Source: Phycisphaerales bacterium
GTDB taxonomy: Bacteria > Planctomycetota > Phycisphaerae > UBA1845
Length of the DNA stretch: 64,000 bases
Direction: 5' to 3'
NCBI GenBank assembly: GCA_020852275.1
Contig: JADZBE010000007.1
Location: 248,001 to 312,000, forward strand
The position numbers and the translations under genes were made by a program. Shown here in pieces: positions 1 to 64,000 of the stretch. Under the pieces are notes generated by a model, which worked only from the letters and a program-made list of their open reading frames with translations, did no database searches and was not told where the DNA came from. Within the stretch, counting starts at the first letter, position 1; each line of letters opens with the position of its first letter.

Positions 1-3620
<3,620 letters not shown>

Positions 3621-3688
3621 CTAGCCGCGGATTTCGGTCCGCGCGGGTCCTCGTGGGAGCATGCAGTTCCATCCGAATGCTTGCGCAG

Positions 3689-3705
3689 GGCGGGCTAGGC
3701 CCGCC
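3689..3705. repeat. Short palindrome, 7-bp arms, 3-nt loop
   Basis: GGCGGGC-TAG-GCCCGCC is a perfect inverted repeat in the secA to phosphoesterase spacer. It has the same arm-and-loop architecture as the palindromes listed elsewhere in this window. A transcript hairpin is possible, but there is no T-run, so it is not a classical terminator. Confidence 0.6.
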
Positions 3706-3752
3706 GCTCTCCGGGCGAACGGCCAGCGGATATCAGGAGGCCATGAATCAAC

Positions 3753-5375
3753 ATGAAGCACGTTGCAATCACGTTCATCCTTGCGGCGTTGTCGCTGCCG
3801 GGCAGTGCGTCCGCGTTTCACGACGGTCATGAGGAGAAGCGCCTTGCATCCGTTTCGCCGGCATCCGCACAAGCGCCCGCCGCCGCCGCGACCATGGCGC
3901 GCGGCTTCGTCTTTGACGACGCCAACGGTAATCGCAAGCGCGACGACGGCGAAGCCGGCGTGGCGGGCGTGCGCGTGTCCAACGGGCTGGACATCGTGTA
4001 CACGCGCGCGGACGGGGCCTACGAATTGCCCGTCGGCGACGACACGATCATTTTCATCAACAAGCCGACGGACTGGATGACCGCTCTCGACGAGCACCTG
4101 CTTCCGAAGTTCTACTACATCCACAAGCCCGCCGGCTCGCCGAAGCTCAAGTACGGCGGCGTCGCGCCGACCGGCCCGCTGCCCGCTTCCGTCGATTTCC
4201 CGCTGATCCGGCGCGCTGAGCAGTCGAAGTTCCGCGCCATCGTCTTTGGCGACACCCAGCCGCGCAATCAGCAGGAAATCGACTACATCGCGCACGACGT
4301 GGTCGAGCGCCTCGTCGGCACCGATGCCATCATGGGCGTCACGCTGGGGGACATCGTCTTCGACGACCTCTCGATCTTCGGCAGCCTCGCGGCCACCATC
4401 GGGCGGATCGGAATCCCCTGGTACAATGTCCTGGGCAACCACGACATGAACTACGACGCCGCGGATGACGCGCACTCCGACGAGACGTTCGAGCGGCATT
4501 TCGGCCCTTCGTACTACGCCTTCGACGTAGCCAAGGTGCACTTCGTCGTGCTGGACAATGTCGTGTGGATTCCGGCCGAGGGCAACAAGAAAGCGCACTA
4601 CGTCAGCGGTCTGGGAGAGCGGCAGTTGCAGTGGCTGGTCAATGACCTCAAGCTCGTCACACCGGATCACCTCGTCGTGCTGATGATGCACATCCCGCTG
4701 ATGGAGACGAAGGAGACGGCCTCGATCTTCAAGGAGCTTTCACGCTTTCCATTCACCCTCTCGCTGTCGGCGCACACGCACTATCAGGAGCACGTATTCT
4801 TCACCGACAAGCAGGGCTGGACGGGCGCGCAGCCGCACCATCACGCCAACTGCGCCACCGTCTGCGGAAGCTGGTGGGGGGGCGCGAAGGATGAAAACGG
4901 CATCCCCCACGCCACCATGTCCGACGGCGCGCCCAACGGCTGGAACGTACTTACGTTCGACGCCGCGAATTACTCGATCGAGTTCCGCGCCGCCCGCCGC
5001 CCGGAAGATTTTCAGATGAGCATCCACGCTCCGGAAGTCGTGAAGCTGGCCGACGCAGGCCGCACGCCGATCTTCGTCAACGTCTTTGCCGGCAGCGAGC
5101 GCAGCAAGGTCGAGATGCGTTTCAACGGGCAAGGCGACTGGGTCTCGCTTACGCGCACGCCCGGCGAGGATCCCACCTTTGTGGAAGCCGTGGCCGCCGA
5201 GGAGAAGATGCAGCCGCCCCCGGACCACAAGCTGCCCAAACCGACGAAGACGGAGCATCTGTGGCGAGGCCGATTGCCCGCCGCGGTGCCGGCCGGAACC
5301 CACATGATCGACGTTCGCGCGACGGACATGTTCGGCCACGTGTACACGGCGCAGCGCGTCATCCGGATCGAGTAA
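3753..5375 (+). CDS. Exported calcineurin-like metallophosphoesterase
   Basis: A 540-aa exported phosphoesterase. Residues 1-21 form a signal peptide. A beta-rich N-terminal domain of the Metallophos_N / SdrD-B-like type (FDDANGNRKRDDGEAGVAGV) follows at about 49-110. The dimetal catalytic domain shows GDTQ (about 165), GDIVFDD (about 199), GNHD (about 227), MMHIPL (about 311) and HTHYQEH (about 341). A Metallophos_C-like beta domain ends the protein. These motifs are the metal ligands of calcineurin-type phosphoesterases; the substrate (phosphodiester, phospholipid or teichoate-like) cannot be told from sequence. AGGAGG lies 12 nt before the chosen ATG. The gene is followed five bases later by a HAD hydrolase. 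Confidence 0.9.
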   Translation: MKHVAITFILAALSLPGSASAFHDGHEEKRLASVSPASAQAPAAAATMARGFVFDDANGNRKRDDGEAGVAGVRVSNGLDIVYTRADGAYELPVGDDTIIFINKPTDWMTALDEHLLPKFYYIHKPAGSPKLKYGGVAPTGPLPASVDFPLIRRAEQSKFRAIVFGDTQPRNQQEIDYIAHDVVERLVGTDAIMGVTLGDIVFDDLSIFGSLAATIGRIGIPWYNVLGNHDMNYDAADDAHSDETFERHFGPSYYAFDVAKVHFVVLDNVVWIPAEGNKKAHYVSGLGERQLQWLVNDLKLVTPDHLVVLMMHIPLMETKETASIFKELSRFPFTLSLSAHTHYQEHVFFTDKQGWTGAQPHHHANCATVCGSWWGGAKDENGIPHATMSDGAPNGWNVLTFDAANYSIEFRAARRPEDFQMSIHAPEVVKLADAGRTPIFVNVFAGSERSKVEMRFNGQGDWVSLTRTPGEDPTFVEAVAAEEKMQPPPDHKLPKPTKTEHLWRGRLPAAVPAGTHMIDVRATDMFGHVYTAQRVIRIE

Positions 5376-5380
5376 CCGCC

Positions 5381-6043
5381 GTGGCCATCGAGGGCGTCAT
5401 CTTTGATCTGGACGGCGTGCTGATCGACTCGGCGGCTGCGCACCTGGAGAGCTGGCGTCGGCTGGCGTCGCGGCACGGACTGAGCGTGTCGGACGCACAG
5501 TTCTCACAAACCTTCGGGCGGCAGAATCGCGACATTATCCCGATCCTGTGGGGGCAACCGCTTCCGCCGGATGAAGTGGCCGCGCTGGCGGACGGGAAGG
5601 AGGCGGCATACCGGGACATTGTGCGCGGGCGGGTCACGGAGATCACCATGCCCGGCGCGCGCGCGCTGATCCGGGATTGCCACGCGAGCGGGATGAAGCT
5701 GGCGATTGGATCGTCCACGCCGCCGGAGAACGTCGAGCTGGCGCTGGGCGAGATGGGCGTGGCGCAGCTCTTTTCGGCCTGCGTCACCTCGCGCGACGTG
5801 ACGCGCGGCAAGCCGCATCCTGATGTGTTTCTCCAGGCGGCGGATCGCATCGACCTTGACCCCGCGCGATGCGTGGTGATCGAGGACGCCCCTTCCGGCA
5901 TCGACGCCGCGCTGGCCGCCGGATGCGTGGCCGTGGGCCTGACTTCGCATCATTCGCGGGAGAAGCTCGCGCATGCCCATTCCGTGATTGGTGCGCTCAC
6001 AGAGTTGACGGCGCAACGGCTCCGGGGGATGTCCCGGTCATGA
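5381..6043 (+). CDS. HAD-superfamily hydrolase, beta-phosphoglucomutase-like
   Basis: A 220-aa haloacid-dehalogenase-type phosphatase or mutase. Motif I DLDGVLIDS carries the nucleophile and acid/base aspartates. Motif II is GSSTPP, motif III the lysine in GKPHPDVF, and motif [18 protein letters not shown]. The helical cap between motifs I and II fits subfamily I (beta-phosphoglucomutase / CbbY-like). The GTG at 5381 is chosen because it starts right before the conserved beta-strand; an upstream open frame would overlap the previous gene. Its TGA overlaps the ATG of the next gene (ATGA), so the two are probably translationally coupled. Substrate unknown. Confidence 0.88.
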   Translation: MAIEGVIFDLDGVLIDSAAAHLESWRRLASRHGLSVSDAQFSQTFGRQNRDIIPILWGQPLPPDEVAALADGKEAAYRDIVRGRVTEITMPGARALIRDCHASGMKLAIGSSTPPENVELALGEMGVAQLFSACVTSRDVTRGKPHPDVFLQAADRIDLDPARCVVIEDAPSGIDAALAAGCVAVGLTSHHSREKLAHAHSVIGALTELTAQRLRGMSRS

Positions 6044-6627
6044 ACATGCACCCTGACGAACTCGGCGCGATCGCCAAGCAGCCTGATGCGGGCGACTCCC
6101 CTGCGCCGCGGGAGATCGCGGACGCGCGGCGGTTCATCGCCGGGACCGGGCGGATGTTCAGCCTGCTGGGGCTGGTGCTGATGCTCGTCAGCGGCTGCAT
6201 CGGTCTGTTCGGCGGCGGGCTTCTGGATCGCCCCGCCGAACCCGCGGAGGCCATCGCGGATTACTTCAGCCCGCAGCGCCTCGCGTTCACCTGCAAGGTC
6301 GGCGGACTGCTGGCGGGGCTGGTCGGCGGACTCGCCATGCAGGCGGTTGGCTTGGCGCTCGGGGGCGAGCTTCCACGCGGGCCGATCGCGGCGGTGATGG
6401 TGTCGGAGCTGACCAGCGCCGCATGGTTGCTGTGCGGCGTGGTGCTCGTCACGCGCGAGGGTCAGCTTGCGGCCGGAATCTTCCTGCTCGCGGCGGGTCT
6501 GCTCATGGTCGCGCCCACAATCTTCGCCTTCCGCTGCCTGCTGCTGATGCGCACGCTGCCGCCAGTGGACCGCGGCCGGCTGGCGCGCGAGGCATGGGAG
6601 GCGTATGAAAAACGCCGGCGACATTGA
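6040..6627 (+). CDS. Hypothetical membrane protein with four predicted TM segments
   Basis: A 195-aa protein starting within the stop codon of the HAD gene. A hydrophilic N-terminus of about 45 residues is followed by four hydrophobic segments (around FSLLGLVLMLVSGCIGLF, a Gly-rich second helix, VMVSELTSAAWLLCGVVLV and FLLAAGLLMVAPTIFAF) and a basic tail. I recognise no family. The overlap suggests co-expression with the phosphatase. A second in-frame ATG lies two codons downstream. Confidence 0.72.
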   Translation: MNMHPDELGAIAKQPDAGDSPAPREIADARRFIAGTGRMFSLLGLVLMLVSGCIGLFGGGLLDRPAEPAEAIADYFSPQRLAFTCKVGGLLAGLVGGLAMQAVGLALGGELPRGPIAAVMVSELTSAAWLLCGVVLVTREGQLAAGIFLLAAGLLMVAPTIFAFRCLLLMRTLPPVDRGRLAREAWEAYEKRRRH

Positions 6628-6691
6628 CTTGCCCGGACCGAAATACGCCGAGACCGAACAGGGTTCACTGATCCACGGGTGAGGCGCCGGT

Positions 6692-9600
6692 TCAGGCTCT
6701 GCGCAATCCGATGGTCAGCGAGCCTTCATCGAGCACGACATCGGCCCTGTAGGAATCTCCCCCCAGCGGGCGGTCCGTCAGTTCGACCCCCAGAGTCTCG
6801 CCGAGGATCCCTTCCGCCTGTGTCGCAGCGGCCTCGCGGATCTCGGCGCTGTCGGTTTGGAGCGACAGCACGACCCGGTCGGAGATGTCCAGCCCGCTTT
6901 CCTTGCGCAGGTTCTGGACCTGGCGGATGATGTCGCGCGCGATGCCTTCGTGGCGGAGTTCCTTCGTCACCTTGCGGCACAGCAGCACCGTCGTGCCCGC
7001 GTCGTCGGCGCCCGCCCATTCGTCGCCCCAGGACTTGCTCAGCGTCACGTCCGTCGGCTCCAGCGTCGCGGTGGCGTTGCCGACCTGGAGCATGAAGGGT
7101 CGCCCGGAGTCGAACGCCAGTGCCATGGCCTTGGCATCCGCCGTCTCGATGCCCTTCTTCACCTCCGCCGTCTGCTTGCCAAACTTGGCGCCGACGTACT
7201 TCATGTTCGCCGCCGCCGTCACGCGCAGCAGGTCCGCCGCCGAGTCGCGCAGCGACACCGCCTTGACGTTCAACTCCTCCAGCAGGTGATCGCGGAACAG
7301 CTCGGCCGCGCGACGTTTCGTCTCGTCCGCCGAGGCGACGATCAGCTCCGCCAGCGGCTGGCGCGTCTTCAGGTCGGCGCTCTTGCGCGCCGCGCGCCCC
7401 AGCGAGACGATCTTCAGCAGGGCGGCCACCTGCGCGGACAACTCGCGGTCAACCCGCGCCGCATCCGCTTGCGGAAACGGCGTGTGGTGAACGCTTTCCG
7501 CCGCGCCGGGTGTCTGCCGCGCGACGAGGTTCTGATACATCGTTTCCGACAGGAAGGGCATGATCGGCGCCAGCAGGCGATTCAGCGTCGTCAGCACTTC
7601 GTACAACGTCGCGTACGCCACCCGCTTGTCCGCGGGCCAGCCGTCGGCGTAGAAGCGCCTCCGCGAGCGGCGCACGTACCACGTGCTCAGGTCCTCGATG
7701 AACCGCCGCGCCTCGTTGCAGAACCGCAGCACGTCGAAACGCGAGTACGCCTCGTGCGCCACGCGGATCAGTTCCTGCAGGTCCGACAGGATCCACCGGT
7801 CCAGCAGCGTGCGCTCCTCCGCCTTCGCTGCGTGCTCGACCGGGTTAAACCCGTCCACGGACGCAAGGTCGCAGAAGAAGCGGTACACGTTCCACCACGG
7901 GATGATGACCTCGCGCCGCGCGTCGTCGCAGTGCTTGGGCCCGAAGAGCACGTTGCGTTCCGGCGGCGTGCTGGCGTACAGCCAGCGCATCACATCGACG
8001 CCGAACTTCTCCGCGGCGTCCTCGAACCAGATGGCGTTGCCCTCGGACTTGTGCATGGGCTTGCCGTTGTCGTCCAACACCAGCCCGTGACCCTTGAGCA
8101 CCTTGAAGGGCGAGCGCCCGGTCATCATCGTGCTGACGGTGAGCAGAGCGTAAAACCAGTTGCGGAACTGCCCGGGCAGCGCCTCGACCACGAAATCCGC
8201 CGGGAACCACTTCTCCCAATACGCGCGGTCACGGAAGAAGCCCATCGTCGAGAGTGACACGATGCTGGCATCGAGCCACGGATTGCCCACGTCGCGCACG
8301 CGGGAGACGTCTTCGGTGCCGCATTGCTCGCAGCGGATCTTCACCGCGTCCACCCACGGGCGGTGCGGCGACCTGCCCTCGAAATCCGCCCAGCCCTTCA
8401 CCGCGCGGGCCTGCAGCTCCTCGCGCCCGCCGATCACCTCGAAGTGCCCGCATCCGCGGCATTCCCAAATGGGCAGCGCCAGACCCCAGTAGCGCTTCTT
8501 CGAGATCATCCAGTCGCCCATGTTCCGCAGCCAGTCCAGCTCGCGGTCCAGACCCCACTCCGGGATCCACCGCGCCTGCCGCGCCGCGTTCATGATCTCC
8601 TCGCGCCAGCTCATGCTGATGAACCACTCGTCCACCAGCCGGTACACCAGCTCCTCCTTGCACCGCCAGCAGTGCGGGTAGCGGTGCATGTACTTCTCGC
8701 GCGCAAAGAGCAGCCCGCGCTCCTTCAGGCTCGCTACCACGTCGTCGGCCACCGCGTCAAAGCGCTTGCCGCCGAGAAAGCCGAAGTCCTGACGGAACGT
8801 GCCGTCCTCGTACAGCGGCGCGATGCGCGGCAGGCCCAGCGCTTTGCCGAGGTGGTAGTCCTCGCTGCCGCAGCCCGGCGCGATGTGGACGATGCCCGTG
8901 CCTTCCTTTTCCGTGACTTCCTCCCAGGCGACCACTTGATGAGCCGTCCGCGCCTCGGCCGCGCCGTCGAGTTGATCGAACGGACCGTCATACGTCAGCC
9001 CGACGAGCTGCGAGCCGGGGAACTCCTCGACGATTTCGAAGTCGCCGTTGTTCTTGAACATCGCGGCCAGCGCCATCAGCGGGGGGGCGCTCTTCTTCTC
9101 CTCGCCTTCGAGCGGCTGGCTGCGCGGGTTCGAGAAGTGCGGCTTGCCGAGAATGTAAAACTGGTCGCCTTGCCGCACCTTGACGTAGGTCATGTCGGGC
9201 TTGACCGCGGCGGCGACGTTGGACGAAAGCGTCCACGGCGTCGTGGTCCAAACCAGGAGCGACGTCGCAGGATGGAACGGTCCGGCGGACTCGCCAGGCC
9301 GGGGGTCGGCTCGAAGTGGGAACTTCACGAACACCGACGTGTGTCCGACTACGCGGTACCCCTCGCTGACCTCCATGTGCGACAGGCCCGTGCCGCAGCG
9401 GGCGCACCAGGGCATGACGTCCACGCCCTTGTAGATGAATCCGCGCTCGTGGCACTTCTTCAGAAACGCCCAGATGGCGTAGTTGTTCTCGTCCGACATC
9501 GTGTAGTACGAGTTCGCCCAGTCCATCCACTGCCCCAGCCGCTTGGACTGCTCCGTCTGGACGGCGGCGAACTTGCACGCGCGGGCCTTGCACGCCTCGA

Positions 9601-10171
9601 CGAACGTGTCGATGCCGTGCTGCTCGATGTCGCGCTTGGACTGGTAGCCGAACTCGCGCTCGACCTCGACCTCGACCCACAGCCCTTGGCAGTCGAACCC
9701 GTTCTGATAGCGCAGCTCATGGCCCCAACCGGCCGGGGCGGCGACATTCCGGGTCGGCACTGCTGCCGCGGTCGCGTTCGATGGCGCGGCCGTGCATGGG
9801 GCCGAAGCAGGCGCGTTTGCAGCCGAAGCAGGCGCGCTTGCAGCCGGAGCGGGCGCGTTTGCAGCGGAAGCGACGGCGTTTGCAGCGGAAGCGACGGCGT
9901 TTGCGGCGGCTGCGTCCGCAGGAGGGGAGGCCGGAGCCCACGGCGCGCAGGCGTGATACCGCTGATACAGATCCTTGTACGTCCGCCCCCATGCGTGATG
10001 CACGCCCATCGGGTTGTTGGCGGTGATCGGCCCGTCAAGGAACGACCACGGCGGCTTGCCGGCGCTCAACTCGCGCAGCCGCTCAAACGCCCGCGCCTTC
10101 TCCCATAACGCCAGCACCTCCCGCTCCAACGCGGGAAAGTCCATCTTCGGATCAACCTTCTCGAACGGCAT
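6692..10171 (-). CDS. ileS: Isoleucyl-tRNA synthetase with Ala-rich insertion
   Basis: 1,159-aa class I synthetase that charges tRNA-Ile. The HIGH region reads PMGVHHAWGRT, a variant seen in one bacterial IleRS branch. The KMSKS loop reads GKPMHKSEGN. CARC, CWRC, CRGC and CEQC pairs probably bind zinc. About 77 residues of Ala/Pro/Ser-rich low-complexity sequence (residues about 75-151, bases about 9719-9949) interrupt the catalytic domain between YKDLYQRY and LRYQNGFDCQG, where homologues have only a few residues; it is built on a 21-bp DNA repeat. The ATG at 10171 has a GGAG element 7 nt upstream and starts at the conserved MPFEKVDPKMDFP. The longer open frame to 10318 would overlap the neighbouring gene. 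Confidence 0.96.
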   Translation of the reverse strand: MPFEKVDPKMDFPALEREVLALWEKARAFERLRELSAGKPPWSFLDGPITANNPMGVHHAWGRTYKDLYQRYHACAPWAPASPPADAAAANAVASAANAVASAANAPAPAASAPASAANAPASAPCTAAPSNATAAAVPTRNVAAPAGWGHELRYQNGFDCQGLWVEVEVEREFGYQSKRDIEQHGIDTFVEACKARACKFAAVQTEQSKRLGQWMDWANSYYTMSDENNYAIWAFLKKCHERGFIYKGVDVMPWCARCGTGLSHMEVSEGYRVVGHTSVFVKFPLRADPRPGESAGPFHPATSLLVWTTTPWTLSSNVAAAVKPDMTYVKVRQGDQFYILGKPHFSNPRSQPLEGEEKKSAPPLMALAAMFKNNGDFEIVEEFPGSQLVGLTYDGPFDQLDGAAEARTAHQVVAWEEVTEKEGTGIVHIAPGCGSEDYHLGKALGLPRIAPLYEDGTFRQDFGFLGGKRFDAVADDVVASLKERGLLFAREKYMHRYPHCWRCKEELVYRLVDEWFISMSWREEIMNAARQARWIPEWGLDRELDWLRNMGDWMISKKRYWGLALPIWECRGCGHFEVIGGREELQARAVKGWADFEGRSPHRPWVDAVKIRCEQCGTEDVSRVRDVGNPWLDASIVSLSTMGFFRDRAYWEKWFPADFVVEALPGQFRNWFYALLTVSTMMTGRSPFKVLKGHGLVLDDNGKPMHKSEGNAIWFEDAAEKFGVDVMRWLYASTPPERNVLFGPKHCDDARREVIIPWWNVYRFFCDLASVDGFNPVEHAAKAEERTLLDRWILSDLQELIRVAHEAYSRFDVLRFCNEARRFIEDLSTWYVRRSRRRFYADGWPADKRVAYATLYEVLTTLNRLLAPIMPFLSETMYQNLVARQTPGAAESVHHTPFPQADAARVDRELSAQVAALLKIVSLGRAARKSADLKTRQPLAELIVASADETKRRAAELFRDHLLEELNVKAVSLRDSAADLLRVTAAANMKYVGAKFGKQTAEVKKGIETADAKAMALAFDSGRPFMLQVGNATATLEPTDVTLSKSWGDEWAGADDAGTTVLLCRKVTKELRHEGIARDIIRQVQNLRKESGLDISDRVVLSLQTDSAEIREAAATQAEGILGETLGVELTDRPLGGDSYRADVVLDEGSLTIGLRRA

Positions 10172-10314
10172 TCGAAGCTCCGTCCCAATTGTTTCCGGTC
10201 CACGTACGCCCGGGGGGCAACGCCCGAACATAACGTTTAGGACGGCCCGCGCATAGGACGGGCGATGTTGCGGGCGGTCGTTGTTCACGTGACTGAGGGG
10301 TGGCTTGCGCAGCG

Positions 10315-11010
10315 TCAATCAGGGTCGAACACCCAATCCCAGTTTCCGAATCTTGCCATCAAGTGCTCGCGTGGTTCACTGGGATGTCTCAGCTGCGGGT
10401 AGTAGTACAACGTGTCGCGGTCGATGAAGTTTCTTGGAAACCAGAACAAGACAAACCAACGCTCGCCGTTCCGCGACTTTTCCGGTGGCACGACAAAGTA
10501 AAAGTACTCGGGTTCGTTACCTGGGCCGCCCACGGGACTGTCGTCGATGTACTTCGGCGATAGATCCCGCAAGCTTTCCGGCGGCTCGCCATGCTCTTCC
10601 TCGTAGGCGTGGATGGCATCGATGACGGGATGAGGCTGCCGCGTCCACAGTTCAAACCAACGATGCCGCACGCCATCTTGAGCGCGACCGGATGCGATGT
10701 ACCCGGCGAGGTATATCGCAACAACCAGGACACCTGTCGTCGACCCTTCCCGAGTCCGGCGAACGGAAAGCCCGAGCAGAATCAACGGCGATGCTAGACA
10801 AAGAAAACCGGCAAACAGGAGAAGTCCGGTCCCGACAACAACCGTTGCCATTGACCCGGGCCAGGAGGCAAACGCGTCGCAAACCGGTCGAATAAACGGC
10901 AGCGCAAACGGAATGAGCGACGCCGCAATCAGACCCAGCGGCAATCTTCGCATGCGGCGAACCTGCGCGTGGGATTCGTCCACGGTGGAAACAGTGATTG
11001 AATTCATCAC
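10315..11010 (-). CDS. Hypothetical membrane protein with pilin-like C-terminal segment
   Basis: A 231-aa protein with three hydrophobic segments in the N-terminal half (LGLIAASLIPFALPF, ATVVVGTGLLLFAGFL, VLVVAIYLAGYIA). The soluble C-terminal half contains AIHAYEEEHGEPPESLRDLSPKYI, resembling the LPxxLxxLxPxYL segment found in type II pseudopilin-like proteins. No function is assigned. Base composition is lower in GC than the flanking genes, as for the toxin pair upstream of it, so it may belong to an acquired block. Two ATGs (11010 and 11007) are adjacent. Confidence 0.7.
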   Translation of the reverse strand: MMNSITVSTVDESHAQVRRMRRLPLGLIAASLIPFALPFIRPVCDAFASWPGSMATVVVGTGLLLFAGFLCLASPLILLGLSVRRTREGSTTGVLVVAIYLAGYIASGRAQDGVRHRWFELWTRQPHPVIDAIHAYEEEHGEPPESLRDLSPKYIDDSPVGGPGNEPEYFYFVVPPEKSRNGERWFVLFWFPRNFIDRDTLYYYPQLRHPSEPREHLMARFGNWDWVFDPD

Positions 11011-11256
11011 GGGGCGGCTGGCTCACCGGCTCTGCCGCCTGCCTCCTTCTCATAGACCAAAGGGCTTTGTTCCATTCTTGACGGACGCGGGAATCACGCT
11101 TGGCAAGGCTCCGCATGATGCGGCATTGAGGTGTTTCGATGCTCGCCTGAACGCCCAGCCGGCAGACCCGCGAAGCGTCCGGTGTGTGCCCGGCATACCT
11201 CCTCGTGCGACCGGAGATGATCTCCTTGGCCTTCGAGGCCACCCGCTTCCTTGCCG

Positions 11257-11370
11257 GCTGCCGCGCGCGGCGCGGGCCTGGTCCGCGAGGCGGTCAATGT
11301 CGTTTCCAAGTTCCGAACCCAGCTTGTCGCGCGCTCGTCGAACATCATGGAAAGAGGTTTCCTCGGTCTT
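11257..11370 (-). pseudogene. Relic second copy of the PIN-associated antitoxin
   Basis: Read on the minus strand, in another frame than the intact antitoxin, this stretch encodes KTEETSFHDVRRARDKLG then SELGNDIDRLADQARAARG. The intact protein just upstream has KKEETCVDDVRRVREKLS then DETGNDVNRLADHAQQ. About two-thirds of the aligned residues match. No start codon precedes it in frame, and similarity stops after the ADQ motif. It looks like the remains of a tandem duplication. Confidence 0.6.
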
Positions 11371-11389
11371 GCCAGTTGAACTCCGGTAC

Positions 11390-11566
11390 CTACGCCTTCC
11401 ACGGCTTCAACCCGAGTTCCTCTTTGAGCCGCTCGGTGATCTGTTGGGCATGATCGGCGAGTCGATTGACGTCGTTGCCGGTTTCGTCGCTGAGCTTCTC
11501 GCGTACTCGGCGAACGTCGTCCACGCACGTTTCTTCTTTTTTCGGCACAGGTTTCGTCAAGCTCAT
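11390..11566 (-). CDS. Small charged protein, candidate antitoxin for the PIN toxin
   Basis: A 58-aa, highly charged, helical protein (DDVRRVREKLSDETGNDVNR, then RLADHAQQITERLKEELG). Its ATG overlaps the stop of the upstream PIN gene (ATGA), the arrangement of a translationally coupled toxin-antitoxin pair, here with the toxin first. Proteins of this size and charge commonly accompany this PIN subfamily; that partnership is family knowledge, and the antitoxin role here is inferred from position. The open frame extends upstream to 11632, inside the toxin gene, but the coupled ATG at 11566 is preferred. Confidence 0.75.
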   Translation of the reverse strand: MSLTKPVPKKEETCVDDVRRVREKLSDETGNDVNRLADHAQQITERLKEELGLKPWKA

Positions 11567-12039
11567 TCGTCGGACTCCATCAGCATGTCCGGGGTAACAA
11601 TTTCCGGTGGAACCAAAGCCAACCGAAGACAAACCTTCGCGAGGTGCATTCGCTTCTTCGGGTTCGCCAGGTGTCGTACGTTCCAGGTCACGAGGTATTC
11701 CATGCGGTGAACCGTGGCGGTCGAGACGTGAATCGCATCGCCGGATACCGAGGGGCGCGGCATCAGCTTCTCGCGAACCAGCGTTTCGGCAAACCCTCGC
11801 GCTTCGTCAGTAAGTTCCAGGACGTGAAGCCCCCGAAGCATGGCCAGTGCGTTGATCCGCTCTTTGAATCGAGTGTCGGAGAGTTCCGCGACGACCTCGG
11901 GCGAGACAAAGAGCTCATGGCGAGAAGCCTGCGTATTCCACCATTCGAGGCTCGTCGCCTTCCAAGTCACGGTGAACGCTTCCATTCGCGTGCTGACGCA
12001 GGCACTGAAGAAACTGGTTTCGAGGTACACCCGGGCCAT
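11563..12039 (-). CDS. PIN-domain protein, VapC-like candidate toxin ribonuclease
   Basis: A 158-aa single PIN domain. It opens with VYLETSFFS, where the usual first aspartate is glutamate. The conserved LFVSPEVVAELSD (second acidic site), SGDAIHVSTA (third) and TWNVRHLANPKK follow. These features match the bacterial PIN subfamily with ETS/ETT starts and WNxRHLAN ends, which are Mg-dependent endoribonucleases of type II toxin-antitoxin systems. It is first in a two-gene unit with a coupled 58-aa partner. Lower GC than its surroundings suggests horizontal acquisition. Confidence 0.85.
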   Translation of the reverse strand: MARVYLETSFFSACVSTRMEAFTVTWKATSLEWWNTQASRHELFVSPEVVAELSDTRFKERINALAMLRGLHVLELTDEARGFAETLVREKLMPRPSVSGDAIHVSTATVHRMEYLVTWNVRHLANPKKRMHLAKVCLRLALVPPEIVTPDMLMESDE

Positions 12040-12728
12040 ACCCGATGAATTGTACTCTCCGAAATCGGCTTCGGCGAGCTTTCCGGCCGAGCACCTTCAC
12101 CGTCTGCGGAAGGCTCTGCGGAACCGGCGCGCAGGCGCGACAGCTCTGAGATAGTCCGCCCGGCCCTTGCACTGACCCGGTTCGCGTCCCGCGGGCTGGA
12201 CTGGGCGGCTCTGCCATGGGTGCGAGCGACTTCCCCGAAATCGGGAAACCTGGCCGCCCATGCGGGCCCCGTTGCACGCCTTCGGGCGATGCCGACCCGC
12301 GTGCGGGGGGGTTGCCTGCGAGACGCTCGCCTTGGCACGGATATTGCCGCTCCCCAAGTTCCGAGGAATAGCCCGGTCTGAATCCGCCCCCCACGAACGG
12401 CATGAGGTGCGCCATCAGTTTGGCCGTACATGGACTTGCACGTTTGGGACAGGGCGATGGATGCGGTCAGGCGCCCCGGTACCCTTCCGCGTCGGCCGGC
12501 GGTGGAGCCTGCGCGCGCATTCCGCCCCGTGGCCGAGAAACGATTCCCCGATTCGATGAGCTGAGTGTTGGAACTTCCGCCGCAGGGGCGCGCGGGCATC
12601 GGCCGTGCGTTCCACGCAGTGGTTGCGTGCGGCGGTGAACATCGTGGCGAACCGGCGGCGCCGACCTTGCGGAGGCTGCCGCCGACCTCGCGGAGAACAG
12701 GGCTGGCAATCAAAGGGAGAGAGATTCG
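12040..12728. other. Gene-free spacer, about 690 bases
   Basis: Open frames here show no recognisable protein and are mostly antisense extensions of the cytochrome gene. Several short inverted repeats are present. The last bases (GGGAGAGAG before ATG 12729) are the ribosome-binding site of the cytochrome gene. No RNA gene was recognised. Confidence 0.5.
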
Positions 12729-14330
12729 ATGAGCAGGCAGAGTATCCATGAACGGTTGATCGCGGTAGGGATCGCGCTGGGAGGATGGTTTCTTTGGACA
12801 TCGGGCGGCGCGGCGCTGGCGCAGCTCACGGACTGGACGCAAACGCCTAATACGGCGGGTGTGGGAATCGCCAAGTCGTTCGAACAGGAGATCGGCGCCG
12901 GGCGCGGCGACGTCATGACGCCGGAATCCTCGATCTTCATCATCGAACGCGATCCGTTCCGCTCCATCCGTCGCGGCCGGCAGCTCTTCCAGCGCAAGTT
13001 CACGATCGAGCAGGGCAATGGTCCGCGCACCGGCGACGGCGTGGGCAACATCGAGCTGGACGCCTCCGTCGCCGCGGGATTGTCGGATAGCTGCGCCTCC
13101 TGCCACGGGCGTCCACGCGGAGCGGCTGGCGCGGGCGGCGACGTCTTCACCCGTCCGGACAGCCGCGACGCGCCGCACCTGTTCGGGCTGGGATTGGTGG
13201 AGATGCTCGGCGATGAAATCACGCGCGACCTGCGCGCCATCCGAGAGGAAGCCATTGCCCAGGCCAAGGCGCAAGGTCAGCCGGTGACGCTGCCGCTGAT
13301 CAGCAAGGGCATCGGCTTCGGCTCGATCATCGGTCTGCCGGACGGCGGCACGGACGCCTCGCAGGTGGACGGCGTGAACCCGGATCTCCGCGTCCGCCCG
13401 TTCTTCCACCACGGCGGAACCATTTCGATCCGCGAGTTCGTCGTCGGCGCGCTCAACGCCGAGATGGGACTGGAAGCGCCGGACCCCGACCTTCTCGCCG
13501 CATCAGGAGGCGCCGACGTCATCACGCCGTCCGGCATGGTGCTCAGCGGCTCCACGGACGCGATCGAAGCCCCGCCCGTCTCCAACCCCAAGGAAGACTG
13601 CGACGGCGACGGCGTGGTCAATGAAATCCCCACCGCCATCGTGGACCACCTGGAGTTCTATCTTCTCAACTACTTCAAGGCCGGGACTTACGACAAGACC
13701 GGCACGTCCAAGCGCGGCCTGCAGATTTTCAAATCCATCGGCTGCACGGACTGCCACGTGCAGAACCTGTTGATCGAGCACGACCGGCGCGTGGCCGACG
13801 TGGAAACGGAATTCGACAAGAGCGAGCCGGGATTCAACCGGCTGTTCGCCACGGCGTCGCCCTTGTTCGAGACGAAAGACGATGGAAGCGGCCTGCCGCT
13901 GATCAAGGCGCCGCGCGGAGCATCATTTCTCGTCAGGAACATCTTTGCGGACTTCAAGCGTCACGACCTGGGCAGCGGTTTCCATGAGCGCAACTTTGAC
14001 GGAACCGTAACCACCGAGTTCATGACCGAGCCGCTCTGGGGCGTGGCGACCACCGCGCCGTACGGGCACGACGGACGCAGCGTGAATTTGACCGAGGTCA
14101 TCATGCGTCACGGGGGCGAGGCGCTGGGCGCGCGCGACGCTTTCGACAAGCTCAGCGCCTCTAAGCAGGCGCAGGTGCTCGCGTTCCTCAACACTTTGGT
14201 GCTTTTCCCGCCGGACGACACGGCCTCGAACCTCTACCCCGGCGACCCCGACACCCCCGGCTTCCCGCAGTTCGGCCACGGCAGCATCAACCTTGGGACG
14301 CTGTTCAACGATCCAAGCGACCGGGAGTAG
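12729..14330 (+). CDS. Exported di-haem cytochrome c, di-haem oxidoreductase family
   Basis: A 533-aa exported protein with two haem-c attachment sites: CASCH at residues 122-126 and CTDCH at 339-343. The N-terminal signal sequence ends near GGAALAQ. The layout (FRSIRRGRQLFQ before the first haem, DLRVRPFFHHGGTISIREF between, TEPLWGVATTAPYGHDGR after the second) fits the di-haem thiol-oxidoreductase / peroxidase-like family. DCDGDGVVNE, about 55 residues before the second haem, looks like a Ca-binding loop. The substrate is unknown; a periplasmic electron-transfer or peroxidase role is inferred from the family. Purine-rich GGGAGAGAG precedes the ATG. Confidence 0.87.
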   Translation: MSRQSIHERLIAVGIALGGWFLWTSGGAALAQLTDWTQTPNTAGVGIAKSFEQEIGAGRGDVMTPESSIFIIERDPFRSIRRGRQLFQRKFTIEQGNGPRTGDGVGNIELDASVAAGLSDSCASCHGRPRGAAGAGGDVFTRPDSRDAPHLFGLGLVEMLGDEITRDLRAIREEAIAQAKAQGQPVTLPLISKGIGFGSIIGLPDGGTDASQVDGVNPDLRVRPFFHHGGTISIREFVVGALNAEMGLEAPDPDLLAASGGADVITPSGMVLSGSTDAIEAPPVSNPKEDCDGDGVVNEIPTAIVDHLEFYLLNYFKAGTYDKTGTSKRGLQIFKSIGCTDCHVQNLLIEHDRRVADVETEFDKSEPGFNRLFATASPLFETKDDGSGLPLIKAPRGASFLVRNIFADFKRHDLGSGFHERNFDGTVTTEFMTEPLWGVATTAPYGHDGRSVNLTEVIMRHGGEALGARDAFDKLSASKQAQVLAFLNTLVLFPPDDTASNLYPGDPDTPGFPQFGHGSINLGTLFNDPSDRE

Positions 14331-14484
14331 GTCGCGTTTGAGCAGGCAACGCCGGTGAGAGCACCGCTTGGTTTCGCAGAGCTTCCCCCTCCCCGCTGCA
14401 AGGGGCAGGGGGAAGCGTTCTTTCCATCATCCGCAGGCCCGGTCCGCCCGCGGGCGGCGCGGGGGCGCGGCGAGCTCGCGCGCG

Positions 14485-14700
14485 TCAGCGAACTTGGATG
14501 CGCACTTTGCCGAAGCGACCCACGCATCGGGTGTGGCCGTCGCGGTCCGCCGTTTCCGAAATGTAGATGACGTACTCGCCGGGTTGAACCGCGAGAAACG
14601 TGGTGCGTGCGGAGAGGGAGGCGTGGATCCGGGCGGCATCGTGCTGCTCGCCTTGCGGGCCGGTGCGGATGAGTGCTGCTGTCCGGAGCGATTGGCGCAC
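14485..14700 (-). CDS. Small hypothetical protein
   Basis: A 71-aa frame opening at GTG 14700. Codons are strongly G/C-ending as in neighbouring real genes, and the C-terminal half (FLAVQPGEYVIYISETADRD, ending GKVRIQVR) looks like a beta-structured domain. The frame is also open a little further upstream (to a stop near 14737), so the start is uncertain and this could be the tail of a degraded gene. It lies downstream of the GT87-like gene on the same strand. No family recognised. Confidence 0.4.
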   Translation of the reverse strand: MRQSLRTAALIRTGPQGEQHDAARIHASLSARTTFLAVQPGEYVIYISETADRDGHTRCVGRFGKVRIQVR

Positions 14701-14806
14701 TTCAGGTATCGCACTCGGTTCGAAGTCTTGGTGGAATTAAACGGGCGCTGGACCCGCTCGACGAGCCCTCTATCTGGAGGGACCGCCTTCGCCTTACCGG
14801 CGGCGA

Positions 14807-16087
14807 TCAGGACCGCTGCCCGTAATCTTCACCCACCCGGTGGCGCTGATCCCCGAGGCGATTCAAGAGCGCCGTGCCGCCCACGGCTACCCAAAAAACC
14901 CACGGCGCCCACGTCGGCATGACCCACTCGCCCGTGGTTCGCCTTGCGTGCTCCGCTTCAAAGTAAAACACGCACGCCGCCGCGCCCGCCAGCCAGGACC
15001 ATCGGCGTTGTCCGGCCGCCAGCGCCAGCACCCACGTCAAATACCAGTAGTGCAACACCGGCAGCGCGAGGAGCAAGCCCGAGAACAAGCGATACGACGC
15101 GCGCTGCATATCGGTCGCTCGAAGCAGGCACGTCCCCGCGATCGCCATCAGCAGCAGACCGCCGATCGCCCGCTGCACCGGCGTTGAAAGCGCGGAGCCG
15201 GCGAGCGTCCCGACCAGATTGAAGAACGCTGACTCGCCGCTGAATCGCTGCAGACCTTCGAACAGCGCCCAACCTGCATCGAGGTAGGGAAGTGTGCTCA
15301 GCGCGGCCACGCCGACCGCCAGCAGCCCGGTTTTCCAGCGACGCACCAGCAGCAGCGGAACCAGCACGACCGCCACGAGCTTCGCCGAAACCGCCAGCCC
15401 CAGCAGCGTCCCGGCCCATGCCCACTGCTTCCGCTCCGCCATCAGCAGGGCCCCGAGCGTGAACGCGATCATCAGGCTGTCGAGATGCCCCTCCACCGCG
15501 AAGGCCGACAAGGTCAGTGGACACAGCGCGTAAAGCGAACCCCATGTTTCCGCCTCGCCGCGACGGCGGAGCAGCGCCCGCAGGAGAAACACGGCGAAAA
15601 TGTCGCATGCCACGAAGCAGACCTTCGCCGTTTGCACATGTGGATGAAGTGCAGCGATGCCTCGGAATACGAGCTGCGCCAGCGGTGGATACACCGCGGG
15701 CCAATTGGGGTGGTTGATGTGCGTCCAGCTCGCGTCGCGCAGCGGCCTTAGTTGAGCGTCGTCGGGCGCGAGGACGTAGGGGTTGTATCCGGCAAGCTGA
15801 ACGCGTCCCTCCCAGACATAGCGATGCGCATCGTCCGTCGGCGCCGCGCCGATCGGAATCAATCGCAGAATCACCGCCAGAGGAAGCCACCCTCGCACAA
15901 ATGCCGCCGGCGCCGCGCCGCCGCCGTGATGCAGCGACCACGCGAGGCACGCAAAACCGGCAAAGCCCAGCAGGTACAGCGCCTCATACACGCGAGGGTG
16001 TGGCGCGACGCCTCCCATCGCCGCCGCGCCGCAGGCGAAAACGCTTATCAGAACACACCCGATCAGGTAGGGTGAAGGCGCTCGCAT
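14807..16087 (-). CDS. GT87/DUF2029-like integral membrane glycosyltransferase
   Basis: A 426-aa protein with about ten hydrophobic segments. After the second or third lies PTDDAHRYVWEGRVQLAGYN then PYVLAPDD, matching the acidic loop of polyprenyl-phosphate-sugar-dependent GT-C mannosyltransferases (GT87/DUF2029). Further loops contain HINHPNWPAVYPPLAQLVF and FAVEGHLDSLMIAFTLGALL, also typical. It probably transfers a sugar from a lipid carrier on the outer face of the cytoplasmic membrane. The ATG at 16087 is preferred over the TTG nine bases upstream. It lies about 30 bases downstream of yidD on the same strand. Confidence 0.83.
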   Translation of the reverse strand: MRAPSPYLIGCVLISVFACGAAAMGGVAPHPRVYEALYLLGFAGFACLAWSLHHGGGAAPAAFVRGWLPLAVILRLIPIGAAPTDDAHRYVWEGRVQLAGYNPYVLAPDDAQLRPLRDASWTHINHPNWPAVYPPLAQLVFRGIAALHPHVQTAKVCFVACDIFAVFLLRALLRRRGEAETWGSLYALCPLTLSAFAVEGHLDSLMIAFTLGALLMAERKQWAWAGTLLGLAVSAKLVAVVLVPLLLVRRWKTGLLAVGVAALSTLPYLDAGWALFEGLQRFSGESAFFNLVGTLAGSALSTPVQRAIGGLLLMAIAGTCLLRATDMQRASYRLFSGLLLALPVLHYWYLTWVLALAAGQRRWSWLAGAAACVFYFEAEHARRTTGEWVMPTWAPWVFWVAVGGTALLNRLGDQRHRVGEDYGQRS

Positions 16088-16117
16088 CAACGGCAATGCC
16101 TCATGGCCGGCGCTGCT

Positions 16118-16468
16118 TCATGCCCGCGGAGCCCGTGCCCCATGTCCGCGCAGCGGGCCGGGCGGGACAGGGTCGTAGCCGCCCACGGTGAACGGAACGC
16201 AGCGCATCAGGCGGCGCAGCGCCAGGCTCACGCCGCGCAGCGCGCCATGCACGCGGAAGGCTTCCGCGGCGTACTCGCTGCACGTCGGATGAAACTTGCA
16301 GCTTCCGACCAGAAAAGGCCGCATGAGTCCCTGATACAAGCACACCAGAAGGACGCAGGCACGTCGAGGCACGCTCCTGACGAAGGCGATGCACCGCATC
16401 CACCCGGGCGAGCGGGTCCCGCCCGTTGCCGCCGCATCTCCCGTGAATCCTTGCGAATCGCGGTTCAT
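16118..16468 (-). CDS. yidD: Membrane protein insertion efficiency factor YidD
   Basis: A 116-aa protein with the YidD core: LVCLYQGLMRPFLVGSCKFH, then PTCSEYAAEAFRVHG and CVPFTVGGYDPVP. The three conserved cysteines and the SxYA motif are present. YidD assists YidC/Sec-dependent insertion of inner-membrane proteins at the inner leaflet. The N-terminus is about 30 residues longer than usual. Its ATG overlaps the stop of the upstream esterase (ATGA). It is not beside rnpA or yidC here, unlike many genomes. Confidence 0.93.
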   Translation of the reverse strand: MNRDSQGFTGDAAATGGTRSPGWMRCIAFVRSVPRRACVLLVCLYQGLMRPFLVGSCKFHPTCSEYAAEAFRVHGALRGVSLALRRLMRCVPFTVGGYDPVPPGPLRGHGARAPRA

Positions 16469-17862
16469 CTCTGCTCCGGCTGCGCGCGCTCCAGCACCGT
16501 CAGCGGCTTCGTGGCCGTGTATTCGCGCCCCGCGCGATCCGTCACGGTCAGGCGCAAGGTGTAGTCGCCCGGCTCGCTCAGCGTCGCCTGTCCAGACGTG
16601 GCGCGCGAGAGCGGGCGATCATCGACCGACCACTGGTAAAGGCTGCCCTCTCGCAGCGCAGGCGGGACGAACGCCCTGAAGGTCACCGTCAGCGGCGCGA
16701 CGGAGATCACCGGTCCGGCGCTGATCGAAATGACGTTCACTTCCGGTCCAGGCGCCGGTGCAGCGGGCTTGGGCCCCGAGCCGGGCAGCGGCTCCGTCCG
16801 CAGCGGCAGAGCGTCCGTCGCATGAGAGGTCGCCTCCGGAGGTTGCTGCGCCAAGTGCGCGCGAACGGAGAGCACCGAGGGATCGTGCGGTCCTTCTCGT
16901 GTCGGCGCGGTCTTGGCCGAGGCTTCGGTTGCGGCGGGGGAGGCGTCAGGTCGCGCCCTCGGCACGGCGTCCGTCGGCGTTGCCAAGTTCGCCACCGCCG
17001 GCTCAACGTCGCTGAGCGTCACCGGGTCCACGACCTGCAGAAATGCCAGCTCCCACGGCGGGGACTTCGCTCGCGCGCCGCAGCTTCGTGCGAAGAACGA
17101 CGCCGCGGGACCGGGCGTCCTTTCATGCCCTCGACCCTCGAACCGGGCAAACGTGACGTCGAAACCGCGCCGCGCGTACCACAGCGCGGCCTCCTGCGAC
17201 TCTTCCCGGCAGATCCGAAAATCGTTCGTTGTGTAGAAGACCGCCAGCGGTTTGTCCACGTACGCCGGCACGGTGGCGTCCGTCAGCAGCGCGGCGTTGA
17301 AGTTGCTCTGCTTCACCGCCAGGCAGGAGAAGCGGTCCGGATGCCGGTTGACCATGTAATGCGCGACGTATCCCCCGTAGGACCAGCTCGTGGCCAGCAC
17401 CGCGCCGGGGTCGGCGTGCGTCGTGCGGAACACCTCGTCCATCGCGGAGAGGCTCGATCTCTCGTCGTCGCGCAGCGCGCCTGAAACGTCCGGCAGAGGC
17501 AGCGGCGAGCCCAGCGCCGAGACGCGCAGGGTCGGCGCCAGCACAATGTAGCCGTACCGGTCCGCCTCGCTCTGCCACTCGCGAATCTGCGCGGTGGGAC
17601 TGTCGAACGGTTTCATGCCGTGAAACGTCACCACCACAGGGTGTGGCGGACCGGATTCACGGTAGTCCACCGGCAGATACACATAATACGTCGCGCCGAG
17701 CGCAGGCTCCTGCAGGGTCAGCGTTCGCCCCAGCCCGGCCGGCTGTCCCACCGTGCAGCCGCCCGAAAACCCCAGCCACGTGCCCGCACACAAGAGCACC
17801 GCCGCGTGCCTCGCCGCTGAGTGCATTCCAAGAATGTTCCTGATTCCGCGTCTTGCCATCAT
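16465..17862 (-). CDS. Lipoprotein alpha/beta-hydrolase (esterase/depolymerase-like) with PKD-like C-terminus
   Basis: A 465-aa exported protein. A hydrophobic N-terminus ending in WLGFSGGC gives a probable lipidated cysteine (lipobox not ideal). Residues about 50-280 form an alpha/beta-hydrolase of the poly(3-hydroxybutyrate) depolymerase / feruloyl esterase type: oxyanion loop TFHGMKPF, nucleophile elbow TSWSYGGY, a possible acid in TNDFRI, and the histidine in GRGHERT. A Pro/Ala/Thr-rich linker follows, then a PKD-like beta domain ending near TVTDRAGREYTATKPLTV. It probably cleaves esters at the outer membrane; substrate unknown. ATG 17862 and 17859 are adjacent, with GGAG just upstream. 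Confidence 0.82.
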   Translation of the reverse strand: MMARRGIRNILGMHSAARHAAVLLCAGTWLGFSGGCTVGQPAGLGRTLTLQEPALGATYYVYLPVDYRESGPPHPVVVTFHGMKPFDSPTAQIREWQSEADRYGYIVLAPTLRVSALGSPLPLPDVSGALRDDERSSLSAMDEVFRTTHADPGAVLATSWSYGGYVAHYMVNRHPDRFSCLAVKQSNFNAALLTDATVPAYVDKPLAVFYTTNDFRICREESQEAALWYARRGFDVTFARFEGRGHERTPGPAASFFARSCGARAKSPPWELAFLQVVDPVTLSDVEPAVANLATPTDAVPRARPDASPAATEASAKTAPTREGPHDPSVLSVRAHLAQQPPEATSHATDALPLRTEPLPGSGPKPAAPAPGPEVNVISISAGPVISVAPLTVTFRAFVPPALREGSLYQWSVDDRPLSRATSGQATLSEPGDYTLRLTVTDRAGREYTATKPLTVLERAQPEQR

Positions 17863-18093
17863 CACTCCAAGCCGCCGATTCTACAGACCGCGGTTAAACC
17901 TGACAGGATAGCATGAACAACGCCGTTTCGCACACCTCGACATGACAGGGAACAGGGGCGGCCAACACGCCCCAGTCCGTGAGTTGGCTTGCGGCCCTGC
18001 TGATCAGTCGGCAAGTGGGCCAGTTCGCGACGCTTCCGGTAGGTTGGCTCGCGCCCCAGCTCGCAACGCTGCTGATGGGTCGGTTCGCCGACG

Positions 18094-18730
18094 AGATCGT
18101 GGGTTCACTTCAGCCGACCGTCGAAGTGTTGCGGTTGCCACGGCTCGGATCCGCTTCAACCGACCGTCGGCGATCTGCGGTTGCCACGATTCGGGTCGGC
18201 TTCAGCCGACCGGTTCTTGCCGCCAACTTCAGTTGGTGGGGAACGGGGCGACCTCTTTCTGCTTTCAGCCGGCTTCAGCCGGGCTTGTCGAGGGTAGATG
18301 CACCGCCGGAGCTTCTTCGACCGGCTCGTGCGCCTCCAGCCTGACTTGAATAGTGCCTTGAGCATGGTGTTCGCGCTGGCGGCGGATGTACTCAGCGACC
18401 CAAGGCAGGTGTCACCACCCGAAACTGACTACGCCATAACCTCGCGGCCACTCCAAGGCCTTGTCGCGCAAGGCCCGGTGCGCAAGTTCCTCCGCGCGTC
18501 CGGGCAGCAGCGGTTGATCGTGCCTGGTAAGCCAGTTGAGGTGGATGAGAATCTCATGGAAGACGTGGCTGCGCATGCGGAGGCCCTCTCAGAAAGCCGG
18601 CTGAAGCCGGCTCCCTGTTGGATTTGCGGGACATCGTACCCACCAACTGAAGTTGGCGGCAAACACCGACCGGCTGAAGCCGGTCAACTGAAGCCGGTCA
18701 GGCAACAGTCCCCGGTGAAAGGCGACGCGG
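18094..18730. repeat. Interspersed GAAGCCGGCTGAAGCCGG-type palindromes
   Basis: Most of the spacer between the esterase and parA (17863-18851) is filled by variants of TTCAGCCGG / CCGGCTGAA and TTCAGTTGG / CCAACTGAA, in direct and inverted orientation. Examples are CCGGCTGAAGCCGGCTCC at about 18598 and CCACCAACTGAAGTTGG at about 18640. They flank both ends of a transposase relic, which is how REP elements sit around RAYT transposases. Apart from the relic no gene is visible in this spacer. Confidence 0.7.
18300..18576 (-). pseudogene. Relic IS200-like Y1 / REP-associated (RAYT-type) transposase
   Basis: From ATG 18576 the minus strand reads RSHVFHEILIHLNWLTRHDQ then PLLPGR, the N-terminus of Y1 (IS200-like, PF01797 type) transposases. 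It then jumps to EWPRGYGVVSFGW, meets TGA at 18412-18414, and continues in the same frame as LPWVAEYIRRQREHHAQGTI. The last segments are the hallmark GYG-SFS and YIxxQxEHH motifs, the latter probably with the catalytic tyrosine. The central segment that should carry the HUH metal-binding pair is missing. An internal deletion plus a nonsense codon make it inactive. It is embedded in palindromic repeats. Confidence 0.78.
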
Positions 18731-18733
18731 GTC

Positions 18734-18753
18734 ATTCCCGCGAAGGCGGGAAT
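18734..18753. repeat. ATTCCCGC-palindrome (dRS3-like)
   Basis: ATTCCCGC-GAAG-GCGGGAAT in a TCATT...CCAG context. The same 20-bp palindrome occurs at 53770-53789 with a GCAG loop. It resembles the widespread ATTCCC(N8)GGGAAT repeats known in Neisseria and other bacteria. Confidence 0.65.
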
Positions 18754-18851
18754 CCAGCCGGCGGCTGGCGAGGGGACGAGAATCCATGCGCTGCGTTGCC
18801 GCGCACTTGTCCAGACCGGGTGCGTGGCTCTGGGCACCGCACGCGACATCG

Positions 18852-20336
18852 CTAACCGATTTCCAGCACGGAGGCCGCCTCTCCGCAGTCGATCGGCTCG
18901 ACCTGCGGGTTGATCGTGTCGTGCGACCAGTGACCGTCGATCAACATGCGATAGCGGTAGCGCCCGGAGGTCAGGTGCAGCCGTGCTTCGAATTGCCCCT
19001 CGCCGACGCGCTGCATCGGCGTGGTTTGCGGCGACCAGTCGTTGAAATCACCGGCGATCTGCACGTTCGACGCGCCGGGAAACTGCCTGCGGAAGACTAC
19101 GACCTCACCTTCTTGCGCGACGCCGTAGATGTGCTCGATCCTCTTGCCGATGGCCTCGTGGTCCGCTTGCTCTACGGATGACGAGCCGCCTTGAAAGGTC
19201 GGAAGATCAAGGTTCAAGCTGCCTTCGCCCGCATCGGACATTCGATCCATGATCTGCGAGACGTCGGCTTCCGGTCCAGCCGCGCCAAGATCGACGCTGA
19301 TGCGATTCTCCCAGCGGGGTCGCTCACCAGACCCGCTCGCCGATCCGTCGGGGCCAAGCGAATCCCCCGTGCGCGAAGCTTCGGCGTCCGATTCATCGAA
19401 CCGCAGCACGTGCCGTCCGTTGATCGGCGTCGCCAGACCCTCGCCGGTGCCCATGCGCCCGCTGAGCAGCGACGCGGTGGTTGAAAGCAACCGGTCGGCA
19501 TCCGCGGCCAGACGCTGCGTCTGGAGCAAAATGCGCTCCATCGGCGAAGGCTCGGCTGCTTCGGAGAGAAGCTCCCGCGCGAGGCGCTGAAAGTCCCGCG
19601 CGCCGGAGCTGCTGGGCGCGAAGTCGCAGATCGGCTGCCCCAGCCCCGCGCCTTCGCGCAGCTTGGTGTTGAAGTTCAGAACGGTGTTGAACACCAGCGA
19701 GCCGAACCGGTTGCGCAGCTCGCTTAGCACCTCGCGCGCCTGCCGCGTCCGCACGTCGTACTGGTTCGGGAGAATCCGGATGCGCAGCGGCTTCGACGTG
19801 CGAAGCGTAAACGCGTTGATCGACTCGATCTGCCGCGTCAGCCCGTGCAGCGAGAAGTATCCCGTGTCCACGGGGATCACCACGACATGCGCCGCGCTCA
19901 GCGCGTTGCGCATCAGCGGGCCCCAGTGCGGCGGACAGTCCACGACGCAGTGATCGTAGTCTCCGGCGAAGCGCCCCATCGCGGCCGCCAACAACTCGTC
20001 CGCGTCCTCGCGGTCACGCACCGCCGGCTCGAACTCGGACAGGTCCGCGCGCGACGGCGCCAAGTCCAGGTGCGGCGCGATCTGCCATGTGATTTGTGAA
20101 AGTTGAACAGGCTCGGGCAGGGTCTGGTTCAGCAGCACGTCGCCGATGGACAGGTCGATCTGCTCCTCCGGGACGGCCAGCCCCACGGCGCAGTGCGCCT
20201 GTGGATCAAGGTCGATAAGAAGAACCCGTTGCCCCTGAGAGGCCAAGGTGGCGGCAAGATTGATGGCAACGGTCGTCTTCCCACAGCCGCCTTTTTGATT
20301 GGCGACGGTGATGACGCGCGGTTTGATGTACTCCAC
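18852..20336 (-). CDS. ParA-family ATPase with C-terminal glycogen-binding (CBM48/AMPK-like) domain
   Basis: A 494-aa fusion. Residues 1 to about 270 are a ParA/Soj ATPase: deviant Walker A NQKGGCGKTT with the signature lysine, LLIDLDPQAH, the DCPPHWGPL Walker B, and IPVDTGYFSLHG. About 140 residues of polar linker follow. Residues about 411-494 read VVVFRRQFPGASNVQIAGDF then NDWSPQTTPM, GRYRYRMLIDGHW and NPQVEP, the isoamylase-N / AMPK glycogen-binding fold, including the W, K/R and N positions typical of carbohydrate contacts. GTG start at 20336. No parB lies beside it, so a role in positioning a cargo other than the chromosome, possibly glycogen-linked, is conceivable but inferred. Confidence 0.88.
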   Translation of the reverse strand: MEYIKPRVITVANQKGGCGKTTVAINLAATLASQGQRVLLIDLDPQAHCAVGLAVPEEQIDLSIGDVLLNQTLPEPVQLSQITWQIAPHLDLAPSRADLSEFEPAVRDREDADELLAAAMGRFAGDYDHCVVDCPPHWGPLMRNALSAAHVVVIPVDTGYFSLHGLTRQIESINAFTLRTSKPLRIRILPNQYDVRTRQAREVLSELRNRFGSLVFNTVLNFNTKLREGAGLGQPICDFAPSSSGARDFQRLARELLSEAAEPSPMERILLQTQRLAADADRLLSTTASLLSGRMGTGEGLATPINGRHVLRFDESDAEASRTGDSLGPDGSASGSGERPRWENRISVDLGAAGPEADVSQIMDRMSDAGEGSLNLDLPTFQGGSSSVEQADHEAIGKRIEHIYGVAQEGEVVVFRRQFPGASNVQIAGDFNDWSPQTTPMQRVGEGQFEARLHLTSGRYRYRMLIDGHWSHDTINPQVEPIDCGEAASVLEIG

Positions 20337-20724
20337 GTCGCGGTCCCCGCGAGGCCGGCGAGAGGCACGACCGGCGGCGCGGCCTCCTGCTACGCCATCC
20401 GGCTCGAAGTGATCCGTGCGAGCCTGCCCGGCAGGCTCGAAGGCGGCGTGCCCCTGACGCCCGAGTGACGGGAGCGCGGCACCGTGGAACTGTCACCACC
20501 TTGGCATCTTTTATCGGGTCGCTGACCGCCCGTGCTTGAATCTTTATGGGACGAAACCACGCTATCAACGTTGGCAACAGTTTGCCCACAGGGGTCAACA
20601 CCCTAGTCAGACCCCTGTCACCAGCCTGTGAAAAGTCCACTAACCTCCGCGCCGAACCGATATTCCTGATGCCCGATTCCGCCGGCGCATGGCCGCGCCA
20701 ACAGACGGGACGTAGGAACCAAAC
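20337..20724. other. Divergent spacer between parA and the lipoprotein gene
   Basis: No gene recognised. A near-perfect hairpin CGAGCCTGCC-CGGCAGGCTCG at about 20421-20441 is another member of the palindromes scattered through the window. Both flanking genes start here and read outwards, so their promoters should lie within it; none was identified with confidence. Confidence 0.45.
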
Positions 20725-22305
20725 ATGTCCAGAATCATTCTCCGAGCCGTCTTCGTTTGCGTCTTGTTGGCGCTGCTCAGCGCCGCCGCCATGACGGGTT
20801 GCGGACTGGGTTACCTCGACGCCGCCGACCTGCCCGCTGAAGTGGCCCTCCGCATCGAAAACGGCACGACGGAATACGTCCTCGTCAGCGTGACGCTGCC
20901 CGATGAGGAAACCGACACCACGACGGATACGGCCGGCACGGAGATGACCAACGACAGTGAAGCCGAATCGCCGGCGCCGCGCCCGGACAACGGCAACTCG
21001 TCATCCGAAGGCGCACCTCCCTCGACCTCCAAGCGGGCGCGGCTCGCCAAGGAATCCGTCATTCGCATCGCGCCGGGGGACTTCTCAACGGGCACGATCG
21101 CGTGCTCCGCCGTCATCACGGTCTCCGCCCAGGTCGGCGAGGAGACGCCCTCGACCGTTGTGTTCAGCGGAGTCGGAACCGGCACCGAGGGGTTTGATTC
21201 CGGCAGCGTCGGCATCACCGGCGAACGCCTGCTCTCCCCCGGCGCGGACTTCGACTGCAACGACACGGTCCTCGTTCAGATCACAGGCGCCGACGCGGGT
21301 CTGATTGTCACCGTTCCGGCAGGGCAGGCGCTGCCCGATCCCATCCAGCCGGGCACTGACAACGTCAACGATAATGAAGGCGACCCGGACGGTGAGGTCG
21401 TGACCACCGTCACCTTTCAGCTCCAGAACGCAACCGCCACGGCTGTGGACTTCACCCTCGCGGAGCAGGCCGCCGCCGACGGCTCCGAAGGGGACGGAGG
21501 CGACGGCGAAACCTCCACGGCGCCGCTGGTCATTCGGGTGCCCGCGGGCCAGTTCACCACGGGCGAGCTTCCCTGTGGGCCTACCTACGCAATCTCAGGC
21601 TCCATCACCGTCGTCGGGCAGCTCAAGCTCGTCTCCTTCGGCGGAGACGGCGCGGGAACCGTCGGCTTTGATGAAGGCAGCGTCGGCTCGCTCGGCGAGC
21701 GATATCTCGTCTTCGACACGCATTACAGCTGCGGCAGCATCATCGTGGCCACCTTGACGGATGACGGATCAGGGGTGGGAGACAGCACCTCTCTGGACCC
21801 GCTGGGGTCGGTCAGCGTGTACGGCACTGCGGAGGACGTCCCTCCACCCGAAACCGGAAACGTCAACGACAACAATGACGGTACCGAAAGCGTCACTCTC
21901 GCGATCACAAACTCAACCGAGAGCTACGTCCAGCTCCACCTGACTGCAGGCAACGGTTCCACCGTCAACTCTTCCTTCGACGTCCGCGTGCCGCCCGGCC
22001 GGACGACCACCGGCTTGGGCGATTGCGCCCAGCAGTACCTGATTGCGGCCTACCACCTGGAAGATCCGGACAGCGACGAAGAAGAGGGGTTCCACACCGT
22101 GGTGCTCCTCGGCGACGGCACCGGCGCGGAGGGATTTGACGGCAACAACGTCGGCACGGACAACACGCGGCTGCTCATTCTCGGCGAGCATTTCGAGTGC
22201 GCCCAGACCCTCGCGATCGAAATCACGGCGACGAACAACTTCATTGATCCGGACACCAGCGCGCTGGAATACGGCATTGGCGACGGCAGCGTGGCCGTGG
22301 AGTGA
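20725..22305 (+). CDS. Lipoprotein with three tandem beta-type domains
   Basis: A 526-aa lipoprotein. The signal sequence ends in AAAMTGC, making C26 the probable lipidated residue. Three homologous domains follow, at about residues 39-200, 226-365 and 388-515. Each opens with an N-(A/G)T-(A/E) strand, has a (P/R)(A/P)G-(D/Q/R)-(F/T)-(S/T)TG turn followed by C, then a G-x-GT-x-GFD-x(2-3)-VG loop, an ERLL/RYLV strand, and C near (D/H)(F/Y)-x-C. The two conserved cysteines per domain could pair. Acidic low-complexity spacers with NVNDN(N/E) separate the units and may bind calcium. No known family recognised. Confidence 0.75.
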   Translation: MSRIILRAVFVCVLLALLSAAAMTGCGLGYLDAADLPAEVALRIENGTTEYVLVSVTLPDEETDTTTDTAGTEMTNDSEAESPAPRPDNGNSSSEGAPPSTSKRARLAKESVIRIAPGDFSTGTIACSAVITVSAQVGEETPSTVVFSGVGTGTEGFDSGSVGITGERLLSPGADFDCNDTVLVQITGADAGLIVTVPAGQALPDPIQPGTDNVNDNEGDPDGEVVTTVTFQLQNATATAVDFTLAEQAAADGSEGDGGDGETSTAPLVIRVPAGQFTTGELPCGPTYAISGSITVVGQLKLVSFGGDGAGTVGFDEGSVGSLGERYLVFDTHYSCGSIIVATLTDDGSGVGDSTSLDPLGSVSVYGTAEDVPPPETGNVNDNNDGTESVTLAITNSTESYVQLHLTAGNGSTVNSSFDVRVPPGRTTTGLGDCAQQYLIAAYHLEDPDSDEEEGFHTVVLLGDGTGAEGFDGNNVGTDNTRLLILGEHFECAQTLAIEITATNNFIDPDTSALEYGIGDGSVAVE

Positions 22306-22886
22306 GAAACAACTCGCTGTTTGCTGTCGGCGCCTAGCGTTTTGCCAGAGGGCAAGAGAAGTCGAGCGCGCGACTCCCGTACACCAGTTACCAGCCAGGG
22401 GCGCCATCGCAGCTCGTTGCAGGGCTTGAGGCGCATGCCCGATCAAGCAGCGGACTGTGGGCCGAAACGGGGAGCGATAGGCCGCCGACTCCGGGCCTGA
22501 AACATTTCGCGCCCCGGGACGCCGAAGAGTCCAGCCCCGGTCGAGCGATCCCTGCCCACGTGCGCTTGGCCTTTGCGATCCCCCCAGCGCGAAGGGCCAG
22601 CATTGACCCGCGGGCGTCAGGGTTGAATGAAAGCGTCCACTCGGTCGCCCACAGCGCCCCTGCCTTTCGAGGGGGGAGGGGCCGGGTCAGGGTTTCGCGC
22701 GCTCGCGTCAACCAACTGCCTGCTGGTACGTTGCTCCCGCGTGGATTCCCTGCTGGGACTCGCTCAACGGCCGACTTGCATCCGCGCGCGAGCATTCGTT
22801 ACAATCTCGTGTGAAGTTGCGTTGCTTCGAGTTGCCCGGCCCAGCACTGTCCTGGCCTCAGAAACCGTCTTGCTCAGGGGGAGATC
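22306..22886. other. Gene-free spacer, about 580 bases
   Basis: No convincing coding frame. It holds scattered GC-rich stretches and, just before the Kelch gene, the purine-rich ribosome-binding site CAGGGGGAG. No RNA gene recognised. Confidence 0.45.
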
Positions 22887-24935
22887 ATGAAAAAGGCATG
22901 CATTTCGTCTTGCCGTGTAACCGCTCACCACGTCTTTCACACCCCAAGGCAAACCTCTCCCGTGCGTATCCTGATGTTCATGGTCGTGATGCTGGGCGCG
23001 CTCTCCCGGATCGCCGCGGTGAGCGCACAGGAGTGCATTGCCTGGCATTCGGCGGAAGTGACGGGTCGGCAGGGTCATGGCTTGGCCTACGACAAGGCTC
23101 GCCATCGGATGGTGCTCTTCGGCGGCCATCGTGGGGAGACGCCGCCGGGAACATGGGAATTCGATGGCAAGAGGTGGTTTTGGATGCACGGGTCGCAGCC
23201 CGCAGGGCTTGAGGGGATATCCCTGGCGTATGATGAGATCCGGGACGAAACCGTGCTGTTCGGAGGCGTAGATTCCCATCTTGGCTTCCGCGCTGAAACT
23301 TGGGCGTGGGATGGCGCCCGTTGGTTCTTGCGCGAGACCGCAGGGCCCTCGCCGCGGACCGACCACCGCATGGCTTACGATTCCGCCCGCGGCGTCATCG
23401 TGCTCTTCGGGGGCTACGGCAACCAAGGGCACAATTCCGAAACGTGGGAATGGGATGGCGCCGCCTGGACGCTCCGAGCGACGACCGGGCCAGCGCCTCG
23501 ATCGCGTCATGGGTTGGCTTACGATGCGTACCGCGGTGTAACCGTGTTGTTCGGCGGCAAAGCCGGCGTGTTTTTCGGAGACACCTGGGAATGGAACGGT
23601 TCGGACTGGAGCCTGCGCGCGCAGGACGGTCCGCCACCCGCTTCCGCGATCTCGATGGCTTACGATGCCGGCCGCAAGGTCACCACGCTGATCGGAACGT
23701 GGAATGGGCGCGGCATGACGTGGGAATGGGATGGGGACGTTTGGACCCGCGTGGCGGAGGATGCGCCGAGGAAGGCCTCGTCCGGAGCCGCCGCGTTCGA
23801 CGCCGACCGCGGAATTGTGTTTTATGTTACGGGCGGTTGGCCGTCGGAGTATTCGGCGCAAACGTGGGGGTGGGATGGGAGCGCATGGACTCTGCATACG
23901 CCCCAGCGCGCTTCCAGGCGCCCGTCCGCAAGGGCGGATCACGCCATGGCCTACGATCGTTTCCGCGATGCGACCGTGATGTTCGGCGGTGGGTTCACGT
24001 GCGTAAACGAAAACACCTGCAATCGTGGAGAATATCGATACATTAAGGGAGACACGTGGGAACTGGACGGATCGGGGTGGAAGAAACTCCATCCCGATCC
24101 ACGCGAAGGACCGATGCGCCGGTCGTGCCATGCGATGACCTTCGATCCCGACCGCCGAATGGCCCTGCTGTTCGGCGGGAAGACGCTACGGGCGGGATTC
24201 AGCAACGAACTCTGGGGATGGGACGGTCAGCGTTGGACCTTGCTGTCGCAGGAGGGTCCATCGCCGCGTGTTCGACCGGCGATGACGTACGACGAGCGCC
24301 GCGGTGTACTTGTGCTCTTCGGTGGAGGATCGGAGGAAGGCCCAACTTTGGCGGATACATGGGAATGGGATGGCACGCAGTGGTTCCTGCGATCTGAGAA
24401 AGGCCCCGTTTCAAGGGTGCGGCATACCCTGGTGTACGACTCGGTGCGAGGCGTGAACGTGCTTTTCGGCGGCAGCAGCACCAAGGGCCCTCGCTGGCTA
24501 GGCGACACATGGGAGTGGGATGGCGTGGATTGGGTCCAGCGTTCGACAAGTGGGCCCTCTGCCAGGTCGTCGCACAGCATGGTGTTCAATACCGGGCGCG
24601 GAACGACAGTGCTTTATGGAGGAGTGGTGGGCCAGTATGATTCAGGCAACCCGATTACAAGTTCCGAGACTTGGGAATGGGATGGGGCAGCGTGGTCCCT
24701 CCTCGGATCCGAGGTGATGGAATCAAGATTCAGACATGCTATGGCCTACGACGAGACGAACGGGGATCTCGTGGTGTTCGCTGGATGGTACGGACCGCAG
24801 GAGGCATACAGTGACATCACGTGGCTCGCCGGCAGGGACTGCAACTGTAATGAGCGGCCGGATCGAGATGAAATTCTCGATGGAACCGAAGCGGATGGGA
24901 ATTCGAACGGCGTGCCCGATTCTTGTGAGCGCTGA
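22887..24935 (+). CDS. Secreted Kelch-type beta-propeller protein
   Basis: A 682-aa secreted protein built from about eleven Kelch-like units. Each has a (H/R)xxAYD strand, a V(L/M)FGG strand, and a TWEWDG-x-W strand, typical of galactose-oxidase-like propellers. A signal peptide lies at about residues 28-48 (LMFMVVMLGALSRIAAVSAQ), so the mature start or even the translation start may be further in. The C-terminus (DCNCNERPDRDEILDGTEAD, then NSNGVPDSC) is an EF-hand-like Cys-rich tail common in planctomycete secreted proteins. Eleven units suggest two propellers or one large one. The role is probably binding, not catalysis. AGGGGGAG precedes the ATG. Confidence 0.85.
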   Translation: MKKACISSCRVTAHHVFHTPRQTSPVRILMFMVVMLGALSRIAAVSAQECIAWHSAEVTGRQGHGLAYDKARHRMVLFGGHRGETPPGTWEFDGKRWFWMHGSQPAGLEGISLAYDEIRDETVLFGGVDSHLGFRAETWAWDGARWFLRETAGPSPRTDHRMAYDSARGVIVLFGGYGNQGHNSETWEWDGAAWTLRATTGPAPRSRHGLAYDAYRGVTVLFGGKAGVFFGDTWEWNGSDWSLRAQDGPPPASAISMAYDAGRKVTTLIGTWNGRGMTWEWDGDVWTRVAEDAPRKASSGAAAFDADRGIVFYVTGGWPSEYSAQTWGWDGSAWTLHTPQRASRRPSARADHAMAYDRFRDATVMFGGGFTCVNENTCNRGEYRYIKGDTWELDGSGWKKLHPDPREGPMRRSCHAMTFDPDRRMALLFGGKTLRAGFSNELWGWDGQRWTLLSQEGPSPRVRPAMTYDERRGVLVLFGGGSEEGPTLADTWEWDGTQWFLRSEKGPVSRVRHTLVYDSVRGVNVLFGGSSTKGPRWLGDTWEWDGVDWVQRSTSGPSARSSHSMVFNTGRGTTVLYGGVVGQYDSGNPITSSETWEWDGAAWSLLGSEVMESRFRHAMAYDETNGDLVVFAGWYGPQEAYSDITWLAGRDCNCNERPDRDEILDGTEADGNSNGVPDSCER

Positions 24936-25547
24936 CGGCGGCAGCTTGGCGCTGGCTGCAAAGGTGTACACTCGGTGAAACTGGTTCGTGTCGGGATGGG
25001 GGCGGTGGGGTTCTCCGGCCCGTCGATTTATTCTTCAACGGCACCCGATGGTCGGGCCGGCCTTTCCAAACTCATTTGTTGTGATCCGACAGGCCCGCTC
25101 CGCGCCGAATCCACTGCGTCGGCACGCGAGTGTGGAGACTGGCATTGTGCCGCGACAGCGAGGCCCCCTGATGGGGTACGGCAAAGGGGCACGGCAAAGT
25201 CGCGCGGCAAAGGGGCGTGGCCGGGTGGAGCGTTCTGGCGTACCCGCCGCGTCGTCGCGGATGGGCGGCATGGCCGGCTTCACTCCCCAGACCATGGCGC
25301 ACCGCCTTCCCACCGCGACTCGCCTGCCAACCGATCTTGGTGCGCGTGAAGCCTACGCTGGGCAGCGCACGGGGCATGCCACGAGGCGAAACGCCGGCTC
25401 TGAGAGCCGGCAAGCCGGTGGCTGCTTGGGGAGCAGCCCCACCTGCGCGGGCCCACTTGCGTGGCCTCCCCTGCTCTGCGTCGTCTGCGCGGTGTTCCCT
25501 GCGCGGTGTTTTCTGCGCGGCGTCGCCTGTCCGTTGGTCGAGACTGA
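24936..25547. other. Spacer of about 610 bases with repeats
   Basis: No convincing gene; the long plus-strand open frame is compositionally Arg/Ala/Pro-rich and matches nothing I know. It contains a degraded copy of the GGTGGCA...TGGCGTAC terminal repeat (about 25227-25280), the palindrome at 25393-25411, and short TGCGCGGTGTT repeats near 25490-25515. Confidence 0.45.
25393..25411. repeat. Palindrome GCCGGCTC-TGA-GAGCCGGC
   Basis: A perfect 8-3-8 inverted repeat downstream of lexA. Its inner GCTC-TNN-GAGC core is shared with the palindromes inside mqnE and with those at 34.7 and 40.0 kb, while the outer arm bases differ but stay complementary. Confidence 0.65.
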
Positions 25548-26192
25548 CTACCTGCGGCGCCCCTTAGAGGTGTATTGCCGGACGACGCCGACCACGACGC
25601 CCTGAATCTCCACCTCGCGCGGGTAGATGGGCTTGTAGTTGCCGTTGGCCGGCTGGAGACGGACGCGGTGTCCCTCGCGGTAGAACTTCTTCAGGGTGTT
25701 GTCGCCGTCGGCCAGTGCCACCACGATGTCGCCGTTGCGCACGCTCGGACGGTCCTCCACGATGACGAAGTCGCCCTCGCAGATGTGCTCGTCGATCATG
25801 CTGTCGCCCGTCACGCGGATGGCGCGACGAGGGTGTTCCGATGCGAAGAGATCCTCGATATCCAGCCGGTCCGCCGTTTCCAGCGTTTCGACCGGGCTGC
25901 CGGCGGCGATGCGGCCCACGAGCGGGATCATCGTCGGACGCTCGTCCGGAAACTCAGCGAGATCCGTAACCTCCAAAGAGCGAGCTTTGTGCGTGCTTCG
26001 CGTCAGAAGCTTTTTTCGCACGAGCGCCTCGACGTGCTCGAACACGGTGATCTTCGAGATGTCGAGCTGGTCGGCCACTTCCTGCAGCGTCGGGGAATAA
26101 CCATTCCTGCGGCGCCCGTCGCGGATCATGGTCAGAATCTGCAACTGGCGCGGCGTCAGCGTCCGCGGCTCCACGGTCTTTCTTCTGGGCAT
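25548..26192 (-). CDS. lexA: SOS repressor LexA
   Basis: A 214-aa LexA. The N-terminal winged helix (LTPRQLQILTMIRDGRRRNG, then YSPTLQEVADQLDISKITVF) binds operators. The peptidase domain has the Ala-Gly self-cleavage site in GRIAAGSP, the catalytic serine in GDSMIDE and the lysine in NTLKKFYRE. RecA-stimulated autoproteolysis relieves repression of DNA-repair genes. GGAGG lies 6 nt before the ATG. It appears to be transcribed from a strong promoter about 770 bases upstream that overlaps a CTGT-N8-ACAA box, which would be autoregulation. Confidence 0.96.
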   Translation of the reverse strand: MPRRKTVEPRTLTPRQLQILTMIRDGRRRNGYSPTLQEVADQLDISKITVFEHVEALVRKKLLTRSTHKARSLEVTDLAEFPDERPTMIPLVGRIAAGSPVETLETADRLDIEDLFASEHPRRAIRVTGDSMIDEHICEGDFVIVEDRPSVRNGDIVVALADGDNTLKKFYREGHRVRLQPANGNYKPIYPREVEIQGVVVGVVRQYTSKGRRR

Positions 26193-26832
26193 GTGTTTCC
26201 TCCAGGCGGACCCGACCGGGGTCCGATGTGTGTGTGCTCTTCCAATCTAAATCACGACTGTCTGCAACGGCGCGCGGAGCCCCGGCGTCCGGGGAATCGA
26301 AGCGAGTTCGTTGCGTCCGGTCCGCCACAGGCTCGCGGTGCTTCTCCGCTCTGCCATCGGCCCGGTCATGCGCGCAGCCGTCCACATTGCGATCGGCGAC
26401 GGCCTGCTGCGCCTGCCAGCGGCGGATCACGGCCTCGCCGAGGCGATCCCCGCCGCGCCGCCGGGAATCACGCCCCCCCCCGCGGTGCCCGGCCCGACGA
26501 TCGCCGCCCGCATCGCCGCGCACGGGCTGAGCGGCGTGCAAGGGGGCCGCTTCGTCGGACGGCGTCCAAGGTGTCTGGAAATCCCCGCCCGGGCCAAACA
26601 CGCACAGCGGCGTCCGTCCGGCGCCTTCGATCGCTGTAGGTCCGGGGTCGTTCAAGGCCGCACGTCCAAGGGCTTCGAGCGCCGACCGTTCGGGGGATTC
26701 GAGCGCCGACCGTTCGGGGGCGTCCCGCGCCCCGCGTTCGTGGGGAACGCCGCGACCGCCTCTGTCAGCGGGCACAGCCGCTTCGCCGCAAAGTCCTCGC
26801 CCCGATTTGACCGCCTTGGTTCTACCGTTCAT
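25954..26832 (-). CDS. Candidate leader gene of the lexA operon, unknown function
   Basis: The ATG at 26832 follows AGGAGG with an 8-nt gap and lies about 100 bases downstream of a near-consensus promoter, so translation initiation here is well supported. The frame (MNGRTKAVKSGRGLCGEAAV...) is open for 292 codons and overlaps about 240 bases of lexA in another frame. Composition is Arg/Ala/Pro/Asp-rich with an in-frame repeat (ESPERSALEALG region) and G/C-ending codons. A run of nine G (26473-26481 on the minus strand) encodes GGG; slippage there would cause early termination. No family recognised; the real product may be shorter. Confidence 0.35.
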   Translation of the reverse strand: MNGRTKAVKSGRGLCGEAAVPADRGGRGVPHERGARDAPERSALESPERSALEALGRAALNDPGPTAIEGAGRTPLCVFGPGGDFQTPWTPSDEAAPLHAAQPVRGDAGGDRRAGHRGGGRDSRRRGGDRLGEAVIRRWQAQQAVADRNVDGCAHDRADGRAEKHREPVADRTQRTRFDSPDAGAPRAVADSRDLDWKSTHTSDPGRVRLEETHAQKKDRGAADADAAPVADSDHDPRRAPQEWLFPDAAGSGRPARHLEDHRVRARRGARAKKASDAKHAQSSLFGGYGSR

Positions 26833-26925
26833 GGATCGGCCCTCCTGGCCTGTTCGGACCCTTTCCATCCTCCTGCAGCGTCCCGCCGCAAGCTCACAGA
26901 CCTCGCCATCCGCGCCGTTTGAGGC

Positions 26926-26941
26926 CTGTTTGGATATACAA
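26926..26941. promoter_or_regulatory. Candidate SOS (LexA) box
   Basis: CTGT-TTGGATAT-ACAA on the plus strand matches the gamma-proteobacterial LexA box CTGT-N8-ACAG at seven of eight fixed positions, with an AT-rich centre. It overlaps the -10 element of the promoter serving the lexA transcript, the right place for a repressor. Planctomycete LexA specificity is not known to me, so binding is inferred. Confidence 0.5.
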
Positions 26942-26966
26942 TACCCTAACTTTTGGCCGCTGTCAA
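26938..26966 (-). promoter_or_regulatory. Sigma-70-type promoter of the lexA operon
   Basis: On the minus strand TTGACA (26961-26966), a 17-nt spacer and TATTGT (26938-26943) form a near-consensus housekeeping promoter in an AT-rich pocket of an otherwise GC-rich region. It points at the ATG at 26832 and on to lexA. Confidence 0.7.
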
Positions 26967-27251
26967 GCGCGGATGAGATTTTTTTTCGCCGGCGGCTGAA
27001 CGGGGGGAAACGGCGCGCGGCGTGGGTTGGCGTATCCGACCGCCTCCGATCGGTGAGCAACTCGCGTGTGCGGCCGCGCCCCACGGGTCCGCTGCCGCGG
27101 ACCCGGGCCACCCGGCCCATAGATGCTGTTTCGAAACCAGCGCCGGAGTTCGGCCGAACACCAGAAACTTCGGAGCGCTCGCGCAGGCTGAAGCCCGCGG
27201 CTCAGGTTTTGAAACAGCCTCTTATTCCCACGTTTCTTATTCCCACGTCTC

Positions 27252-28661
27252 TCATTCCGGCAGGTTGAGGCTCACCAGCGCCGGCCGGTCGCTGTGCGCG
27301 TCGGTGTTGTCGGGGGCGGACTCGGCTGAATACTCGACTTCCCACGGTTCGCCTTCCACGCGCCACGCGTGCGGCGTGCGGACGACGCGTCGATAAAGCG
27401 TGTCGCGCTCGATGGGCGTGCAGCCGGCCTCGACGATGAGCCGCTGCAACTTCTCAACCGTCAGCTCCTGATGCGTCGTGCCGCCGCCCTCGCGCTTGGT
27501 GATGTCGTAGTACACCACCGTCCCGTCAATGTCGTCCACGCCCCAGTTCAGCGCGACCTGCGCCAGCTTGGGCGACTGCATGATCCAGAACGCCTTGATG
27601 TGCGGGATGTTGTCGCACACGATCCGGCTGATCGCCAGCGTCTTGAGATCCTCCAGCCCGGTGGGTCCCGGAAGGTGCGAAAGCTGGCTGCCCTCAGGAA
27701 TGAACGACAGGGGAATGACGCAGTTGAAATGCGCGCGGCGGTTTTTCAGGCTCTCGGCCTGGTGTTCACGGAGTTTCATCAGGTGCGTGATGCGCTCCGC
27801 GCGCGTCTCGACGTGTCCGTAGAGCATCGTCGCGTTGGTGAAGATGCCCAGCTCATGCGCCGCGCGATGCACCTCGAACCACTCGGCCTCGCCGACCTTG
27901 GTCTTGAACGTCTCGTTGTGCACGCGATCGTCGAAGATCTCCGCCCCGCCGCCGGGCAGCGATTGCAGCCCGGCCTCGCGGAGCTTTGTGAGGACTTCGG
28001 CGATGGACAGTCGCGGGCGGCTGATGCGCGAAAAGTGGATGATCTCGATGGCGGTGAAGGCTTTGACGTGCAGGTGCGGACAGGCTTGGCGGATGCCGTG
28101 GCAGAGGTCGAGGTAGTAGTCGAACGGCAGCCGCGGATGCAGCCCGCCGACGATGTGCACTTCGGTGGCGCCGTGGGCATAGGCGAGCTTCGCGCGATCA
28201 ACGACGTCGTCCACGGAAAGCTCATAGCCGCGCTCGAAATCGAAGCTGCCATCCTCGGTGGGGCGGCTCCCAGAGGTGGAACGACTCTCCAAGGTGGGGC
28301 GGCCATCCGAAGTGGAACGGCTCTCCGAGGTGGGGCGGCTCTCCGAGCCGCCACCGGTCCGACGGCTCTGTGAGCCGTCGATCGGCCCGCCCTTGGGATA
28401 CGCCCTGAAAAACGAGCAGAACTTGCAGCTCAGCACGCAGTAGTTGGTGTAGTTGATGTGGCGGTTGATGTTGTAAAACGCCGCCCGGCCATGGAGCTTC
28501 TCGCGCACGGCGTTGGCGATCTCGCCCAGCGTATGGATGTCGCGGGATTCGTAGAGGCGCAGCGCCTCGGCAGCGCTGAAGCGTCCATCTAGCGGTGCGT
28601 GCGCCGCGCGGTCCGCAGCGCTAATCGTGGTCGACGCCGTTGCTGTGGCCCTGATTTTCAA
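27252..28661 (-). CDS. mqnE: Aminofutalosine synthase (radical SAM) with repeat-derived insertion
   Basis: MqnE makes aminodeoxyfutalosine from dehypoxanthine futalosine precursor chemistry in the futalosine menaquinone pathway. The radical SAM cluster motif CVLSCKFC follows NRHINYTNY. Also conserved are EVHIVGGLHPRLPFDYYLDL, AFTAIEIIHFSR, LPGGGAEIFDDRVH, LYGHVETRAERITHLMKLRE and FNCVIPLSFIPEGS. About 45 Ser/Arg/Thr-rich residues (SESRPTSESRSTSDGRPTLE region) are inserted after the cluster motif and are encoded by palindromic repeats. The frame continues to a TTG at 28733 inside an intergenic repeat; the TTG at 28661, after AAGGA, is preferred but uncertain. No other futalosine genes lie in the window. 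Confidence 0.92.
   Translation of the reverse strand: MKIRATATASTTISAADRAAHAPLDGRFSAAEALRLYESRDIHTLGEIANAVREKLHGRAAFYNINRHINYTNYCVLSCKFCSFFRAYPKGGPIDGSQSRRTGGGSESRPTSESRSTSDGRPTLESRSTSGSRPTEDGSFDFERGYELSVDDVVDRAKLAYAHGATEVHIVGGLHPRLPFDYYLDLCHGIRQACPHLHVKAFTAIEIIHFSRISRPRLSIAEVLTKLREAGLQSLPGGGAEIFDDRVHNETFKTKVGEAEWFEVHRAAHELGIFTNATMLYGHVETRAERITHLMKLREHQAESLKNRRAHFNCVIPLSFIPEGSQLSHLPGPTGLEDLKTLAISRIVCDNIPHIKAFWIMQSPKLAQVALNWGVDDIDGTVVYYDITKREGGGTTHQELTVEKLQRLIVEAGCTPIERDTLYRRVVRTPHAWRVEGEPWEVEYSAESAPDNTDAHSDRPALVSLNLPE
28245..28390. repeat. Palindrome cluster inside mqnE
   Basis: It contains GGCGGCTC-TCC-GAGCCGCC (28334-28352) and CGACGGCTC-TGT-GAGCCGTCG (28360-28380), both perfect, plus four degenerate relatives of the form GGAACGGCTCTCCGAGGTGG to the left. 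The array keeps the reading frame and produces the low-complexity insertion in MqnE. Confidence 0.8.
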
Positions 28662-28697
28662 GGTGTCCTTGCTCTCCCAAACTGCTCCGCCTTTTTC

Positions 28698-28771
28698 TTC
28701 AGAACCCGTAGCGCCAGCGAGAGAGTCAGCCAAGCACGAGGGATACCCTCGCTCGCGCTACGGGTTCTGAA
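28698..28771. repeat. 74-bp element with perfect 17-bp terminal inverted repeats
   Basis: TTCAGAACCCGTAGCGC at the left end and its exact complement at the right, with a 40-bp centre. Relatives occur at 59061-59136 and, as half units, at about 46434-46512. It sits in the divergent spacer between mqnE and the RDD gene. Confidence 0.78.
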
Positions 28772-28868
28772 AGACGCCGCGCCTTCGGGACCGAGTATAA
28801 TGGGTCGAACGCCGAATTCGCAAAGCAGCCGCCGCATGGTCAACGGTTCTGAAAGCAGCGCACCGCCC

Positions 28869-29666
28869 ATGAATCACGCCGCAGAATCCTCTCCCGTGAG
28901 CCAGAACGTCGCCGACTCCGCCGCCTGGGTCTGTCCGCTCTGCGCGGAGATCGTCGGAGCCCAGGGGACCCCGGGTTTCCAAGGAAACCCGGGTCCGTCT
29001 GACTCCAAAGACCTCTACGGCTCGCGGGTTTGCGCCGCCTGTGCAGGTCGATTTACCGATCGCCGCTGGATGGCGTTCATGCTGGACATGGTCGTGCTGG
29101 GGTACGCGTGGCTTCTGGTCGACGTAGTGATTCAGGTCGCCAAGGGCGATCTGCACGCGATCAGCCACATCCTGCCCCTTAATCTGCTGCTCGCGCCGCT
29201 GGGCATGATCGGCCTGCCCTGCTGGCCGATCACTCTTGCAGGGTCATTCAACTTGCGCGGAAGAGTGGATTTTGCGCAGACGCTGCTCGTGCTGGCGACG
29301 TTCGCGTGTGTCCTCCTCAAGGACGGCTTCCGCGGTCAGTCGCCGGGCAAGCACTGGCTCGGGCTTCGCGTCGTGGATCGCGAGACCTTGCGGCCAACTT
29401 CGCTTGGCGGCTCGATGAAGCGCAACCTTGCCTTGCTGATGCCGTTCTTCCTCGGTTACATCGCCGTCGGGCTGACGCTTCGCAGGCGAGGCCGCTTCGG
29501 CGAAAAGTGGGCGGGCACCGTGGTGATCGAGGACCGGTTCCGGGACAACCCGGTCTTCACGGGCGGCCGGCGGCGATGCCGCGCTTGCAGCTACGATCTC
29601 ACCGGAAACGTCAGCGGACGCTGTCCAGAATGCGGCGAAGACGTTTACCGCATGGTTCGAGGTTGA
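28869..29666 (+). CDS. RDD-family membrane protein with zinc-ribbon ends
   Basis: A 265-aa protein. The N-terminal part has CPLC and CAAC pairs (zinc-ribbon-like). The RDD domain starts near DRRWMAFMLDMVVLGYAWLL and has about three or four TM segments, with the conserved GQSPGKHWLGLRVVD. The tail CRACSYDLTGNVSGRCPECG is the zinc-ribbon tail seen on many planctomycete membrane proteins. A palindrome encodes GTPGFQGNPGPS between the two N-terminal Cys pairs. TATAAT at 28796-28801 overlaps the first possible ATG (28800), so ATG 28869 (or 28836) is the likelier start. Function unknown; RDD proteins are often exchangers or envelope proteins. Confidence 0.8.
   Translation: MNHAAESSPVSQNVADSAAWVCPLCAEIVGAQGTPGFQGNPGPSDSKDLYGSRVCAACAGRFTDRRWMAFMLDMVVLGYAWLLVDVVIQVAKGDLHAISHILPLNLLLAPLGMIGLPCWPITLAGSFNLRGRVDFAQTLLVLATFACVLLKDGFRGQSPGKHWLGLRVVDRETLRPTSLGGSMKRNLALLMPFFLGYIAVGLTLRRRGRFGEKWAGTVVIEDRFRDNPVFTGGRRRCRACSYDLTGNVSGRCPECGEDVYRMVRG
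28966..28996. repeat. Palindrome inside the RDD gene
   Basis: CCGGGTTTCC-AA-GGAAACCCGG with outer GGACC...GGTCC extensions, nearly perfect over 14 pairs. It lies in frame within the coding sequence and would form a stable hairpin in the mRNA. Confidence 0.75.
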
Positions 29667-29703
29667 GCCGCGCGGTTCGTTGCTGGGCCGCGCGGTTCGT
29701 CGC

Positions 29704-31098
29704 TCAGCCGCACAGTTCGTCGTAGATACGCATGAGGTCATCGCGGAAGCGCGCTGGACTGAAGCGCGTTTCGGCGACGCGGCGGGCATTCTCGCCACAG
29801 CGCGTGCGCAGGTCCGCGTCGCGGGCAAGGCATTCCATCGCGGCCGCGAGGGCGTGCGGCTCGCGCGGCCCCACGAGCAGGCCCGTGGCCCCGTGCTCAA
29901 CCACTTCGGGCATCGCGCCGACCCGCGTCGCCACGACCGCAAGTCCGTTGGCGAACGCCTCCAGCACGGTGATGGGCATGCCTTCGCTGTGACTGGGTTG
30001 AACCAGCACGTCGGCGCGAGCCAGCAGTCCCGCCTTCTGCCGGCCGCGGACCTCGCCGACGTAGTGCACGACGCGGGTCAGTTGACGGTCGGCGATCTTG
30101 CGGGCGAGCGTGCGGGCGTCCCCGGCGGAGCCCGGCGGACCGGCCAATATCAGCTCGAACGCGGCTCCGCGCGCTTGAAGCTGGACACAGGCGTCCAGTA
30201 GGTCGTCCACACCCTTCCATGCGTCCATCCGGGCGAGCATGAGGAACCCGCAGTCGGCGGCGGGCTGAGTGCCATTTGTGTGGCACGGGTTTTCAACCTG
30301 TGAGGTGTGGCACAGGTTTTCAACCTGTGAGGTGTGGCACAGGTTTTTGACCTGTGCAGCACCCGCGGAAAACTCTGCCGGATCATGCACAGGTTGGAAA
30401 CCTGTGCTACAGACCACCGGTTGGAAACCGGTGCCACACGGCACGGATTGGAAGCCGGGGGCACACTCCACCGGTTGGGAACCGGGTCCACTGACCAAAG
30501 GTTGGAAACCGGTGCCACGCTCGAGCTGCTTGAAACCGGTGCTTCGCTCGGCTGGAAGTTCAACCGCGTTCTCGACCACGCGGACGCTGGCGTGCGGCTC
30601 CGCGCTCAAGATCCAATCCGCCCAGCCCTGCGAGAGCGCGATCACGATGTCCGCGCGCCGCAGCACCCCGCGGATCAGCGACTGCCCCCACGCTTCGCAC
30701 TCGGCATGGAACTCATCAAACCGCGCCCCGTGCAGGTGGAGCACCACGCGGCACCCGAGCCGCCGCGCGAGCCAGGCATCCACCGCGCTGCGCCAGAACG
30801 ACATCCCGCTGCACGTGTGAATGTGCACCAGCCGAACGCCATTCTCCTTGATCGCGGTCTCGATGACCCGCCCCTGCAAGATGTGCCGCGCCACGCGGGC
30901 GAGCCACCGCTCGTGGTTGCTCTTACGCGAAGTGTCCGGCAGCGTCGTGACCGCATACCGCGCCGGCCAGTCGAGCCGCATCATCTGCCCGACCACGGCG
31001 CTCATCCCGCCGGTCATCGCCGGGTCCGGGCCGAGCACCAGCACCGCGCATCGCGTCTGAGTCGCCCGGGAATGAGTTGGTGCGAGAATGGCGGTCAT
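29704..31098 (-). CDS. GT4-family glycosyltransferase with repeat-derived linker
   Basis: A 464-aa GT-B fold glycosyltransferase, probably for extracellular glycan synthesis. The N-domain has the Gly-rich loop PAMTGGMSAVV and HIHTCSGMSFWRS. The C-domain has LARMDAWKGVDDLLDACVQL, AGPPGSAG and the EX7E motif in SHSEGMPITVLEAFANG. The interdomain linker is expanded by about 100 residues (TGFQPLVSGPG ... QVENLCHTSQVENPCHT) encoded by palindromes, an acceptable place because the linker is surface-exposed in this fold. ATG 31098 is preferred; the frame is open to 31170. Confidence 0.88.
   Translation of the reverse strand: MTAILAPTHSRATQTRCAVLVLGPDPAMTGGMSAVVGQMMRLDWPARYAVTTLPDTSRKSNHERWLARVARHILQGRVIETAIKENGVRLVHIHTCSGMSFWRSAVDAWLARRLGCRVVLHLHGARFDEFHAECEAWGQSLIRGVLRRADIVIALSQGWADWILSAEPHASVRVVENAVELPAERSTGFKQLERGTGFQPLVSGPGSQPVECAPGFQSVPCGTGFQPVVCSTGFQPVHDPAEFSAGAAQVKNLCHTSQVENLCHTSQVENPCHTNGTQPAADCGFLMLARMDAWKGVDDLLDACVQLQARGAAFELILAGPPGSAGDARTLARKIADRQLTRVVHYVGEVRGRQKAGLLARADVLVQPSHSEGMPITVLEAFANGLAVVATRVGAMPEVVEHGATGLLVGPREPHALAAAMECLARDADLRTRCGENARRVAETRFSPARFRDDLMRIYDELCG
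30280..30545. repeat. Array of CACAGGTT-NNN-AACCTGTG palindromes in the GT4 gene
   Basis: At least nine units. Examples are CACAGGTT-TTC-AACCTGTG (30311-30329), CACAGGTT-GGA-AACCTGTG (30388-30406) and CACCGGTT-GGA-AACCGGTG (30415-30433). Arms are 8 bp, loops 3 nt, units joined by G(T/A)GGTGTGG or C(T)ACAGAC-type spacers. Compensatory changes (AGG/CCT to CGG/CCG) keep pairing. Confidence 0.85.
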
Positions 31099-31261
31099 GG
31101 CGCTCACGCAAGGGAATGTCCGACGCATCGGACTCATCGGCGGATCCTGCGCTTGACTCCAACAACGCACCGCCGCGTCCCGCCCTGCGGTCTTTGTTTT
31201 CTCCGCGAGCTCCGCGCCTCTGCGTGAGAGATCACCGCGTGCGCGGTGCCGCGCGACACGG

Positions 31262-32416
31262 TCATGAGCCGCTGCACGTGCAAAGTCGCGCCCACTCGGC
31301 CTCGCAGAAGCGATCGGTCATGCCCGCGATGTAGTCGCAGATGACGCGGTAGGGGCCTTGCTCCTCGATGCGCGAACGGAACCGCGCGGGCAGGGCCTCG
31401 GGTCGTTGGAGAAATGCGCGGAAGAGTTGCGCCACGATCCGGCGCGCTTCGTCGTCGGTGCGGCGGACCTGCTCCGTGCGGTATACTTCACGGAACAGCA
31501 AGCCCTCCAGCTCGTCGATCAGCGCGCCCACTCCCGCGGAAAAAACCAGGCACGGCGCCGCAGCGCGCCGAACTTCATCCACCGACGAAAGCCGCGACAA
31601 TGCCGGCGCCGAAGCCTCGATCAGATCCGCCACGGCCATGTCCAGCATCCGGTCCAGCACGGGCCTGCGGATGGCGTGAAGCCCAGCCTCGTCCGGCAGG
31701 TCCGCGCGATCCGCCCGCGCCCGCGTCCACCAGCCGACCCGCGCCAACCTCGCCGCATCCACCAGCCCCGCGCCCATCGCGTCCTCCAGATCGTGCAGGT
31801 CGTACGCCAGCCGGTCCGCCGACGCGACGATCTGCGCCTCGACCGTCGGCTGCGGACCGGAGGAAAGCAGATCGACATGGGCGTCGTCCGCAACGGCAGC
31901 GCCGGTTTCATGCGGCCGGTCGTAGCGCGTGACGTGCTTGAGCAGGCCCTCGCGCACCTCGTAGGAGAGGTTCAGTCCGCGGTACGCCGGGTAAGGATGC
32001 TCGAGGTAATCCACGACGCGGAGCGAATGCACGTTGTGCTCGAACCCGCCGTGACCGCGCATCAGCTCCGCCAGCGCCGTCTCTCCCGCGTGGCCGAACG
32101 GGGGGTGGCCCAGATCGTGCGCCAGGGCGATGGTGTGCGCCAGCGTCTCATCGGCGCGAAGCGATTTGGCAATGAGCCGGGCGATCTCGGCCACTTCGAG
32201 CGTGTGCGTGAGGCGCGTGCGGTAATGGTCGTGCCCCGCGCCGCCGAAGACCTGCGTCTTGCTGCGCACGCGACGGAACGCCGTGCAGGAGAGGATGCGA
32301 TGGCGATCGACCTCGAAGGCGGTGCGCAGCGGATCCGGCGGTTCGGGATGCACGCGCCCGCGCGAGGCGGAGGAGGGCATGGCATACGGCGCCAAATGTG
32401 GTTGAGCTTCGGACAC
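31262..32416 (-). CDS. dgt: Deoxyguanosinetriphosphate triphosphohydrolase-like HD protein
   Basis: A 384-aa HD-domain dNTPase, which hydrolyses dNTPs to deoxynucleoside and triphosphate and so controls the dNTP pool. Conserved: ILSCTAFRRVRSKTQVF, the first metal histidine in HYRTRLTHTLEVAEIAR, the HD pair in ALAHDLGHPPFGHAGE, GFEHNVHSLRVV, and the late aspartate in ASADRLAYDLHDLEDA. The length fits the short bacterial Dgt type. The start is GTG at 32416; ATG 32380 is an alternative. Monocistronic on the minus strand, followed by repeats. Confidence 0.92.
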   Translation of the reverse strand: MSEAQPHLAPYAMPSSASRGRVHPEPPDPLRTAFEVDRHRILSCTAFRRVRSKTQVFGGAGHDHYRTRLTHTLEVAEIARLIAKSLRADETLAHTIALAHDLGHPPFGHAGETALAELMRGHGGFEHNVHSLRVVDYLEHPYPAYRGLNLSYEVREGLLKHVTRYDRPHETGAAVADDAHVDLLSSGPQPTVEAQIVASADRLAYDLHDLEDAMGAGLVDAARLARVGWWTRARADRADLPDEAGLHAIRRPVLDRMLDMAVADLIEASAPALSRLSSVDEVRRAAAPCLVFSAGVGALIDELEGLLFREVYRTEQVRRTDDEARRIVAQLFRAFLQRPEALPARFRSRIEEQGPYRVICDYIAGMTDRFCEAEWARLCTCSGS

Positions 32417-32663
32417 GAGGCGATCTCGCAGCTAAACGGACACTCGCTTAACGGAAACTGGGTGGCACGGTTTTGAAGCTGTTGCAAATCTTGAGCCGCG
32501 GGCTTCAGCCCGCGCGAGTGCTCCCAGAATTCTGGTATTCGGCTGAGCTCCGGAGCTGGCTTCCAAACAGCTTCCTAGTGCACTCGCCAAGCCGGTGTGA
32601 GCGAGGCAAGAGCATGGTTAACGGAGTACCGTAGACCATGCCACCCGCCGCTGAAGCGAAACC

Positions 32664-32747
32664 GGGTGGCACGGTCTGGCGTACTCGCCAGGCCGCGGCG
32701 ACCAAGGCAAGAGCATGGCCAACGAAGTACCGTAGGCCATGCCACCC
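32664..32747. mobile_element. 84-bp MITE-like element with about 20-bp terminal inverted repeats
   Basis: It starts GGGTGGCACGGTCTGGCGTA and ends in the imperfect complement (GTACCGTAGGCCATGCCACCC region, 16 of 20 positions paired). An 84-bp relative lies at 51507-51590 and a partial copy at about 32577-32646. The spacer 32417-32772 otherwise holds only the GCCGCGGGCTTCAGCCCGCG palindrome near 32494. No protein is encoded. Confidence 0.72.
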
Positions 32748-32772
32748 GCCCGAGTTTGACTTTCACGACGCG

Positions 32773-33279
32773 CTATGACCGCACCGCCGCCACCAGTTCA
32801 CGATACAGCGCGTCCAGCGCGTCGGGAATGACGCGAACCTGCCCGAGCACCGCCATGTAGTTCGTATCCCCATTCCAGCGCGGGACGACGTGCGCGTGAA
32901 CATGGTCCGGCAGCCCGGCCCCGGCGCAGAGACCGAGATTGAACCCAATATTCAGACCTTGGGCCTTGACGACCCGCTTCAGCAGCGCGGCCGCGTCGCG
33001 GGTCATGCGCATCAGCTCGCTGAGCGTCTCGTCCGGCAATGCCTCCAGCTCGCCGAGGTGCTCCGCCGGCGCGATCATCAGGTGCCCGTTGCTGTAGGGG
33101 AAGCGGTTCATCACCGTCATGCAGCGCTGCCCGCGGACCACAACGTGATGTTCCGCATCGCCGGGTGGGTCCGCCCAGTATCGGCAGAGGAAGCACCCGT
33201 CGGCGTGCGACTCGTCCGCGAGCGAACGGATATACTGCATCCGCCACGGCGCCCACAGGTTGTCATGGAACTCGGACAC
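32773..33279 (-). CDS. HIT-family nucleotide hydrolase/phosphorylase
   Basis: A 168-aa histidine-triad protein. The catalytic triad is HVHAHVVPRW. CFLCRYW plus downstream histidines (EHHVVV) form the zinc site typical of the Ap4A-phosphorylase-like HIT branch, and NLWAPWRMQYI at the N-terminus is diagnostic of that branch. It probably cleaves dinucleoside polyphosphates or AMP conjugates. GTG at 33279 is chosen because it sits just before the conserved NLWAPWR; the frame runs on to 33354 without similarity. Confidence 0.9.
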   Translation of the reverse strand: MSEFHDNLWAPWRMQYIRSLADESHADGCFLCRYWADPPGDAEHHVVVRGQRCMTVMNRFPYSNGHLMIAPAEHLGELEALPDETLSELMRMTRDAAALLKRVVKAQGLNIGFNLGLCAGAGLPDHVHAHVVPRWNGDTNYMAVLGQVRVIPDALDALYRELVAAVRS

Positions 33280-33583
33280 GTCGCATTTCCCGCGGTCAAG
33301 GCTCCTTTGGCAAGATTGGAAACGCAAGCCCGAGCCGCACGACCGTACGTGCAAGGGTAGGGTAGGGATGTCGGCGGCGCAAGTCGAGCGCGAGCGGACT
33401 CATGCGTATCTCGCCCGCGTGGCGTTTGACGGAAGGAGCGCGGGCGTGTTGGATGCGTAAACTCTCGCTCCAGTGTACGTACACGGCGCGGCTTGTGCGC
33501 CGGCATGTGGCACGGTTGAAAGGTGGACGAAGCAGCCGTCCAGGCCGCGTCCGCACTGTCCCGGGAACGGAGCACCGTCAGGC

Positions 33584-34549
33584 ATGGCCATACTCGTGGG
33601 CATTGATGAGGCCGGGTTCGGTCCGCTGCTGGGCCCGTTGGTGGTCAGTTCCACCATGTTCCGCGTCGCCGAGGGTCCGGAGTCACTGGAGGATTTGTGG
33701 TCGCGTCTTTCGGACAGCGTCGCGCGCGAGGGCGACCGCGGCGAACGCCGCCTGATGATCGCGGACAGCAAGAAGCTCTTCGCCGGGCGCAAGTCGCTGG
33801 CGCCGCTGGAGCGCGGGGTACTCGTGATGCTCGCCGCCCAGGGCCGCCGGCCGGCCACGTGGCTGGCGCTCCTGGACTGTGTTTCGCCCGCCTGCAAGTT
33901 GCAGCTTCGCAATTACCCTTGGTATGAGGGAACGGACTTCGCACTGCCTCTGGACGCGCAGACGGGGGACATCGGCACGCGCTCCAACCCGATCCGGCGC
34001 GACGCCCACGCGCAGGGCGTCGAGTTCGTCAAGGCCTCCTGCGAGGTGTTTCTCGAAGGCGCGTACAACCGCCTCGTCGAGGCGACGCGCAACAAGTCCC
34101 GCGTCCTGCTCGACGGCGTGCTGCGGCTGATCGACCGGACGCTTCGCGCCTCGGACGAGCCGCGCGTTTGCATTGTCGTGGACCGCCTCGGTGGACGCGA
34201 GCACTACCGCCAGCCGCTGATGACGGCGTTTCCCGATTACGCCATGCAGGTGCTGGAGGAAACCCCGGAGCGCAGCGCCTACCGCCTGACCGCGCGCGGG
34301 CGATCCGTCAGCATCGAGTTCGCCACCGGCGGCGAAGACCGCTTCCTTCCCACGGCCCTTGCCAGCATGTTCAGCAAGTACCTGCGGGAGCTGTTCATGC
34401 ACGCCTTCAACGCCTACTGGCGCACGCACGCGCCCGAGTTGACGCCGACGGCCGGCTATTACACGGATGGTCAGCGGTTCCTGCGCGACATCGCGCCGGT
34501 GCTTACCCGGCTGGACATCGACCCCCGGCAACTCGTGCGCATTCGCTAA
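33584..34549 (+). CDS. Divergent RNase HII-like protein
   Basis: A 321-aa protein with RNase HII signatures: GIDEAGFGPLLGPLVVSS (first D and E; standard enzymes have GRGPLAGP), ADSKKL, VLLDGVLRLI and CIVVDRLGG. RNase HII removes ribonucleotides from DNA. At 321 residues it is over 100 longer than typical RNase HII, with extra sequence between ADSKKL and the third acid. It may have altered specificity or be the lineage's main RNase H. ATG 33584 immediately precedes the first conserved strand. The 300-base spacer upstream (33280-33583) shows no gene. Confidence 0.75.
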   Translation: MAILVGIDEAGFGPLLGPLVVSSTMFRVAEGPESLEDLWSRLSDSVAREGDRGERRLMIADSKKLFAGRKSLAPLERGVLVMLAAQGRRPATWLALLDCVSPACKLQLRNYPWYEGTDFALPLDAQTGDIGTRSNPIRRDAHAQGVEFVKASCEVFLEGAYNRLVEATRNKSRVLLDGVLRLIDRTLRASDEPRVCIVVDRLGGREHYRQPLMTAFPDYAMQVLEETPERSAYRLTARGRSVSIEFATGGEDRFLPTALASMFSKYLRELFMHAFNAYWRTHAPELTPTAGYYTDGQRFLRDIAPVLTRLDIDPRQLVRIR

Positions 34550-34740
34550 CCTTCCGGGCGAGAACCCGAAACCGGGAATCGGGTTCGTCACCTCCGCACA
34601 GGGGGGGTCCAAGGGGCCCCGGATGACCGCTGGATTCGTGCGTTCTCCCAACTCACCGACTGGATTCCCGCCTGCTCGGCAATGGCGGGCATCGGCTTTC
34701 ACCTCGCTCTTCCGGCCCCACGGCGCCGGATGCGGAATCG

Positions 34741-34852
34741 CACTGCTCGCAGAGCAGTGGCACACGAGCACTGCTCACGGAGCGGTGGCACACGGGCACT
34801 GCTCACAGAGCAGTGGCACACGGGCACTGCTCACGGAGCAGTGGCACACGGG
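34741..34852. repeat. Four tandem 28-bp units, each with a CACTGCTC palindrome
   Basis: CACTGCTC-NNN-GAGCAGTG at 34741, 34769, 34797 and 34825, an exact 28-bp period (loops GCA, ACG, ACA, ACG; one arm mismatch in unit two). The linker is GCACACGGG-like. It sits in the 34550-35055 spacer ahead of the polysaccharide-export gene. The same palindrome recurs after the kinase gene at 39.9-40.05 kb. Confidence 0.85.
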
Positions 34853-35055
34853 CGGACGGACGTGCTTGCAGAGCAGCAGGTGGACACCCCGCAGATCCTG
34901 CGGCCTGGGCGCAGTTTGACTTTCGCTCCGGATTTGAGGATTGTGAGGGATGCCGCCGATACCGCTGGGGCGGGGTGGGGCGGGAGCCGATAAATGAGGC
35001 ATCAGTGTGGGTTTACGCGATCCGCCGGCGGGGGGGACGCCGGCAGGAGAGGTGC

Positions 35056-36780
35056 ATGATTCGTTGTTTTCGCCCATCGGATGGCTTGCTGATCGCTCGG
35101 GTGCCGCGGGCTGCCCGGCAGGTGCTGGCCGCGCTGTGCGCGCTGGTCGCGCGGCTGGCGCTGGTTGCGTTGTTGGCGGGGACGGGCTGCAACTCCATCA
35201 TGAACAGTTGGCTCGACCCCACCATCCCCGGCAATTTCACCGAGAGCAGCACCACCTCCATCCGCAGCATGTTGACGGTCGAGGATTCCCCGGCCGCCAT
35301 TCCAGGCGCAACGGACCCCACGCGTGACGACCTGAAGCCCTACCCGTTCGAGTACAAGCTCGGTCCCGGCGACGTGGTGGCCGTGGAGATTGACGAGCTT
35401 CGGCAGGTCGGCGTGCCTTTCCAGGAGCAGTTTCAGATTTCCCCCAGCGGCGAGCTGGCGATCCCCGGCGTCGGGCGTTTCGCGTGCTCCGGCATGTCGC
35501 CGGCCGAGATGGAGGAGGAGATCAAGCGTCGCCTGCGTGATTCGGAGCTGCTGACGGATCCGAAAGTCCTCGTGCTTCCGGTCAGCGTGAACTCGGCGCG
35601 GTTCAACATCTTCGGCATTGGCGTCAGCGCGGCCGCGAACGCGCCGCTGCGCGCCGCGCCCGTGCCGATCACCCGCCCGGACCTCAACCTGCTTGATGCG
35701 ATCAACCTCGTCGGCGGGCTGAACGAGTTCGTCACGGAAGTGTACGTGTTCCGCAAGGAGCCGGCGGGGTCAGCCGGCGCCGCGCCGCCCAATGGTGCAC
35801 CGGCTTTGCAGGATGCGACGGCGCCGGATGGCAAGTCCGGAACGCATGGTGCTCCGTCGGAAACCGCTCATGCGGAGCCGGAGCCGTTCAGCGCAGCGCC
35901 GACGATGGGTTCCCCGCCCAGTGAAGCAAATAAGCGAGAATCCGGTGATGGAGCACACGAAGCTCGGGCCGAGGACGAGCTGCTCGCGGCCGCTTCGCTG
36001 GAATCCGAGCCTTCGCGCGGCGACGCCGCCCAGGACACAGCCGCAACGGGTGAGGCACGGGATCGGATGAACGAGCCTCCCCCCCCTTCGAAGACCGACA
36101 CCCTTTACATCTTTGAGGACGGGCGTTTCATCCCCAACCCCGCGCGACAGGAGTCGCCGGAGGGCGAAGGCGACGCGCAGCCGGTCGAGCGCATGCCGTT
36201 CTTCGAGGCCGTGCAGTCCACGGTGGACTGGTCGCGGATCGCCGGGGAGTCGCAGTACCGCATCATGCGCATTCCGGCCGAGGCGCTGCGCACCGGCGAC
36301 CCGGCGTACCTGGTCATCATCCGCCCCGGCGACGTGATTCGCATCGTCAGCGGCGAGATCGGCGTGTACTACGTCATGGGCCAGGTCAACCGCGTGGGAC
36401 CGTTCACGTTCAACTCGGAGCAAGTCACGCTCAAGTCGGCGATCGCCTCCGCCGGGGGGCTGGGCGCGCTCGCCTGGCCGTCGCGCTGCACGATCTACCG
36501 CCGCCACGGCTCCCGCGAGCAGATGGTGCAGGTGGACCTCGACGCGATCTTCGCCGGCAAGCTGGACGACATCGAAATCCGCCGCGGGGACATCATCAAC
36601 GTGGGCACCAGTCCGTTCGCCCCGTGGCTGCTGAGACTGCGGGCGTTGACGCTGCCGAACCCGACCTCGACGGTGGGCTACAGCTTCACGTACTCGCGCA
36701 ATTTCGCGGACATCGACTCGTTCGCCGTGCAGCCCAACCCGGCGACGCGACCCAAGAAGTTTGAGCAACTGTTCCCCTAG
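35056..36780 (+). CDS. Polysaccharide export lipoprotein, Wza-like
   Basis: A 574-aa outer-membrane polysaccharide export protein. The signal sequence has a probable lipidated Cys at residue 45 (ALLAGTGC). The Poly_export domain has YKLGPGDVVAVEI, FQISPSGELAIPGVG and DPKVLVLPV. A long acidic Ala/Pro/Glu-rich insert (about 230-380) separates it from SLBB-type repeats (RPGDVIRIVSGEIGVYYVMG, VNRVGPFTFNSEQVTLKSAI, EIRRGDIINVG). It forms the outer-membrane pore of Wzx/Wzy-type export. AGGAGAGG precedes the ATG. It is followed by exosortase and Wzc-like genes, so it belongs to an exosortase-type exopolysaccharide locus. Confidence 0.9.
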   Translation: MIRCFRPSDGLLIARVPRAARQVLAALCALVARLALVALLAGTGCNSIMNSWLDPTIPGNFTESSTTSIRSMLTVEDSPAAIPGATDPTRDDLKPYPFEYKLGPGDVVAVEIDELRQVGVPFQEQFQISPSGELAIPGVGRFACSGMSPAEMEEEIKRRLRDSELLTDPKVLVLPVSVNSARFNIFGIGVSAAANAPLRAAPVPITRPDLNLLDAINLVGGLNEFVTEVYVFRKEPAGSAGAAPPNGAPALQDATAPDGKSGTHGAPSETAHAEPEPFSAAPTMGSPPSEANKRESGDGAHEARAEDELLAAASLESEPSRGDAAQDTAATGEARDRMNEPPPPSKTDTLYIFEDGRFIPNPARQESPEGEGDAQPVERMPFFEAVQSTVDWSRIAGESQYRIMRIPAEALRTGDPAYLVIIRPGDVIRIVSGEIGVYYVMGQVNRVGPFTFNSEQVTLKSAIASAGGLGALAWPSRCTIYRRHGSREQMVQVDLDAIFAGKLDDIEIRRGDIINVGTSPFAPWLLRLRALTLPNPTSTVGYSFTYSRNFADIDSFAVQPNPATRPKKFEQLFP

Positions 36781-36794
36781 AAACATGCACACGC

Positions 36795-37739
36795 GTGACC
36801 ACGATCGCCATGCCAACTTCCCGCTCCGCTACGGCGCCGGGCGCGCCGGCACGCGAGGCCCTGCGCCTCGCGGCGGCTGCGGTCCTCTTCGCATGGTTCT
36901 TCCAGCGCACGCTGGTGCATTACTTCGCTTACAAGTGGGCCAGCGACGGCAACTGGTCGCACGGCTGGCTCATCCCGCTCATCAGCCTGTATTTCCTCTG
37001 GACTGGCAAGGCGGAACTGGCGAGAACGCGGCGTTGTCCGCAGCCGCTTGCGGGCGTCCTGCTGCTCGGCGTCCTGGGGGCTTACGGCTTTTACTCGTGG
37101 GTGCGGCCCATCCTGTACTATCAGGGGCTGTGCGTGCCGGCGGGACTCGCCGCCGTCGTGCTGACGCTGTGGGGCTGGCGGATGCTGCGCGCGACGGCGT
37201 TTCCGATCGCGTACCTGCTGCTGGCGGTGCCCCTGCCGCACGGGATGTACGTGGAGCTGACGGTTCCCCTGCGCCGGCTCGCTTCGCAGCTTGCCGGAGC
37301 GGCGCTGTCGCTGCTGCCGTCGGTCGAGGTGGAGGTGCAGAAGGTCGTCATCGACTGGGTCCGGCTGGACACGGGCGCCAGCGGCTACCTGAACATCGAG
37401 ACGGCGTGCAGCGGGCTTCGGCTGATGATGTCGTTTGCGGCGCTGGGGCTGGCGTATGCGTATCTGCTGCGCGGGCCGATGTGGCAGCGCATCGTGATCG
37501 TGCTGGCGTGCGTGCCGATCGCCGTGCTGTGCAACGCGATTCGCGTCATCCTCACCGGCGTGTTCTGGATTTACGACCGCCCGGACTGGGCGCAGGGCAC
37601 GCCGCACATGCTGCTGGGCATCGTCACGCTGCTGATCGCGCTGGGGCTGTTCTGGGCGCTGAACGCCGTGATGAGCCGACTCTGGATCGAGACCAGCGAG
37701 CCGGACGGGAAGGACGCCACGAACGCGGACGCGCCGTGA
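36795..37739 (+). CDS. Exosortase (EpsH/XrtA-like transpeptidase)
   Basis: A 314-aa integral membrane protein with about eight TM segments. The exosortase triad is present: Cys in NIETACSGLRLMMSF (about residue 204), Arg in NAIRVILTG (about 249) and His in GTPHMLLG (about 270). Exosortases cleave and attach proteins with PEP-CTERM-type tails and are linked to exopolysaccharide loci, as here between Wza-like and Wzc-like genes. No PEP-CTERM-type substrate was seen in the window. The start is GTG 36795 or ATG 36810. It begins 14 bases after the export gene. Confidence 0.92.
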   Translation: MTTIAMPTSRSATAPGAPAREALRLAAAAVLFAWFFQRTLVHYFAYKWASDGNWSHGWLIPLISLYFLWTGKAELARTRRCPQPLAGVLLLGVLGAYGFYSWVRPILYYQGLCVPAGLAAVVLTLWGWRMLRATAFPIAYLLLAVPLPHGMYVELTVPLRRLASQLAGAALSLLPSVEVEVQKVVIDWVRLDTGASGYLNIETACSGLRLMMSFAALGLAYAYLLRGPMWQRIVIVLACVPIAVLCNAIRVILTGVFWIYDRPDWAQGTPHMLLGIVTLLIALGLFWALNAVMSRLWIETSEPDGKDATNADAP

Positions 37740-37749
37740 TGGAACTCGG

Positions 37750-39930
37750 ATGACCACGTTACCTTCGACAGTTCAAGAGCGGATCGCGCTGCCCGCGGCG
37801 GGCGCGACCACGACGGCGCCCACGCCCGGCGAGCTGCTGGGCATCATCCGCCGTCGCGCCGTGCTCATCGCCGTGCTCTTCTTCTTTTTCGGCGGACTGG
37901 CGGGCGGCGGGTTCTACGCGTGGTGGAAGTACTTCCCCAAGTACAAGTCCACCGGTCTGATCGAGTTGATCACCAACCAGCCGCAGTCGGAGCTGTCCGT
38001 CGATACCGGGCGGCTTCCGGAGCGCGAGCAGGACCGCTTCCTCACCACGCAGTCGTACGTCGTGAAAAGCCCTGCCATCCTCAGAAAGGTGCTGCAGGAC
38101 GACGACGTCCGGAAGACCAAGTGGTTCCAGGCGATTCCCTCCTGGAAGGACCCGCTGCTCGCGCTGACCGACGAGCTGGTCAGTGCGCCCCTGCGCGGCA
38201 CCAGCTTCCTCAGCATTTCGATTTCCACTCGGCACACCAGCGATCCGAAGACGATCGTCCAGAGGGTGATGGATAAGTACCGGGAATCCGTTCTGGAAGA
38301 AGCTTTGGTACCGTATCGCGACCGCCAGGAAGCGGCAACCAAGCGCCTCAGCGCCTCGACCGGCGCGCTGAACACCAAGCGAAATGAGATGAAGGACATC
38401 GCCAGCAAGCTTCAAGGCGGAGTTCTGGCCCGCGGGTGGAGCACGATCAGCCAGCAGGGCCTGCTTTACGCCCAGAGCGTGACGCAACTTCAGATTCAGA
38501 TGGCGGCGATCAGCCAGCTCCGAGATTACTACCAAGCCGGCGGCGAGCTGACGGCGGAGGACCAGGCGGCGGTCGAGGCCGACCCGTATGTGCAGACGCT
38601 GCGCGCCCGCGTGTTCAACTACGAGGAAGAGCGCAGCGCCTTGTCCAAGCGGCTGGGCGCGCGACATGCCGCGATCCAGAAACTCGACGACAATCTCAAC
38701 TCGGCAAAGTCGAGCCTCACGGTGGCCATGACCGAAGCCGTGGACCAGCGGCGAAGAGCCATCACCCAAGCCGCCGAGACCGCCTACCAGAACACCTATA
38801 CCCAGTTCCTGGCGGCGACAGAGAAGCTCAAAGGGCTGGAAGCTGAGCAGAAGCTGGACGACCGCACGCTTTTCGAGTTTCAGGTTGTGCAGGGCGACGT
38901 GGCGCGTCTCGAGGAGGAGACGGCCGCGATGCAGACTTACGTGGACGAACTGGCCCGCGTGATCGCCGACAAGTCCGCGCTGACCATGCGCATCTCCCAG
39001 GACCCGGTCGAGCCGCTGGCACGCAGCGAGCCGAGCATTCTCATGCTGCCGGTGCTGGTCCTGCTGGCGCTGATGGTCTCCGTCGGCATCGGCGTGGGCG
39101 TCGAAGTGCTGGACACCTCCGTCCGCACATCGCAGGACGTTGCCCGCTTCGTGCAGATGCCGCTCTTGGGCGTCGTGCCGGACGCGGACGACGAGGAACT
39201 CGCCATCGAGCACGTCGAACTGGCGATGCTCTCCACACCGCATTCCATGATGGCCGAGGCCTTCCGCCACATCCGCGCCAACCTTCAGTACAGCGCCCCC
39301 GCGGCGCGGCAGCGCTCCATCATCGTCACCAGTCCCGGACCGGACGACGGCAAGACCACTGTGGCGTGCAACCTCGCCATCGCGGCCGCGCAGGGAGGGC
39401 GCCGGGTGCTGCTGGTGGACGCCAACCTGCGCCGTCCCCGCCTGCAGGAACACTGGGCTGGCATCGAGGACAAGGGCCTGACCACGCTTCTGATCGGCGA
39501 GGGTCAACTCACGGACCTGGTCGCCCGCTCCAGCGTGCCCCATCTCGACGTTCTGGGCAGCGGACCCATGACGCCCAACCCCGCCGAGCTTCTCGGCAGC
39601 GAATCCTTCCTGGCGTTCCTCCACGACGCCGCCCAGCGCTATGACCAGGTCATCCTGGACACGTCGCCGGTGCTGATTGCCAGCGACCCGACCGTGCTGG
39701 CCACGCTGGTGGACGGCGTGGTGATGGTCATCCGCGCCCGCGCAAACTCCCGCGGCGCCGCCCGTCGCGCCTGCGGCTTGCTTCAAAGCGTCAGCGCGCA
39801 TATCTTCGGCATCGTGCTGAACGCGGCGCAGGTGACGCGCGGTGGCTACTTCCGCGAGCAGCTTCGGACGTACTACGACTACCAGCCGGACCGGCGGGAT
39901 CGGGGATCGTCGAAGAGCCTGCCGAAGTAG
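37750..39930 (+). CDS. Wzc-like chain-length determinant / BY tyrosine kinase
   Basis: A 726-aa fusion of a Wzz domain and a bacterial tyrosine kinase. TM1 is at about residues 38-58 (VLIAVLFFFFGGLAGGGFYA), a long periplasmic coiled coil covers 60-430, and TM2 is at about 434-455. The kinase has Walker A SPGPDDGKTT (about 528), Walker A' VLLVDANLRRP (about 556) and Walker B QVILDTSP (about 634). The C-terminus carries a tyrosine cluster (RTYYDYQ) for autophosphorylation. It controls polymer length and export with the Wza-like pore. It begins 10 bases after the exosortase stop, hence one operon. Confidence 0.93.
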   Translation: MTTLPSTVQERIALPAAGATTTAPTPGELLGIIRRRAVLIAVLFFFFGGLAGGGFYAWWKYFPKYKSTGLIELITNQPQSELSVDTGRLPEREQDRFLTTQSYVVKSPAILRKVLQDDDVRKTKWFQAIPSWKDPLLALTDELVSAPLRGTSFLSISISTRHTSDPKTIVQRVMDKYRESVLEEALVPYRDRQEAATKRLSASTGALNTKRNEMKDIASKLQGGVLARGWSTISQQGLLYAQSVTQLQIQMAAISQLRDYYQAGGELTAEDQAAVEADPYVQTLRARVFNYEEERSALSKRLGARHAAIQKLDDNLNSAKSSLTVAMTEAVDQRRRAITQAAETAYQNTYTQFLAATEKLKGLEAEQKLDDRTLFEFQVVQGDVARLEEETAAMQTYVDELARVIADKSALTMRISQDPVEPLARSEPSILMLPVLVLLALMVSVGIGVGVEVLDTSVRTSQDVARFVQMPLLGVVPDADDEELAIEHVELAMLSTPHSMMAEAFRHIRANLQYSAPAARQRSIIVTSPGPDDGKTTVACNLAIAAAQGGRRVLLVDANLRRPRLQEHWAGIEDKGLTTLLIGEGQLTDLVARSSVPHLDVLGSGPMTPNPAELLGSESFLAFLHDAAQRYDQVILDTSPVLIASDPTVLATLVDGVVMVIRARANSRGAARRACGLLQSVSAHIFGIVLNAAQVTRGGYFREQLRTYYDYQPDRRDRGSSKSLPK

Positions 39931-39944
39931 TCACGCACGTGTGC

Positions 39945-40051
39945 CACTGCTCTGTGAGCAGTGTCTGTGTCGGCGTGTGCCACTGCTCTATGAGCAGTGC
40001 ATGTGTGCACGTTGGAACCAGTGCCTGCGTGTCACTGCTCTGTGAGCAGTG
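39945..40051. repeat. Three CACTGCTC palindromes after the kinase gene
   Basis: CACTGCTC-TGT-GAGCAGTG (39945-39963), CACTGCTC-TAT-GAGCAGTG (39981-39999) and CACTGCTC-TGT-GAGCAGTG (40033-40051), all perfect. They are the same family as the 28-bp tandem array upstream of this operon, so the Wza-exosortase-Wzc unit is bracketed by one repeat family. Confidence 0.85.
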
Positions 40052-40134
40052 CGGTATCCCAGTGATCCAAGTTCCTTACGTTGCCATCGATCCGGCGTGA
40101 ACCGGACCCCACTGCCCAGCGCAGTGAGAAGCTT

Positions 40135-41253
40135 ATGCCGAAACCCATTGCCATGCTCGACCTTCATGCAGAGTTCGCCGTCTTCGGCGAACAGATCAAA
40201 GCCGCCGTGCATCGAGTCCTCGAAAGCCAGCAGTTCATCGGCGGTCCCGACATCGCCGAGCTGGAAAAGCAGGTCGCCGCCAAGCTGGGCATCGCCGACG
40301 CCGTGGCCGTCAGCAACGGCACGGACGCGCTGCTCTGCGCACTGATGGCGCTGGGCATCGGACATGGCGACGAGGTGATCGTGCCCACGTTCACATTCTT
40401 CGCCACGGCCGGCTGCGTGCACCGCGTCGGCGCCAAGCCGGTCTTCGTGGACATCGACCCGAAGACCTTTTGCATGGACGCGCATCGCGTCCGCGCCGCG
40501 GTCACCTCGCGTACCAAGGCCATCATGCCCGTCCACCTGTACGGTCAGTGTGCCGACATGGACGCGCTGCGCGCCATCGCGCGCGAACACAGGCTCGTGG
40601 TGATTGAGGATACGGCGCAAGCCATCGGCGCGCGTCAGGGGGATGAGGTCGCCGGCAGCATGAGCGACCTGGGTTGCCTCTCATTCTACCCGACGAAGAA
40701 CCTGGGCGGCTTCGGCGAGGGCGGGATGATCCTCTCGACCAACGTGGACCGCGCGAACCTCTGCCGGCGCCTTCGCAATCACGGGCAGTCGCAGCAGTAT
40801 CTGCACGACGTCGTCGGCGGCAACTTCCGCCTCGACACGCTGAAAGCCGCCATTCTGCTCGTCAAGCTGCCGCACTGGGAGAAGTTCACGCAGCAGCGGC
40901 GCGAGTCGGCCTCGATGTACGACGCGCTCCTGAAAGGCGCCCCCGTGACCCCGCCGCACCTTGCGCCGCGCAACACGCACGTGTACCACCAGTACACGAT
41001 TCTCTGCGACCGCCGCGACGAGCTGATGGCTTTCCTCAAGTCGCGCGACATTCTCACGGCCGTCTATTACCCCGTCCCGCTGCACAGACAGCCGTGCTTC
41101 GCGTATCTGAACTGCCGCTGCGAGGACTTCCCCGTGGCGGAGGACGCCAGCCTCCGCGTGCTCTCGCTGCCCGTGCATCCGATGCTGACAGAGGAGGAGA
41201 TCAACCGCGTGGCCGGCGGCATCCATGACTTCTACGGAACGAAGCCGCGGTAG
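40135..41253 (+). CDS. DegT/DnrJ/EryC1/StrS-family sugar aminotransferase
   Basis: A 372-aa PLP-dependent aminotransferase acting on nucleotide-linked keto-sugars. Motifs: GGPDIAELEKQVAAKLG, AVSNGTDALLCALMALGIG, VPTFTFFATAG, the Schiff-base lysine in SFYPTKNLGGFGEGG with the upstream VIEDTAQAIGA, RNHGQSQQY, and YYPVPLHRQPCF. It would supply an amino sugar for the polysaccharide whose export genes lie just upstream; the actual sugar is unknown. The ATG at 40135 is preceded by GAGAAG; the frame is open to 40081 but that part lies in the repeat-bearing spacer. Confidence 0.92.
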   Translation: MPKPIAMLDLHAEFAVFGEQIKAAVHRVLESQQFIGGPDIAELEKQVAAKLGIADAVAVSNGTDALLCALMALGIGHGDEVIVPTFTFFATAGCVHRVGAKPVFVDIDPKTFCMDAHRVRAAVTSRTKAIMPVHLYGQCADMDALRAIAREHRLVVIEDTAQAIGARQGDEVAGSMSDLGCLSFYPTKNLGGFGEGGMILSTNVDRANLCRRLRNHGQSQQYLHDVVGGNFRLDTLKAAILLVKLPHWEKFTQQRRESASMYDALLKGAPVTPPHLAPRNTHVYHQYTILCDRRDELMAFLKSRDILTAVYYPVPLHRQPCFAYLNCRCEDFPVAEDASLRVLSLPVHPMLTEEEINRVAGGIHDFYGTKPR

Positions 41254-41528
41254 CGACCCGCCGCCGCGATCCGCGTCCGTGCTCACAGAACGGCGCCGGT
41301 TCCTGCAGGGCCGCGACCCTATGGGAGCGCACGCCTTGAATGCGCAAGGCGGTCGCCCAGTGGACACCCTGGACTGCGACCGTCGGGGCGCGGGTTCTTG
41401 CTGCGTCGAGCGATACTCGCTCCCCGAAGGCCGGGGCATGGATCGGCGGAACCACTCCCTGACCTTGCCGGCTCCGGTCCGTTGCGTTTCAAGAGATGCG
41501 AGTCACGGGTGTGCCCGGATCGCCCCGG

Positions 41529-42320
41529 TCAGTCACTCCGCAGCGCGAGGGGGGGGGCAAGGATCTCGGCCAGTATCACCGCGTGCCGCAGATCGCCCCG
41601 GGCAAGACGCAGCTTCACTTCTCCCCCCGTCGCGCGACTGCCGGCATGACCGGGCTCAATGCCATGCTCTTCCGGCTGCGCCGACTCGAAGTGCGGCCGC
41701 AAATGTTCGCCTTCGACACGGCTGACGCGGCGAGATTGCATCGCCTCTTCCAGATGACCAGGGTGCGCTTGAAGGTGACGCGCCTCCAGGGATGCGTGCT
41801 CCCGTGTGGATCTTCGCGCGGGCGGTGAGGGCGCCGGCTGCGGTGGGGCGGGGGACGCCGCGCCGTGATTCGGGCCTCGCGCGGGTTCTCCGCCGCGGGC
41901 GCGTTCTGCGTTGCGCACGGAACGCGGCGGCGGGGCGGGCGGAACCGTCCGGCCTCCGGGCGGCGGGGCCGACGGACTGCCCGGTGTCTTTGCTCGGCGC
42001 GACTGGGCGATAGCGGACGCCGGGCGCGTCGTTGCAGGACGCGGCGCCCGGACCGGCGGAGCCGGGGGGATGGTGACCGGCGGCTTCGTACCGCTTCTGG
42101 GTGAAGGGGCGGCGGCATTCGCGGCGGGCGATCGAGGCGCGTCCGTCTCGACTTCGATCCACCCCTCGTCTTCTTCGAGCACCTCGACTTCGACTTCGTC
42201 CTTCGCGGATTTCTTTTTCAGCAGGCTGCCGATGCTCCCGCCGACGGCCAGAATGACGAACACCGCGAGCTTGAGCAGGTCGTCGAGGTCGAAGTTGTTT
42301 TGCATCAGCAGTTCAGGCAT
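41529..42320 (-). CDS. Hypothetical protein: one TM segment, Pro-rich middle, conserved tail
   Basis: A 263-aa protein. The N-terminal hydrophobic segment (LLKLAVFVILAVGGSIGSLL) is followed by KKK, an acidic patch (EVEVEVLEEDEGWIEVE), about 130 residues of Pro/Ala/Arg-rich disorder, and a tail (GEVKLRLARGDLRHAVILAE, then ILAPPLALRSD). That tail resembles the LRxAIxLxEILGPPxAL ending common in planctomycete proteins. It is last in the NfeD/NfeD/FloA direction of transcription and may be a partner of that membrane module. GAGG precedes the ATG. No known function. Confidence 0.72.
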   Translation of the reverse strand: MPELLMQNNFDLDDLLKLAVFVILAVGGSIGSLLKKKSAKDEVEVEVLEEDEGWIEVETDAPRSPAANAAAPSPRSGTKPPVTIPPAPPVRAPRPATTRPASAIAQSRRAKTPGSPSAPPPGGRTVPPAPPPRSVRNAERARGGEPARGPNHGAASPAPPQPAPSPPARRSTREHASLEARHLQAHPGHLEEAMQSRRVSRVEGEHLRPHFESAQPEEHGIEPGHAGSRATGGEVKLRLARGDLRHAVILAEILAPPLALRSD

Positions 42321-42385
42321 GATCGACTTTCCTCACCCCGCTGGCCACACCCGCCAATGGCACGGGTCCAATCCGCCGTCTTTCA

Positions 42386-42452
42386 GAGCCGCGCCCGTAA
42401 GGAAGCGGGTTCTGACGCGGGGAAGCGGAAACGCTCCCCTACGGCCGCGGCT
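42386..42452. repeat. GAGCCGCG...CGCGGCTC element
   Basis: An imperfect inverted element of about 67 bp: GAGCCGCGCCCGTAAGGAAG at the left, and CCCCTACGGCCGCGGCTC at the right. It is closely related to 48906-48966 and, as half units, to sequence inside the acyl-CoA dehydrogenase gene at 56479-56543. It lies between floA and the Pro-rich gene. Confidence 0.7.
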
Positions 42453-42484
42453 CGGATAAGAGGTACTTTCAACGAGGCACCCCA

Positions 42485-43540
42485 CTACGTCGTCCGCTTC
42501 TCCCCGCCGCTCGCCTCGCCGCCGGGCGCGCCGCCGATGGACTCGCGCATCATCGTGTCCGCCTGGACGTTCTTCATGCGGTAGTAGTCCATGATGCCCA
42601 TGTTGCCCTTGCGGAACGCGTCGGCCATCGCCTTGGGGACTTCCGCCTCCGCCAGCGTGACCAGCGCGCGGTTCTCCTCGATCTTGGCCTTGTTTTCCGC
42701 CGCCAGCGCGATGGCCATGGCGCGGCGCTTCTCCGCCTCGGCCTGAAAGCGGCGCTTGTCCGCCTCGGCCTGATCCGCCTGGAGCTTGGAACCGACGTTC
42801 TCGCCCACGTCCACGTCGGCGATGTCGATGGAAAGAATCTCGAACGACGTGCCGGCATCCAGTCCCTTGGCGAGCACGGCCTTGCTGATGCGGTCCGGGT
42901 TTTCCAGGACCATCTTGTACGTGTCGGCGGAACCGATGGCGCTGACGATGCCCTCGCCGACGCGAGCAACGATGGTCTCCTCGGTGGCGCCGCCGATGAG
43001 CTGGCGGATGTTGGTGCGCACGGTCACGCGGGCTTTGGCCTTAAGCTGGATGCCGTCCTTGGCGACGGCGTCGATCGTCTGCTTGCCGAACTTGGGGTTG
43101 GGCACGTCGATCACCTTCGGATCCACGCTCGTGCGCACGGCGTCGATGATGTCGCGCCCGGCGAGGTCGATGGCGCAGGCCTTCTTCCAGTCGAGGTCGA
43201 TCGCGGCGCGGTTCGCCGCGATGATCGCATGCACCACGTTGATCACGCGCCCGCCGGCGAGGTAGTGGCTTTCGAGGTCGTTGGTGGAAATCTCCTGGAT
43301 TTTCGCCTTGACCAGTTGAATCTTGGCGAGCGTGATCGTGCGCATGTCCACCTTGCGCAGGTACATGCCGATCAGGCTGATCATGCTGACGCCCGCGCCG
43401 CTCGAGAACGCCTGAATCCACAGGTTGATGAACCGCCCGATGACGAACAGGACGATCAGACCCACCAGCCCCAGGACGATCAGGAAAATGAGGAACCCGT
43501 TGGATGTCTCACCGAGCATCGGAGAAATCGCGCTCAACAT
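42485..43540 (-). CDS. floA: Flotillin-like protein FloA
   Basis: A 351-aa FloA (YqfA/UPF0365) scaffold protein of bacterial membrane microdomains. The N-terminal membrane segment is [20 protein letters not shown]. The SPFH-like domain has [40 protein letters not shown] and [14 protein letters not shown] coiled coil ([20 protein letters not shown]) and [20 protein letters not shown] complete the family pattern. It lies 56 bases downstream of the short NfeD gene; NfeD and flotillin genes co-occur widely. Confidence 0.96.
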
Positions 43541-43596
43541 GACTGGAAAAACTCCTCGGTATCAGCGGTCGGGCGTCGCGTGGACGCGCGACCTGC

Positions 43597-44091
43597 TCAA
43601 GTTTCACTCGAAACGGCCACCACGAGCTGTGCCCCGCGAATGGCAATGCCGATGACCGGCGTTCGCGCCTCAATCCGTCCGGTCTCGGCGATACAAGCGG
43701 TGCGCGCCGCGCCAAACCGGCAGATGCCCACGGGGCGAAGCGGGGTCTCCGTTACGCCTCGGCTCCCGATCAGCGCCGCCAGCGCCGCAACCTCGACTCC
43801 GATGTCCGCCGCCGTGGCCGCTTCATTCGGCATGATCAGCCGCCTCCCGAAGGGCGTGCGGTGGAAGTTCTTGACCCCGACGTAGGCGAGCGCAGGCCAC
43901 GCAAGGATGCAGGCGAGAATCGACGCCAGTCCCGCGCTCTGGCCATACTGGACGAACACGCGATAGGAAGCCGCGGCCAGCAGCCCCAGACCCGCCACCG
44001 TGAGGATGAAGTGCGACGGCAGAAAGATGTCCGCAACCAGGACCGCAAGCCCCGCGGCGAACAGCAATGTGATAATCAAACCTTCCTGCAT
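43597..44091 (-). CDS. NfeD-family membrane protein, short form
   Basis: A 164-aa protein: two or three TM segments (ITLLFAAGLAVLVADIFLPS, ILTVAGLGLLAAASYRVF) then a C-terminal OB-fold with GSRGVTETPLRPVGICRFG and GIAIRGAQLVVA, the NfeD C-terminal signature. It probably assists FloA in membrane microdomains. It begins 8 bases after the upstream protease-type NfeD gene. Confidence 0.88.
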   Translation of the reverse strand: MQEGLIITLLFAAGLAVLVADIFLPSHFILTVAGLGLLAAASYRVFVQYGQSAGLASILACILAWPALAYVGVKNFHRTPFGRRLIMPNEAATAADIGVEVAALAALIGSRGVTETPLRPVGICRFGAARTACIAETGRIEARTPVIGIAIRGAQLVVAVSSET

Positions 44092-44099
44092 GGGTCAAA

Positions 44100-46007
44100 T
44101 CACCCTCGTAAGGCCCTAACCACGACGCGGTTCACGGTTCGCTCGACAACCTGCACGGCTTCGCCAGCCTCCACGTACTCGCCCGAAGTCACCACATCCA
44201 CGAGCATCCCGCCGAATCGCGCCTTGCCGGCCGGGCGGAGCGGGCCCAGAGAGACCCCGTTATCGCCAGGCTGGGCCAGTCCATGATACGGATCCTCAAC
44301 CGCCACGCTCTCCGGACCTTCGTTGAGTGGGATCAGTTTCTGGAACAGCGGCATCCGCGGCAGGTACTTCGCCAGGAAGAACATGCCCACGATGGAAGCC
44401 AGCAGCCCGATGACCACGGTCTTCAGCCCCGTGTACAGCGCGTCCAGCGTCGGCTGCAACTGCGGCACGTAGAAGGGCGTGCTGTGGCCCGGCTCGCCGG
44501 GCATGAACGTGGCCACCAGTCCGGCCATCAGGCACAGGATGCCCGTCACGCCCGCCACACCGAAGCCGGGAATGACGAACACCTCCAGCCCGATCAGCAC
44601 CAGCCCGATCACGATGAGCACGATCTCCCAGACGCTGGCAAGACCCGTCAGGTACGGCGCGCCCACGAACACCGCCAGTGCGATCAGCGACACCAGGCCC
44701 GCCAGCCCCAGACCGGGCGTGTGAAACTCCACGTACGCCCCGAGGAACACGAGAATCAGCAGGAAGCCGCGGACATACGGCGACGTCAGCCACGTCGTCA
44801 GCCCCTCCGACCACGTCTCATCCAGACGCGAGATCGTCGCCACGCCATACCGAGCGCGAATGTCGTCCTCGCCCGCCACAATGGCTTTGTTGAACCCGAA
44901 CGCGTGCGCCCGCCCCGAGTCCATCTCCAGCAGCTCGTCGTCGCGCTCCACCGGCTGAGTGATGGAAACGTCCTTGCCGGTCACGATGTCGAAGTAGCCG
45001 TCCACGAGCTTCCATGCGTGCTGCCCGGACTCGCCCATGCCGAGGATGGCCTTGGTGACCTTTTGCACCGCGCCGTCCTGCTGCGCATCCTCTCCCATGC
45101 GCTTGAGCTTCTCCTCGCGAAATACGAACTCCCGCTCGCCGGTGGCCGTGTTCTCCAGCCACCAGACCTCCCGCTCGGGAATCACAAACGCTTCCGACAG
45201 CACCTCGCTGTAGCCGTTGAGCTTGGCCGAGGAGCGGAAGCGCGTCAGCACCGGTGTGTAGATTTTCGGTCGAAGCTCCTCCGGCACGGCGTCCACGCCC
45301 TCGCCCGTGAAGAGGATGACCTGCGAGTCGCCCATGGTGGAGGACGGGGCCATGACGATTTCGTTGCATGCCACGGAGATGATGGTTCCCGCGCTGTGCG
45401 CCTGGGGGTTGACCCACGCGACGGTGCCGATGTCGCGCAGGTTCTCGATCATGTGCGCGATGTCCAAGGCGCTGTCGAGATAGCCGCCGGGCGTGTCCAG
45501 CTCGAAAACGACAAGGTCGGCGCCCTTGGATCGCGCTGCGTCGATGCGCCGCTTGAGGCTCTGGGTCGTCACGCCGGTGATCTCGTCGCGGATGGGGACG
45601 ATGGCGGCGTGCTTGTACTGCTTTGAAGCAACGCCAGGCCTGGCAGCGGACGGCTGCGCGCCGGACGCTTGCATACCGGCCGGTCGCGCTTCGGACGATT
45701 GCGTACCGGGGGGTTGCGCACCGGAGGGTTGCGCACGGGAAGTTTGAGGCGCTGTCTCCTGCGCAACCGGCGCAGTCGAAGTTGCGGTCGCCTCCGTCGC
45801 GGTCGGCGCCGCCGGTTTCGGCTCGGATGCCGTCGGCGCGGATGTCGTCGGCGCGGATGCGGGGGGCTGCGGCGTCGGAGGCTGAGCCTCCTGCGCACGG
45901 ACCCGACCTGACGCCATCAACCCGACGGCACAAATCGCCACGGCGACTCGCGCGAGGCCGCGTCGAACGTCAACTCGGGACTTTCGGGTTCTTGCTCCAG
46001 CGGACAT
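44100..46007 (-). CDS. Long NfeD: ClpP-like serine protease fused to NfeD membrane domain
   Basis: A 635-aa exported/membrane protein. The signal sequence ends near GRVRAQE. About 100 residues of Ala/Pro/Thr-rich linker with GAQP/GTQS-type repeats follow. The ClpP-like protease domain (about 130-390) has FELDTPGGYLDSALDIAHMI and the nucleophile serine in NPQAHSAGTIISVACNEIVM. About four TM segments and the OB-fold (LGPLRPAGKARFGGMLVDVV) end the protein. NfeD proteases of this type cleave stomatin/flotillin-type partners, so with floA two genes on the partner is evident. Its protease domain carries about 90 residues beyond the archaeal enzyme, around residues 230-330. Confidence 0.92.
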   Translation of the reverse strand: MSAGARTRKSRVDVRRGLARVAVAICAVGLMASGRVRAQEAQPPTPQPPASAPTTSAPTASEPKPAAPTATEATATSTAPVAQETAPQTSRAQPSGAQPPGTQSSEARPAGMQASGAQPSAARPGVASKQYKHAAIVPIRDEITGVTTQSLKRRIDAARSKGADLVVFELDTPGGYLDSALDIAHMIENLRDIGTVAWVNPQAHSAGTIISVACNEIVMAPSSTMGDSQVILFTGEGVDAVPEELRPKIYTPVLTRFRSSAKLNGYSEVLSEAFVIPEREVWWLENTATGEREFVFREEKLKRMGEDAQQDGAVQKVTKAILGMGESGQHAWKLVDGYFDIVTGKDVSITQPVERDDELLEMDSGRAHAFGFNKAIVAGEDDIRARYGVATISRLDETWSEGLTTWLTSPYVRGFLLILVFLGAYVEFHTPGLGLAGLVSLIALAVFVGAPYLTGLASVWEIVLIVIGLVLIGLEVFVIPGFGVAGVTGILCLMAGLVATFMPGEPGHSTPFYVPQLQPTLDALYTGLKTVVIGLLASIVGMFFLAKYLPRMPLFQKLIPLNEGPESVAVEDPYHGLAQPGDNGVSLGPLRPAGKARFGGMLVDVVTSGEYVEAGEAVQVVERTVNRVVVRALRG

Positions 46008-46701
46008 CTTTTCGCCCTCTCCAGACGGTTGCCCGATCCAGCGAGGATCGCGGGGAAGCCTGCTCCTTCGCCGGTTATTTTACGAGCGCGGGCCAGAGCC
46101 GACAAGTTGAATTCCCGCGCAGGTTTGTAATGGCCAACCTTGCCGACGCGGCACGGCTCGGAGGCATTGGGCGGAAGATGTCCGATGCTGTCGTCGAGAA
46201 TCGATGATGCAGGCATGACTCGAGCCAGTCGGCATAAATCGGCTTAGTCGGCATGAAACGGTTCAGTCGGGATGAAACGATGGCGTCTTCAAAAATCATG
46301 ATCTTGGGTGCAGGCCGCCGATTAGATTTGCCGGGTTACACGGGTCCGCAGCAGCGGACCCGTGGGAGATTGACCACTTGCGCATGATCCTCCACGGCTT
46401 GGCGAGTACGCCAGACCGTGCCACCCCGACCGCCCTCGCTGGCTCTTCGGGTTCAGAACCCGAAGCGCCAGCGACGGAGCCTTTTCAGAACCCGAAGCGC
46501 CAGCGAGGGAGTGTTGCTCGAACCCGCAGCACAACCCGGCTTTGACACGCGCATTGAGTCGCCCGTAGCATGAAACACCTTGTACGCTGGCGCGGACGCG
46601 GCCAGACTGCCATGCCCGAATCCTCCCGGCGCGTTGCCGGGTGGGTCGGGGTCGGGCGGCGGCATCCGCGCGGGCTCGCATCGGGAGACCGTTTCAGCCG
46701 C
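46008..46701. other. Divergent spacer of about 690 bases with repeats
   Basis: No gene recognised. The first part holds short ATGAAACG-type direct repeats (46250-46280). Then come ACGGGTCCGCAGCAGCGGACCCGTG (about 46341-46366), a partial copy of the 84-bp element end (46398-46426), and tandem half units of the AACCCG(T/A)AGCGC element (about 46434-46512, including CTTCGGGTTC-AG-AACCCGAAG). The start region of lpxD follows. Confidence 0.55.
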
Positions 46702-47784
46702 GTGCCTGAACTTCTGCTCAGCCAACTGTGCCGCGTGATTTCCGCGCATGGCTTTCCCGCCACGCTGGAGGGGCGCGACGTGCACGTCCGCTCGGTCAGC
46801 ACGCTCGAAGACGCCGGCGAAGGCGAGCTGAGCTTCCTGTCCAACCCGAAATACGCGCGACAGATGGAAACGACGCGGGCTTCCGCGGTCATCGCCGCGC
46901 CGGGCGTGCCCACGCCCGACGGGCGCAGCATGGTCCGCTGCGAAAATCCCTACGCCGCCGTGACCGTCGCCATCGTGGCCATCCACGGACATCGGCGTCA
47001 CCCGCAGTGGGGCGTCGGTGATCGCGCTGAGATTCATCCCACGGCGAAGCTCGGCGCGGGCGCCAACATCGCCCCGGGCGCCGCCATCTGCGCCGGCGCG
47101 GTCCTCGGGGACGACTGCACGCTTTACCCCGGCGCCTTCGTCGGCGAGCGGGCGCAGCTTGGCAACGGCGTGGTTCTGTTCCCCAACGCCGTGGTTTACG
47201 ACGACTGCGAACTCGGTGACCGCGTCGTCATCCACGCCGGATCGGTCATCGGCGAAGACGGGTTGGGCTACGCGCCGGTCGGCGACAAGTGGATGAAGAT
47301 CCCGCAGGTGGGAAAGGTCGTCGTCGAGCCGGATGTTGAGATCGGCGCCAACTGCACCATCGACCGCGCCACCCTCGGCACGACCCGCATCGGCACAGGC
47401 TCCAAACTCAGCAACCTCATCGCCATCGGCCACGGCAGCAAGATCGGCGAGAACGCGATGATCGTCGCGCTTGTCGGCATCGCCGGCTCCGTCACCGTCG
47501 GCAAGAACGTCACCCTCGCCGGGCAGGTGGGGCTGGCGGGTCACTTGACCATCGGCGACGGCGTCTCGGTCGGCGCGCAGGCCGGCGTCAGCGGAGACGT
47601 AGAGCCGGGCGCGAAACTCCTCGGCTCGCCCGCGGTGGACATCAACGTCGCCAAACGTCAGTTCATCGCCATCCAGCGCCTTCCCGCGTGGACCAGGGAC
47701 GTCAACCGCCAGATCAAGGACTTGCAGGATCAAGTCGCCGCGCTCCAGGCCGCGCTCAAGTCGGCCGACGGCTCGCGCCGCTGA
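46702..47784 (+). CDS. lpxD: UDP-3-O-acylglucosamine N-acyltransferase LpxD
   Basis: A 360-aa LpxD, which adds the N-linked hydroxyacyl chain in lipid A synthesis. The N-terminal uridine-binding domain has VRSVSTLEDAGEGELSFLSN then PKYARQ. The left-handed parallel beta-helix has hexapeptides from IHPTAKLGAGANIAPGA on, and the catalytic histidine lies in LIAIGHGSKIGENAMIVALV. The C-terminal helix has the usual coiled-coil look (RQIKDLQDQVAALQAALK). GTG 46702 fits the family start; an ATG at 46612 would add 30 residues without similarity. No other lpx genes are in the window. Confidence 0.93.
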   Translation: MPELLLSQLCRVISAHGFPATLEGRDVHVRSVSTLEDAGEGELSFLSNPKYARQMETTRASAVIAAPGVPTPDGRSMVRCENPYAAVTVAIVAIHGHRRHPQWGVGDRAEIHPTAKLGAGANIAPGAAICAGAVLGDDCTLYPGAFVGERAQLGNGVVLFPNAVVYDDCELGDRVVIHAGSVIGEDGLGYAPVGDKWMKIPQVGKVVVEPDVEIGANCTIDRATLGTTRIGTGSKLSNLIAIGHGSKIGENAMIVALVGIAGSVTVGKNVTLAGQVGLAGHLTIGDGVSVGAQAGVSGDVEPGAKLLGSPAVDINVAKRQFIAIQRLPAWTRDVNRQIKDLQDQVAALQAALKSADGSRR

Positions 47785-48192
47785 CTCCTCTCCCCCAAGG
47801 GAGGGGTCGTTCAACCTCTCCAGGCGGGGGCGGCTGCAGGCGATCTCCCCGAAGGAGAGGCTGCTATGCACGTCGCGGACGTGCATGCCACCGTTATTCC
47901 AAGACCTGCCCTCGGATGCGGTGTGCCCATCCCTTCGGGCGAGCCGGCGGAACCGACGCGCCGACCCACGATGGCGCCACCTGAAACGCCAGCGGCAACC
48001 GCAGAAGCGTCAACGGCCCAGGCCTTGCGAACGCTTCGGACGGATCTCTGGAAACCCACGGCGCGGCGGGCGAACCCGCTTCGTGACGGGCGCTGTACGG
48101 TTCCTGCTGCAACCCTGTTCCGCCGGGCAGGGGCACTTCTGAACTAGGCGTTTTGACTTTTCGGCGTTCCGGCGTTTACCTCCTCGACTGCG
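47785..48192. other. Spacer with several hairpins
   Basis: No convincing gene. CTCTCCCCCAAGGGAGGGG at about 47788-47807 is an inverted repeat just after lpxD and could end transcription, though no T-run follows. ATGCACGTC-GCG-GACGTGCAT (47864-47884) is a perfect 9-3-9 palindrome. The rest has GC-rich, proline-biased open frames without similarity. Confidence 0.5.
47864..47884. repeat. Palindrome ATGCACGTC-GCG-GACGTGCAT
   Basis: A perfect inverted repeat with 9-bp arms and a 3-nt loop, the same geometry as the GCTC-type palindromes but unrelated arm sequence. Confidence 0.65.
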
Positions 48193-48825
48193 ATGTACCT
48201 CGATCTTCGTAGCGAGCATGACTCGACCGGCAGCGCGGCGGCGGCGCGAGATCTGTACCGCCTGGCCATTACGTTCGTCGTGCCTCGGCCTATCGCGCTG
48301 GTCTCTTCGATCTCCGCCGACGGTCGGCGCAACCTCGCGCCGTTCAGCTTTTACAACTGGGTTTCGGCGAACCCGCCCGTGTTGATCGTCTGTCCGGCGC
48401 TGAAGCGCGACGGATCGCCGAAGGACACCCTGGTGAACATCCTCGAGACGAAGGAGTTCGTCGTCGCCACGGTCGCCGAAGACATGGCCGAGCGGATGAA
48501 CCGGTGCTCCGCGGCATACCCGCGCGGCGTGGACGAGTTTGCCGAATCGGGACTGACTCCCAAGCCGGCGAACCGCGTCAGGGCGGCGCTCGTCGGCGAG
48601 GCCGCGGTGAATCTCGAATGCCGATTGCGGCAGCACATCAGCTTCGGCATGCACGGCGGCGCGGGGCAGGCGATCCTCGGCGACGTGCTCGCGATCCACG
48701 TCGACGATGCCGTGCTGGCGGCGGATGGGCTGGTGGATGAGCAAAAGCTGCGCGCGATCGGACGGCTCGGAAGGCAGGGTTACGCGCGCACGCGCGACGC
48801 CTTCGATCTGCCGCCGCCGCGCTAG
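48193..48825 (+). CDS. Flavin reductase-like (FMN-binding split barrel) protein
   Basis: A 210-aa protein of the flavin-reductase-like split-barrel family: YRLAITFVVPRPIALVSSIS, NLAPFSFYNWVSANPPVLIV, KDTLVNILETKEFVV and NRCSAAYPRGVDEFAESGLT. These bind FMN and reduce it or act as small oxidoreductases; the substrate is unknown. ATG 48193 starts at the conserved YxDL segment. Monocistronic. Confidence 0.88.
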   Translation: MYLDLRSEHDSTGSAAAARDLYRLAITFVVPRPIALVSSISADGRRNLAPFSFYNWVSANPPVLIVCPALKRDGSPKDTLVNILETKEFVVATVAEDMAERMNRCSAAYPRGVDEFAESGLTPKPANRVRAALVGEAAVNLECRLRQHISFGMHGGAGQAILGDVLAIHVDDAVLAADGLVDEQKLRAIGRLGRQGYARTRDAFDLPPPR

Positions 48826-48905
48826 CTTGGCGCCTCAAGATGATCGCATCGTGGGTCCTTCAGAGCGGCGACCGCCCGGACTTTCGGAGCCGCGACCGGC
48901 TGGAC

Positions 48906-48966
48906 TTTCAGAGCCGCGACCGTAAGGGAGCGAGTTCTGACGCTGGGAAGCGGAAACGCTCCCCTG
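48906..48966. repeat. GAGCCGCGACCGTAAGGGAG element
   Basis: CAGAGCCGCGACCGTAAGGG, a GTTCTGACGC centre and GGAAACGCTCCCCTGTCAG. It nearly repeats 42386-42452. Shorter degenerate half units (GAGCGGCGACCGCC, GAGCCGCGACCGGC) precede it from about 48862. Confidence 0.7.
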
Positions 48967-49095
48967 TCAGCCCGTGATGCACGTTTGGCGATGCAATCTT
49001 CGGCTGGTGACCCCTGCCAAAAACGCCGAAGCATCACCGGCTGGAACGCCGGCGCGGCTGCCCGCTTCACGAGTCCGCAGCCGCGGGGCACGGCG

Positions 49096-49752
49096 TCATT
49101 CCATCGGCTCGCGCTTGTTCCGGTCGTCGGCGCTTCCTCGGCGCATCGCCTCCTTCTCCGTCTTCAACAGGATGGCCTCGCCCTTCTCGCGGTTGAGTCT
49201 CGCCGTGAACTCGCCGAAGCAGAGCACCTGCTTGGTGTACGCCCAGCCCATCAGCACCATGTAAGACTGCTGCAGACCGCGAAACTCAAAGCGCCCGTGC
49301 AGCTCGTCCTTGCCGAAGTCCCACACGGCCGCGACGCCGTCGATGGAGGCAAAGCGCGTGTTGGTCAGCCCCTGGCGGTTGCGCCCGCGCACGGTGCGCG
49401 TATTGAAGGGGTACGTCCGCGCGTCGCCGGCGGGCAGACCCTCCAGCACGAGCGAGAGATGAAACTCCTCCTGATTGACGCCGGGGCGCAGGAACTTCTT
49501 CTCGACGGTCATGGCGATGCAGAGTTCCTGGGCGTCGTTGATCCAGTAGTAACATTCCTTCGGCGCAAACTCGTAGATCAGTTGTCCCGTGGGGCTGATG
49601 CGCTGAAAGTTGAGCGGCACGACGCTGACGGTGGCGCTGCCCGCGCAGCCGCTCGGCGCAAGCATCGCCGCGGCGATCAGCGCCCAGCCGATCCCCGAAA
49701 GCGCTCGCCATCGTCCGCAAAGCTCGTCATGTCCCCGGCACGGCACCCTCAT
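49096..49752 (-). CDS. Hypothetical lipoprotein
   Basis: A 218-aa lipoprotein with a signal sequence ending LIAAAMLAPSGC. The mature part is beta-rich with YEFAPKECYYWINDAQELCI, LSLVLEGLPAGDARTYPFNT and FGKDELHGRFEFRGLQQSYM, and ends in a charged tail. No family recognised. It lies downstream of a methyltransferase and a polysaccharide deacetylase on the same strand, so a glycan-related envelope role is possible. ATG 49752 is chosen for the signal sequence; the frame runs to 49818. Confidence 0.72.
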   Translation of the reverse strand: MRVPCRGHDELCGRWRALSGIGWALIAAAMLAPSGCAGSATVSVVPLNFQRISPTGQLIYEFAPKECYYWINDAQELCIAMTVEKKFLRPGVNQEEFHLSLVLEGLPAGDARTYPFNTRTVRGRNRQGLTNTRFASIDGVAAVWDFGKDELHGRFEFRGLQQSYMVLMGWAYTKQVLCFGEFTARLNREKGEAILLKTEKEAMRRGSADDRNKREPME

Positions 49753-49798
49753 GATTTTGCGATTGTGGCGTCTCGGCGGGCGGCTGCCAACCATGAGG

Positions 49799-50458
49799 TC
49801 ATCGCGCCGTCCACGCAAGGTGGCCGCTGGGCACCGGTTGCACTTGAACCGCTCCGAACTTCAGTTCTTCCAGCAGTCCCGCGATCTCGCCCCGCCGATA
49901 GAAATGCGTCGGGCATCCTCGAAGCGCGTAGCGCAGTTTCCGCAGCGGCGAGCGCACCAGCGTCCAGCCGGGGAAGCTGCCGTACACGACTTTCTCCGCG
50001 AACGAGGCCATGTGCGCCAGCACCGGACGCGCGTCGAGCACATAGTCGAACAGGCCGACGGCTGCCACTAGGTCGAAGCGCTCGCCGCGCGGCAGGTGGA
50101 TGAAATCGAGCCGGCGGAACTCGCACCGGTCGCTCACGCCGGCGCGGCGCGCCAGGTCCGTCGCCTGCTCGATCATCGGCGCGGAGATGTCCACGCCGAC
50201 CAGCCGCTCGACGCCCTGCCGCGCCAGCCACACCGTGTTGCGCCCGCTGCCGCAGCCCACGTCCAGCACCGTGCGGCAGCCGTGCTGCCGGGCGAGCGTG
50301 AGCATCTGGTCGCGGCGGAGGATGACGGCCTTGCGGAACACGCGGTTGAACGCGCGCAGGAGCGGCGACGGCGGATCGTAAAACGCGTCGTAGGCATCGA
50401 CGCGCCGGTCGAAGAACGTGCGGACTTTGGCGGCGTGCTCAGAGGAGTCCGTGTGCAT
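49799..50458 (-). CDS. SAM-dependent methyltransferase
   Basis: A 219-aa class I methyltransferase. Motif I is VLDVGCGSGRNTVWLA, motif II VGVDISAPMIEQA, with DRCEFRRLDF and FDLVAAVGLFDYV downstream. Its ATG lies inside the end of the upstream deacetylase gene (20-base overlap), so it is coupled to polysaccharide modification. The FFDRRVDAYDAFYD N-terminus is seen in small-molecule and glycolipid methyltransferases. Substrate unknown. Confidence 0.87.
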   Translation of the reverse strand: MHTDSSEHAAKVRTFFDRRVDAYDAFYDPPSPLLRAFNRVFRKAVILRRDQMLTLARQHGCRTVLDVGCGSGRNTVWLARQGVERLVGVDISAPMIEQATDLARRAGVSDRCEFRRLDFIHLPRGERFDLVAAVGLFDYVLDARPVLAHMASFAEKVVYGSFPGWTLVRSPLRKLRYALRGCPTHFYRRGEIAGLLEELKFGAVQVQPVPSGHLAWTAR

Positions 50459-51308
50459 GTAAATGATCCTCGGCGGCGACGAACCGATAGCGCAAAAGCA
50501 TCGCATCCAGCTTGCGGTACATGGATGCGCGTCCCAGGTTCTGGGTCAGACTTCGCTTGACGGTCTCCATCGACCAGCCCGCGGCGCGCGTGGCGGAGAG
50601 CCGGTGTGCGTCGAACTCATACGGATGAAAGTACGTCACCACGGGCCGCGATTCACGGTTGATTCTCCTCACCACATGGTCCAAAAGCCGAAGAGGCGAC
50701 ACGCGCCAGTATCCTCCCCCCGCGACAGGCCAGCGCCGGCCTCGCCACTCGAGCGTCGCCAGCGGCAGTTCGATGAGCCGTTGCCCTCCCCGCTCGCGCG
50801 CCACGTGCGGCGCCGGCGGCGCGCCGGGAACGCCGTACCGCCGGCCCCGTATTGGAAACACGCTCGAATCATACCGCAGCCCTGAATCCATGCAGACATC
50901 GTAAAACGCTTCGAGCTGATCGGCGGGCACGCTGAATGCCGGCGCGCGATACCCCAGCACGGCCCGCCCCGTGACCTCCGCCAGCCAGCCGAGGGAGCGC
51001 CGAAGATCCTCGGCGAAGGCGGACAGGCCTGCGCTGTGGACCAGCTCATGACTCCAGCCGTGGCTGGCGATCTCGTGCCCGGCGTCGGCGATGCGCCGCA
51101 CGAGGTCCGGCCGGTGGGCGAGCGACTTGCCAAGACAGAAGAACGTCGCGCGAGCGGCACGACGAGCGAGCAGCCCGAGCAGGCGGTCGATTTGCGCAGC
51201 CAGCACATCGGAGTGCAACTTTCCGGCGCCGAGCACCTGATCGCCGACAAGCTGGTACCAGTCTTCGACGTCAAAAGTGAGGATGTTGGCAGGCCACGAG
51301 TTGGACAT
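50439..51308 (-). CDS. XrtA/PEP-CTERM-type polysaccharide deacetylase
   Basis: A 289-aa NodB-fold deacetylase with ILTFDVEDWYQLV, the metal site SHGWSHELVH, GYRAPAFSV, a GGGYWRVSPL segment and a C-terminal TYFHPYEFD (DUF3473-like). This combination is the exosortase-associated deacetylase type, which trims acetyl groups from the exopolysaccharide of exosortase systems. It sits about 14 kb from the exosortase operon but fits it functionally. Confidence 0.9.
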   Translation of the reverse strand: MSNSWPANILTFDVEDWYQLVGDQVLGAGKLHSDVLAAQIDRLLGLLARRAARATFFCLGKSLAHRPDLVRRIADAGHEIASHGWSHELVHSAGLSAFAEDLRRSLGWLAEVTGRAVLGYRAPAFSVPADQLEAFYDVCMDSGLRYDSSVFPIRGRRYGVPGAPPAPHVARERGGQRLIELPLATLEWRGRRWPVAGGGYWRVSPLRLLDHVVRRINRESRPVVTYFHPYEFDAHRLSATRAAGWSMETVKRSLTQNLGRASMYRKLDAMLLRYRFVAAEDHLHAHGLL

Positions 51309-51506
51309 GAGTTGATGCTGACTTGGCTTGACTACGACGACCTTGAGTTGCGCTGCTGTCCCCGGTCTGCCGGGAGTATAGCGGTAGGCGCGTGACCGTG
51401 CGTGCTGGCCTCGGGGGTCGGGGCGATCGCGCTCGGGGCGATTGGGATCGGGGACGGCCGCACGTCATGAACGACGGGTTCGCGGTGTGAGAAAGGCAAG
51501 CCCGCC

Positions 51507-51590
51507 GGGTGGCACGGTCTGGCGTACTCGCCTGATCGTGGCGAGCGAGGCAAGAGCATGGTCAACGCAGTACCGTAGACCATGCCACCC
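51507..51590. mobile_element. 84-bp MITE-like element, second copy
   Basis: It starts GGGTGGCACGGTCTGGCGTA and ends TACCGTAGACCATGCCACCC; identical in length and about 85% identical in sequence to 32664-32747. It lies in the spacer 51309-51698, which also holds an ACACGGGTCCGCTGCTGCGG palindrome near 51631 and no gene. Confidence 0.75.
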
Positions 51591-51698
51591 TGACCGTGGC
51601 GACGCAGGACAAACTGAATCGCTCTTCCCACACGGGTCCGCTGCTGCGGATCCGCGCCCCCCGCCGACTCACGACCGCAGACCCGTGCTACTCGCCGA

Positions 51699-52172
51699 CT
51701 AGGCCGGCACCCAGGCGAGATCGAGAATCGTGTTCGTCGGACGCTGCGTGTTGAAAACCGCGCGCACTTTCATGCCAATCTGCGGCTCGCCCTCCTTGAG
51801 CCAACTCATGAGCTTGGTGCAGACGCCCTCCAACTCCACGCTGATCAGCGGGGTTCCCGGCGGCAGCTTGAAAAGCTCGCCGGGATACCTGACGACGCTC
51901 CACGTGAAGACACGGCCCGTCTGGGGCGCTTCAGCCCATTCCATTTCATGCCAGCAATCCGGGCACTCGCAGCGCGGCGGCAGCCACAGACGCTTCTCGC
52001 CGCAGGCGCGGTTCCGGCAGCGCGTGCCCATCAGCTTGCTTTGTCGCAACGCGTTGAAGAACCGCCCCCAGCCGCCGTAGGAATGGAAATGTGACCAGGT
52101 CTTGGGATTGCGGATGACGAATGGATCCTGTTCCAACTGCTCAATGACGGTGGAAGGCCAGGGAATACTCAT
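51699..52172 (-). CDS. DUF35/OB-fold acyl-CoA-associated protein with zinc ribbon
   Basis: A 157-aa protein: an N-terminal helix, a rubredoxin-like zinc ribbon (TRCRNRACGEKRLWLPPRCE, then CPDC) and an OB-fold (GRVFTWSVVRYPGELFKLPP, then MKVRAVF). DUF35 proteins pair with thiolase-like proteins (as in HMG-CoA synthase/thiolase and steroid-degradation complexes) and shuttle acyl-CoA. Here its ATG overlaps the stop of the thiolase gene, supporting a complex. Confidence 0.9.
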   Translation of the reverse strand: MSIPWPSTVIEQLEQDPFVIRNPKTWSHFHSYGGWGRFFNALRQSKLMGTRCRNRACGEKRLWLPPRCECPDCWHEMEWAEAPQTGRVFTWSVVRYPGELFKLPPGTPLISVELEGVCTKLMSWLKEGEPQIGMKVRAVFNTQRPTNTILDLAWVPA

Positions 52173-53542
52173 GACGGTTTCTCCAGAATCGCGCAGGTCA
52201 CATGGCTTCCCGTTCCGGCGTGGCTGATCGCGCAGCCGCGGCGGGCGTTCTTCACTTGTAGACTCCGCCAGTCCGCGGGCTTGGTCTTGCCGTAGCGCGT
52301 CCAGCGTTTGGCGTCGCCGTGGAACTTGTCATACTTGCCCTGCAGTTGCCAGAGAAGCTCGACCAACTGGAATATGCCGGTGGCGCCGACGGCGTGCATG
52401 GTGCCGATCAGTCCCCCCGAGAGGTTGGTCGGCAGCCGGCCTTCGTAGTATGCGTCTCCGGATTCAATGAACTCGCGCCCGCGCCCATACGGCCGCAGCC
52501 CGATGTCCTCATACGTCTGCACGTCGCTGATGGTGAATGCGTCGTGCGTTTCAAGCAGGTCGAAATCCTCCAGCGGGTCCTTGATGCCGGCCATGTGGTA
52601 GGCGAGGTACGCCGCCATCCGCGATGCGAGGAACGAACTGAAGCCGGGCCAGTCCGTTCGCCTGCTGCCGAAGTATTCCTTGTAGGTCGCTTCGGTCTCG
52701 TTGGGCAGAAGGAGAATGGGCATCGCCCGCCGGTCCGCCGTCCGCAGGGTATGGGAACCGCCGCAGATCGCGCTCAGCCGGATCGGCTGGTCGGTGAAGC
52801 GGTGCGCCGTCTCTTCGTCACAGACGAGCAGCACGGCCGCTCCGACGCTCATGACGCAGCATTCCAGGAACGCGAGGGGATGTGACACGATCTCGTTGTT
52901 CAGCACGTCGGCGATCGTGTACTTGCCCGGGTTCTGGGCGTAGGGGGAAGAGCAGGCATATTCATGATTCTTGCAGGCGATCCGCGCCAGGGTTTCGCGC
53001 GGCACGCTGTTCTCAAACTGATACCGCTGGGCCATGAGCGCATAATACGCCGCGTACATCCACCCCAGCTCGCTCTCGAAATCCTTGCATGCCGCGGACG
53101 CGATGTAGGAGTTGCCCACTTTCGTGGCCACCTCGTCCATGCGCTCCCACCCGATGACGGGAACGCAGGAGGCATAGCCGGACGCGACGGCCTGCGCGGC
53201 CGCGAGTACGCCGGAACCGCCGGTGGCGCCGCCGGTCTTCACCTCGATGTTGCCCAGCGGGTCGAACCCGAGATAGTCGTGGACCTTGGCGGCGGCGAGG
53301 AGCTGATCGCCGAAGTGATCCGCGAATTGCGAGTACACGCACCAGTTGACGCTTCGCCGGACCTGCTCGGGATCGACCTTCAGATCGTTCTCTTCAACCG
53401 CCATCCGCAGCGCTTCCACGCATAGCTGGCACGTGTTCTTTTCCGGATAGCGCTTGCGGTAGTCGGTAAGCCCGCCGGCGACGACGTACACCGGCCTCTC
53501 AAACTTGGGTATTCGCAGGTTTCCCTTCCCGAAGTGAATCAT
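52169..53542 (-). CDS. SCP-2/lipid-transfer-type thiolase-like protein
   Basis: A 457-aa thiolase-fold protein of the SCPx/nonspecific lipid-transfer branch. VKTGGATGGSGVLAAAQAVA carries the substrate loop. HDAFTISDVQTYEDIG and NLSGGLIGTMHAVGATGIFQ carry the catalytic His pair, and GTGSHVTCAILEKP ends the protein. It acts with DUF35 in acyl-CoA condensation or cleavage. ATG 53542 has GGGAG 7 nt upstream; the frame runs on through a repeat array to 53662, which would add YARGALS-type repeats, so the short start is preferred. Confidence 0.9.
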   Translation of the reverse strand: MIHFGKGNLRIPKFERPVYVVAGGLTDYRKRYPEKNTCQLCVEALRMAVEENDLKVDPEQVRRSVNWCVYSQFADHFGDQLLAAAKVHDYLGFDPLGNIEVKTGGATGGSGVLAAAQAVASGYASCVPVIGWERMDEVATKVGNSYIASAACKDFESELGWMYAAYYALMAQRYQFENSVPRETLARIACKNHEYACSSPYAQNPGKYTIADVLNNEIVSHPLAFLECCVMSVGAAVLLVCDEETAHRFTDQPIRLSAICGGSHTLRTADRRAMPILLLPNETEATYKEYFGSRRTDWPGFSSFLASRMAAYLAYHMAGIKDPLEDFDLLETHDAFTISDVQTYEDIGLRPYGRGREFIESGDAYYEGRLPTNLSGGLIGTMHAVGATGIFQLVELLWQLQGKYDKFHGDAKRWTRYGKTKPADWRSLQVKNARRGCAISHAGTGSHVTCAILEKPS

Positions 53543-53559
53543 CTTGTATCTCCCGCGCG

Positions 53560-53660
53560 GCGAGCCGCGAGCGTAACTCAGCGCGCCGCGAGCGTAACTC
53601 AGCGCGCCGCGAGCGTAACTCACCGAGCCGCGAGCGTAACCCGGCGCGCCATTCCCGTAC
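53560..53660. repeat. 21-bp tandem repeat upstream of the thiolase gene
   Basis: Units of GCGCGCCGCGAGCGTAACTCA repeated about four times with decay at both ends. The array is in frame with the thiolase gene and, if translated, would give YARGALS repeats. Confidence 0.75.
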
Positions 53661-53769
53661 ACGCTGGAACCCGGCGACCCCGCCTTTCGCCTGGGCTACC
53701 CGCTTTTGCCCGGGATCGCCGCTTTCACCCGGGATCCCCGCTTTCGCAGGGGTGACAAAGAGACTCGTC

Positions 53770-53789
53770 ATTCCCGCGCAGGCGGGAAT
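53770..53789. repeat. ATTCCCGC palindrome, second copy
   Basis: ATTCCCGC-GCAG-GCGGGAAT, also at 18734-18753. The stretch 53695-53765 just before it holds degenerate CCCGGGATCnCCGCTTT repeats. Confidence 0.65.
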
Positions 53790-54004
53790 CCAGCAGTCTC
53801 CGCGCGCACCTTGGCCCGCTTCCCGTAAGTGGGCGCGCCCCAAGCGCCTGCGCCTTATCCGCGCCGCGGACCGCCATGCGCTGTCCGGATGACCGTGCAA
53901 TCCGCGTGCCGCAGCCTTGCCAGCCGGCCCGGCCACGCCGGCCCACGAGAGAATGCCGCCGACCGGGATGACCCAAGCCCCGCTGGATTTCGAGGATCCG
54001 CGCC

Positions 54005-54165
54005 CGGAGAACGCCTCATGCCCCGTGATCTCGCGGCCCACGAGAAGCGGATGGATCGACTCCGTTCCCTCGTACGTGATCACGCTTTCGAGGTTCAGCG
54101 CGTGGCAGATCGGGCAGCATTCCACGCTGATGCCGCCGGCGCCAAGCGGGTCGCAGGCGCCACTT
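54005..54165 (-). pseudogene. 3' fragment of an acyl-CoA dehydrogenase gene
   Basis: The minus strand reads PLGAGGISVECCPICHALNL, then ESVITYEGTESIHPLLVGRE, ITGHEAF, nearly identical to the C-terminus of the complete dehydrogenase at 55829-57103 (about 85-90% DNA identity). The stop codon is gone, the frame runs into unrelated sequence, and upstream similarity ends after a small deletion. It is a broken paralogue or duplication remnant next to the protease/PIN island. Confidence 0.85.
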
Positions 54166-54173
54166 GGGTGCAG

Positions 54174-55082
54174 TCAGAAGCAGGCACTCCCGGGATACAA
54201 CAGATTCATCGCCCGGCTCAGGTGCGGATAATCGTCGTGAATCCGCTGGGTAACGTGTGCGATCCGAGTTCCAAGTACGTACCCACCGGCTCTCGACCAT
54301 GAATGTTCGATCGCCACGAGTTGCGGCTCGTGCTGCGGTGAACGCCAAGGCGTTGAGTCGATCACATCAGCGATGCGCCAGATTCCGCATCCGCTGATCC
54401 CGTGGATGTCGGGCAAGGCTACCGCGTTTCCAGAATCACCCTCAAGTGCATCACGCGTGAATTCGAGTGCGATGTGAACCTGGCGATCGTAGCGTGTGCC
54501 GGCAGGGAAATTACCTCTAAAGGCACGTGCCAGGAAGAACAGGGGGTGCTCAGTAACGCCATTGGATGAATCGTCGGTCCATGCCCGCGGGTAGCCCGCA
54601 ATCACGTATATCCCATGCCCATCATCATGGTGCCGGATGCGGTAATGACGAAGAAAGTCCTTTGCGGATTTGAGGTACTCGACTGTTTCCGTATCCAACC
54701 TGATCGCGCAGATGTCCCGGGCGGACGGTTTGGAGGCTTCAGTGCCATGAAAGCCGCACTCGGGCCCACACAATGGAACCGGCAAGGAGTCCAGTTTGCC
54801 GTTCGAGACATATAGCGGAAGACTGGCAAGGATCGCGTTTTGGAGAGTTCTTCCGTCGTCCTCGACGTGCGATGCCGTAAGGATGAAGTGTTGATCCGCG
54901 ACGGCGTACAAGACTCCTGTTCGATCGTGACGCAGGTCGTCATCCTGAACGGTCCACAGCCCGACGGTGTAATGCTCAAGCTGGGGCAAGCATTCGCTCA
55001 TCAACCTCTCGGTGATGGGTTTCAGCGCGCGGTTAGTCGCCGCTTTCGCGTCCGGCTCAAACTGTGTTGGATTGGTTTTCAT
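54174..55082 (-). CDS. Trypsin-like serine protease
   Basis: A 302-aa protein without a signal peptide, hence cytoplasmic. The catalytic pattern of the trypsin fold is visible: GVLYAVADQHFILTASHV (His), SARDICAIRLD (Asp) and HGISGCGIWRI (Ser in the oxyanion loop, G-x-S-G). It lies 18 bases downstream of a 68-aa partner and a PIN toxin gene on the same strand, with lower GC than neighbouring genes. Cytoplasmic trypsin-like proteases occur in bacterial defence and regulated-toxicity systems; a role in cutting the PIN partner is my inference. Confidence 0.78.
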   Translation of the reverse strand: MKTNPTQFEPDAKAATNRALKPITERLMSECLPQLEHYTVGLWTVQDDDLRHDRTGVLYAVADQHFILTASHVEDDGRTLQNAILASLPLYVSNGKLDSLPVPLCGPECGFHGTEASKPSARDICAIRLDTETVEYLKSAKDFLRHYRIRHHDDGHGIYVIAGYPRAWTDDSSNGVTEHPLFFLARAFRGNFPAGTRYDRQVHIALEFTRDALEGDSGNAVALPDIHGISGCGIWRIADVIDSTPWRSPQHEPQLVAIEHSWSRAGGYVLGTRIAHVTQRIHDDYPHLSRAMNLLYPGSACF

Positions 55083-55100
55083 CGGATTTGTTGGGACCGC

Positions 55101-55307
55101 TCACGAGAGGGATATGGGTTCTTCAGCCAGGACTTGCTCCAAGGTCGCCCATCCGTCCTTGATGGCCATGCAAGCCCGCAGGACATGCAATTCGAACAGC
55201 ATATCATCCCTGGGAAACTCACGACGGACGCTTTCCACAATCCGCTGCAAGTCATGCGTTTCGATGCCTGCCTGTTTTGCGGCTTCGGTGTAATCAAAAT
55301 AATTCAT
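55101..55307 (-). CDS. 68-aa PIN-associated protein, candidate antitoxin
   Basis: A 68-aa acidic helical protein (YTEAAKQAGIETHDLQRIVE, then VRREFPRDDMLFELHVLRAC). Proteins with the (V/E)RxEFPxDxMxFELHVLR pattern commonly accompany PIN-domain genes. It starts 12 bases after the PIN stop and ends 18 bases before the protease start, the middle gene of a compact three-gene unit. The antitoxin role is inferred. Confidence 0.75.
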   Translation of the reverse strand: MNYFDYTEAAKQAGIETHDLQRIVESVRREFPRDDMLFELHVLRACMAIKDGWATLEQVLAEEPISLS

Positions 55308-55319
55308 GTCCAGGCACTC

Positions 55320-55769
55320 CTAAACCTCGGGTGGCGCCACAATCTCAACCGTCGGCAGTCCGAGAGAAACATTCACCTGCTGCACCTTTGCCCGCCGAAG
55401 ACGGTTAACAAGATGTCTAAAATTCCACGACACCAACACATCCTGCCGCGTCAGCACGGCCACGGCTACGTGCAACGCATCATTCACGTCACGGGGTGAA
55501 AACACCTCCTCTTCAACATATCGTCGAGCGAGCTCGATCGCGCTGGTCGACACAGGATGCAAGCTGATCCCGCCAAGCAATGCCAGAAGACGGCTTCGCT
55601 TCGTCGGGTCGGGCGTGCCGGAGAGCTCTCGTTCCGCAAGTTCCGACGAGGATAACTCAAACGACTTCCGCCGGGTCATGAACTCGTGCGTTTGCTGACG
55701 GCGATCCGGCATCCGTTCGTCGTCGTAAGCGCTGAATACGGAAGTATCCAAGTAGATTCGCAGTTTCAC
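55320..55769 (-). CDS. PIN-domain protein, VapC-like candidate toxin
   Basis: A 149-aa PIN domain with LRIYLDTSVFSAY (first Asp), SSSELAERELSG (acidic site), SPRDVNDALHVAVAVL (third acid) and VSWNFRHLVNRLRRAKVQQV, the same subfamily as the toxin at 11563-12039. GTG start at 55769. First gene of the PIN / 68-aa / protease unit. Confidence 0.85.
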   Translation of the reverse strand: MKLRIYLDTSVFSAYDDERMPDRRQQTHEFMTRRKSFELSSSELAERELSGTPDPTKRSRLLALLGGISLHPVSTSAIELARRYVEEEVFSPRDVNDALHVAVAVLTRQDVLVSWNFRHLVNRLRRAKVQQVNVSLGLPTVEIVAPPEV

Positions 55770-55828
55770 GCCGGTCCCCCGCCCATTGTACCTATGTCCG
55801 CATCGGGTTGAGAGGTGTTATTGCAGCC

Positions 55829-57103
55829 TCAAAACGCCCCGTGCCCGGTGATCTCGCGCCCAACGATGAGCTGGTGGATCGACTCCGTCCCTTCATACGT
55901 AATCACGCTTTCCAGGTTCAGCGCGTGGCGGATCGGGCAGCATTCGATGCTGATCCCCCCGGCGCCGAGGAGGTCGCGGGCGTCGCGGGCGATGTCGAGT
56001 CCCATGCGGACGCAGTGCCACTTGGCCAGCGACACCTGCGAATGGTGCATTTTGCCGGCGTCCTTGAGCCGTCCCAGTTGGAGGCAGAGGAACTGCGACG
56101 CGGTGATCTGCCGGGCCATTTCCGCCAGGCGCACCTGGACGATCTGCTTGCGATCCAAGGTCGTGCCGAAGAGGACGCGCTGGCGGGCGAACTCGAGCAC
56201 CTCGCGGTAGCACGCCATGGCCGCGCCGATGCCTCCCCAAGCGATGCCGTAGCGCGCCTGCGTCAGGCACCCCAGCGGCGCGCCCAGACCTTCCGCCTTG
56301 GGCAGGCGGTTGGCATCGGGCACTTTCACGTTGTCGAAGAACAGCTCGCTGGTGATGGACGCGCGGAGCGAGAACTTGTGCGGGATGTCGCGCGTGGTGT
56401 AGCCGGGCATTCCCTTTTCGACGATGAAACCGCGGATGACGCCGCCGCCCTGCGGAGCGCGGACTTCCGGTCCACTGGATCCCGCTCCCTTACGGTCGAG
56501 GCTCGGATCGCTTCCCGCTCCCTTCCGGTCGCGGCTCGGATCGGATTCCCCGTCGTCGGTCACCGCCCAGACGATGGCCAGGTCGGCGATGCCGCCGTTG
56601 GTGATCCACATCTTGGCGCCATTGATGACCCAGTCGCCGCCTTTCTTCACCGCGCGCGTCTTCATCGCGCCCGGGTCGCTGCCGCCGTCCGGCTCGGTCA
56701 GACCGAAGCAGCCGATCTTGCGACCCTTGGCCATGTCCGGCAGCCAGCGCTGCTTCTGCTCCGTCGAGCCGTAAGCGTGAATCGGGTACATGCACAGCCC
56801 CGACTGCACGGAGGCGAAGCTGCGCACGCCGCTGTCGCCGCGCTCCAGCTCCTGCATGATCAGACCATAGCAGACGTTGTTCAGCCCCGCGCAGCCGTAA
56901 TCCTGAAAGGTGGGACCGAACAGCCCCATCTCGGCCATTTCGGGCACGAGTTCCATCGGGAAGCGCTCCTTCTCGAAGCACTCGCCGATGATGGGCAGCA
57001 CGCGGTCGTCCACCCATCGGGCGACGGTGTCGCGCACCTGGCGCTCGTCTTCGCTGAGGCAGGAATCGAACTCGAAGAAATCGGGCAATCGGGTATCGGG
57101 CAT
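55829..57103 (-). CDS. Acyl-CoA dehydrogenase, glutaryl-CoA dehydrogenase-like
   Basis: A 424-aa FAD-dependent acyl-CoA dehydrogenase: SGVRSFASVQSGLCMYPIHA, GCFGLTEPDGGSDPGAM, MWITNGGIADLAIVWAV, HKFSLRASITSELFFDNVKV and the catalytic-base segment TYEGTESIHQLIVGREITG. These fit the glutaryl-CoA dehydrogenase branch (lysine/tryptophan or aromatic degradation). Two 11-residue units DPS(R/L)DRKGAGS are inserted in a surface loop between the beta-domain strands and derive from an intergenic repeat family. GGAGG lies 7 nt before the ATG. Expected cofactor and function are unaffected in the motifs seen. Confidence 0.92.
   Translation of the reverse strand: MPDTRLPDFFEFDSCLSEDERQVRDTVARWVDDRVLPIIGECFEKERFPMELVPEMAEMGLFGPTFQDYGCAGLNNVCYGLIMQELERGDSGVRSFASVQSGLCMYPIHAYGSTEQKQRWLPDMAKGRKIGCFGLTEPDGGSDPGAMKTRAVKKGGDWVINGAKMWITNGGIADLAIVWAVTDDGESDPSRDRKGAGSDPSLDRKGAGSSGPEVRAPQGGGVIRGFIVEKGMPGYTTRDIPHKFSLRASITSELFFDNVKVPDANRLPKAEGLGAPLGCLTQARYGIAWGGIGAAMACYREVLEFARQRVLFGTTLDRKQIVQVRLAEMARQITASQFLCLQLGRLKDAGKMHHSQVSLAKWHCVRMGLDIARDARDLLGAGGISIECCPIRHALNLESVITYEGTESIHQLIVGREITGHGAF
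56479..56543. repeat. Two 33-bp half units of the GAGCCGCG element inside the dehydrogenase gene
   Basis: Units begin CCCGCTCCCTTACGGTCGAG (56481) and CCCGCTCCCTTCCGGTCGCG (56514), period 33 bp, so 11 codons each. The complement is GAGCCGCGACCGTAAGGGAG as at 48906 and 42386. Frame is preserved. Confidence 0.8.
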
Positions 57104-57597
57104 GGGTGATCCTCCACTTCTTCATGCACGGGTTGTCAGAATGTCGCACTGCACGGCTCGCTCCGGCGCCTCCGAACGCGCGGAGTCGACGCACAGGCGG
57201 TTGAACGGAATTGTAAGGGATGTTTCCCGAAGCTGCACGAGCGAACCTGGGTCGGCGCGCGGGAATTCGGACACACCTGCCTTGGCGCGGGCGTGGCCTG
57301 TCAGCTTGGCATCCCATGTGTGTACTGCGACAGGACGATCTTGGGCCAGGGCGCGCCTCGCCCGGAGGGCGCGCGGGGCCTTCGTTCGCCCTCCGGGCAA
57401 TGAGAAGAGGAGGTGGACCCTCTCCAGCGGCTTGAAGCCCCTGGCAACCCCCGTGCGCCCTGCGGGCGAACAGCAGATGGCAGAATCTACGGCCAGACGC
57501 CTTGGCGCTTCGTTGGCCAGATCCGCTTGAACAGGCCACAACGCGGTTTATCATGCGCATCCGCTGCGTGGAATCCCTGCGAACAAGGAGGTGTCGA
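57104..57597. other. Divergent spacer, about 490 bases
   Basis: No gene recognised. It contains GCCCGGAGGGCG (about 57359) with its perfect 12-bp complement CGCCCTCCGGGC about 20 bases on, and a GTGCGCCCTGCGGGCG palindrome near 57450. The ribosome-binding site AAGGAGGTG of dacB is at 57585-57593. Confidence 0.5.
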
Positions 57598-59043
57598 ATG
57601 GGGTGGCCGGGCTTGTTGCTGATCGGTTTTCTGCCTGCCGTTGCTGCTCCTGCCGAGGAGAAATTGCCCGAGGCATCGCTCGCAGCGCAGCTTGAGTCGA
57701 TGCTCACGAAGCTGCCGCACCCCTCCGCGCAGGCCGCCGCCTGTGTGATCGACCCCCGCACCGGGAAGGTCATCTTCGAGTTCCGCGCGGACCAACCCAT
57801 GCTGCCCGCCAGCGCGAACAAGGTGTTCGTCATGGCTGCCGCGCTGGAGGACCTGGGACCGGACTTCGTGTTCGAGACGCTGCTGGGGGTGAATGGAGGC
57901 GACCTGTTCGTGGTGGGGGGGGGAGATCCGGGGTTCGGCGATCCGCGGCTGTGCGAGGCTCGCGGGGAGGATGTGACGGCGCCGTTCGTCGAGTGGGCGC
58001 GGAGGCTGAAGGAGCGCGGGTTGACGTCGATCCCCGGGCGGCTCGTGCTGGATGATTTCGTTTTTGAGGACCGTTCGCTGCATGCGACGTGGACGCCGGA
58101 CCTGGGGCATTGGTATGCGGCGCCCGTGACGGGACTGTGCATTAACGACAACTGCATCAACCTGACAGTCTGGTCCACGGACGGCGGGGCCGTGGCGTGG
58201 TCGAGCGTGCCGGCCGCGCCCCATGCCGTGCAGGTCATCAGTCAGTGCCTCGCGGGAGCCAAAGGGAGCCCATCGCTCCACGCGGACCCCTACAAGCCGA
58301 TGTTCCGCCTGAGCGGGACCGCGTCTTCGAAGGTCTCCCTGGAAGCGCCGCACGCGCAGCCGGTCGTGCTGTTCGGGGACGCGCTCCGCACGGTGCTGGA
58401 GCGGGAGGGCGTGACGCTGAAAGGGGAGGTGGTTCGCGCGCGGGTCCGCCGCTTGGACGGGTCGCTGCCGCCGGAGGCGCAGGTCATCGCGGTCCATCGC
58501 ACGCCGATGCGCGGCGTGATGGGTCGCATCGGGCGCAACAGCCAGAACCTCTTTGCCGAGTGCCTGCTGAAGCACGTCGGGCTGCGTGCCCAGCAGCGCG
58601 CCGGCGCGGCGGACGCTCGTGGCGGATGGGAGAATGGCGCGCGGGCGGTGATCGACGCGCTGCGGCGCAACGGCGTGGACGTCGCTTCGCTGAACATCGC
58701 CGACGGATCGGGTCTGAGCCGTGCGAACCGCTGCACGGCGCGGCAGCTTGCCGCGACGCTCTCGTGGATGCAGCGCAGCCCGCGCGGCGCTTTGCTGCGC
58801 GAGTCGCTCTCCGAGCCGGGCGAGGACGGGTCGCTTAAGAGCATGTCGAAGGATCTCGCCGATCGCGTGCAGGCCAAGACGGGCACGATGAACGGGATAC
58901 GCGCGCTGGCGGGTTATGTGAAGACGCAGTCGGGGAGCGATTATGTCTTCGCGATTCTGTTCAACGACTACCCCGGCGGCAGCGCGCCGTACAAGGAGAT
59001 CCAGACGCGATTCTGCAGGACGCTCGTCGAGCGGCTTCCATGA
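57598..59043 (+). CDS. dacB: D-alanyl-D-alanine carboxypeptidase/endopeptidase (S13, PBP4)
   Basis: A 481-aa exported penicillin-binding protein of the DacB family. Signal peptide (WPGLLLIGFLPAVAAPAEE). The nucleophile SxxK motif is SANK in LPASANKVFVMAAALEDLG. SxN is SQN in GRNSQNLFAECLLKH, and KTG is in QAKTGTMNGIRALAG. It trims peptidoglycan stem peptides or cross-links in the periplasm. ATG 57598 follows a full AAGGAGGTG; an upstream ATG (57553) would add a basic stretch ahead of the signal peptide. An active dacB indicates a peptidoglycan wall. Confidence 0.94.
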   Translation: MGWPGLLLIGFLPAVAAPAEEKLPEASLAAQLESMLTKLPHPSAQAAACVIDPRTGKVIFEFRADQPMLPASANKVFVMAAALEDLGPDFVFETLLGVNGGDLFVVGGGDPGFGDPRLCEARGEDVTAPFVEWARRLKERGLTSIPGRLVLDDFVFEDRSLHATWTPDLGHWYAAPVTGLCINDNCINLTVWSTDGGAVAWSSVPAAPHAVQVISQCLAGAKGSPSLHADPYKPMFRLSGTASSKVSLEAPHAQPVVLFGDALRTVLEREGVTLKGEVVRARVRRLDGSLPPEAQVIAVHRTPMRGVMGRIGRNSQNLFAECLLKHVGLRAQQRAGAADARGGWENGARAVIDALRRNGVDVASLNIADGSGLSRANRCTARQLAATLSWMQRSPRGALLRESLSEPGEDGSLKSMSKDLADRVQAKTGTMNGIRALAGYVKTQSGSDYVFAILFNDYPGGSAPYKEIQTRFCRTLVERLP

Positions 59044-59060
59044 CCGACGCCCGCCCATCC

Positions 59061-59136
59061 GAACCCGTAGCGCAAGCAAGGGTAGGCCGCAGGTGTGATC
59101 GGCACGGAACTGACGCCCTCGCCTGCGCTACGGGTT
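59061..59136. repeat. 76-bp element with 14-bp terminal inverted repeats
   Basis: GAACCCGTAGCGCA at the left end and its exact complement at the right, the same family as 28698-28771. It lies in the dacB-priA spacer. Confidence 0.75.
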
Positions 59137-59240
59137 CTAAACAGGGCACGAGCGCGCCGGCCAACGGTGGTGCGGCCCGACGCTGCTTCATGGCGGCTTG
59201 ACGCTTGTGGCTGGCCGCGCCATGCTCGCGGCGAACGGAC

Positions 59241-61781
59241 ATGCCAGAACCGCCGTCGCAACCCTCGCCTTCGTTCTCCTCCGGAGCGTCGCCTGAACTT
59301 GCGCCCTCCCTCATGCCAACTCGTGAATCCGCGCCGCCGCGTAAGTCCGCGCCGACTCGTGAATTCGCGCCGCCGCGCGAGCCCGCGTCCACTCCCGCAG
59401 CGCCTTCCTCCGGCCTGCTCTGGTCCGAGGAAGGCACGGAGCGGATCAGCCTGGTGGCCGAGGTCGCGCCGCTCATTCCCGTCCTCAAGACGTACACGTT
59501 TTCCGTTCCGTCGGACCTGCGCGCGAGCATCCAGCTCGGGCATCGCGTGATCGTGGGCCTTGGAAAGTCCGGGCGGCGCACGAAGGGTTTTGTCGTCGGG
59601 CTAAGCGAAAGGCCGTGGGACACTACGCTGCGACCGGTTGAGTCGCTGGTGGACGCGGAGTCGCGCCTCGCGCCGGATCTCATCGAACTGGGGCGGCGCA
59701 TCGCGGCGCACTACGTCTGCCCGATGGGGCTGACGCTGAAGGCGATGGTTCCGGAATCCGTTCGGCGTCAACGAGGGATGACGACGGTGCGCTATGCGCG
59801 GGCGCTGGCACCGCACGACGAGCGCCAGGATCAACCGCGCAGCGAGGGGGAAGGAGGGGAGGGCGCGCGGCCCGCGCGACGAAAACTCGGCGCGGCTGCG
59901 CTGGAGAAGCGAGAGCGCATTCTGGACGTCCTCGCACGCGCCGGCGGAGAATCCTCCGTGCGCTTCCTGCTGGCTGCATCGGGCTGCACGGCGACGATCC
60001 TCAAGGGCATGGCGCGCGACGGGCTGATTGAAATCACCGAGCGGCGCCAGGCGCAGGCCGGCGACGAGCTTTCGCAGCCGCGGATGCCGGATTTCACGCT
60101 AAGCGACGAGCAGCGCGCGGCGTTCGACGCGATACGCGAGCGCCTCGATGCCGCGCGGTTTTCCGTCACGCTGCTGCATGGCGTCAGTGGCAGCGGCAAG
60201 ACCGAGGTGTACATCCACGCGATCCGTCACGTGCTGGCGCAGGGGCGGCAGGCGATGCTCCTCGTGCCGGAGATCGTGCTGACCACGCAGCTCGTCGGGC
60301 GGCTTGCGGCGCGCTTTGATCGCGTGGCCGTCATGCACAGCGGACTGACCGAGTCGCAGCGTTCGATCGCCTGGCGGAGGGTCGAGTCCGGCGAAGCGAA
60401 CGTCGTCATCGGCACGCGCAGCGCCGTGTTCGCGCCGTGCGGCAGGCTCGGGCTGATCTGCGTCGATGAGGAGCAGGAGGACAGCTACAAGAACCTGCAA
60501 GCGCCGAGGTTTCACGTCCGCGACGTGGCGATCTTCCGCGCCCATCAGCTCGGCATCCCCGTGGTGCTCGGCTCAGCCACGCCGTCGCTGGAGACGTGGC
60601 ACAACTGCCTGACGCGAGCGGAGTACGCGCGCGTCGCGCTGCACAAGCGCGTCGCGGACCGGCCCATGCCGGTCGTGCACGTCGTGGACATGAACACCGA
60701 GCAGCAGGCCGTCGGAGGGGAGCGCGTCTTTTCGCGGCTGCTGGAACGCAAGCTCAAGGAAGCCCTCGAGCGCGGCGAGCAGGCGATCATCCTGCTGAAC
60801 CGGCGAGGTTATGCGACCCGGCTGTGGTGTCCGCAGTGCCGCCAGTCCGTGCAGTGTCCGCGCTGCAACCTCAGCCTCGTCGCGCACGAAGCCAAAGGGC
60901 AGGCCGTCTGTCATCACTGCTACGGGAGGCTCACGTTGCCGCGCGTCTGCCCGACGCTGGGCTGCGGCGTGCCGCTGCTGCGCATGGGCATGGGGACGCA
61001 GAAGGCCGAGGAAGCGCTCGCCGCTCACTTTCCGGCGGCGCGCGTCCGCCGCGTGGACAGCGACACGATGCACCATCGCGACCTGTATGTTCAACTGGTC
61101 AGCGACTTCGAGGCTCGCCGCGTCGATGTCCTCGTCGGCACGCAGATGATCGCCAAGGGGCTGGATTTTCCGCATGTTTCTCTGGTGGGCGTGCTGGCGG
61201 CGGAGAGCATCGCGGCCACGGCGGACTTTCGCAATCAGGAAAAGCTGTTCACGCTGCTGACGCAGGTCGCGGGACGGGCGGGGCGGGCGGAGGCGTCCGG
61301 TGAAGTTGTCATCCAGACCTCGCTGACCGACCTGCCCGCGCTGCGCCTGGCGCGGAACCACGATTATGAGGGGTTTGCGCAGCGGGAGCTGGCGCTGCGG
61401 CGGCATTTGGGCTATCCCCCGTTCCGCAGACTGGCGCGCCTCGTCATGACGCACGAACGCGAGGAGACGTGCCTGCAACGCGCGGAAGAGTTGGCCGCCG
61501 CGCTGCGCGGTTTCATCGTCAAGCTGAGCCGCTCGCGCCAAGCGCAGGGCGGCGAGCCGCCGGGCGATGGGATTTCAGACGCTTCGTTCTTCGCCGACGT
61601 ACTGGGACCGGCGCCCTGCACTCGTCCACGCCTGCGCGATCACTACCGATACGAACTCCTGCTCCGCGCCGGTCGTGCAGCGGATCAGCAGCAGATCCTC
61701 AGGGCCTTGCGCAGCGGCACGAAAGGGAGTGGCGGCGCGAAGGCCGTGATGCTCGATGTGGACCCAGTGGCATTCGACTGA
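59241..61781 (+). CDS. priA: Primosomal protein N', replication-restart helicase PriA
   Basis: An 846-aa PriA. The N-terminal 3'-DNA-binding domain starts about residue 70 (LIPVLKTYTFSVPSDL). The helicase has Walker A HGVSGSGKTEVYIHAI, DEEQ box CVDEEQEDSYK and GSATPSLETWHN. The zinc domain has CPQCRQSVQCPRCNLSLVAH and CHHCYGRL. GTQMIAKGLDFPHVSLVGVL and GRAGRAEASGEVVIQTS follow. An extra N-terminal 50 residues are Ser/Pro/Arg-rich (TRESAPPRKSAP, TREFAPPREPAS repeats). It restarts stalled replication forks. ATG 59241 starts that tail. Confidence 0.95.
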   Translation: MPEPPSQPSPSFSSGASPELAPSLMPTRESAPPRKSAPTREFAPPREPASTPAAPSSGLLWSEEGTERISLVAEVAPLIPVLKTYTFSVPSDLRASIQLGHRVIVGLGKSGRRTKGFVVGLSERPWDTTLRPVESLVDAESRLAPDLIELGRRIAAHYVCPMGLTLKAMVPESVRRQRGMTTVRYARALAPHDERQDQPRSEGEGGEGARPARRKLGAAALEKRERILDVLARAGGESSVRFLLAASGCTATILKGMARDGLIEITERRQAQAGDELSQPRMPDFTLSDEQRAAFDAIRERLDAARFSVTLLHGVSGSGKTEVYIHAIRHVLAQGRQAMLLVPEIVLTTQLVGRLAARFDRVAVMHSGLTESQRSIAWRRVESGEANVVIGTRSAVFAPCGRLGLICVDEEQEDSYKNLQAPRFHVRDVAIFRAHQLGIPVVLGSATPSLETWHNCLTRAEYARVALHKRVADRPMPVVHVVDMNTEQQAVGGERVFSRLLERKLKEALERGEQAIILLNRRGYATRLWCPQCRQSVQCPRCNLSLVAHEAKGQAVCHHCYGRLTLPRVCPTLGCGVPLLRMGMGTQKAEEALAAHFPAARVRRVDSDTMHHRDLYVQLVSDFEARRVDVLVGTQMIAKGLDFPHVSLVGVLAAESIAATADFRNQEKLFTLLTQVAGRAGRAEASGEVVIQTSLTDLPALRLARNHDYEGFAQRELALRRHLGYPPFRRLARLVMTHEREETCLQRAEELAAALRGFIVKLSRSRQAQGGEPPGDGISDASFFADVLGPAPCTRPRLRDHYRYELLLRAGRAADQQQILRALRSGTKGSGGAKAVMLDVDPVAFD

Positions 61782-62741
61782 TTAGCGGCGCGGGGAACGC
61801 GCAGATGTTCGCTGTCCCCGCAGCAGCGCCAGCCTGATCCCGGAAGAAACGTCAACCTGATCCCCGCAGGGGACCCATGAGAGTAGCCGCGGGCGCAGCC
61901 CACGGACTCTCGAGCGCGGGGAGACCCAACCCCGAAAGGGGTTGTACGTCTGCCGAGAATCCGACGCACGCTGGGGAACTGATGGTGCGACCCCTTCGGG
62001 GTCGAATCGCCGAAGGCTCGAATCCCGCGGGCTGTGCCCGCGGCTATTCACGTATCTCCCCTTCGGGGAACAGAACGATCGGCACCTTCGCAAATCGATC
62101 GATGCCTTCACCAATCGGTCGACACCTCCACGAATCGATCGACGCCCTGACCGATGTTCTCGGGCGTGCCGATCGTTGTGGATGCGCTTTCTTGAAGCCG
62201 GGACTGCGGTCCAATCTTGCTGAAGGCCGATCCCGATCGCTTCCCCGAAATCCTTGCTTGCATTCCTTACAGGGGCGGCCCGCCCAAAAGAATCGCCAGA
62301 CCCCCTTGCGGCTCGGGCCTGGAGGTGACTGCTTCCACCTCACCCTGCGAACTCGACGAAGGACCGGATGGGTTGAGGTTGGCCGATTCCGAACACACTG
62401 TGTCTGAACCCGCAAGTTCGGTGGGAAACCTCGGCTCTCGGACGGTCGCGGCTCAGTCACGCACCGGCGCCGGTGAAACGCCCGATAAGCTGGTCGGACA
62501 ATTCCCGACAAATCGCCAAAAGTCCCGCTTCGACCCTCCACCCACACGCGGTATCATTAGATGGAGTGATGTGCCGCACCGGGTTCTCCTCCTTGCAGGG
62601 CGCGCCTGCACGAGATCGGGTGTTGTCGCATTGCTTTGCCGCCGGGGGATTTTCGCGGCATGGGGAGTGGTCGTACGGCACCTTGCAGGAGCCTCATCAG
62701 GGGATGAGGGCGGGGCCGGGGGAACTTTCAGGAGGATGCAC
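61782..62741. other. Gene-free spacer of about 960 bases, repeat-rich
   Basis: No gene recognised on either strand. It contains paired GC-rich palindromes: AGCCGCGGGCGCAGCCCACGG (about 61881), CAACCCC-GAAA-GGGGTTG (about 61929), CGACCCC-TTC-GGGGTCG (about 61990-62006) and a CGCGGGCTGTGCCCGCG palindrome near 62027. AAATCGATCGATGCC-type direct repeats lie at 62094-62150. AGGAGG at 62729-62735 serves the protease gene. Confidence 0.55.
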
Positions 62742-64000
62742 ATGTTTGAGATGACCAGCAGGGGGCGATTGCGCGAATCACTGAGGTTGTGGGTGATTGT
62801 CGGCCTGGTGCCGACGGCGGTCGCTATGGCGGCGGATCGGGGGCTGGATCGCATTGGCTCGCAGTCCGAAGAGCCGGCGGCGTGGGCGGCCTTCCGAGCC
62901 GCGCATCCCGGAGCGGATTTGTTCGCCCTGGAGGGGCGCGTCACGCGTGTGTATGGCCGGGCGTTCAGCTCCGGCGAATCTCCCGAGCAGTCGGCGGCCG
63001 CATTCCTCGGTCAACACAGCGATGTGTTTGGCGTGGAATCGGTGGATCTGGCTCCGGGGGGCATGATCGGCGACGACGAGTTCATCGTGCCGGTCATGTA
63101 TGTTCCCGAAGAAGGGGGCTTCCGCTTCACGCTGGTTTCCTACCGGCAAGTGACGGACGGGATTCCGGTTTTTCGCGCGGATGTTCGACTGCTGGCGCGC
63201 AACGAGGAAGGTTATCCGCTGGTGCTGGTCTCATCCGGACTGCGCGATCTGGGCGGCTTCCATGTATCGAGCTCGCCGATTTCCGAGCTGAACACAGAGA
63301 TGGCCTTCGCCGCGGCGCAGAAGGCCCATCCTGAACTCATCCAGGTCCTGAGTTCTGAGCTGGTCATCTGGGCGGGCGTGAACGACATGACGGTCTCGCC
63401 GGCGCTCGCTATTCAGGTCATGGCCGACAACGGGCTTGCCAATCAGCCCGACTACTCCAAGTGGCTCGTCCTGGCGGATGCGAACACCGGCGCGATCCTG
63501 TATGAGGAAGACCAGATTCGCCATACTGACATCGTGGGCAACGTGAGTGGCATGGCGACGCCCCTGGGCGTAGGCGCGGACATCTGCGGGACGGAAACCT
63601 CCGTGCCTCTGCCGTATGCGCGCGTGCTTGTTCAGGGCGGAAGCACGGCGTTTGCGGACGCGGCGGGCAACTTCACGATCCCCAACGGCGGCAACACGCA
63701 GGTGACCGTCGAGTCGGGCGTGCGCGGGCGGTGGTTCCGCGTCCGGTATGAAACCGGCGCCGAGGCAACCGTGCTGACGCAACAGGTCACGCCGCCGGGA
63801 CCAGCGAATTTCACACATAACTTGGCGAACAACAACGAGCTGATCCGGGCTGAAGTGAATGGCTATGTGCAGGCGAACGTCGTTCGCGATTTCACCCTGG
63901 TCCAGAATCCCAGTTACCCGACGATCGGCACGCAGCAGGAATTCCGGGTCAATGTGAACCTGTCCTCGACGTGCAACGCATTCTACGATGGCAGCTCGAT
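62742..64000 (+). CDS. Secreted thermolysin/fungalysin-type metalloprotease, 3' end outside window
   Basis: ATG 62742 follows AGGAGG. The frame stays open to the end of the window (419 codons). Signal peptide LWVIVGLVPTAVAMAADRG. The FTP-type propeptide region has AAAFLGQHSDVFGVESVDLA, TLVSYRQVTDGIPVFRADVR and SKWLVLADANTGAILYEE. A carboxypeptidase-regulatory-like beta domain (VSGMATPLGVG through FADAAGNFTIPNGGNTQVTV) follows. The last residues, SSTCNAFYDGSS, match the strand just before the HExxH helix in M36/M4-like proteases, so the catalytic site lies outside. Probably extracellular. Confidence 0.8.
   Translation, partial: MFEMTSRGRLRESLRLWVIVGLVPTAVAMAADRGLDRIGSQSEEPAAWAAFRAAHPGADLFALEGRVTRVYGRAFSSGESPEQSAAAFLGQHSDVFGVESVDLAPGGMIGDDEFIVPVMYVPEEGGFRFTLVSYRQVTDGIPVFRADVRLLARNEEGYPLVLVSSGLRDLGGFHVSSSPISELNTEMAFAAAQKAHPELIQVLSSELVIWAGVNDMTVSPALAIQVMADNGLANQPDYSKWLVLADANTGAILYEEDQIRHTDIVGNVSGMATPLGVGADICGTETSVPLPYARVLVQGGSTAFADAAGNFTIPNGGNTQVTVESGVRGRWFRVRYETGAEATVLTQQVTPPGPANFTHNLANNNELIRAEVNGYVQANVVRDFTLVQNPSYPTIGTQQEFRVNVNLSSTCNAFYDGSS

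Follow-up and report, generated by a model that had tools for sequence, protein, structure and literature searches.

The window, a 64,000-nucleotide stretch of a Phycisphaerales contig, carries on its minus strand (18852..20336) a gene that begins with GTG, encodes 494 amino acids without internal stops, and is kept in relatives. Residues 5-262 of its product (19551..20324, minus) form a Soj-type ParA ATPase domain (AAA_31, 1.2e-41), which contains the deviant Walker A motif NQKGGCGKTT at residues 13-22 (20271..20300, minus); K15, G16, G17, G19, K20, and T21 of this motif are found in 114 of 115 homologues. A helix (residues 265-295) and a disordered polar linker of variable length among homologues, reaching to about residue 395, follow (19152..19550, minus; pLDDT below 50 at residues 304-390). 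The tail, residues 393-494 (18855..19160, minus), is a predicted CBM48/AMPK-beta-type glucan-binding domain (AMPK1_CBM, 1.6e-10; CBM_48, 4.6e-7). Pfam matches were judged against curated cut-offs, and all domain matches of the protein exceeded them: AAA_31 scored 143 bits (cut-off, 27) over residues 7-185, AMPK1_CBM 41.5 bits (cut-off, 26.8) over residues 421-480, and CBM_48 30.5 bits (cut-off, 22.4) over residues 405-467. Searching with the tail alone, phmmer returned AMPK beta-1 as the best solved structure (3e-9). An AlphaFold2 model built on a 39-row alignment gave pLDDT values above 90 for each of the ParA and CBM domains and below 50 for the linker (about residues 300-390). In a structure search, the ParA part of this model matched Soj structures at Z 36-39. 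Because the ParA domain filled that search, the CBM fold rests on the profiles and the AMPK match. The original prediction of a ParA domain joined to a CBM48 domain was therefore correct: this is a real fusion, with both domains above their curated cut-offs, both CBM profiles matching the tail, and the whole protein encoded by a single ORF in 91 loci.

One scan across genome contigs, together with searches of 60 genomes, yielded these 91 loci, which include some duplicates of one genome. The fusion was present in 47 of the 60 genomes, the window's own included; 11 were without it and 2 had fragments only. It occurs mainly in Phycisphaerae and also in Desulfobacterota, Myxococcota, Omnitrophota, and Auribacter. 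Lengths run from 339 to 632 amino acids, with the variation in the linker and both domains conserved. A search with the whole protein thus recovered co-conserved fusions whose tail is kept across phyla, the linker alone being variable. No plasmid record gave a full-length match or covered 80% of the protein, and the literature searched contained no description of a ParA-CBM48 or ParA-AMPK-CBM protein. The fusion is undescribed in that literature and widely conserved across phyla.

The ParA domain, which is nearest to Soj, has the conserved catalytic residues of this type of ATPase. Among 115 homologues, K15, K20, D42, D44, and D133 are invariant or nearly so: both lysines of the KGGxGKTT signature are found in 114, as well as in the window protein, and the aspartates at the catalytic Walker A' and the Walker B positions (D42, D44, and D133) are invariant. 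We take two aligned lysines of Helicobacter pylori Soj to be DNA contacts. The first corresponds to F222 in the window protein and is Phe in most homologues; the second corresponds to K225, which is K or R in 95 of 115, and position 227 is basic (K/R) in all 115. Compared with Soj/ParA of ParABS systems, the fusion has the same fold and catalytic residues and is likewise a small ParA without an N-terminal HTH, but it differs in its C-terminal CBM, the lack of an adjoining ParB, and the Phe at the first DNA-contact position.

We then read the sugar face of the CBM against AMPK, whose glucan contacts are W100, K126, W133, L146, and T148 (PMC2642990). The equivalents of W100, K126, and W133 in the window protein, W434, R463, and W470, are all present, and among the 91 fusion CBM domains W434 is kept in 89, K/R463 in 89, W470 in 86, and N476 in all. 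AMPK N150 is presumably a further glucan contact. At the L146, T148, and N150 equivalents, the window protein has C484, E486, and A488, so that these contacts are not kept, whereas F/Y, E, and N predominate in the family, with Asn at the N150-equivalent position in 77 of 91 domains. The change is shared by the window's genus, which has C or S at the L146 equivalent and A at the N150 equivalent; its loop reads EP[IV]D[CS]GE[AL]ASV in place of ETNEYGELNSV, and the aromatic residue and the Asn are gone. Judging from these substitutions, sugar binding may be weakened in this genus. The fusion domain thus belongs to the same sequence family as the AMPK beta glycogen-binding domain and the CBM48 of GlgB but is carried on a ParA rather than on an enzyme or kinase, and in the window's genus it no longer has the equivalents of L146 and N150. 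In one relative, a stand-alone AMPK-type CBM gene (L077, 6261-6548; 95 amino acids) lies 1.3 kb upstream of the fusion, and small CBM ORFs of this kind (106-127 amino acids) occur in relatives G046, G050, and G058.

In many relatives, the product of the next gene opens with a ParB-like peptide, (R)GL..I[AS]..FLS. The gene lies on the same strand as the fusion, overlapping it or up to about 150 bp away. Examples of the motif are LGRGLSDVSRFFLSG, RGISSIAHHFLSN, RPLSEISHLFLSS, DALADLFLG, and LADVLHYFLP; some Desulfobacterota-type partners have LGRGLxDVSxxFLS, and in many Phycisphaerales partners acidic instead of basic residues precede the motif. A regular expression for the motif matched 27 of 85 adjacent downstream ORFs versus 39 of 4,544 other ORFs, counts that describe the motif's location and give no unbiased p-value, as the expression was drawn up on the same sequences. 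The bodies behind the motif vary. The commonest is a FleN/FlhG-like domain (FleN, 5.7e-24; FlhG, Z 21 and rmsd 2.7 over 213 residues) with the P-loop mostly lost; the L063 and L068 partners retain a CbiA match, and small proteins follow the motif in L062, L069, and L072. The L080 partner has a MerR-type HTH, a coiled coil, a transmembrane segment, and RodZ_C. ParA/MinD activators are known as short N-terminal peptides grafted onto unrelated domains (PMC7993993), and ParB contacts ParA through such an N-terminal motif (PMC12462528). By analogy with these peptides, the partner is likely the ATPase activator of ParA-CBM.

Several other features accompany the module in relatives. The gene directly upstream of the fusion in L058, L066, and L067 begins with a similar short motif and has one transmembrane-like segment and, at its C terminus, a further domain that ends in VYIDxI or similar and that may resemble carbohydrate-binding sandwich domains. 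The fusion follows a 3-dehydroquinate-synthase-like gene in many Phycisphaerales loci (L035, L038-L041, L044-L047, and L059), and a MerR gene lies upstream in Myxococcota-type loci. In L080, the RodZ_C-bearing partner and a convergent glgB gene adjoin each other (1614-2969 and 3050-5269).

A third small domain belongs to the module. It has a gene of its own, located after that of the partner, in Myxococcota, in further deltaproteobacterial MAGs, and in Auribacter (e.g., L053, 6872-7444; L056, 10162-10806; L070, 10021-10671); in Phycisphaerae, it is fused to the partner. With hhalign, the separate third gene matched the C terminus of the Phycisphaerae partner at 88-94%, where controls stayed at or below 0.3%. 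The deltaproteobacterial partner matched the middle part of its Phycisphaerales counterpart at 96%. The three-part module is therefore common to several phyla and partly fused in Phycisphaerae. NCBIfam had no name for the partner gene or the third gene, and the third domain had no Pfam family; a single member gave one weak NucS_C match (0.29). A nuclease-like fold would be a guess.

The window's own family has the fusion without this neighbor. No ParB gene adjoins the window gene, as originally predicted, and ParB-family proteins are encoded on other contigs. In the genomes of the window's family, the partner gene is not adjacent to the fusion. A profile of the Phycisphaerae partner (A1), run against 60 relatives, recovered complete partners in no families but f2 and f3, where they lie beside the fusion; its matches in the window's family resemble FlhG. 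An 18-residue motif profile, for which there was no positive control, found no match in the window's genome. In the window organism, either the partner gene lies elsewhere, another protein takes this part, or there is no partner. The sole conserved neighbor of the fusion in this family is a divergent putative lipoprotein gene (20725..22305, plus), syntenic with it in 10 loci. The gap of about 1 kb downstream of the fusion (17866-18851) contains 46-nt direct repeats and a 44-nt inverted repeat that is 91% complementary.

On the tree, the adjacent-partner state changes about eleven times. For the CBM, about five changes of state are seen while ParA and partner remain, and CBM-less Phycisphaerales members nest among CBM-bearing ones. 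Thus, the core formed by ParA and partner can do without the CBM.

The original prediction also assigned a cargo, glycogen granules or glucan-bound machinery distributed at division, and named glycogen genes near fusion homologues as a point to check. A clear glycogen gene was found in only 1 of 121 neighborhoods searched (glgB, in L080). Six genomes that are 90-96% complete (G004, G012, G013, G014, G017, and G033) have the fusion but none of GT5, GlgB, GH57, GT35, and GH77; the CBM faces read in five of them (L101-L105) keep the W/R/W/N residues. Among 41 good-quality genomes, GT5 was present in 26 of the 34 with the fusion and in all 7 without it, showing no association (Fisher p 0.31). Conversely, family f4 has glycogen genes and no fusion. 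The fusion-bearing genomes without alpha-glucan enzymes and the single neighborhood with a glycogen gene argue that glycogen granules are not the general cargo, and sharing them out is probably not the general job of ParA-CBM. What stands of the original prediction is the conserved ParA-CBM fusion. Given a likely activator in relatives, it is reasonable to see a role in positioning or as a spatial switch, but the idea that glycogen is its general cargo is not supported. The options left are a different glycan, a function as sensor, and a protein ligand.

We propose a ParA/activator switch in which the CBM tethers or senses carbohydrate, in general other than stored glycogen; we consider this account evenly poised between right and wrong. 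With ATP bound, ParA-CBM would dimerize and stay on the nucleoid until a partner triggered ATP hydrolysis and so released it. In relatives, the trigger would be the immediately downstream product, with its first 25 or so residues resembling the ParA-binding peptide of ParB and its body variable. The CBM, on a flexible leash, would hold or sense carbohydrate (an oligo- or polyglucan or similar surface) during ATPase cycling, and the system would thereby place or gate a carbohydrate-linked cargo or activity. The dimer/nucleoid cycle, the activation by peptide, and the carbohydrate ligand are what we infer from the comparisons above. Somewhat short of an even chance, in our estimate, is the broader claim of a multi-phylum ParA class in which the ATPase bears the carbohydrate-binding domain, activation falls to a dead FlhG-like protein that starts with a ParB-type peptide and also has a third conserved domain, and the target is carbohydrate linked and not storage glycogen.

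One alternative is that the CBM is a sensor and not a tether, so that a soluble oligosaccharide would alter the ATPase as glycogen acts on AMPK, and the ParA switch would gate transcription, envelope growth, or similar. The AMPK domain regulates as well as targets (PMC2642990), and both the HTH, transmembrane, and RodZ_C parts of the L080 partner and the upstream MerR gene of Myxococcota-type loci would fit, but the long linker, predicted to be disordered, speaks against tight coupling; we regard this version as unlikely. We are also doubtful that the domain has ceased to bind sugar and become a protein-interaction domain with an E-set fold. The six fusion genomes in which no alpha-glucan enzymes were found, the altered contact loop of the window's genus, and the repeated loss of the CBM are in keeping with that idea, but the two tryptophans and the basic residue persist throughout the family along with the invariant N476, L101-L105 included.

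Apportioning of glycogen granules or glucan-bound enzymes to daughter cells by a ParA system appears quite improbable as an explanation of the family. The main glucan contacts are kept in the CBM48/AMPK-type domain, GlgB, GT35, and GH77 share contig 29 of the window's genome (a long way from the fusion gene), and glgB adjoins the module in L080. Such sharing would matter, as the polar glycogen aggregates of Escherichia coli csrA mutants exclude the chromosome (PMC4836754). Against it stand the six enzyme-free genomes, the fusion-free family f4, and the neighborhood count. Finally, a conventional chromosomal or plasmid ParA whose tail is irrelevant would suit the Soj-like domain but is hardly credible given the lack of an adjacent parB, the separate ParB-family genes elsewhere, the lack of a plasmid record spanning 80% of the protein, and a tail conserved across phyla.

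Returning to the proposed carbohydrate-linked switch, its working parts can be compared with known systems. In its way of working, the module of relatives would be like McdA/McdB, PomZ/PomX-PomY, and PpfA/TlpT, each of which pairs an orphan ParA with a partner other than ParB that starts with a short peptide. In those systems the partner contacts the cargo, whereas in ParA-CBM the ATPase bears a ligand-binding domain of its own, and the partner has an FlhG-like body. That body shares the fold of FlhG/FleN (Z 21, E 6e-24) but differs in its mostly lost P-loop, its N-terminal ParB-like peptide, and its gene's place beside ParA-CBM. BcsQ, a further ParA-like protein connected with a polysaccharide, binds the short partner BcsR and gave a structural match at Z 28, and the short motifs may also be alike; BcsQ, however, is without a CBM and located in cellulose operons. 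Known ParA systems read DNA or protein cargo via a partner. If our proposal is true, a glycan-binding ParA would add carbohydrate to the things that bacteria place or sense with ParA machinery. The partner family would offer a testable case of a ParA-activating peptide moved among unrelated bodies and also an example of an FlhG relative demoted to a partner.

Elsewhere in the window, we observed repeats inside coding regions. A glycosyltransferase-like ORF (29704-31170) contains, at 30278-30545, about nine in-frame 27-nt palindromic repeat units of the CACCGGTTGGAAACCGGTG type. These occur in two opposite orientations and so form an 88-nt inverted repeat within the coding region. An isoleucyl-tRNA-synthetase-like ORF (6692-10318) has an alanine-rich insertion of 21-nt tandem repeats at 9786-9911.

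Follow-up and report, generated by a model that had tools for sequence, protein, structure and literature searches.

An in-frame REP array in a GT4 glycosyltransferase gene and a likely mobiliser nested within PurH

The linker between the two domains of a GT4-type glycosyltransferase from a Phycisphaerales bacterium carries an in-frame array of short palindromes. We consider it probable (roughly 0.78) that this array comes from a dispersed REP family, which entered in frame and then expanded by 27-nt units, and whose likely mobiliser is a RAYT that the genome carries within its PurH gene. This reading builds on direct observation of the dispersed family with its tags and sharp ends, the empty linker in relatives, the multiple-of-three filter on arrays within genes, the in-frame purH cassette, and the conserved catalytic motifs of the RAYT. 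RAYTs are usually stand-alone genes without clear self-movement, and for this reason the origin and persistence of REPs are open questions. A RAYT locked in frame within an essential gene suggests a route by which such a transposase could avoid loss and secure its expression. Here, we describe the array, the family to which it belongs, and the nested RAYTs of this and related genomes.

The repeat array in the GT4 gene

The analysis started from a 64,000-nt stretch of genomic DNA ("the window"). The gene and the parts of its linker are as follows, with domain coordinates derived from residue numbers.

29704..31170, minus strand: GT4-type glycosyltransferase gene, a 488-aa ORF with a GTG start (the custom gene finder places the start at 31044)
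30556..30900, minus strand: N-terminal GT4 domain (Glyco_transf_4, PF13439), residues 91-205
29779..30246, minus strand: C-terminal Glycos_transf_1 domain (PF00534), residues 309-464
30284, 30311, 30338, 30388, 30415, 30442, 30469, 30496 and 30523: starts of the palindromic units, 19 nt each
30279..30357, plus strand: REP array A, with a TGTGG tag (30279-30283), units at 30284-30302, 30311-30329 and 30338-30356 (27-nt period), and a terminal C at 30357
30358..30386, no strand: 29-nt spacer separating arrays A and B, whose 3' ends point toward each other
30387..30541, minus strand: REP array B, with a 3'-terminal C at 30387, a CACAGG unit (30388-30406), a TGTAG tag (30407-30411), and further units at 30415, 30442, 30469, 30496 and 30523 (27-nt period, with decay growing along the array)

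A preliminary description of this DNA reported an in-frame palindrome array in the linker, and we confirm it: nine in-frame loci of 19 nt with the pattern CACNGGTT-NNN-AACCNGTG lie between the two domains, with start-to-start spacings of 27, 27, 50, 27, 27, 27, 27 and 27 nt. The description overlooked that the loci fall into two oppositely oriented arrays, A (three units) and B (six units), whose 3' ends converge. Because they are read in opposite orientations, the two arrays encode unrelated peptides (TGFQPV versus QVENLCHT). Seven of the nine units match one of two consensus forms at 14–16 of 16 positions. The other two, at 30442 and 30523, match at 12 of 16, a score met at four to nine places per 64 kb of shuffled sequence, and are counted solely by their 27-nt register. 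The number of arm pairs per unit, out of eight, is 7, 8 and 7 in array A and 8, 8, 4, 6, 6 and 4 in array B. Thus, only 5/9 GT4 units keep at least seven pairs, whereas 139/161 units do so in the remaining multi-unit arrays sampled from this genome (Fisher p = 0.03), and the earlier claim of preserved pairing amid sequence variation fails for this gene.

The linker of homologous glycosyltransferases is typically short. Thirty candidate loci yielded 29 above the score cut (L036 was dropped), and 28 distinct sequences once L005, which equals L011 in sequence, was merged with it. By eye, 26 of the 28 have an empty linker of ~15–25 residues, counted from a conserved asparagine-alanine-valine to the next strand, whereas the corresponding linker of the window protein has ~104 residues. 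The two others (from G022 and G008) have longer linkers, the peptides of which are reminiscent of other dispersed repeats. This comparison is at the protein level, the relatives being too distant for an empty site at the DNA level, and what it yields is not the identical unit number across distant relatives that the preliminary description had named as evidence against its view, but the lack of any array in 26 of them. In an AlphaFold2 model built from a two-row alignment (mean pLDDT 57.3, i.e., low overall confidence), residues 200-305 have pLDDT <50 and almost no regular structure, such that the insert is predicted to be unstructured.

A dispersed REP family

The palindrome is found throughout the window's own 5.05-Mb genome (G000), which contains 70 exact CACAGG-type sites. 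We sampled 842 kb, comprising the window and 40 other stretches (33 picked for listed matches, one for a RAYT, and six arbitrary), a choice that biases copy densities upward. The sample holds 202 palindrome copies matching at 12 or more of 14 positions, versus six for a reversed-consensus control. Two sub-types dominate, CACCGG (54 copies) and CACAGG (51 copies), and are one compensated pair apart. The "paired substitutions" noted previously stem from this compensated C-G/A-T change, which distinguishes two sub-types spread across the genome.

The family palindrome, CAC[C/A]GGTT-NNN-AACC[G/T]GTG, is accompanied by GTGG/GTAG tags, has sharp ends, and forms direct tandem arrays. When 43 multi-unit elements were aligned by their ends, TGTGG marked the 5' end (37–41 of 43 elements per position), a C one base past the last palindrome marked the 3' end (38 of 43), and the flanks beyond both ends were near background. 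TGTAG precedes most CACAGG units. The shortest common element consists of TGTGG, a CACCGG hairpin, two bases (NN), TGTAG, a CACAGG hairpin and C; in longer arrays, the inner units are repeated. Written out, this basic element of ~51 nt is TGTGG + hairpin CACCGGTT-NNN-AACCGGTG + NN + TGTAG + hairpin CACAGGTT-NNN-AACCTGTG + C. The family is a GTAG-type REP family, having (i) GTAG/GTGG at the 5' foot; (ii) high copy number, mostly outside genes; (iii) a RAYT flanked by the same REPs.

Across 199 genomes of the phylum, the exact 16-mer AGGTTTCCAACCTGTG matched only the window's own genome, so that searches for exact words detect this family poorly. At 34740-34853 and 39938-40052 of the window, another 8-3-8 palindrome family, CACTGCTC-NNN-GAGCAGTG, forms intergenic tandem arrays; 11 exact copies occur in the 842 kb, none of them in predicted genes.

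REPs inside genes keep the reading frame

Coding sequence, as called with a custom gene finder, makes up 75% of the sampled DNA, and only six to eight of the 43 multi-unit elements are genic. Six arrays are surely genic: one in the GT4 gene, two in PurH, and one each in genes for a zinc dehydrogenase, a TPR protein and a phosphodiesterase-like protein. All 18 same-orientation spacings in these six arrays are multiples of three, compared with 18/84 elsewhere (p = 2 × 10−10), and the prevailing spacing between genes is 26 nt. Scored per array, the frame is kept in 6/6 genic and 5/34 other arrays (p = 1.2 × 10−4); the frame test gives p = 6 × 10−6 when L063:9833 and L066:186 are also counted as genic. 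The exception to the multiple-of-three rule is L063:9833, an array of eight units with 26-nt spacing at the N-terminal end of a predicted gene, the true start of which may lie downstream of the array. From the depletion within genes and the multiple-of-three spacings, we conclude that gene insertions are strongly purged and that surviving arrays keep the frame.

We also considered whether REPs are designed to be free of stop codons in all six frames. This was rejected, as intergenic arrays have 3.8 of six frames open versus 3.3 for shuffled sequence, a small excess. Another frame-keeping repeat within an enzyme lies in the window at 28257-28347, where an 18/36-nt in-frame tandem repeat (SESRPTSESRST...) is part of the gene at 27252-28733 (minus strand), labelled radical-SAM-like by reading rather than by HMM.

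A RAYT nested in PurH of the same genome

The gene for PurH in G000 contains a REP–RAYT cassette.

L056:11428-14082, minus strand: PurH with nested RAYT, 884 aa in one frame

The layout is REP, RAYT, inverted REP, with two family arrays of opposite orientation, all in frame. Homology to the PurH structure 3zzm breaks at chain residue 274 and picks up at 277. The RAYT domain (NF047646, residues 331-459) scores 73.7 bits against a curated cut-off of 80; other nested RAYTs exceed the cut-off, with 87.9 bits for that in LeuRS of G000 and 83.8 bits for that in PurH of G287. G000 has eight RAYT/Y1 loci, seven found with NF047646 and one more with PF01797. Only one of the eight, the PurH-RAYT, has family REPs within ~1.5 kb, and it has them on both sides, inverted.

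The same PurH has a further insertion at residues ~745-825, with the repeat peptide SLPDGRGSDASARSGAHGLPEPLPDGRGSVASARTEVR; a similar SARTEVR stretch occurs in the glycosyltransferase linker of G008. The nested RAYT in LeuRS of G000 (L077:6018-9881, minus strand) is also in frame and has seven 39-nt repeats (QVGDTDLRDVPVP) ahead of it. The LeuRS insertion falls between residues 236 and 243 of 1h3n.

Nested RAYTs across the order and phylum

Searching 114 genomes of the order with the PurH-RAYT of G000 found 48 matches, spread over 35 genomes; of these matches, 41 lie in open frames at least 465 residues long. The hosts are as follows.

PurH: 19/114 genomes of the order (12 called by NCBIfam, seven by sequence and PurH matches on the same contig)
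IleRS, two sites: nine genomes by HMM, and G302 by reading
LeuRS: G000 and G003
GcvP: three genomes
RarA-like ATPase: G044
CcrM-like methyltransferase proteins: two genomes
ValRS: G432 and G416, outside the order

The IleRS label on the first RAYT ORF of L240 (G267) and on that of L193 (G302) is based on reading together with the tree rather than on an HMM, and the assignments leave out the RAYTs of G032, G288, G053, G280, G027, G289, G272 and G020 and the second match of G287. In a phylum-wide draw of 392 genomes, 63 had RAYT matches, some in long frames but many in frames of ordinary RAYT length; nesting is therefore not universal among relatives of the PurH-RAYT.

Where both sides are present, the PurH site is at approximately profile position 266-285 of 510, and hairpins lie on both sides of the PurH-RAYT in 18/19 genomes, the remaining one (G028) being cut by a contig end. 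Hosts resume just ahead of conserved motifs, i.e., FIKHTNACG in most PurH, SLLVWTTTPWT or HVMGEDGLKMSKR in IleRS, and LRVFTTRPDT in LeuRS, which we take to be catalytic or editing motifs. Among the matches listed, each RAYT-bearing genome with complete frames has a single PurH locus. The catalytic motifs are mostly intact: of 45 RAYT rows that are not stand-alone, 43 have the HUH motif [DN]HxH and 41 the tyrosine motif Y[ILVMF]xxNP. The exceptions are L192 (contig end), L240b (a decayed or shifted copy), L230 (EHVH), and three with the tyrosine but an altered NP.

In a tree of 88 RAYT/Y1 domains, 46 rows fall into one group (support 99/95), consisting of 45 with a nested position or unknown host and one stand-alone. 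Within the limits of few alignment columns, the RAYT tree is loyal to host, with IleRS rows in one group (93/96) and nine changes of host label versus 41 for shuffled labels. Forcing the nine f1 rows into one clade is rejected for both the RAYT (p = 8 × 10−7) and the host part (p = 0.012). The RAYT and PurH trees may reflect either vertical descent or re-entry.

Nine more genomes (G273, G277, G278, G260, G042, G046, G059, G049 and G264) have long PurH frames of 706–957 aa with no RAYT match at E ≤ 1e-10; their homology is mostly broken near the same site (at 230 in G049), and they perhaps hold diverged or emptied cassettes. After the stand-alone Y1/RAYT genes at L120 and L129 (G023 and G047), palindromes specific to each gene are arrayed in tandem with a regular 72-nt period.

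Co-occurrence of REPs and the PurH-RAYT

PurH-RAYTs occur in 11/21 genomes of the order with at least 20 REP matches, versus 8/93 others (p = 2 × 10−5, with genomes treated as independent despite kinship). In most of the eight REP-poor genomes with a PurH-RAYT, the flanking hairpins have a different sequence. Correspondingly, a CACCGGC variant is abundant in three of the four genomes whose PurH-RAYT is so flanked, versus 4/110 others (p = 6 × 10−4, kinship ignored). No PurH-RAYT was detected at E ≤ 1e-10 in ten of the 21 REP-rich genomes (G294, G301, G271, G303, G024, G295, G032, G034, G268 and G272), of which G301 is a single contig; either REPs are able to survive in its absence or a different RAYT takes its place. 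In genus mates of G000, there are zero to four REP matches and no PurH-RAYT.

A simple link of REPs to any Y1 transposase was rejected, since PF01797 is present in 109/114 genomes, both with and without REPs. The five genomes without PF01797 have no REP copies, which is weak evidence. Stand-alone Y1 genes mostly have other palindromes nearby; the exceptions, L099 and L100, have family-like copies within 1 kb.

Origin of the array and alternative explanations

We suggest that one or two REP doublets entered the GT4 linker with the frame kept, and that the units then multiplied by local duplication in 27-nt steps and are now decaying. The likely mobilising agent would be the RAYT inside PurH, cutting and moving REPs of the family; by analogy with TnpA-REP, it may cleave single-stranded hairpins at the tags. 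The preliminary description had treated the unit as a hairpin element of the DNA that some amplification process spreads, as opposed to a designed peptide, and our data support that view. It had also proposed selection on the hairpins themselves, here taken to mean that an array of mRNA or DNA hairpins regulating the GT4 gene is under local selection. Five of the nine units do form strong hairpins, and the array is retained in frame. However, the palindrome is dispersed genome-wide, the GT4 units are more decayed than those elsewhere, 26/28 homologues lack the array, and no Rfam family matches it. Decay and dispersal led us to discard local selection as a candidate, and its probability is very small. 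Slighter still is the chance of a protein-level adaptation, in which a selected repeat peptide (TGFQPVxxx) lengthens the linker: the in-frame 27-nt period does give a regular nonapeptide, and linkers are also longer in G022 and G008, but the oppositely oriented sub-arrays give unrelated peptides, the same DNA occurs between genes and in four other kinds of gene (PurH, zinc dehydrogenase, TPR, phosphodiesterase-like), and the insert is predicted to be disordered.

The most serious alternative, though an unlikely one, is that another transposase (a stand-alone or since lost RAYT) moved the REPs, with the PurH-RAYT a passenger that collected them. The REP-rich genomes in which no PurH-RAYT was detected, and the further RAYT/Y1 loci of G000, are consistent with this idea. 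It accords poorly with the lack of family REPs within ~1.5 kb of any of those seven other loci, with the different palindromes near most stand-alone Y1 genes (L099 and L100 excepted), and with the hairpins that flank the PurH-RAYT on both sides wherever the contig does not end. A further question is whether the nested cassettes are excised by an intein or intron, such that the enzymes are made without them. The sites, just before conserved motifs, do resemble those of inteins. Nonetheless, no intein family appears in the NCBIfam matches listed for the scanned hosts or in the Pfam matches of PurH and LeuRS, Rfam has no match at purH, and reading frames are open throughout the nested cassettes in complete cases. 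Excision is therefore improbable, and the PurH-RAYT is presumably translated with its host as one unspliced polypeptide.

Extending the proposed origin of the GT4 array by REP insertion, we see an even chance that a clade of RAYTs lives permanently in the frames of essential enzymes (PurH, IleRS, LeuRS, ValRS and GcvP) beside conserved motifs. Such a RAYT would be an unspliced counterpart of an intein, co-translated with its host, difficult to lose since only a precise removal would do, and emitting translatable REP hairpins like those in GT4. If so, a RAYT that entered the same site anew in separate lineages would be showing a kind of homing. Repeat peptides in such proteins should not be taken as functional linkers.

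Comparison with known systems

Rickettsia palindromic elements (RPEs) are palindromes found in frame in many unrelated genes. The family described here shares that property but differs in sequence and phylum, and we know of no RPE with a nested transposase. Inteins and IStrons place the enzyme of a mobile element inside conserved host genes, near conserved motifs. Unlike these, the nested RAYTs have no splicing domain or intron that we could find, and the inserted part apparently remains in the protein.

The closest relatives are GTAG-type REPs. In the accessible part of PMC3733652, such repeats are reported from Planctomycetes and Verrucomicrobia, most O. terrae GTAG-20 copies carry a GTGG foot, and some GTAG-type REPs lie inside ORFs, in clusters encoding up to 43–82 residues. 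The present family resembles them in its short palindrome, GTAG/GTGG foot, high copy number, and ORF inserts. As far as that text describes them, it differs in having direct doublets of two different hairpins, defined ends, and 26/27-nt tandem arrays, and in that the cognate RAYT is itself nested in a host enzyme.

GTAG/GTGG at the foot of the hairpin is a hallmark of REP elements (PMC3733652 and PMC8266576, each in the portions available), and for TnpA-REP the tetranucleotide is described as helping to choose the cleavage site (PMC8266576, likewise in part). The sections available of PMC8266576 and PMC6006769 also describe tnpAREP genes of subclass 2.4 that contain in-frame REPs. Intragenic REPs are thus already known, whereas an in-frame RAYT nested in an essential enzyme was not found in print; our literature search, which covered partial texts, returned no RAYT in frame inside any enzyme. 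A 2018 survey, in the part of its text available, regarded proteins of unexpected length as fusions or annotation errors and discarded them (PMC6006769). Length filters and family cut-offs hide nested RAYTs. Like TnpA-REP/RAYT systems and REPtrons, as presented in the portions consulted of PMC8266576 and PMC6006769, the system described here places an HUH-Y1 transposase beside REPs with GT[AG]G feet; unlike them, it has the transposase in frame inside PurH, IleRS, LeuRS, GcvP or ValRS.
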